A stretch of 23,496 nt of DNA from positions 1-23,496 of the forward strand of contig PCCJ01000012.1 of assembly GCA_002731665.1 (NCBI GenBank). Reading direction: 5' to 3'. A model generated the notes under the pieces. That model did no database searches and was not told where the DNA came from. It saw only the letters and a list, made by a program, of their open reading frames with translations. Position numbers and translations under genes: made by a program. This document shows, piece after piece, positions 1 through 23,496 of the stretch; the first letter of the stretch is position 1; the number at the start of each line of letters is the position of its first letter. This stretch comes from Actinomycetota bacterium. Its GTDB lineage: Bacteria > Actinomycetota > Acidimicrobiia > Acidimicrobiales > Poriferisodaliceae.

Positions 1-2
1 AT

Positions 3-83
3 GATCATGACGATCACGATGATCATGACGATCACGATGATCATGACGATCACGATGATCATGACGATCATGATGATCATGAC
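3..83 (+). repeat. 18-bp tandem repeat encoding a His/Asp loop
   Basis: The unit GATCATGACGATCACGAT occurs three times exactly (3-20, 21-38, 39-56), a fourth time with one change (57-74, CAC to CAT), then as a half unit (75-83). The array probably continues left of the window. It encodes Asp-His-Asp-Asp-His-Asp in the metal-binding protein. A degenerate continuation with the same composition runs to about 110. Confidence 0.95.
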
Positions 84-677
84 AAAGATGATGCCGATCA
101 TGACGATCACGCTGGACACAACCACACCGGATCGGATCCACATTTTTTCACCGACCCATTACAAATGATTGAAGTTGTTGAGGGCCTCGTTGGATTTCTC
201 ACTGCAAACGTCGATGGTTTAGATTCAGACTTACTCAAGAGTAATGCTGACGGCTATGTCGCCCAGCTTCAGAAGCTTCACGCTGAGGTTGATGACCTCC
301 TCGGAGAAATCCCGAGCGATAAAAGAGTTTTGGTAACTAATCACGAAGTGTTCAGTTATTTTGCTAAGCGATACGACTTCAAAGTAGTCGCAACAGTGAT
401 TCCAAGCTCAAGCACCTTGGACAGTGCTAGCGCCAAAGGGTTGGCTGAACTTATCGAAGTAATTGAAAGCTATGACGTTCCTGCCATTTTCGCTGATGTA
501 GCATCTTCTGATGTGCTTGCTTCAACCCTCGCCGATGAGATAGGCGACATCAAAGTCATAGACCTTTACTCTGAGTCACTCGGATTAGAGGGATCTGGAG
601 CTGCGACCTACTTGGACATGATCCGAACTAATAGCAGACTTATCTCAGAAGCCTTGACTGACCATAATGATCAATGA
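3..677 (+). CDS. Metal (zinc-type) ABC transporter substrate-binding protein, C-terminal part, 5' end outside the window
   Basis: This is the extracytoplasmic metal-binding protein of a zinc/manganese-type ABC importer (ZnuA/AztC-like, cluster A-I). The frame is open from the left edge, so the start lies upstream; an internal ATG at 165 is not the real start. Positions 3-110 encode a loop of repeated Asp-His-Asp units, followed by Gly-His-Asn-His and then SDPHFFTDP, which matches the family's conserved 'DPHFWxDP' segment after the His-rich loop. Further on are an NHEVFSYF segment (compare NHxAFxYFA in ZnuA), a VIPSSSTLDSASAKGLAEL segment and a late metal-ligand region (ASSDVLASTLADEIG...DLYSESLG). 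In known relatives the His-rich loop collects Zn2+ for transfer to the buried site. The permease gene follows after 12 nt, so the two are almost certainly co-transcribed. Metal specificity (Zn over Mn) is inferred from the His-rich loop. Confidence 0.9.
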   Translation, partial: DHDDHDDHDDHDDHDDHDDHDDHDDHDKDDADHDDHAGHNHTGSDPHFFTDPLQMIEVVEGLVGFLTANVDGLDSDLLKSNADGYVAQLQKLHAEVDDLLGEIPSDKRVLVTNHEVFSYFAKRYDFKVVATVIPSSSTLDSASAKGLAELIEVIESYDVPAIFADVASSDVLASTLADEIGDIKVIDLYSESLGLEGSGAATYLDMIRTNSRLISEALTDHNDQ

Positions 678-689
678 TGTTGTGAAGTA

Positions 690-1535
690 ATGGACTTTGT
701 GACTGAGGCCTTCACACCTGCGTTCATGCAACGAGCGCTAGTTGGAAGCCTCCTCGCTGTTGTGGCAACCTCACTAGTAGGAACCTGGGTCGTTTTGCGT
801 GGCCTAGCATTCCTCGGTGACGCGCTGGCGCACGGGGTTATTCCCGGAGTTGCGTTGGCAATCTTGTGGGGGTTCGATCCCTTAATTGGAGCATTTGTAG
901 CTGCGCTCGTTATGAGTGGGCTTGTTACCTTTGTTTCGAATCGAACGGCTATGCGAGATGACACGGCGATTGGGTTACTATTCGTTGGAATGCTTTCGCT
1001 GGGCGTCGTGATTGTCTCACAGGCACAGTCATTTGCTACCGACGTCACAGCGATACTCTTTGGTGATTCATTAGGAGTTTCGCGCTCTGATATCAGGACT
1101 CAGCTGATCGCAGTCAGTTTCGTGGTTATTTGTATGGTGTTGCTGCATCGACCGTTTATTGCTTTGGCCTTCAACGAAGTTAAAGCTACAACTCTTGGGA
1201 TGCGACCCAAGTTAGCTCAAGCTGCGTTGCTGGCACTATTGGCTCTCAGTATTGTGACAAGCTTCCAAACAATAGGTACTCTCCTAGTGTTTGGACTCAT
1301 CGTCGCTCCTCCTGCTACCGCCACTCTATTAGTCAGTCGTGTTCCGGTTATCATGCTGGTGTCCATGTTGTTGGGGGCCCTGGCGGTGTTCGTAGGCCTA
1401 CTCTTAAGCTTTCATTACGGAACAGCTGGCGGGGCAACCGTCGCCGGTTTGTGCGTCTTAGAGTTTTTCTTGGTGTTGGCTTGGCGTTCTATAAAGGATA
1501 TGGCACGAGGGTTCGGTGAACGGGCTGCTAAGTAG
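690..1535 (+). CDS. Metal ABC transporter permease (ZnuB/AztB/MntB family)
   Basis: This is the integral membrane subunit of the metal importer whose binding protein ends 12 nt upstream. At 281 residues it has the usual family length. Hydrophobic segments span nearly the whole chain. Family signatures are visible: an early 'VVLRGLAFLGDALAHGVIPGVALA' stretch (compare 'R.LSFLGDALSHAVLPGVALA' in relatives), a DDTAIGLLFVGMLSLGVVI stretch and a late 'SFQTIGTLLVFGLIVAPPATA' stretch (compare 'G.LLV.ALLI.PAATA'). ATG at 690 is the first in-frame start after the previous stop and gives a complete N-terminus; the ribosome site before it is weak, consistent with translational coupling. No ATPase gene follows, so it must lie upstream of the binding protein or elsewhere. 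Confidence 0.93.
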   Translation: MDFVTEAFTPAFMQRALVGSLLAVVATSLVGTWVVLRGLAFLGDALAHGVIPGVALAILWGFDPLIGAFVAALVMSGLVTFVSNRTAMRDDTAIGLLFVGMLSLGVVIVSQAQSFATDVTAILFGDSLGVSRSDIRTQLIAVSFVVICMVLLHRPFIALAFNEVKATTLGMRPKLAQAALLALLALSIVTSFQTIGTLLVFGLIVAPPATATLLVSRVPVIMLVSMLLGALAVFVGLLLSFHYGTAGGATVAGLCVLEFFLVLAWRSIKDMARGFGERAAK

Positions 1536-1683
1536 CTGTACTTGATGGCACGCTTAGTTAGTAAGTGGGCAGAATCGTTCCTCTTTTGCTCGTTACCGAA
1601 GAAGGGCTTTCTTATTTGTAATGGCGCTTGCGTCCTGCAGGGCTCCACTATCAACGAGTAACGATCAAACTGCCTGATCTGCA

Positions 1684-1711
1684 TTGAGTGTTGCGAAATG
1701 TGGGGTAGAAT
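1684..1711 (+). promoter_or_regulatory. Candidate promoter for the ABM-like gene, probably leaderless
   Basis: TTGAGT (1684-1689), a 16-nt spacer and TAGAAT (1706-1711) form a good sigma-70/SigA-like promoter. Only 8 nt separate the -10 box from the ATG at 1720, so the transcript would start at or within a few bases of the start codon. There is no Shine-Dalgarno sequence. Confidence 0.6.
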
Positions 1712-1719
1712 AGTGAGCC

Positions 1720-2088
1720 ATGTGGGAGCAGATCCAAGTCACTTATGAACTGAATATTATTCCCGGCAAAGCACATGATCTGCGAGAAATTGCGAAGGCG
1801 ATGGTTGCCCTCAACGACGCTGAGGAACCAGGCACCGTCAGGTATAACGCGTACATGAATAAAGAAGAGACCGTTTTTACCTTCTTAGAGGCATTCAGTA
1901 ATTCAGAACACTTCCAATATCACGGGGAAAGATTCGCTCAAGGTAGTTTTGTTCACCAGATTGTTGAGCGAACAGATGGCGGCCGGCTTTGTGTTTTGGG
2001 GCCGGTTTCAGAGAGTTTTAAAGACTGGGCTGCTAGAGCTGGCTTTGAGATTGAGTATTTTGATTTAATTAGTGGGTTCAACCGTTAG
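1720..2088 (+). CDS. ABM-like dimeric alpha/beta-barrel protein (putative quinol monooxygenase type)
   Basis: The product is a 122-residue soluble protein. The pattern is that of the antibiotic biosynthesis monooxygenase (ABM) fold: a beta strand (IQVTYELNIIPGKA), a helix (DLREIAKAMVALNDAEEPGTV), 'YNAYMNKEETVFTFLEAFSNSEHF' (compare 'Y...D..NP..F...E.F.S.EAF' in YgiN-like proteins), then 'HGERFAQGSFVHQIVE'. It is slightly longer than the usual 95-110 residues because of a C-terminal extension (DWAARAGFEIEYFDL). Members include cofactor-free quinol or polyketide oxygenases, but many have no known reaction, so the substrate cannot be named. It appears to have its own leaderless promoter and faces the PPOX gene convergently. 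Confidence 0.75.
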   Translation: MWEQIQVTYELNIIPGKAHDLREIAKAMVALNDAEEPGTVRYNAYMNKEETVFTFLEAFSNSEHFQYHGERFAQGSFVHQIVERTDGGRLCVLGPVSESFKDWAARAGFEIEYFDLISGFNR

Positions 2089-2216
2089 AGAGCCTTCTGA
2101 TTTCAGGTCCTACTCCAATTGGCCTCTAGGTGATGACTGCACGCGCTTGGCTGTGAGGGGCGGCGACGTAGTTACGAGTGCGGCTTGGAGGGCGTCGTCG
2201 AAGATACATTGCCCGT

Positions 2217-2846
2217 CTAGTAGAGTTCGTTCCCGTCTCGCCATGATGCGAACCTGGCTTCCATCTGAGTCACTGTCTCATCGGACGTGGTTTGGTCGCC
2301 TAAGCATTCAGCGTAACTTGCCAGACCCTGGATATCAGGCCATTCGCTAGGAGACCACAGTTTCGATCGGATTACTGATTTCCCGCAATGGAACATGATC
2401 TCGTCGATAGTCACGACTAGGGCTAATCTTGGGGGTCGTTCCACCACTGCCATTGTGGATAGTAGGTCAGGATCAGTAACGATCTGGCCTGTGCCGCTGA
2501 CCCTAAGGACCTCGCCCCTTCCTGGGACGATGAACATAAGACCGACTTGAGGCTGCTGCAAGAGGTTGTTCAGCGTGTCAAGTCTGCGATTGCCGGGACG
2601 GTCAGGAATGGCCAACGTTGTGTTGTCGAGAATTTTAACAAAACCCGGAGGATCACCCTTGGGGGACAAGTCCATATTCCCGGCCAAGTCAAAGCTAGAG
2701 ATCACAACGAAAGGGCTTCTCTGGATCCATCGACGGCAGTGTGTATCAAGTGCTGATAACACCTTAGTTTCCTGAGCCGGGCGGGGCGCCGGCACGAGGC
2801 GACGAAGATTCTCGGCGGTTGTTATTACATGTTGTGGATCAAACAT
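2217..2846 (-). CDS. PPOX-class FMN-dependent protein (pyridoxamine 5'-phosphate oxidase-like, MSMEG_1061/DR_2398 type)
   Basis: The product is a 209-residue split-barrel flavoprotein. The N-terminal helix (HVITTAENLRRLVPAP...KVLSALDTHCRRWIQRSPFVVISS) leads into strands with 'GNMDLSPKGDPPGFVKILD', 'LAIPDRPGNRRLDTLNNLLQQPQVGLMFIVPG' and 'LRVSGTGQIVTDPDLL'. This arrangement and length are typical of the DR_2398/MSMEG_1061 group of PPOX proteins. The C-terminal half has 'EIMFHCGKSVIRSKLWSPSEWPD', also typical, where the His/Cys and Arg-Ser-Lys-Leu-Trp segment sits near the flavin in relatives. Known relatives bind FMN or F420, but the physiological substrate of this subgroup is unclear. It lies convergent to the ABM-like gene; a TTGACA hexamer (complement of 2877-2882) lies 30 nt upstream of its ATG, without a clear matching -10 box. 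Confidence 0.85.
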   Translation of the reverse strand: MFDPQHVITTAENLRRLVPAPRPAQETKVLSALDTHCRRWIQRSPFVVISSFDLAGNMDLSPKGDPPGFVKILDNTTLAIPDRPGNRRLDTLNNLLQQPQVGLMFIVPGRGEVLRVSGTGQIVTDPDLLSTMAVVERPPRLALVVTIDEIMFHCGKSVIRSKLWSPSEWPDIQGLASYAECLGDQTTSDETVTQMEARFASWRDGNELY

Positions 2847-2997
2847 GCTTCCATTGTTGCACCTAGTGTGATTATGTCAACGTCTACTCCATGGCTGTCA
2901 TTGGGAGAATATTGCCAATGCTTCGGCCGGTTCAAGTAAGTAAATGTGCGCGACATAGTTTTGGGTAATTCTATAATCAGTCTTCTCTTTGAGGATG

Positions 2998-3016
2998 CGC
3001 TGGACACTGTCCAGCG
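2998..3016. repeat. Inverted repeat, possible operator or small hairpin
   Basis: CGCTGGAC, ACT, GTCCAGCG: perfect 8-bp arms around 3 nt. There is no T tract on either side, so it looks more like a protein-binding palindrome than a terminator. It lies about 200 nt upstream of the YibE/F gene. Confidence 0.55.
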
Positions 3017-3040
3017 ACTATTTTGTGAGAGGACCTTAAG

Positions 3041-3059
3041 GTGACAGCGAACATGTCAC
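3041..3059. repeat. 19-bp interrupted palindrome, possible operator
   Basis: GTGACA (3041-3046), 7 nt, TGTCAC (3054-3059). The size and symmetry suit a dimeric repressor site upstream of the YibE/F gene. It does not resemble the Zur consensus known to me. Confidence 0.4.
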
Positions 3060-3215
3060 AGCAACCATATGCTTAAGCAGTCCCAGGCATGAAGTCTAAG
3101 TAATGAGGTTTTGCCTCCATATCTGTGGTGTATCGGACTTTACCTAATCGTCTTTTGGGTAAAACCACGAAGTTTTTTTGTGCAAACACCGAATAAGGTG
3201 AGAAGAAATATGTAG

Positions 3216-4496
3216 GTGGGTCTGGTTTATCGAATGGGACGTAAAGACAAAAGTTTAAACAAACACATTCACAGCCACAACCATGCCTCAGCTCGATCTT
3301 CGATGGATTTTGATGGCCGGCGGCTAACTATTTTTCGGTGGTTGTTTGTGCTAACAGCGTTAGCTGGGTTTGCCACGATCGTAGGACTTGTTGCATTGTG
3401 GCCTGATGGCAGAGGGCAAGAAGACATTAAAGAAAATGCTCTAAAAATCGGATTGGTCTCAGAGCTGCTTAACGCCACGGTAGAGGAGGTTGAAGATAGC
3501 GTCTGCTCTTATTCAATTAGCGGTGAAATTGAATTTTGTCGAAACGTTTTGATCACGGTTCATGAAGGATCTGAAGCAGGTTCGCTCGTTGCTTTGCCTG
3601 AAGTGAATACTTCATTTGACCGCACCTTCCCCAAGCTTTCGGTAGGCGAAGACATAATCGTTGGTTATCACCAAGATATTAATTCTTACTACTACGAAGA
3701 TCGTGACCGCCGAACATCACTATGGTGGCTAGCTTTACTATTCGCCGTTTTTGTTGTCTGCCTAGCCAGAACGCGTGGCTTGCTAGCCCTAGTTGCAATG
3801 GCTGGGACAGTATTGGTTCTTGTGAAATTTGTTGCTCCGTCGGTTCTTGACGGTAACGACCCCGTGCTGGTGTGTGTGGTCGCAGCAGCGTTAATCGCAT
3901 TTTTCAGTCTCTATCTCACACATGGTTTCACGGTCATGACAACAGTGGCGCTTGCAGGAACTCTTATTGCTTTAGGTTTTACCTTAGGGATCTCTTGGAT
4001 ATTTTTTGAACTTGCGTCTTTCAGTGGTTTTTCTAGCGAGGAGTCACTTGTTTTGCCATTGCTATCGGAAAGCCTTGACTTGCGGGGCCTTCTTCTAGGG
4101 GGAACGATCATTGCGGCGCTGGGAGCCCTCGATGATGTGACCGTTACTCAGGCTGCGACGGTTCTCGAGCTGAGTGCACAAAATAGTCAGATGTCAGCAC
4201 CACAGTTAGTTAGGTCAGGGCTAAAAATTGGTAGAGAACATATAGCCTCGACAGTGAACACTCTCCTGCTTGCATATGTAGGTTCCAGTATTCCTCTTCT
4301 GCTGCTGTTCGCCGTTTCAGATCAGCCACTTGGGCTAGTTGCGAATTCTGAATTAATCTCGATCGAAATAGTCCGTACCTTGTGCGGTTCGATTGGTCTT
4401 GTGGCCGCTCTTCCTCTGACAACTTTTCTTGCTGCTTTTCTAGTGCGCAGCGCTGCAAGGACAACCCTCAATGATCGAGATAATAGAACTGAGTAA
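3216..4496 (+). CDS. YibE/F family membrane protein with His-rich N-terminus
   Basis: The product is a multi-pass membrane protein of the YibE/F-like family, whose molecular function is not established. From the GTG at 3216 it is 426 residues; an ATG at 3234 would remove six residues and is equally possible. Residues 17-23 are His-rich (HIHSHNH), before the first membrane segment (about 40-62). An extracytoplasmic region follows (about 63-167, with two Cys and a beta-rich 'VGEDIIVGYHQD' part), then a cluster of membrane segments from 168 to about 410. The family hallmark 'GALDDVTVTQA' is at 303-313 and 'GREHIASTVNTLLLAYVG' at 339-356. Nearby metal-transport genes and the His-rich tail suggest a link to metal homeostasis, which is inference. 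The lipoprotein gene follows after about 160 nt on the same strand. Confidence 0.87.
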   Translation: MGLVYRMGRKDKSLNKHIHSHNHASARSSMDFDGRRLTIFRWLFVLTALAGFATIVGLVALWPDGRGQEDIKENALKIGLVSELLNATVEEVEDSVCSYSISGEIEFCRNVLITVHEGSEAGSLVALPEVNTSFDRTFPKLSVGEDIIVGYHQDINSYYYEDRDRRTSLWWLALLFAVFVVCLARTRGLLALVAMAGTVLVLVKFVAPSVLDGNDPVLVCVVAAALIAFFSLYLTHGFTVMTTVALAGTLIALGFTLGISWIFFELASFSGFSSEESLVLPLLSESLDLRGLLLGGTIIAALGALDDVTVTQAATVLELSAQNSQMSAPQLVRSGLKIGREHIASTVNTLLLAYVGSSIPLLLLFAVSDQPLGLVANSELISIEIVRTLCGSIGLVAALPLTTFLAAFLVRSAARTTLNDRDNRTE

Positions 4497-4655
4497 TGAG
4501 CCAGTTAATTTTGGTGAGAAATTCTAATGAGTGATTTTGTAGCTCCTTTTGAACAGAAAGTCCTGCTTCTACAGCAAGCTAAATGAGCGTTTAAACTTTC
4601 GGTGAAGCGAGTGTCATGCGATTAGATTTGATAATTTTGCGGAGTGATAAATTTC

Positions 4656-5498
4656 ATGAAGCGTTGTGGCTTGTGTTTGGTGGCTGCTTGTTTGGTGGCT
4701 GCTTGTAGCTCTACCTCTAATGATTTCGCCGGTGACCCGCAATCAGAGGAATTAATCCAAAAGGTGGATCATGAAGACGAAATGGACCATGAAGGACACG
4801 CACATGGTCACTCAACACTCAGAGAATTCGTAGGAGCTAGTAGACCTAAATTGAATGTAGAGGTGACAGCAGATCCCGTTAGTGGAGTGAATGTACATGT
4901 AACTTCTGATCTCCAGGTAGAACCATCTGCTGCTTCAAGTGAACATGTAGATGGGCAAGGGCACTATCACCTGTTAGTGAATGGAGTAAAAGTTCTACGC
5001 TTCTACAACGAATGGATTCACTACTCTGAGTTAGCGCCCGGTGATCACACTGTGGGAGTTGAACTTGCTTCTAATGACCATTCTATCTATATCTGGGATG
5101 GTAAGAAGGTTTCGGTCGAGACGTTCATCAGCCTTAAAGAGCCCAAAGAACATCATCACCATTCAGATGATTTCGTAGAATTTGTGGGAGCTTCGCCAAC
5201 ATTAGATATTGAAGTGATAGAGGATAAAAAGTCTGGCTGGAATGTTTATGTTGAGCTTGTCGGAATGCTGATTGACCCGGTTATGGGCGACGGCAATCAT
5301 GTTGATGGGGCGGGCCATTTGCATCTTTATTTGAACGGAGAAAAAACTGCTCGGCTATATGGGACAGCTACCCATATAGATAGCTTTCCAAATGGAAAAG
5401 TCGAGGTAATGGTGGCGCTCTACAATAATCTGCATAAACCTTATGCGGTTAATGGCGAGACCCTTTCTGCCACTGCTTTAGTCGTGAACACTGGGTAG
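4656..5498 (+). CDS. His-rich lipoprotein with two tandem copies of one domain
   Basis: I do not recognise a named family. From the ATG at 4656 (GGAG at 4641-4644 upstream) it is 280 residues; a GTG at 4644 would add four. The N-terminus is a lipoprotein signal with two candidate lipobox cysteines, C12 and C17 (LVAAC twice). A His/Asp/Glu-rich linker (39-52) precedes domain 1 (about 57-150), and a four-His segment (166-169) precedes domain 2 (about 174-270). Both domains begin with FVGAS and carry the same core: EHVDGQGHYHLLVNG (97-110) and NHVDGAGHLHLYLNG (214-228), followed by an Arg-Phe/Leu-Tyr and a second His. The repeated H-V-D-G-x-G-H-x-H pattern looks like a metal site. Being exported and membrane-anchored, next to a zinc-type importer and a YibE/F protein, it may be a metal-buffering or delivery protein; this role is inferred. 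Confidence 0.82.
   Translation: MKRCGLCLVAACLVAACSSTSNDFAGDPQSEELIQKVDHEDEMDHEGHAHGHSTLREFVGASRPKLNVEVTADPVSGVNVHVTSDLQVEPSAASSEHVDGQGHYHLLVNGVKVLRFYNEWIHYSELAPGDHTVGVELASNDHSIYIWDGKKVSVETFISLKEPKEHHHHSDDFVEFVGASPTLDIEVIEDKKSGWNVYVELVGMLIDPVMGDGNHVDGAGHLHLYLNGEKTARLYGTATHIDSFPNGKVEVMVALYNNLHKPYAVNGETLSATALVVNTG
4674..4706 (+). repeat. 15-bp tandem duplication in the lipoprotein signal
   Basis: TGTTTGGTGGCTGCT occurs at 4674-4688 and again at 4689-4703, followed by TGT. It encodes Cys-Leu-Val-Ala-Ala twice and so duplicates the lipobox. Confidence 0.95.
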
Positions 5499-5841
5499 TA
5501 GCTGAAGCTACTTTCGATTTATCTGTGTCGGAAGATGGCTGAAATAGCTATTTCCATATCATTGATATAGGTAAATTTTTGGAATTCTTTCCGGGTGTCG
5601 GAGAAGTTGTTATTCCATCGTTTACTCAAGTCCTATATGCCCTTAACTGTGACGTCGTGCTGTTGCCTTAAAACCAGTTTTACCGAGATGCAAGAGGGTG
5701 AGGTAGCTAGGTTGAGTTTTCGGCAGGTTCGTGAGTTAGATGTGAAGCAGTCACTATTGTTTCATTTCCTCGGCCACAAAATTATCCGGTTTTTGTAATG
5801 GTCTCGATTCATCACAAAGATGCAGCTAATGTGCGTGAGCG
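5499..5841. other. Intergenic region before the ABC exporter
   Basis: I see no convincing gene here. A 67-codon open frame (5595-5798) starts with GTG, lacks a ribosome site and resembles no protein. A weak promoter for the exporter is possible: TTGTTT (5757-5762), a 17-nt spacer, AATTAT (5780-5785), about 56 nt upstream of the ATPase start. Confidence 0.5.
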
Positions 5842-6792
5842 ATGACTGACTTAGCCATTGAAGCATGCGGTTTAATCCGCGATTTTGGGTTGAAGCGTGC
5901 AGTTGATGGAGTCGATCTAGCTGTCTCGCGAGGAGAGATTTACGGGTTCTTGGGTCCGAACGGTGCTGGAAAGTCAACGACAGTGCGCTTGTTGTGTACG
6001 TTGCTTACTCCAACTGGCGGTTCTGCGCGAGTGGCAGGGCATGACGTGGCTTCGCAGGCAAACGAGGTGCGCATTCGGATCGGTTTGGCGCTTCAGGAAG
6101 CAGCTTTAGACGAGAAGCAGAGTGGTCGTGAAATACTTGAGTTGCAAGCGCGTCTATATGGCCTTGAAGCATCCACCCGACATGAGCGTGTTGATCGCGC
6201 AATTGAATTGGCCGATATTGGAGATGCCATCGATGATTGGGTTCGAACTTATAGCGGCGGAATGAAAAGACGTTTAGACGTCGCAGCAAGTCTAATTCAC
6301 GATCCAGAGGTGCTGTTTCTTGATGAACCGACGACTGGCTTAGACCCAGTAAGTCGAGTCCGAGTTTGGGAGGAAGTGCGGCGGCTGAATGAGTTACATG
6401 GTGTGACGGTGTTCCTGACGACGCAATACTTGGAAGAGGCCGATGCGCTGGCGCATCGGGTTGGCATCATTGATCAGGGAAGAATTATTGAAGAAGGAAC
6501 TCCAGCTGATCTCAAACGAGCCATAGGCGCTGACGTGATTGTGGTGGAACTCGAAGACGAACTGGAACTTGCTGCCCACACAGTCAGAGCACTATCAAGA
6601 GTTGATGATGTAACGATTGGTAGCCGTGGGCTAACAATCTCTACTTCAAATGGGGCGGCTCTAGTGGCCGAGATAGCGATTGCCCTGAATGAAATCGGCG
6701 TACCTTCTGTATCTCTCACTGTGCGTACCCCGTCACTTGACGATGTGTTCCTTCGCGCTACGGGCCATAGACTATTGAATGCGAGTTCGTAA
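5842..6792 (+). CDS. ABC exporter ATP-binding protein, DrrA (daunorubicin resistance) type
   Basis: The product is a 316-residue cytoplasmic ATPase that would power export of a hydrophobic compound with the permease encoded next. Visible motifs are Walker A GPNGAGKST (38-46), Q-loop region 'LALQEAALDEKQSGREIL', signature YSGGMKRR (137-144), Walker B VLFLDEP (157-163) and D-loop GLDP. The H-loop reads TTQYLEEAD, with Gln in place of the usual His; as I recall this is common in DrrA-type proteins, so it is not evidence of inactivity. The C-terminal about 80 residues form the regulatory extension typical of the family, ending with 'TPSLDDVFLRATG'. The stop overlaps the permease start by one base (TAATG). 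The exported substrate is unknown. Confidence 0.93.
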   Translation: MTDLAIEACGLIRDFGLKRAVDGVDLAVSRGEIYGFLGPNGAGKSTTVRLLCTLLTPTGGSARVAGHDVASQANEVRIRIGLALQEAALDEKQSGREILELQARLYGLEASTRHERVDRAIELADIGDAIDDWVRTYSGGMKRRLDVAASLIHDPEVLFLDEPTTGLDPVSRVRVWEEVRRLNELHGVTVFLTTQYLEEADALAHRVGIIDQGRIIEEGTPADLKRAIGADVIVVELEDELELAAHTVRALSRVDDVTIGSRGLTISTSNGAALVAEIAIALNEIGVPSVSLTVRTPSLDDVFLRATGHRLLNASS

Positions 6793-7583
6793 TGATTGTG
6801 ACCGAGAAGCCGCTCGTTCAGAGAGTCGGGTTTTTCTCTGATACTTGGACCATCGCTAGACGCGCAATTCGAAGTTTGTTGAGAGAACCTGAATTCATCG
6901 GTCCAGCTTTAGCTATTCCGATTTTCTTTTTTGTCGTCAATATCGGTGCCTTGGAAGCATTTGTCGAACGGCAGGCCGGAATCGACTATCGAGCTTTTCA
7001 ATTACCTGTTGGGATTGTGTTTGCCGTTACGGGAATCTCGCGCGCCAACATGCTCGTTACCGATATTCAAACTGGATATCTTGATCGCATGTTAGTCACT
7101 CCGATCCGACGGGTGTCCCTGCTTTTGGGACTGATGATTGCGGACGTTGTGTTGGCCTTGGCTTTGGCGACAGTCGTATTATTGTTGGGATTTGCTGTTG
7201 GTGTGAACTTTGGTACCGGTGTGGCGGGACTCGCTATATTCGTTATTCTCGCGATGGCATGGAGCCTTGCGTTCACAGGGTTTCCTTACACGGTTGCCCT
7301 GAGGACAGGTAATCCGGCAGCTGTTAACTCTGCGTTTTTGATTTTCTTCCCGTTCGCGTTTCTCACTCCCAGCATGCTGCCCCGAGAGTTGATGAGCGGG
7401 TGGCTTAAAAATGTGGCCGCTTGGAATCCTGTTACTTATCTCTTGGAAGGTATGCGGTCGGTGCTGTCAGAGGGGTGGGATATTGGTGCACTCATGAAAG
7501 CCTCTGCGGCGATCTTGGGTCTGGCGATCATAACTTTCACTATGGCTTTTCGTTCTCTTGCCCGAAGAGTAGCAACGGGTTAA
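6792..7583 (+). CDS. ABC-2 type exporter permease, DrrB type
   Basis: This is the 263-residue membrane subunit pairing with the DrrA-type ATPase. A cytoplasmic N-terminus contains 'TWTIARRAIRSLLREPEFI', followed by six predicted membrane segments. Typical ABC-2 features are 'DIQTGYLDRMLVTPIRRVSLLLG' after the second segment and 'FLTPSMLPRELMSGWLKNVAAWNPVTYLLEGMRSVL' near the end, matching the conserved P-x-x-x-x-P-x-W-L...NP-T-Y motif of the family. Translation is coupled to the ATPase gene through the TAATG overlap. The gene faces the dehydratase gene convergently, with a perfect 14-bp inverted repeat between them. Confidence 0.92.
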   Translation: MIVTEKPLVQRVGFFSDTWTIARRAIRSLLREPEFIGPALAIPIFFFVVNIGALEAFVERQAGIDYRAFQLPVGIVFAVTGISRANMLVTDIQTGYLDRMLVTPIRRVSLLLGLMIADVVLALALATVVLLLGFAVGVNFGTGVAGLAIFVILAMAWSLAFTGFPYTVALRTGNPAAVNSAFLIFFPFAFLTPSMLPRELMSGWLKNVAAWNPVTYLLEGMRSVLSEGWDIGALMKASAAILGLAIITFTMAFRSLARRVATG

Positions 7584-7744
7584 CGAGCTACCGTTGGATA
7601 TCGACTCATCTAGCGGATGCGCCTTACGATACGAATTGTAGAGGTAATTCTTATCGTCAGATGTTTTGGACAATACGCATAGACACCTCTCTCGAAGAAG
7701 TTCCACGCGTTGCTGCATAGCGCTTGTGATCGGCTTGGCTGCAA

Positions 7745-7784
7745 CTCACTATGGTTGCCTGCTACTGCACGCAACCATAGTGAG
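7745..7784. repeat. Perfect 14-bp inverted repeat spanning the 3' end of the dehydratase gene
   Basis: CTCACTATGGTTGC (7745-7758) and GCAACCATAGTGAG (7771-7784) are exact reverse complements around a 12-nt loop. The loop contains the dehydratase stop codon (TAG on the minus strand, 7764-7762), so one arm is coding and the other is not. No T tract follows on either strand. It could end transcription from both sides or block a 3' exonuclease. Confidence 0.9.
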
Positions 7785-9471
7785 CTGATGACACGTGTCG
7801 TGAGTATCGTCGCAATACTGAACCCTGCGGAATCGTACTCGGCAATTGCTTTGGCTCGATTGTCATCATTCGTTTCTGCATCTCGCTGTCGTCGATCGCG
7901 ACATCAAGAGTCCGGTTAACGGGATCGATAATGATTGTGTCACCATCTTTCACTGCTGCTAGCGGACCGCCGTCAGCCGCCTCTGGGCAAATATGTCCGA
8001 TGAGGATCCCGTGGGAGACGCCACTGAAACGACCATCAGTGATGAGAGCGACTTCCTTGCCTAAACCGCGTCCTTGCAGCTCGATTGTGAGCATCACCAT
8101 TTCTGGCATACCCGGGCCACCCTTGGGGCCGACGTTACGCACCACAACCACGTCGCCGGGCTTAATAACTCCGGATTGAATCGCCGTCATTGCATCGGGC
8201 TCGTTTTCGAAAACTTTGGCGACCCCTCGAAACTCGCCTGCCTCGAGCGTCTTGCCACCAAGTTTTAATACACAACTCTCCGGCGCTAAGTTCCCGTGCA
8301 GGACCGTGATGTGGTTGTTCGGTTGAGCTGCTGGGCTCTGCACCGATTGCAACAGGTCTTGGTCCTGTAAATCAGCGAGCGAAGCTACGTCAGATAGGTT
8401 CTCAGCGACAGTTTTTCCAGTGACAGTCATAGCATCACCATGTAGGAAGCCGTTATTTAGGAGCTCTTTCATTACGACCGGCACTCCTCCGAGTTCGTGC
8501 AGGGTAACCATCGAGTATTGACCGTGCGGCTGAAGATTTGCAATGAGCGGCACCCGCTCGCCGATCTCCTGGATGCGATCGATGGTGAGAGCTACTTCTG
8601 CATCGCGAGCGATCGCTAGCAAATGCAGGTACATGTTGGTTGAGCCCCCCATAGCGTAGGCCGTGATGATGGCGTTCTCAAAGCCTTTCACATTCATAAT
8701 ATCTCGAGGTCGAATATCGTTTTGGATCAGGTTGTATAGAGCTTCGGCGGTCGCCTCAACCTGAGCCTTCACGTCATCGTGGATATCGCTTGCGGCGTCA
8801 TAGTCGGCTGGGTGCGACGCACCTCGCGGCAACATCATTCCCATTGCCTCGGTGATTGTGCTCATGGTGTTCGCTGTGAACATGGCACCGCAGGTACCAC
8901 TTCCGGGCATCACGTTCCGTTCAACCTCGTTGAATTCTTCTTGAGTGATCCGATTAGCTCGCATTGCTGCTCGTGCTTCGGCCCAGTCGAGAATAGTCAG
9001 GTTGTTACCTTTGGATGCCCATGGCTCAATGCTAACGCACCCGGGTGAGCTAGTTCCTGGGTAAATAACGAGTCCGAAGTCGTTAGTGCGTGCCAGGGGC
9101 ATCATTGCTGCCGCGCCCGTCTTATCGCAGCCTGAGATAACAACCATAGCTTCGCCATGATGTGCCCGATGCCCGATCTCGAACGAGTCGGCGATTATGT
9201 CTCGTGACACGAGGCTGTAGCTGGCGTTGGGTGAACCTTGAGTGAGTGCATCAGAGACTGCTGGAGCGCCAACGACTAACCCTTGTCCTCCGCGCGAAGA
9301 AATCGACTCCGAAAGTAGGTCTGATATGCGTTCGACTCTGTTGTTGCAGCGATGAGCATTTGTGTAGGCCCCCGCTACTGTAACGATTGTGTTTTTTGTG
9401 GCGATAGTCTCAGGCTCAAAGCCTGCCGCCCTCAACTCTAAGCTTGCCCGTTTCCAATGATTACCTGCCAT
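7762..9471 (-). CDS. IlvD/EDD family Fe-S dehydratase (dihydroxy-acid or sugar-acid dehydratase)
   Basis: The product is a 569-residue cytoplasmic enzyme that would remove water from a 2,3-dihydroxy acid to give a 2-keto acid. The three cysteines that hold the Fe-S cluster in IlvD relatives are present: C42 (AHRCNN), C115 (SGCDK) and C194 (GTCGAM). K117 fits the carbamylated Lys, and 'MFTANTM' is conserved. The C-terminal domain has 'GNLAPESCVLKLGG', 'VVVVRNVGPKGGPGMPEM', 'LITDGRFSGVSHGILIGHI' and ends in VSSAHYGCVQ, like the VSSAxxGA ending of relatives, so it is full length. The first about 50 residues differ from classical IlvD (AGAYTNAHRCN in place of the usual SWNxxxPCN), suggesting a side branch. 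It may serve branched-chain amino-acid synthesis or sugar-acid catabolism; no other ilv gene lies nearby. A TAGTAT -10 box sits 6 nt before the ATG. Confidence 0.88.
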   Translation of the reverse strand: MAGNHWKRASLELRAAGFEPETIATKNTIVTVAGAYTNAHRCNNRVERISDLLSESISSRGGQGLVVGAPAVSDALTQGSPNASYSLVSRDIIADSFEIGHRAHHGEAMVVISGCDKTGAAAMMPLARTNDFGLVIYPGTSSPGCVSIEPWASKGNNLTILDWAEARAAMRANRITQEEFNEVERNVMPGSGTCGAMFTANTMSTITEAMGMMLPRGASHPADYDAASDIHDDVKAQVEATAEALYNLIQNDIRPRDIMNVKGFENAIITAYAMGGSTNMYLHLLAIARDAEVALTIDRIQEIGERVPLIANLQPHGQYSMVTLHELGGVPVVMKELLNNGFLHGDAMTVTGKTVAENLSDVASLADLQDQDLLQSVQSPAAQPNNHITVLHGNLAPESCVLKLGGKTLEAGEFRGVAKVFENEPDAMTAIQSGVIKPGDVVVVRNVGPKGGPGMPEMVMLTIELQGRGLGKEVALITDGRFSGVSHGILIGHICPEAADGGPLAAVKDGDTIIIDPVNRTLDVAIDDSEMQKRMMTIEPKQLPSTIPQGSVLRRYSRHVSSAHYGCVQ

Positions 9472-9477
9472 CTTCTT

Positions 9478-9483
9478 ATACTA
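9478..9483 (-). promoter_or_regulatory. Candidate -10 box for the dehydratase gene (leaderless)
   Basis: On the minus strand TAGTAT lies 6 nt before the ATG at 9471; an overlapping TATAAG is also present. No good -35 hexamer is visible. The spacing would place the transcript start at or next to the start codon. Confidence 0.4.
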
Positions 9484-9686
9484 CTTTCCAAAATTAATGG
9501 CGTCTGACGCGATCGAATAAGACGAGGGAGGCTTGTTTAGGGTAAAGATAAGCGTGTCAGGTATAAACGGAAAGCTAGCTAAGGCATGTTTTTGTGCTTG
9601 CCAGTAGCGCTTGATGGGCTTATGGCGCCGTTGCGTTCACCCGCAGGAAATCATGGACAACGTCGCACGGGTTTCTCTCTGACACA

Positions 9687-9708
9687 CAAAAAGTCAACAT
9701 GCTTTTTG
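9687..9708 (-). terminator. Possible terminator of the luciferase-like gene
   Basis: On the minus strand CAAAAAG, an 8-nt loop and CTTTTTG form a weak A/T stem with a T-rich 3' arm, about 80-100 nt after the gene's stop. Low stem GC makes this uncertain. Confidence 0.3.
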
Positions 9709-9716
9709 CAGTAGGG

Positions 9717-9753
9717 GCGTAGCGACTGCCGGAGGTAACGGTAGTTGCTACGC
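9717..9753. repeat. 15-bp hairpin with two G-T pairs
   Basis: GCGTAGCGACTGCCG (9717-9731), loop GAGGTAA, CGGTAGTTGCTACGC (9739-9753). Thirteen of 15 positions are Watson-Crick and the other two are G-T when read on the plus strand, so a plus-strand RNA would pair fully, whereas a minus-strand RNA would have two A-C mismatches. Confidence 0.8.
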
Positions 9754-9784
9754 AGGTTTGTCTCAATAACCGTTGAGTCTCATA

Positions 9785-10813
9785 TCAAAAATCAGTTCTC
9801 CAACTATCAGCTGCCAGGATTTGGGAGCACTCCGGAATGACCTCGTGTCCGACACGGGTGATCTGTTCATGAATTTCTTCAACCTCGCCAGAAGGGCAAT
9901 CCATCTTCGCGACGACTAGGGAATAGCCTGCGGTTGCAAATTTTTCTAAATCTTCAAGTACTTGCTGAGCAGTTCCAGTGCATATTTTCCTAGGCGTTTG
10001 GTGGGCGAGGGAATCATCGCTGTCAGTGACTCTCATAGTCGTGGCAGCCATCATGATGAAGGTCGAGGGGTCTCTTCCAGCTTTGTCGAGGTCGGCTTTG
10101 ACAATGGCCTGGAGATCAGCGTGACGGTTCGGATCAGCGAAGGGGTCAAGAAACACTGGATAAAAACCGTCGCAATAAGCTGCCGCTCGACGCGCTCCGA
10201 GCGGAGACATCCCTCCATAGATAATCGGTGGGTGAGGCTTCTGTGAAGGCTTGGGATCCATAGAAACGTCCGAAAATGAATAGTAGTCACCGTCAAAAGA
10301 AACAAAATCGTCTTGCCAACTTCGCTTGTAAATTTCGATGCATTCAACTGTTCGTTTCCCGCGCTCAGCAAATGGAATACCAAGCGCATCAAACTCTTCT
10401 TCCATCCAGCCAGCCCCAACTCCTAGCAGAAGACGGCCTCCAGACAGCACGTCCACCGTGGCAAACTGGCGGGCGTCGCTTAAGGGCGCCCGATAGGGCG
10501 CAACGAGGACACTAGTACCGAGCTTAATTCTGGTCGTGGAAGAGGCAACTGCTCCCATAACAACTGCACCATCAAGCATCTCGTGTCGCGGGGAATAAGA
10601 GCGGGCCCCTGACTTGTTAGCGATATGGGCGCTATTTGTTTCTGTAGGCATGCACACATGGTCAGGAAACCATATGGAATGAAAGCCGTTACGTTCAGCA
10701 GTTTGTGCAATCGCAACAGGCTCAAGATTTTCTCCGGGAACGCTTCTGGTGTAGTTGTTGTCATTGTCTCGGTAACCGACACCATGGGTGTTTGCATATA
10801 AGCCAATTTGCAT
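9785..10813 (-). CDS. Luciferase-like (LLM class) flavin/F420-dependent oxidoreductase
   Basis: The product is a 342-residue TIM-barrel enzyme of the bacterial luciferase-like family, using reduced FMN or F420 to oxidise or reduce an organic substrate. Motifs are 'GFHSIWFPDHVCMP' (WFPDH at 48-52), 'TTRIKLGTSVLVAPYRAPL', 'VLSGGRLLLGVGAGWMEEEFDALGIPFAERGKR' (GVGAGW at 131-136), 'PHPPIIYGGMSPLGARRAAAYCDGFYP' and a C-terminal 'FATAGYSLVVAKMDCP'. These fit the 'probable F420-dependent oxidoreductase' subfamilies common in actinobacteria. The frame stays open 44 codons further upstream, but AAGGAG (complement of 10822-10827) lies 8 nt before the ATG at 10813, and family proteins begin at this MQIGLY-type strand. 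It is divergent from the lyase operon. Substrate and cofactor cannot be read from sequence. Confidence 0.88.
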   Translation of the reverse strand: MQIGLYANTHGVGYRDNDNNYTRSVPGENLEPVAIAQTAERNGFHSIWFPDHVCMPTETNSAHIANKSGARSYSPRHEMLDGAVVMGAVASSTTRIKLGTSVLVAPYRAPLSDARQFATVDVLSGGRLLLGVGAGWMEEEFDALGIPFAERGKRTVECIEIYKRSWQDDFVSFDGDYYSFSDVSMDPKPSQKPHPPIIYGGMSPLGARRAAAYCDGFYPVFLDPFADPNRHADLQAIVKADLDKAGRDPSTFIMMAATTMRVTDSDDSLAHQTPRKICTGTAQQVLEDLEKFATAGYSLVVAKMDCPSGEVEEIHEQITRVGHEVIPECSQILAADSWRTDF

Positions 10814-10821
10814 ACCACAGA

Positions 10822-10827
10822 CTCCTT
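10822..10827 (-). promoter_or_regulatory. Ribosome binding site that fixes the luciferase-like gene start
   Basis: AAGGAG on the minus strand, 8 nt before the ATG at 10813, favours that start over an ATG 44 codons upstream. Confidence 0.8.
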
Positions 10828-11056
10828 CTAATAGTGCCGTAATCATGGCAGACCTATCTCTGTTATGTAGTTTGGATCCGATTAAGAAAGAGTTAATTGT
10901 CACAGCCGTTGTTGATCTACGGTTACCTTGGTAGCCGGACAACAAGAGTGCGACTTGAGACTAAACAAAGTCGGGCCGTTCTAGGATAGTGCGTTGCATG
11001 ACTACATAGGTATTGCAGAGCTTCTGGCTTTGAGGCTTTCGTCTCTATGGTTGCTT

Positions 11057-11078
11057 TTGAGACGATTCAAGGTCTCAA
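11057..11078. repeat. Inverted repeat TTGAGAC / GTCTCAA, possible operator
   Basis: TTGAGAC (11057-11063), 8 nt, GTCTCAA (11072-11078), about 140 nt upstream of the lyase operon. Further copies of the heptamer lie at 10955-10961 and around 9760-9779. Confidence 0.55.
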
Positions 11079-11214
11079 GCGAAACTTCTGGTGGGAAACA
11101 TCTACACTTCTGGAGTCAGTCGTAAGATCCAGTCGTTGGATGCAAATGGATAACTGTGAGTACTCCCGTAGGATCGTGATCGAAATCCCCGAAGAAACCT
11201 GAGGAGTAATTACG

Positions 11215-12195
11215 ATGGTCGGGCGGCTTGAAGCCAAAGAGTGGGCGAAAGAGCATCTAAAAGGATTGTTTTCAAGTCCGTCGGCGCCTTTAACGCAAGA
11301 TTTTAAACTGGACGACGCAGGCGTCATCACAAATGTCGAGCGCGTAATCTCCGTTGGTGCCAGTGGAGTGGGTTTTGGTTTCCTTGATGCGTGGGGCCTC
11401 ACCATAGCGCAGCGAAAACATGTTATGGACCTGATCGCAAACGCGACCGGTGATCGTGCGATGTGCATCTTCTATACCGCTGATCACAGCGTGGCTGAGA
11501 CAATTGCTCTCAGCCACCATGCAAAGGAAATCGGAGCGGAAGCAATCATCTTATGGGTGCCCTACGAATGGGCGACGTCGCAGGACTTGATGCACGACTA
11601 CGTCGAATACGTCGCTGGGAAAGTTGACATCGCGATCATTGCTTTCAACACCCCCCATTCTGGCATGACAATGACGCACGAAACCATGATGCGTATAGCG
11701 AAAATTCCGAATGTATGTGGCATCAAGAACGCGATCAAGGATCCGCAGCACACCATCCGGGCAATTGAGATGTTCGGCAACGAGATCGTGCTGTCATACC
11801 CGTTTGAGGAGCAACTACTAGAAATGACTACCGAGCACGGTCAGCAGGTTCTACTGGGATCAACCAGCGTCTATCTAATGCAAAGCCCCGAGAGACAGCC
11901 AATTTTGGACTACCTGCGTCTTGCACAACAAGGTGACATGGCGGGGGCCATCGACATCCATGACGAACTGGCGCCTCTCCGAAAAACGTGGAGCAAAATT
12001 TACGCCGGTTTGTGGAACGAGAATAAAGCCGTTCACCCCATAGGCCTGATCAAATATTGGATGGACATATTAGGTATGGCTGGTGGGCCGCTGGGACCAC
12101 CAATGCAGGAGCTCGATGAAGCAGCCAAGGTAGCATTCCGCGAACAGCTAGATGCAGCAGGCTGGGAGCGACTGCTTTTCCCGAGCCGCTTTTGA
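11215..12195 (+). CDS. DapA/NanA-fold lyase-like protein with altered catalytic relay
   Basis: This is a 326-residue TIM-barrel protein of the dihydrodipicolinate synthase/N-acetylneuraminate lyase family, which makes or breaks C-C bonds through a Schiff base with a keto acid. The Schiff-base lysine is present: K171 in 'VCGIKNAIKDP'. By-eye alignment to E. coli DapA suggests that the catalytic relay is lost. The GTTGE loop (Thr44) reads GASGV (48-52), Tyr107 of PYYN corresponds to Glu118 (PYEW), and Tyr133 of YNxP is Phe144 (FNTP). The Arg of the SRTG carboxylate pocket is also absent. It is therefore unlikely to be DapA and probably carries out another aldolase, hydratase or decarboxylating reaction. 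GAGGAG (11201-11206) lies 8 nt before the ATG. It is first in an operon with an SDR (27-nt gap) and an alpha/beta hydrolase. Confidence 0.85.
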   Translation: MVGRLEAKEWAKEHLKGLFSSPSAPLTQDFKLDDAGVITNVERVISVGASGVGFGFLDAWGLTIAQRKHVMDLIANATGDRAMCIFYTADHSVAETIALSHHAKEIGAEAIILWVPYEWATSQDLMHDYVEYVAGKVDIAIIAFNTPHSGMTMTHETMMRIAKIPNVCGIKNAIKDPQHTIRAIEMFGNEIVLSYPFEEQLLEMTTEHGQQVLLGSTSVYLMQSPERQPILDYLRLAQQGDMAGAIDIHDELAPLRKTWSKIYAGLWNENKAVHPIGLIKYWMDILGMAGGPLGPPMQELDEAAKVAFREQLDAAGWERLLFPSRF

Positions 12196-12222
12196 TGGGA
12201 CCAAAGTATCGAAGAGGAACTA

Positions 12223-12978
12223 ATGACAATGCTAAAAGATAAGACGGTTATCGTGACGGGCGCAGCGGGGGGCATCGGTCGAGCTATCGCTGAGGAAGCC
12301 GGACATGCGGGTGCCCGATTGGCGCTAGTGGATGCTGACGCGACGCGTCTGGAACAGACGACTATGGAAATCCGAGCCAATGGTGTAGCCGTTCTACCCT
12401 TGGTGGTGGATATGACCGACCGCTTATTATGGCAAGGGAGTATTGATGACATCGCCACCGAGTTTGGCAGTATCGATGCGATGGTAAACAACGCCATGTG
12501 GGTCAAATACGAGCCGATGGCTGAGGTTCGAGAAGACGTTTATCGGCGCCAGATGGCGATCGGTCTTGACGCGGTCTATTGGGGCGTGCAGGCGGTAACT
12601 CCGCACATGATCGCGCAGGGATCCGGCAGTATCGTCAACATGACATCGCCTGCATCAGTCCATGGGATTCCCAATGGGTCAGTCTATGCAGCGATCAAAG
12701 GAGCGATCTCAGCGCTAACGCGACAGTGCGCTGTTGAACTAGGACAAAAGGGTATTCGTGTAAACGCCGTTGCTCCCGGTCCGATGCCAACGCCTGGCAC
12801 CATGAGCGTCGTAGACGAGCAAGGGTGGGAAAAACGCTTAGCGACAAGTCCGTTAGGTCGCCTATCCACCCCAGAAGGTGTGGCTAAGGTCGTTGTGTTT
12901 CTGGCATCAGATGCGGCAGATTGCGTTAATGGCGATGTACTATTTGCGGATGGAGGCCGCTCGATCTCGAAGATGTGA
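12223..12978 (+). CDS. Short-chain dehydrogenase/reductase (SDR)
   Basis: The product is a 251-residue cytoplasmic NAD(P)-dependent oxidoreductase of the classical SDR family. It has the cofactor motif TGAAGGIG (12-19), an Asp after the second strand (ALVDAD) that favours NAD(H), a VVDMTD adenine-binding segment, NNAM in place of the usual NNAG, the catalytic Ser in 'IVNMTSPAS', Tyr-x3-Lys in 'SVYAAIKGA' and the C-terminal 'NGDVLFADGG'. ATG at 12223 follows GAGGAA; a second ATG two codons later (12229) is possible. It lies 27 nt after the lyase gene and overlaps the hydrolase gene by four bases, so the three are one operon. It probably oxidises an alcohol or reduces a ketone of the same pathway; the substrate is unknown. 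Confidence 0.92.
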   Translation: MTMLKDKTVIVTGAAGGIGRAIAEEAGHAGARLALVDADATRLEQTTMEIRANGVAVLPLVVDMTDRLLWQGSIDDIATEFGSIDAMVNNAMWVKYEPMAEVREDVYRRQMAIGLDAVYWGVQAVTPHMIAQGSGSIVNMTSPASVHGIPNGSVYAAIKGAISALTRQCAVELGQKGIRVNAVAPGPMPTPGTMSVVDEQGWEKRLATSPLGRLSTPEGVAKVVVFLASDAADCVNGDVLFADGGRSISKM

Positions 12979-13874
12979 TCCCCGTGGCATATTCTCGAGA
13001 GGGCCTTATTGTGCGCGAAAATGTGGAATTTAATGCGCTGGACGGCACGGTGCTTTCTGGATTCTTCTATACGCCGGAGACTGGCAGAGGACCATTTCCA
13101 GCAATCGTTCTCAGTCATGGTTTCGGCGCAGTCAAAGAAATGGCGCTGGGCCTCTACGTCGATATTTTCTGCGATGCCGGATTTGCTTGCCTTGCTTATG
13201 ACCATCGGAACACTGGATCCAGTGGTGGGCCGCTTCGTGGCGAGATAAACCCGTGGGAGCAGATATCTGATATGCGCGATGCGATCACCTATATAGGTAA
13301 TCGCGAAGAGGTGAACACTGATCAGATTGGTTTGTGGGGGACCAGCTTCGCCGGCGGCCATAGTCTGGTAGTGGCTGCAACCGACCGGAGAGTCAAATGT
13401 GTTGTTTCAGTGGTACCGACAATTAGTGGGCACCAAAACACGATCCGGGCCCTAACGACTAATGGCTACGCTGATTTCATTCGGGATGCAAATGAAGAGC
13501 GCAGCGCTCGCCAACGGGGTGAAGAACCGCGGATGATTCCAATTTCGTCGGAAGGTGATGAAAGCTATGAATGGAGTAAAATCGCAGGCGCTGGAACGAC
13601 GTATGTTAATTCTTGTACCTTGCTGAGCAGATCATTTCGCGATTCCTATGAGCCGGGCAGTTATATCGCGACTGTTTCACCTACTCCATTGTTGATGGTA
13701 TTGGGAACACATGACACGAAATGCCTAACTGATCTGCAGCTCGAGGCGTACTCGGCGGCGCATGAGCCGAAGCGACTAAAGATGTTCCCTGGCGGTCACT
13801 ATGATCCGTATACCACCGAACTGGAATCTATCGCGTCTGCGTCTAGCGACTGGTTCGAAATGCATTTGAAATAG
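12975..13874 (+). CDS. Alpha/beta hydrolase (dienelactone hydrolase/esterase-like)
   Basis: The product is a 299-residue alpha/beta-hydrolase. After an N-terminal beta region (VRENVEFNALDGTVLSGFFYTP), an oxyanion-type HGFG (48-51) is followed by 'YDHRNTGSSGG' (75-85) and the nucleophile elbow GTSFAGG with S124. D247 (LGTHDTKC) and H275 (GGHYDP) complete a plausible Ser-Asp-His triad. The pattern resembles dienelactone-hydrolase-like and X-Pro dipeptidyl-peptidase-like esterases. There is no signal peptide, so it should be cytoplasmic. The GTG start at 12975 overlaps the SDR stop (GTGA), indicating translational coupling; a GTG at 12984 is the alternative. Its place in the lyase-SDR operon suggests cleavage of an ester, lactone or C-C bond in the same pathway. 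Confidence 0.88.
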   Translation: MIPVAYSREGLIVRENVEFNALDGTVLSGFFYTPETGRGPFPAIVLSHGFGAVKEMALGLYVDIFCDAGFACLAYDHRNTGSSGGPLRGEINPWEQISDMRDAITYIGNREEVNTDQIGLWGTSFAGGHSLVVAATDRRVKCVVSVVPTISGHQNTIRALTTNGYADFIRDANEERSARQRGEEPRMIPISSEGDESYEWSKIAGAGTTYVNSCTLLSRSFRDSYEPGSYIATVSPTPLLMVLGTHDTKCLTDLQLEAYSAAHEPKRLKMFPGGHYDPYTTELESIASASSDWFEMHLK

Positions 13875-13890
13875 TGACAAAAAGCAGTTC

Positions 13891-13921
13891 AGCTTAAGAT
13901 CATGTGAAGATCCCTTGAGCT
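13891..13921. terminator. Stem-loop between convergent genes
   Basis: AGCTTAA and TTGAGCT pair (one G-T), continued inward by GATC/GATC with a two-base bulge and a 7-nt loop. It lies 17 nt after the hydrolase stop and upstream of the convergent SDR end. There is no T tract, so terminator function is tentative. Confidence 0.4.
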
Positions 13922-13996
13922 GGTACTACCTGTGTAATTGGGGGAGTTCATGCAATTGTCGTCGAATGTTTGTGGTGAGGTAGATATCCCATTTCT

Positions 13997-14746
13997 TTAA
14001 ATAGCTAGATAGCCGCCATCTACGGGTAGCTCGATGCCTGTGATGTAAGAGGCCTCATCACTCGCCAAGAACAGGTTTGCATAGGCCACTTCTTCGACTC
14101 GCCCTTCGCGTTGGGCCGGAATGGCAGCGATCCTGATACGGCGCGCCTCTGGGTCAGCGCTCATCATCGCATCCTTCATGGGCGGCATGATGCCGGGATG
14201 CACCGAATTCACGCGTATGCCGTCCGCTGCGAATTGTACGGCGGCAGACTTTGTTGCGAGGCGCACTGCACCTTTGGCGGCGTTATAGCCCATATGAACA
14301 TAAGCCTGTCCCACGAACGCTGAGATTGAAGAAATGTTTACGATTGACCCTCGTCCGGCTTTCTGCATGATCGGGACGACGGCCTGCATGCTCAGGAACA
14401 CACCCTTAGCGTAGATATTCATCTGCTCATCCCAGGTGTTGGTGTTCAGTTGGTCGGGGTGGCTGCCGCTAATGCCGGCGCTGTTGACCAATATGTCGAT
14501 CTGGCCGTAGATAGAAATTGTTTCGGAAACAGCGTTCCTCCAGTCAACCTCACTTGAGACATCTAATTTTAAGAAATGAGCCTGGCCGCCGGTGTCAGTA
14601 ATTTCTTCAGCCACCGCCGAACCCTGATCAATTGCCAGATCCGTAACGACTACTTTGGCGCCTTCACTAGCGAAAAGTTGAGCTGTAGAAGCTCCCATGC
14701 CAGATGCAGCTCCGGTAATAATCGCTACCTTGTCTTTCAAACGCAT
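13997..14746 (-). CDS. Short-chain dehydrogenase/reductase (SDR), 3-alpha/20-beta-HSD-like
   Basis: The product is a 249-residue classical SDR. It has TGAASGMG (11-18), 'VVVTDLA' with Asp at the end of the second strand (NAD preference), 'LDVSSEVDW' (adenine pocket), NSAG (88-91), N110, catalytic Ser in ISSIS (138-142), Y154 and K158 in YNAAKGA, 'IRVNSVHPGIM' and 'ITGIELPVDGG'. This set is typical of cyclopentanol/3-alpha-hydroxysteroid-dehydrogenase-like SDRs, which act on cyclic or secondary alcohols; the actual substrate is unknown. The ATG at 14746 is preceded only by a weak purine-rich stretch. The gene is convergent with the hydrolase and divergent from the thioesterase, across a gap rich in palindromes. 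It is a paralogue of the SDR at 12223 but clearly diverged. Confidence 0.92.
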   Translation of the reverse strand: MRLKDKVAIITGAASGMGASTAQLFASEGAKVVVTDLAIDQGSAVAEEITDTGGQAHFLKLDVSSEVDWRNAVSETISIYGQIDILVNSAGISGSHPDQLNTNTWDEQMNIYAKGVFLSMQAVVPIMQKAGRGSIVNISSISAFVGQAYVHMGYNAAKGAVRLATKSAAVQFAADGIRVNSVHPGIMPPMKDAMMSADPEARRIRIAAIPAQREGRVEEVAYANLFLASDEASYITGIELPVDGGYLAI

Positions 14747-14782
14747 CTTCTGTCTTCTTTCATCCCTCGTCAGACCAGGTTA

Positions 14783-14944
14783 GGAAGACATCTTCCGGTT
14801 AACAACGCCCCCTAAACGCCGTTGCACAGAAGCTGACAAGAGTAACCAGTCAACCACTTTGGATAAATACGCCATCTGTCGAATGTTTGACAAAGGAATT
14901 CTTGTAAAAACTTGTCAACCAAAGTGCACCTTAGCTTTAGGTGC
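14783..14944. promoter_or_regulatory. Cluster of palindromes between divergent SDR and thioesterase genes
   Basis: Several symmetric elements lie here: GGAAGA-CA-TCTTCC (14783-14796); CACTTTGG (14855-14862) with its reverse complement CCAAAGTG (14919-14926); TTGACAA (14887-14893) with TTGTCAA (14912-14918); GCACCT-7nt-AGGTGC (14926-14944). The octamer GTCAACCA also repeats directly at 14849-14856 and 14914-14921, 65 bp apart, about six helical turns. They look like operators for one or more dimeric regulators acting on both genes. Confidence 0.5.
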
Positions 14945-14963
14945 TCTATAGCCGGCTCGATCG

Positions 14964-14993
14964 TTGACAGCTAGCGGGACTTGAAGCTACTGT
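14964..14993 (+). promoter_or_regulatory. Strong candidate leaderless promoter of the thioesterase gene
   Basis: TTGACA (14964-14969), an 18-nt spacer and TACTGT (14988-14993) are followed by 7 nt and the GTG at 15001. A transcript would begin essentially at the start codon. This also supports GTG 15001 as the start. Confidence 0.7.
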
Positions 14994-15000
14994 CCGCTTC

Positions 15001-15855
15001 GTGACCGGAAACTTTGCAGCGGTGATGGATTTGAGCACCAAAGGCGAGGATGTTTATGTTGGGCCACCGTCGCCAGATCGCGGTTTGCGAACTTATGGTG
15101 GGCAACTCCTGGCGCAATCGTTAGGTGCTGCGCAGCGGACGGTTTCAAGCGGTCAAGCTGTGCACTCAACCCACTCGTACTTTCTAAAAGCCGGTGATGC
15201 AGCTAAGCCCATCGAACTCAAAGTCGAACGGCTTCGAGACGGGCGCTCGTTCAGTCAACGTCAGGTGGTGGCGCGACAAGGAGAGGTTGATGTGTTCAGG
15301 AGTCTGATTTCGTTTCACGTTCCCGAGACAGGCCTTGAGTGGGAAGAGTCGATCACTATCGGTGTTGCCGCGCCGACAAACGAAGAGCCCTACACCGATT
15401 ACAGTGATGTGATTGAAATGGTCCTACCATTGGAAGAACAGCCGTGGCCGGGCCGAGACCGCCCTATGGACGTCAGCTATATCAACCCTCCAACGGCACC
15501 GGCAGGTCAACCAGTGACTGAACCCCAACTTATGTGGATGCGAGTTCACGGCGAACTAGGAGACGATCAAGCTCTAAATGACTCTGGGCTTGCCTATCTT
15601 TCTGACCTTGGGATGGAACCGGTAATTGTGTTGCCCCACGGCTACCGTTGGAAAGACAGTCGACTTACGATGGCCAGTCTTGATCACGCCATGTGGTTTC
15701 ACCGACCGGCCAGAGTTGACGACTGGATCTACTACGATCAACGAGTCGAGTCTACGTCGCGCGGTCGAGGTTTGGCGAGCGGCCGGTTCTACGATCGTGA
15801 CGGGCACCTTCTTGCCACGTGTATGCAAGAAGGTCTGATGCGATGGAGCGGCTAA
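15001..15855 (+). CDS. Acyl-CoA thioesterase II (TesB type)
   Basis: The product is a 284-residue double-hotdog thioesterase that hydrolyses acyl-CoA to free acid and CoA in the cytoplasm. The first hotdog has 'VYVGPPSPDRGLRTYGGQLLAQSLGAAQRTV' and 'VHSTHSYFLKAGDAAKPIELKVERLRDGRSFSQRQVVARQ', both strongly conserved in TesB. The second has 'MASLDHAMWFHRPARVDDWIYYDQRVESTSRGRGLASGRFYDRDGHLLATCMQEGLMR'. The catalytic set of E. coli TesB (Asp204, Thr228, Gln278) corresponds to D228, S251/T252 and Q276. Length matches the family. The GTG start sits directly behind a TTGACA/TACTGT promoter, and no ribosome site is present. Neighbouring SDR and PhyH genes suggest a role in releasing or recycling a CoA ester in a degradation pathway, which is inference. 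Confidence 0.94.
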   Translation: MTGNFAAVMDLSTKGEDVYVGPPSPDRGLRTYGGQLLAQSLGAAQRTVSSGQAVHSTHSYFLKAGDAAKPIELKVERLRDGRSFSQRQVVARQGEVDVFRSLISFHVPETGLEWEESITIGVAAPTNEEPYTDYSDVIEMVLPLEEQPWPGRDRPMDVSYINPPTAPAGQPVTEPQLMWMRVHGELGDDQALNDSGLAYLSDLGMEPVIVLPHGYRWKDSRLTMASLDHAMWFHRPARVDDWIYYDQRVESTSRGRGLASGRFYDRDGHLLATCMQEGLMRWSG

Positions 15856-16234
15856 CACACTGTCAGTTCATACCTAAAGTTCGGAAAACATCTCCAAGCC
15901 TCGATTTCACGAACTCCTTATCATTTTGAGCTGAAAACCTAAACCTCAACCAGCCGCTGTATAGTCCAATTGCTTGATGTTTAACCCTCATCAAGTCCTC
16001 CTTATCGGGAGAGCTAGCAGTTGATTCTGTTAGCAGCTCAGGGCCTCCCTTCGCGGAGGTTCTTTGCGTTTTAGGCTCCGAACCCATTGAGTTCTTCCGG
16101 ATAGTCGAGTAGATATTTGGCTTTCAATCTCAAAGTAATCATGAAAGGTAACCCGGTTTATATAGATGCAGGTATTAGTTTTGTATCACTTGGGGCGTAA
16201 TAGCAAACACTGCCTACCGTTGGTTGTGCACTAG
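15856..16234. other. Convergent intergenic region with two hairpins
   Basis: This 379-nt gap lies between the thioesterase and PhyH 3' ends. It has a stem-loop at 16013-16034 (8 bp with one G-T, 6-nt loop) and a terminator-like hairpin at 16044-16059 followed by a T-rich run. A 74-codon minus-strand open frame (15863-16087) has no support as a gene. Confidence 0.6.
16044..16072 (+). terminator. Candidate intrinsic terminator for the thioesterase transcript
   Basis: CCTCC, loop CTTCGC, GGAGG, followed by TTCTTTGCGTTTT. A second stem-loop (16013-16034) lies just before it. It is about 190 nt after the stop codon. Confidence 0.45.
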
Positions 16235-17476
16235 CTAGCCGCCAATTTCATGGTCCCCTCCGATGCCCAAAGGTGCGCTTTCTCCGCCCGAGCGAGCATC
16301 GGCGACGACCTTCCGCAAAGTGAAAGGTGCCTGCAGGTCTTGCTGCGACGAGTTAGGTCCGAGTTCGCCAACGCGAAGATACTCGCCGCGATCAGCTGCT
16401 AGACGAAAGTCGCGTAGAGCGCCCGCCCGTTCACCGATTAATCCCCGAGCACCGAAGCCATGACCCTCATTGGTTTGACTGCCGGTAGTGGCTTGGAATC
16501 CTATGCGTTGAAGCAGCTTTTGACTTGCTCGTTCCAGTACCTCAGGCCGGACCGAGAGCATCCAGTTCTCTTGCTGACGCTTCCAGTTCGTCTGCATCGA
16601 GTTGAGCATCACGATCCGGGGTTGATCAGTGTGGTTAATGCCGGTTCCGTGAAGGATTCGCCCATCGGTCAGTGTGATAGATCCAGCTGGGGCTTCAAGA
16701 TTAATGGCGGGTGGTAACTTGCCGACAGGTCGGCGTTCGCGCATTGCTTTCGAAAGCACATCGTGACTTCCTGGAATGAGAAGAGTTCCGCCGTTGTTCT
16801 GGTCAATGTGGCTGAGAGCTGTGAGGGTGTTGACAAGTGTTGGCTTCAACGCTTCAGCCGAGTCAGTCTGGTCTTGATGTAGAGCTTGCGGCACCCCTCC
16901 TTTTAGCGAGATAGCTGCGATGAGTGACGTACAGATCCAATCCGCTCCGAGGGCCTCAGTCATAAGCTGCTCGATGAGTGGGCCCCCTTGGACAAAGCTC
17001 GGGTCCTGCTCAATAAGCCCTTCGAAGCATCGACCTTTGTTGATGCAGCAGTTAATGTTCTGGCCGCTTGGCGTCTTCTGGGCGATACGAGCTCTTCGCT
17101 CGCCCTCAGCCTGTTCAAGAACGCGTTTGCGCATCTCTTCGACCTGGTCAGCGGCGATGGCGTTTTCGATGATGCAGTAGCCCCACTTGAGAAGATCTGA
17201 ACGCAACTGGCTAATGTCTTTGGTGGGAGAGGGAAGTCCCTTGTCTTTCCAGTACGGGTGCTTCGAACTGGTGGTGGTGTCATAGTACGAGCCGGGTTTG
17301 AACTCCCACTTACCCCACTCCGAACCGCGCTGCGGTGGAACGAAGTAGATCTCAGGATTGTTTTCGAGGGCTGACTTCATCGGCTCTTTCGCCATGTCGT
17401 CTTTGTACATGAGAGCTTCAGGTGGTGACTTCGCTTCGATATGAGCGGGGTCGAACTCCGTTGGAATTGTTGTCAT
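16235..17476 (-). CDS. PhyH family Fe(II)/2-oxoglutarate dioxygenase
   Basis: The product is a 413-residue phytanoyl-CoA dioxygenase-like enzyme that would hydroxylate or otherwise oxidise an organic substrate using O2 and 2-oxoglutarate. The iron-binding facial triad is visible: H200 and D202 in 'ALHQDQ' and H276 in 'GRILHGTGINHT', with R287 (QPRIVM) placed to bind 2-oxoglutarate. 'LIPGSHD' (233-239) is another PhyH hallmark, and 'LLKWGYCIIENAI' (95-107) is the usual N-terminal helix/strand. An N-terminal extension of about 90 residues and a C-terminal extension after the core make it longer than the typical 270-300. A CTCC complement (GGAG, 17487-17490) lies 10 nt before the ATG. It is divergent from the pirin gene and convergent with the thioesterase gene. 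Substrate unknown. Confidence 0.88.
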   Translation of the reverse strand: MTTIPTEFDPAHIEAKSPPEALMYKDDMAKEPMKSALENNPEIYFVPPQRGSEWGKWEFKPGSYYDTTTSSKHPYWKDKGLPSPTKDISQLRSDLLKWGYCIIENAIAADQVEEMRKRVLEQAEGERRARIAQKTPSGQNINCCINKGRCFEGLIEQDPSFVQGGPLIEQLMTEALGADWICTSLIAAISLKGGVPQALHQDQTDSAEALKPTLVNTLTALSHIDQNNGGTLLIPGSHDVLSKAMRERRPVGKLPPAINLEAPAGSITLTDGRILHGTGINHTDQPRIVMLNSMQTNWKRQQENWMLSVRPEVLERASQKLLQRIGFQATTGSQTNEGHGFGARGLIGERAGALRDFRLAADRGEYLRVGELGPNSSQQDLQAPFTLRKVVADARSGGESAPLGIGGDHEIGG

Positions 17477-17654
17477 AGCTTTTCATCTCCAGAGCTAACA
17501 GGTCTTCTATCGTATTGGGTTTTGCTTGACTGGCCTTGCTGAAACGGTCGGGGATTAAAGTCGACGTTCGCATCGGTGCTCACCCTTAAAGCCGAGGTTA
17601 GAGCATGCGGGTCGGCTGATATCGCAGAGGAGTGAGAAAGAGTTGCGGCGTTCG

Positions 17655-17660
17655 TAGGCT
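17655..17660 (+). promoter_or_regulatory. Candidate -10 box for the pirin gene (leaderless)
   Basis: TAGGCT lies 6 nt before the ATG at 17667. No clear -35 hexamer is visible. The intervening GGGGGT is too close to act as a normal ribosome site. Confidence 0.35.
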
Positions 17661-17666
17661 GGGGGT

Positions 17667-18686
17667 ATGGCTGACTCGGTGTTGCAGAAGTTCCCGCTGG
17701 CGTCACAATGGCCTACCGTTGACCCGTTTTTGTTCGTGGCTTACCACAAGGATGATTACCCGGCGAGTGACGGCGCCCTGGCGCCCGGCGTGTCGTTAGA
17801 GGAACGTCAAATCGGGAGCGACTTCTCGGGCCGAGATGGATGGAGTATGTATCACGGGCAAGCTGTGCCCGGATTCCCGCAACACCCGCACCGGGGATTC
17901 GAGACAATCACTTATGTGCGCTGTGGCTTTGTTGACCATGCTGACTCGCTAGGGGCCACCGCACGTTTCGGCGAGGGTGATACTCAATGGATGACTGCCG
18001 GGTCAGGGATTCAACACAGTGAGATGTTTCCCCTACTCGAGGATGATGCGCCGAATCCATTGGAGCTATTCCAAATTTGGTTGAACCTCCCGGCTGCAGA
18101 CAAGATGGTGGACCCCTATTTCACGATGCTATGGAGCCACGTCACGCCCAGCGAGATGATCCGAGGAGCCAATGGTGAGGGCGCCGTGGATCTCACCGTC
18201 TTAGCCGGCAACCTCCGCGATCTTAAGCCCGCTGCTCCGCCGCCTGACAGCTGGGCATCCCGTGATCGCTCTGACGTAGCTATCTGGCACCTGTCCATGG
18301 AACCTGACACGCGCTTTGAGCTTCCCGTGGCGGCTGAGGGGTCGATCCGGGCGCTTTATGCATATGAAGGGTCAACCGTTACGATTGGTACCACCGAGAT
18401 CGCCGCAGGAACCGGTGCTTTGATCCGATCAGACGAGATAATCGAGCTCAGTGCTGGGCCCGCAGGCATTGAGATCATTATTCTCCAGGGCCGACCGATC
18501 GGAGAGCCGGTCGCGCAGTATGGCCCATTCGTAATGAACTCCCAGAGTGAAATCGAAGACGCTTTTCGTGACTATCAAGCCACCCAGTTCGGTGGCTGGC
18601 CCTGGCCAAATGAGACGCCGAATCACGGAACAGCGGCGCGCAGGTTTGCCATCCACGCTGATGGCCGCTGCGAGGACATCTCTTAG
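17667..18686 (+). CDS. Pirin family protein
   Basis: The product is a 339-residue two-domain cupin of the pirin family. The metal-binding residues of the N-terminal cupin are all present: H73 and H75 in 'FPQHPHRGFETITYV', and H117 and E119 in 'GSGIQHSEM'. Other family blocks are 'NPLELFQIWLNLPAADKM', 'DLTVLAGNL' and the C-terminal 'GRPIGEPVAQYGPFVMNS'. Bacterial pirins have been linked to quercetin 2,3-dioxygenase activity and to protein partners, so neither reaction nor role is certain here. It is a little longer than the 230-300 residues of many pirins, with a tail rich in Trp and Pro (GGWPWPNETPN). It is divergent from the PhyH gene with a 190-nt gap, so the two could share regulation. Confidence 0.92.
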   Translation: MADSVLQKFPLASQWPTVDPFLFVAYHKDDYPASDGALAPGVSLEERQIGSDFSGRDGWSMYHGQAVPGFPQHPHRGFETITYVRCGFVDHADSLGATARFGEGDTQWMTAGSGIQHSEMFPLLEDDAPNPLELFQIWLNLPAADKMVDPYFTMLWSHVTPSEMIRGANGEGAVDLTVLAGNLRDLKPAAPPPDSWASRDRSDVAIWHLSMEPDTRFELPVAAEGSIRALYAYEGSTVTIGTTEIAAGTGALIRSDEIIELSAGPAGIEIIILQGRPIGEPVAQYGPFVMNSQSEIEDAFRDYQATQFGGWPWPNETPNHGTAARRFAIHADGRCEDIS

Positions 18687-18815
18687 TGCTAGATTCGCTT
18701 CGCTTTAACCGTGAAGTTGGGTTGTGGATAGACCACCAAATCTGCCTTCGAAGGGTCTTCTGCGTGGGTGTTTGGCGGGATCCTAATTAGCAAGCATGTT
18801 CGAAGAAAGCCCTTA

Positions 18816-18875
18816 AGCTTCGATTAGGGGAGTGAATGTTTAAGTGCAACCATCGAACTGAGCGAAATCGAAGCT
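18816..18875. repeat. 10-bp inverted repeat with 40-nt loop
   Basis: AGCTTCGATT (18816-18825) and AATCGAAGCT (18866-18875) are exact reverse complements, 40 nt apart, in the gap after the pirin gene. Confidence 0.8.
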
Positions 18876-19263
18876 CTTTCTGCGACACCGGGGTCCTCGA
18901 AATGAGAACCACTTTCTTGAAGGAGGAATATTGTCGGTCCGAGGAGCTCATTTCTTAGTATTTCTGCTCGATGTTCTACTTCAGTCAATATTTAGCTTAC
19001 GGAGTAGCTCGCTGCTAACTCGATAATCCGCATTCTGTTCGGTTCGTGGCCGGGACCACAGTCGGTTAGGTCCTGTCAGAAAGGGTCAAATAATCTTCGA
19101 ACAGTTTGATGTAAGTCCTGTAATTTGACTGCAGCTATGACCGTGGATTTAGAGAATGATGAGTCACTTGCGGCTCATGATAAATTTTTGAGATTGAGTA
19201 ATTATTAGGACCCGCTATTGAACGATTTCCAGATGACACATAAGGTAATCCTTAACCTCTACC

Positions 19264-19269
19264 AAGGAA
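19264..19269 (+). promoter_or_regulatory. Ribosome binding site that fixes the ABM gene start
   Basis: AAGGAA ends 5 nt before the ATG at 19275, favouring this start over an alternative 19 codons upstream that lacks such a site. Confidence 0.65.
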
Positions 19270-19274
19270 ATCAA

Positions 19275-19568
19275 ATGTCTCAAATCATTCACGTTGTGTT
19301 CCCGTGCCAAGAAGGGAAAGGCCCCGAATTGATTGAAATCCTTAGCGAAGCTCTTGCCGATACTCGCGCCTTCGAAGGCTGTGAGTCAATTGAGGTTTAT
19401 AGCGATGACAGCAACCCTGATACCGTAGTTCTCTGGGAGAAGTTTGCTGTCAAAGCAAACCATCAGGCTTATCTGCAATGGCGCATGGATACCGGTCTCC
19501 CGGAGCTACTGGCCCCGGTATTGGCAGGTAATCTTCAGGTCACCTATCTCGATAGTCACGACATTTAA
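19275..19568 (+). CDS. ABM-like dimeric alpha/beta-barrel protein (putative monooxygenase)
   Basis: The product is a 97-residue protein of the ABM fold: first strand 'SQIIHVVFPCQEGKGPEL', helix 'IEILSEALADTRAFEGCESIEVYSDDSNPDTVVLWEKFAVKANHQAYLQWRMDTGLPELLAPVL' and last strand 'LQVTYLD'. The 'F.GC...EVY.D..NP......E.W.....H..Y..WR...G' pattern is close to YgiN-type quinol monooxygenases, and the length is typical. The frame can be extended to 19218, but the ATG at 19275 with AAGGAA just upstream fits both the ribosome site and the family's N-terminus. It is not closely similar to the ABM-like protein at 1720. It probably acts on an aromatic or polyketide-like substrate, or serves in another way common to this loosely defined family. 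Confidence 0.82.
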   Translation: MSQIIHVVFPCQEGKGPELIEILSEALADTRAFEGCESIEVYSDDSNPDTVVLWEKFAVKANHQAYLQWRMDTGLPELLAPVLAGNLQVTYLDSHDI

Positions 19569-19600
19569 ATACTAGAGAGCAGCGTCTGATAACTAAGATG

Positions 19601-19639
19601 TTGCGACGGCAGGCTAATTCTTGATGTTTTTTGTCGCAA
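19601..19639. repeat. 7-bp inverted repeat after the ABM gene
   Basis: TTGCGAC (19601-19607) and GTCGCAA (19633-19639) around a 25-nt loop with a T run. It lies between convergent genes and could help end transcription; support is weak. Confidence 0.35.
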
Positions 19640-19804
19640 GGAGAGCCTTAGTACGGCGATTCAGAATGTGTTACTCGGGCTTCAGGCTTGTGTCGGAGCA
19701 CTAGAGGAGCCGGTAGTAAGTAAGCTTGAACCGAAGACTTAAGCAGATAATTCGGCCTTTCTAGTTGCCCACCTTTCTTCGCGATGAAGCAGGAGTTAAT
19801 TACA

Positions 19805-20749
19805 TTAAGAGAGGTTTGTCTCCTGAGAGCTATCTAGGACTTTGCGTTGTAGTTTCCACATCCCAGCTAGTAAAGCAATCGGAAGTAAAACGTACGGGTC
19901 TGCTAGGTGCCACCACTGTCCAGGACTAAGAATGTCACCGACAGCTGTTTGTATATCGTCCAAGCTGATATTGCGAACTTTTCTAGGCGCAGGCTCTCCT
20001 ACTATGGAACCTACAGCAAAGGGCAATGATTGTAGCAGGGCTAGCAGGCCGACGGCTCCAAAGGCATAATGTGACCGAGGTCTGAGACCAACTTTTTTTA
20101 CTTTTGGCTTACTTCCGGTCAGTGCCCCCGAGCGGTATAGAGCAACCAGCGCCATTATTGCGATGGCAGTAGCAATTCCGTTAATTGTGAAGTGCCACCA
20201 GACGCGATGACTTGAAAGTTCTGTGCCGCTCCAGCGCCCAAACATTGTTGAAGCGCCCCAACCAGTTCCGCTAGCGAAAACAGTGACAGTCAAAACTATA
20301 TGTTCGATAAAATGAAGGCCCTGGAATAAGAGTGCTCCATTGACTGATCGCTGATTTGTTTTTGCAATGCGAGTTAGTACGAACATGGCGACAATGCCGG
20401 AAAGAAAAATTCCGTTGCCGATTAAGTGCAAAAGTTCAGCACCTCTTTGTCCGGCGGCGCCCTTCCCGGGCCAAAGCTGACACCAGTAGGCGAGACCGTC
20501 GACGCCAGTTTGTGCCCATGGCGTGAACCAAGGCTTCTTTTGTGGGTTAAGTAACCAATAGCCGACTTGAAGTCCATGTTCAAAAAAATGAAAGACCTGA
20601 AAGCCGACAGCACCCGCCACTACTGCAGCTAGAGCAGAACGCTTTCGTTGACCTTGAGTAAATATTCCTAGCAAAAGAGCTATTAGAACACCGCCACCGA
20701 GAACAAAAAGTGCGAGCCCTGAGAGGGCGCTTGGAACTCCCCAGCTCAT
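19805..20749 (-). CDS. Unrecognised membrane protein with duplicated H-x-x-E-H motif
   Basis: The product is a 314-residue polytopic membrane protein of no family I recognise. Hydrophobic segments lie near 8-30, 38-62, 104-126, 138-158, 183-205, 228-250 and 283-299. The chain contains an internal duplication. Unit 1 has HFFEH (54-58) and later HLIGNGI (108-114). Unit 2 has HFIEH (146-150) and later HFTINGI (186-192). In each unit the two His and the Glu lie on one helix, and a His four residues before Asn-Gly-Ile lies on the next, a layout well suited to binding a metal or haem inside the membrane. A further His (WWHLADPY, 281) is near the end. A GGAG (complement of 20758-20761) lies 8 nt before the ATG. 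Function unknown; a metal-dependent membrane oxidoreductase or metal transporter are guesses. Confidence 0.8.
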   Translation of the reverse strand: MSWGVPSALSGLALFVLGGGVLIALLLGIFTQGQRKRSALAAVVAGAVGFQVFHFFEHGLQVGYWLLNPQKKPWFTPWAQTGVDGLAYWCQLWPGKGAAGQRGAELLHLIGNGIFLSGIVAMFVLTRIAKTNQRSVNGALLFQGLHFIEHIVLTVTVFASGTGWGASTMFGRWSGTELSSHRVWWHFTINGIATAIAIMALVALYRSGALTGSKPKVKKVGLRPRSHYAFGAVGLLALLQSLPFAVGSIVGEPAPRKVRNISLDDIQTAVGDILSPGQWWHLADPYVLLPIALLAGMWKLQRKVLDSSQETNLS

Positions 20750-20790
20750 GTGTATGTCTCCAATTTGTTTAGTGAATAAAAATAATTTTC

Positions 20791-20824
20791 AGCCGTTTTT
20801 AGGTTGCTTAAATCTAAAAACGCT
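20791..20824. repeat. Hairpin or operator between divergent genes
   Basis: CGTTTTTAG (20794-20802) and CTAAAAACG (20814-20822) are exact reverse complements around 11 nt. Allowing one bulged base the arms extend to AGC/GCT (20791-20824). It lies about 45-75 nt upstream of the membrane protein start, either in its leader or in the shared promoter region. Confidence 0.6.
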
Positions 20825-20960
20825 TTGCGATCATATGACCGTATCAACATGATCTTACGCATCATCACATTTATCTCTTTAAGGCTATGTCGTGAATTAG
20901 GAGCTGGCAGTGGAAGATCACGCGATCCAGTAGAGACGACAATACTTGATCGGAAAGCAT

Positions 20961-20966
20961 TATAAC
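20961..20966 (+). promoter_or_regulatory. Candidate -10 box for the acidic protein gene (leaderless)
   Basis: TATAAC lies 8 nt before the ATG at 20975; a good -35 is not obvious. No ribosome site is present. Confidence 0.45.
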
Positions 20967-20974
20967 ATTGAACT

Positions 20975-21433
20975 ATGGACCCAGAAGAACAAGATGCTTT
21001 AGAACCAGGACCAACTTGGGCATGGGGCTGCGATATTACAGGGCGTCAATACACTATTACCTTTGGAGCTGTCGAAGAAATTTTTGAAGGTGAGCCGAGC
21101 GCTGCCATTTGGTACTCGAATCCGTCTGCGCCAGAGGATCATAATGAACAACCCATTTTGATGCCGATGGGGATGATGGTGGAAGCAATAGCAGAGGTAT
21201 ATGAACCAGAAGAGCTCCGAGAATTTTTTGATGACGTGACTTTACGGAAGGCTCGTGAGCAGTTTCAACGGTTAGTCGAAGATGAAGTAAACGAAACAAA
21301 AGTTGAGGACATTGAAGCCGAGGAACCGGTTACCGACGAAGCGAGTGTTTGGCTCGAAAAATTGCAGAAGAAAAAAGACGAGGGGATAAGACCACCGTTA
21401 GGAGGATTTATCGACGGTTCAAGTGAGAAGTGA
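20975..21433 (+). CDS. Unrecognised acidic protein
   Basis: I do not recognise this 152-residue protein. It is rich in Glu and Asp, has a single Cys (WGCDITG), no signal peptide and no membrane segment, so it should be cytoplasmic. The N-terminal half (WAWGCDITGRQYTITFGAVEEIFEG, then 'AAIWYSNPSAPEDHNEQPILMPMGMMVEAIAEVYEPEELREFF') looks folded, with alternating strands and a helix. The C-terminal part (about 85-140) is a charged, probably helical stretch ending in a Lys-rich segment. ATG 20975 is preceded by a -10-like TATAAC at leaderless distance, which supports a real gene. It is divergent from the duplicated membrane protein and convergent with a small lipoprotein gene, so context gives no function. 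Confidence 0.7.
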   Translation: MDPEEQDALEPGPTWAWGCDITGRQYTITFGAVEEIFEGEPSAAIWYSNPSAPEDHNEQPILMPMGMMVEAIAEVYEPEELREFFDDVTLRKAREQFQRLVEDEVNETKVEDIEAEEPVTDEASVWLEKLQKKKDEGIRPPLGGFIDGSSEK

Positions 21434-21458
21434 TACCTATAACGATCTAGCAGAGTTT

Positions 21459-21484
21459 GTTTAGGGGAGTCCTCCCTATTAAAC
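21459..21484. terminator. Candidate bidirectional terminator
   Basis: GTTTA and TAAAC form outer arms and GGGA/TCCC inner arms around GTCC, with unpaired bases on the 3' side. It lies 26 nt after the acidic protein stop, between convergent genes. Confidence 0.4.
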
Positions 21485-21653
21485 GACTAAAACGCGCTGT
21501 TTCGCTGCGATCTTCCGCTTTTATGCTTGCGTTTTGGATAGGTCTGCGATGATCGAGATTCAACTGCATAGAGACGGTTATTATGGCTAATTTAGACAAT
21601 GGTTTACCAATGTCGAAGGTATCTGATCGACCGCCCATCGTGCATTAATCGGG

Positions 21654-22010
21654 TTAGCTGATCGCGTCGATAGCCGCTCGGCAGGCTCGGTTAGAATCTT
21701 CGCTATTTTGAAACTGAAGGCGGTAGGTTAGCGGCTCATTATCGTCAGAAGGCACAGCAAGAAATGGTGGCTCAAGATCCATTATGTCTGTACTTCCGGC
21801 CGAACCAGAAGCTCTTATATAGTCCCCAACGAATGCGATACTGAGACGAGATGCCGCGTCTCCATGAGCCTCGGGGTGTTCTGAGCACCAGGCCTGCTCA
21901 TCAAGTGTGAGTGCAGTTCCTGATTGCGTGGGACTTGAGGTGGTACCACAACCTGCAACAACTAACGCGAATAAACAGGATCCGACAAGCCGCAGAAAAA
22001 TTTGAGGCAC
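21654..22010 (-). CDS. Small lipoprotein of unknown function
   Basis: The product is a 118-residue predicted lipoprotein: a hydrophobic signal with a canonical lipobox VVAGC (C21), then a Ser/Thr-rich linker and a small exported domain. Two further cysteines (C42, C110) could form a disulfide outside the cytoplasm. The mature part 'LTLDEQAWCSEHPEAHGDAASRL' to the C-terminus resembles no named family that I know. The start is GTG at 22010 (read on the minus strand), and a TAGGAT -10-like box (complement of 22017-22022) lies 6 nt before it, again fitting a leaderless transcript. It is convergent with the acidic protein and divergent from the PhyH gene. The lipoprotein assignment is firm; the role is unknown. 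Confidence 0.75.
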   Translation of the reverse strand: MPQIFLRLVGSCLFALVVAGCGTTSSPTQSGTALTLDEQAWCSEHPEAHGDAASRLSIAFVGDYIRASGSAGSTDIMDLEPPFLAVPSDDNEPLTYRLQFQNSEDSNRACRAAIDAIS

Positions 22011-22281
22011 CTAAATATCCTAGGACCTCTATGAGAACGAATAACCGAAGCTACCTGGTATTTGACCAAGTTTCCTTTCGTAGCCGCCTCGCAAAAGTAC
22101 AATTTATTTTTGTCGTGGAACCTAAATCTGTGCAGCGTTAATCCTAGGAATCCAAATGACATTTCGTGAGTTAACGATTAGTCGCCTGAGCAGAGCGGGT
22201 AAACATGTATTGCTAGTGGAATCAATTTCGGAGGTGGCCTAGGCTTATTTGAAGTGGGGATTAAAACGTCTAGGGGGCGAG

Positions 22282-23454
22282 ATGGCACTTACTGAACTCT
22301 CGGCAGATGAACACGCGGCTGCAATGACGGAGTATGTGGTCGAACGCAATGTGGCGGCATTGGCACTTGGGAGCCGAGGGCGGGTACGTTATGGCGCCGA
22401 TGGTAATCTCCACTCGGATATCCTCGCCGAGTTTGAGGCGAACGGATTCTACATTTTTGAAGGTGTTGTCGACAGCGAAGAAGTCGCTGAGTTGCGCGCT
22501 GCCGTCGAAGACACTATCCAACGCGCTCCATCTTCCCCCGATTCCATAACCGATTCGCAAGGGCGCCCAGCGCTTGGGCTTGACTACCCAATAAGGCCGT
22601 ACATTTTTATTAAGCCTTTATCAGACCCTTGGGGTGGGACTGAACTGTTAAGTGGTCGGCATCCAGTTAAGTTCACTGAACCGACGCCTGATGACGATGC
22701 TCCTGACTATGTGGTTCATCTGATTTTGCAGATGTGCACCTCCATGCCTGCAGCTCTTCGTCTCTATGGACATCCTGAGCTTTTAAGCATTGCTGAGGCC
22801 ATAAACGGGCCGGATTTTGTTCCATATAACGACTCTATTTTCGTAAAGAAGCCCGGAGTAGGCGGGTCGGTAGCATGGCATCAAGATGGAGCAACACATT
22901 GGGATAACCCTGAGTGGTATCCAGGCATTCATGGTTTCAACTTTCAGGTACAACTGTACGAGACGACTCCTGCTAATGCGTTGTGGATCGTGCCCGGCTC
23001 GCATAAAGAAGGGCGAATTGATATTCGAGAGCGCGTAGCAGCCAATGAAACAGGTGAGCGTCTGCCTGATGCCATTCCGCTTGTGACCAATGCTGGTGAT
23101 GTGACAATTGTAAATCGGCAGATGTTGCACGGCTCATTTGCGAATACTTCCCCGGACCCGCGTGTGTCGATTACTTTTGGTTTTTACCCTCAATCGTCGG
23201 TGCTAGGGGTTTCTGGTGGACTTAACATCACCCTTGACGATAATAAGAGCGGTAAGAAAGTCTACGACGCGGAACATATCCGACGTCGCTCAGCAGTTGT
23301 TCAGGTGGCTGTAGACGCGCGACAGCAGGCTCGACCTGATGAACGCCGTTACATTTATGCACCCTTTGTTGGAGCAGAAAATAATTATCGCTATGGGCCT
23401 GAGACAATAGCGAACGTTCTTCGTGATTACACGCGCTATGACATCGCCATTTAA
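22282..23454 (+). CDS. PhyH family Fe(II)/2-oxoglutarate dioxygenase (second copy)
   Basis: This is a phytanoyl-CoA dioxygenase-like enzyme of 390 residues from the ATG at 22282. The iron triad is present: H200 and D202 in 'VAWHQDGATHW' and H283 in 'RQMLHGSFAN', with R294 in 'PDPRVSITFG' as the likely 2-oxoglutarate ligand. 'LWIVPGSHKEGRI' and the early 'FEANGFYIFEGVVDSEEVAELRAAVED' are classic PhyH blocks. The frame extends 11 codons upstream to a TTG (22249) that lies 11 nt behind a strong GGAGGTGG (22230-22237); ATG 22282 has only AGGGGG 4 nt upstream. I prefer the ATG, but the TTG start is a real alternative. It shares the fold but little sequence with the PhyH at 16235. Marine bacteria often carry many such paralogues for degrading varied organic matter; the substrate here is unknown. 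Confidence 0.88.
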   Translation: MALTELSADEHAAAMTEYVVERNVAALALGSRGRVRYGADGNLHSDILAEFEANGFYIFEGVVDSEEVAELRAAVEDTIQRAPSSPDSITDSQGRPALGLDYPIRPYIFIKPLSDPWGGTELLSGRHPVKFTEPTPDDDAPDYVVHLILQMCTSMPAALRLYGHPELLSIAEAINGPDFVPYNDSIFVKKPGVGGSVAWHQDGATHWDNPEWYPGIHGFNFQVQLYETTPANALWIVPGSHKEGRIDIRERVAANETGERLPDAIPLVTNAGDVTIVNRQMLHGSFANTSPDPRVSITFGFYPQSSVLGVSGGLNITLDDNKSGKKVYDAEHIRRRSAVVQVAVDARQQARPDERRYIYAPFVGAENNYRYGPETIANVLRDYTRYDIAI

Positions 23455-23496
23455 CTCAAAAAGAGGCAGCAAATAGGTCACCTCGATGGGTACAAG

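Follow-up and report, generated by a model that had tools for sequence, protein, structure and literature searches.

The closest described relatives of the protein analysed here are enzymes of the DHDPS superfamily, such as E. coli DapA, and KdaD. The GXXGE loop binds the carboxylate of pyruvate via two backbone amides (PMC3188589) and shows high conservation across the NAL and DHDPS subfamilies (PMC5380162), Tyr106 and Tyr107 contribute to the active site of the opposing monomer (PMC11201819), and activity is lost in the Y133F variant of DapA and the Y168F variant of human HOGA, while human HOGA Y140F behaves like wild type (PMC3188589). KdaD, as described in PMC13398020, carries a catalytic Glu174 where other members have the Tyr, together with a further catalytic residue, E201, and acts on a 2-keto acid though it has neither GXXGE nor the Tyr; residues of the CnKdaD model in the same source include N52-F53-S54-E55, Q144-D145, and K172-I173-E174.

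In the window, the 23,496-nucleotide stretch of actinomycetotal DNA analysed in full (GCA_002731665.1, contig PCCJ01000012.1), we found a gene whose product keeps the fold and lysine of these enzymes but lacks the Thr and Tyr relay residues of DapA (Table 1). The 326-aa ORF is real, and its product matches PF00701 at 89.5 bits (cut-off, 22.1). The predicted model is a confident DapA-type TIM barrel (pLDDT 93) with K171 on predicted strand 167-172, which is strand beta-6 of the barrel, and the predicted strands place E118, H148, K171, and E198 where DapA barrel positions would have them. The dN/dS ratio of the gene is about 0.07 against its counterparts in loci L005 and L007, a rough value since dS exceeds 1 there, and 0.18 to 0.25 against L006; the ORF is under purifying selection.

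Alignment to DapA agrees with much of what the first-pass annotation had read from this gene. The Schiff-base lysine that it recognised in GIKNAIKD, K171, aligns with K161 of E. coli DapA and is kept in 120/120 homologs, and the carboxylate-binding Arg that it reported missing is indeed absent, the Arg138 loop of DapA being represented here by NTP-HSG, with one residue fewer. Its assignments for the proton relay stood at Tyr107 (E118) and Tyr133 (F144) but not at Thr44, which it had given as Ala/Ser and which is either Gly55 or deleted, MAFFT and HHalign disagreeing. Both programs agree that Thr45 corresponds to Phe56 and Glu47 to Asp58. The stretch GASGVGFG (48-55), proposed there as the replacement of the GTTGE loop, aligns instead with the DapA stretch preceding GTTGE; the counterpart of the loop itself (DapA 43-47) is F54-G55-F56-L57-D58, according to MAFFT and to HHalign alignments with the intermediate clade and with a KdaD-type protein. 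Both methods show two residues missing near the end of strand beta-2, at the carboxylate loop. In addition, E198 aligns with Asp188 of DapA. The Tyr107 position varies across the superfamily (the references have Y, W, L, or H there), and since it does so and HOGA Y140F behaves like wild type, the Tyr107-to-Glu change alone proves little. E118 would point into the pocket. The earlier observation is mostly right, with one loop misplaced, and its interpretation is partly supported.

Table 1. Features of the window, with the evidence for each
Feature	Position	Strand	Evidence or remarks
Edge-open ORF starting with a long Asp-Asp-His-type repeat (DHDDHDD...)	3..677	+	Repeat looks like a metal-binding linker
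Membrane-protein-like ORF (from its sequence)	690..1535		Follows the repeat ORF
IlvD/Edd-family paralog	7762..9471	-	518.6 bits; IlvD cut-off, 618.15
F420-type LLM oxidoreductase, divergent upstream	9785..10945	-	TIGR03619 over cut-off
DHDPS-family protein, 326 aa, clade A of the PYEW subfamily	11215..12195	+	ORF, Pfam, homologs, fold, tree
F54-G-F-L-D58, counterpart of the GTTGE (GXXGE) carboxylate loop	11374..11388	+	MAFFT, HHalign
D90-H91-S92, after strand beta-3	11482..11490	+	120/120, 119/120, and 120/120 homologs
E118, Tyr107 position	11566..11568	+	120/120 homologs
F144, Tyr133 position	11644..11646	+	Phe in 58/58 close homologs
H148 of NTPHSG, in the shortened counterpart of the DapA Arg138 loop	11656..11658	+	120/120 homologs
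K171, Schiff-base lysine position	11725..11727	+	120/120 homologs
E198, Asp188 position	11806..11808	+	120/120 homologs
SDR dehydrogenase, directly downstream of the 326-aa gene	12223..12978	+	Orthologs directly downstream in L005, L006, L007
Alpha/beta hydrolase	12975..13874	+	Linked in L005 and L006 too
Second SDR, convergent	13997..14746	-	Found in L006; in L005 no such gene stands between hydrolase and thioesterase
TesB-like acyl-CoA thioesterase	15001..15855	+	218.8 bits, under the tesB cut-off of 292.85; linked in L005 and L006
PhyH-family dioxygenase-like gene (PF05721)	16235..17476	-	No NCBIfam match at E <= 1e-30
PhyH-family dioxygenase-like gene (PF05721)	22249..23454	+	No NCBIfam match at E <= 1e-30

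A phmmer search found 149 homologs, and in the alignment of the 120 listed, K171, E118, W119, H148, E198, D90, S92, N145, G150, and C168 are invariant, with H91 kept in all but one. Position 144 divides the set: it is Phe in all 58 homologs at 70 to 94% identity (P0001-P0058, fragments among them) and Tyr in 61 of the 62 at 47 to 55% (P0059-P0120, the exception being Val), a division made by identity and not by tree. P0053 and P0056, at 70%, are Paracoccaceae proteins. A phylogenetic tree of 48 rows, including 20 of the aligned homologs, places the window protein inside clade A (100/100), which is nested in clade B, its sisters being P0059 and P0060 (97/94); together they form the PYEW subfamily, supported at 100/99, which joins an intermediate clade, I, at 93/96, a node not starred by the program. 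On this tree E118 and H148 require a single change each (22/22 rows of A and B, 0/26 others), and Tyr versus not-Tyr at position 144 requires three. The simplest reading is that the Tyr was lost at the base of clade A, because B surrounds A; with Phe or Trp in 16/16 rows of clade I, it may also have been regained in B. The family tree that the first-pass annotation had called for thus shows no grouping with a characterised subfamily: the seven reference types compared all lack the E118/H148 pocket and all fall outside the PYEW subfamily. These alignments indicate that the DapA-fold variant is no one-off but a conserved environmental bacterial family with fixed Glu and His, and a decayed single copy of DapA is ruled out by that conservation and by purifying selection. 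Since clades A and B differ in Phe versus Tyr at 144 but have E118, H148, and E198 in common, they offer a natural experiment on whether imine chemistry can proceed in the DapA fold without the tyrosine.

The family is patchy across genomes. With the genome at the centre of each comparison counted, matches at E <= 1e-100 occur in 2 of 39 genomes of the family of G003, 1 of 39 of the family of G004, 4 of 74 of the family of G007, and 1 of 369 of the class of G007; at E <= 1e-50 they occur in 9 of 247 genomes of the class of G003 (G003 and eight with intermediate-clade scores) and 2 of 150 of the order of G010 (G010 and one with an intermediate score). The homologs are named either "dihydrodipicolinate synthase family protein" or "4-hydroxy-tetrahydrodipicolinate synthase" in databases, and the latter name is contradicted by their residues. 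No PYEW member was recognised among the matches listed in searches of solved structures (60 each) and of folds (50 each), and no description of the subfamily was recognised in the open PMC literature, covered mostly as titles and abstract starts.

The neighbourhood of clade A has a conserved core. An SDR gene lies directly downstream in 3/3 testable loci, with 84% identity in L005, 97% in L006, and 79% in L007 (162 residues before the contig end), L004 ending too soon, and the hydrolase and TesB-like thioesterase both follow in the two testable loci, L005 and L006. The second SDR probably lies outside this core, since it is present in L006 but not in L005. Upstream, only L004 and L006, which come from relatives at 93 to 94% identity, show linkage to the LLM and IlvD/Edd genes; L005 is cut, and the window's LLM and IlvD genes are absent within 8 kb upstream in L007, whose own LLM gene is 27% identical. 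The IlvD/Edd paralog scores 310.7 bits against the L-arabinonate dehydratase model (cut-off, 882) and 517.7 in G003, again under the IlvD cut-off; in G002 a 70% ortholog sits on a different contig, and the match in G004 reaches just 30%. A role of this paralog as the branched-chain amino acid enzyme was rejected, as a further IlvD scoring above the cut-off is present in 4/4 relatives' genomes (in G001 the match covers positions 2-489 of 543). Of the suggestion that the co-operonic SDR and hydrolase genes give a way to the substrate, the linkage was borne out, for the SDR in other lineages and for the hydrolase in two further loci, but neither gene names the substrate.

The sister genes of clade B keep different company. 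We examined nine loci (L008-L016) from six genomes, L008, L009, and L013 sharing one genome and L011 and L014 another. Genes were called as longest ORFs and then by codon-position GC; in several high-GC loci the longest-ORF calls picked frames that were antisense or fused, and some of these entered the Pfam searches. In 6/9 loci (L008, L009, L011, L012, L014, and L016) an MmgE/PrpD gene is found within 500 bp in the same orientation, with the L012 call based on tblastn (64% identity to the L009 copy) and not on Pfam; in L011 the nearest copy (485 bp) is 27% identical to the one in L009 or L016, and a 71% copy lies at 1.9 kb. The nearest copy in L010 is 3.7 kb off on the other strand, and L013 and L015 have none in the locus DNA examined. 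A TctC receptor gene is found within 1.2 kb in 7/9 loci (L008 and L010-L015, on the opposite strand in L010), and an HIBDH-type gene within 3 kb in 4/9 (L009, L011, L014, and L016). MmgE/PrpD matches number 54 in G008, 71 in G006, 87 in G007, and at least 115 in G005, where 115 of 286 candidates were scored, compared with 0 or 1 in four Acidimicrobiales genomes and 5 in G010. This abundance in the beta-proteobacterial genomes G005-G008, which underlie L008-L014, is an unusual paralog expansion. (The L010 record is titled Chitinophaga pinensis, yet its genome, G006, falls in the family of beta-proteobacterial G007, making the title doubtful.) Because these genomes are so rich in matches, one would fall within 3.5 kb by chance in about 9 to 14% of cases or more, while for G010 (Actinomadura, L016), whose 7.9 Mb contain 5, the chance is 0.4%. 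MmgE/PrpD is not a partner common to both clades, since clade A genomes hold one match (G004) or none (G001-G003). The conserved neighbours are possible assay partners: the SDR for clade A, and MmgE/PrpD with TctC for the sister clade.

The reading we prefer, which we regard as evenly poised between right and wrong, is that the PYEW protein is a class I (Schiff-base) lyase or hydro-lyase of an uncharacterised DHDPS-superfamily branch, with relocated Glu/His acid-base groups and a role in peripheral catabolism. The co-encoded SDR would oxidise a hydroxyl to the ketone needed by the lyase (HIBDH-type dehydrogenases are found near some of the sister genes), and K171, judging from its invariance, would form an imine with that carbonyl. 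Proton transfer would then fall to E118, H148, and E198 in place of Thr44, Tyr107', and Tyr133 of DapA, with E118 supplied by the neighbouring subunit because it is homologous to Tyr107. A C-C or C-O bond would break, and the hydrolase and thioesterase of the window would handle the product. Since Y133F and Y168F lose activity, it is reasonable to expect a changed mechanism in the Phe144 clade; E118 and H148 may have another role in the sister set, where Tyr133 is kept (61/62). Of the interpretation in the first-pass annotation, relay loss combined with a new, invariant Glu is borne out and extends family-wide. Its non-pyruvate partner fares less well: loss of GXXGE and Arg138 makes it possible that the substrate carboxylate is absent or held differently, with a non-pyruvate donor, but loss of GXXGE and the Tyr does not compel such a donor, because KdaD without both handles a 2-keto acid and the sister set retains the Tyr. 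A more ambitious form of the proposal is tentative and, on balance, improbable: a new catalytic solution in which the K171 imine works with a neighbouring-subunit Glu and a beta-5-loop His, without tyrosine relay or carboxylate loop, on a non-pyruvate ketone or aldehyde donor made by the SDR.

The unchanged fold and lysine would also suit an ordinary pyruvate-releasing aldolase, in which the short beta-2 loop holds the carboxylate by main-chain amides and other residues compensate for Phe144. According to PMC3188589 and PMC11201819, the DapA/HOGA carboxylate is held largely by main-chain amides, KdaD is described as binding its 2-keto acid without GXXGE, and Tyr133 is retained in the sister set. 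Against this, the loop carries a two-residue deletion and has lost both threonines, Arg138 is missing, the DapA equivalog score is 69.4 against 206.15, and the Y133F (DapA) and Y168F (HOGA) enzymes are reported to lose activity (PMC3188589), so we consider such an aldolase unlikely. Much further from an active enzyme would be a non-catalytic or regulatory relic of a DapA-type protein. The relay tyrosine is gone in all 58 close homologs, but invariance of the lysine and of many polar residues, purifying selection, and conserved linkage to enzyme genes make a relic very hard to believe.

The neighbourhood lends itself to another scheme, a Weimberg-type cassette in which a lactone made by the SDR is opened by the hydrolase, the resulting acid is dehydrated by the IlvD/Edd paralog, and the window protein, as a KdaD-like dehydratase of a 2-keto-3-deoxy sugar acid, removes the second water. 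The required IlvD/Edd paralog, SDRs, and hydrolase are all nearby, a separate IlvD above the cut-off is present in each of the four relatives' genomes, and the KdaD type shares with our proteins the absence of GXXGE and Tyr133, the P-xSG loop, the Glu at E198, and, in the sister clade, the F/Y-S-E loop. However, the catalytic E174 of KdaD corresponds to Ala173 and its Gln144 to Phe in the window protein, KdaD joins the larger clade at just 70/26, and the paralog resembles IlvD, at 518.6 bits, more closely than L-arabinonate dehydratase, at 310.7. Its linkage is moreover confined to the 93-94% relatives, the G002 ortholog being on another contig and the G004 match reaching 30%. We therefore judge this cassette rather improbable and keep the Schiff-base lyase or hydro-lyase with relocated acid-base groups as the working assignment.

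Comparison with known and database relatives places the window protein among enzymes that share its fold and lysine but differ in the pocket. The nearest relatives outside the PYEW subfamily are the intermediate clade (the "dihydrodipicolinate synthase family" rows of L029-L054, about 30% identity), which resembles it in the C-terminal region and, like clade A, lacks the Tyr at 144 (Phe or Trp in 16/16), but keeps GXXGE in 14/16 rows and has neither E118 nor H148; we found no tested function for this clade. Genes of this clade lie near an annotated aspartate dehydrogenase in 4/4 cases (the alphaproteobacterial plasmids L052-L054, plus L051) and lie near a 3-hydroxyanthranilate 3,4-dioxygenase annotation in three of these four, with ABC, TRAP, or TTT transporters; from its annotations this looks like an undescribed catabolic cluster, and a literature search found no paper on the gene combination. 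Other DHDPS-family branches in the beta genomes (L035, L036, and L038-L041) have no GXXGE (for example, LHIAES or WPHHKAES) and have Tyr at the Tyr133 position; GXXGE loss is not rare among uncharacterised members.

Each described enzyme differs in its own way. In E. coli DapA, Thr44, Thr45, Tyr107, Tyr133, Arg138, and GXXGE all stand where the window protein is changed, and HTPA synthase identity was rejected on the relay and Arg138 and on TIGR00674 (69.4 bits; cut-off, 206.15). E. coli NanA and YagE retain GXXGE and Tyr133 and have no E118/H148; N-acetylneuraminate lyase was rejected because FGFLD and Phe144 replace GXXGE and Tyr137 and the nanA models score 52.6 and 43 bits against 281 and 382. 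The hydratase-aldolase of the pDTG1 naphthalene plasmid, which we take to be NahE, and its Rhodococcus opacus B4 relative, presumably NarC, share the Glu at E198 but retain GXXGE and Tyr133 and have Trp at 118; they split from the other 46 rows at 100/100, excluding that identity. KdgD (5-dehydro-4-deoxyglucarate dehydratase) retains GXXGE and Tyr133 with Leu at 118, and TIGR03249 gives 61.5 bits against 373.95, so it too was rejected. For KdaD, the comparison is with one row, L057:7595-8512, near an L-arabinonate dehydratase gene on a Pseudosulfitobacter plasmid and taken as KdaD-type because its LANYSE, VQDAP, and FKIE motifs and gene context fit the KdaD residues listed in PMC13398020 and its expected surroundings. 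HHalign matches it to the window protein with probability 98.5, and in the tree this single row, on a long branch, joins A, B, and I at the low support given above. It has neither E118 nor H148 and differs at A173 and Phe144, yet it shares the Schiff-base lysine, the lack of GXXGE and (with clade A) of Tyr133, the short P-xSG loop, a Glu matching catalytic E201 of CnKdaD that aligns with E198, and a loop read as GFSE in most of clade B. Thus, by residue comparison, the PYEW set of replacements has no precedent among the seven reference types, while the loss of the relay itself has one in KdaD, which is the nearest functional parallel.
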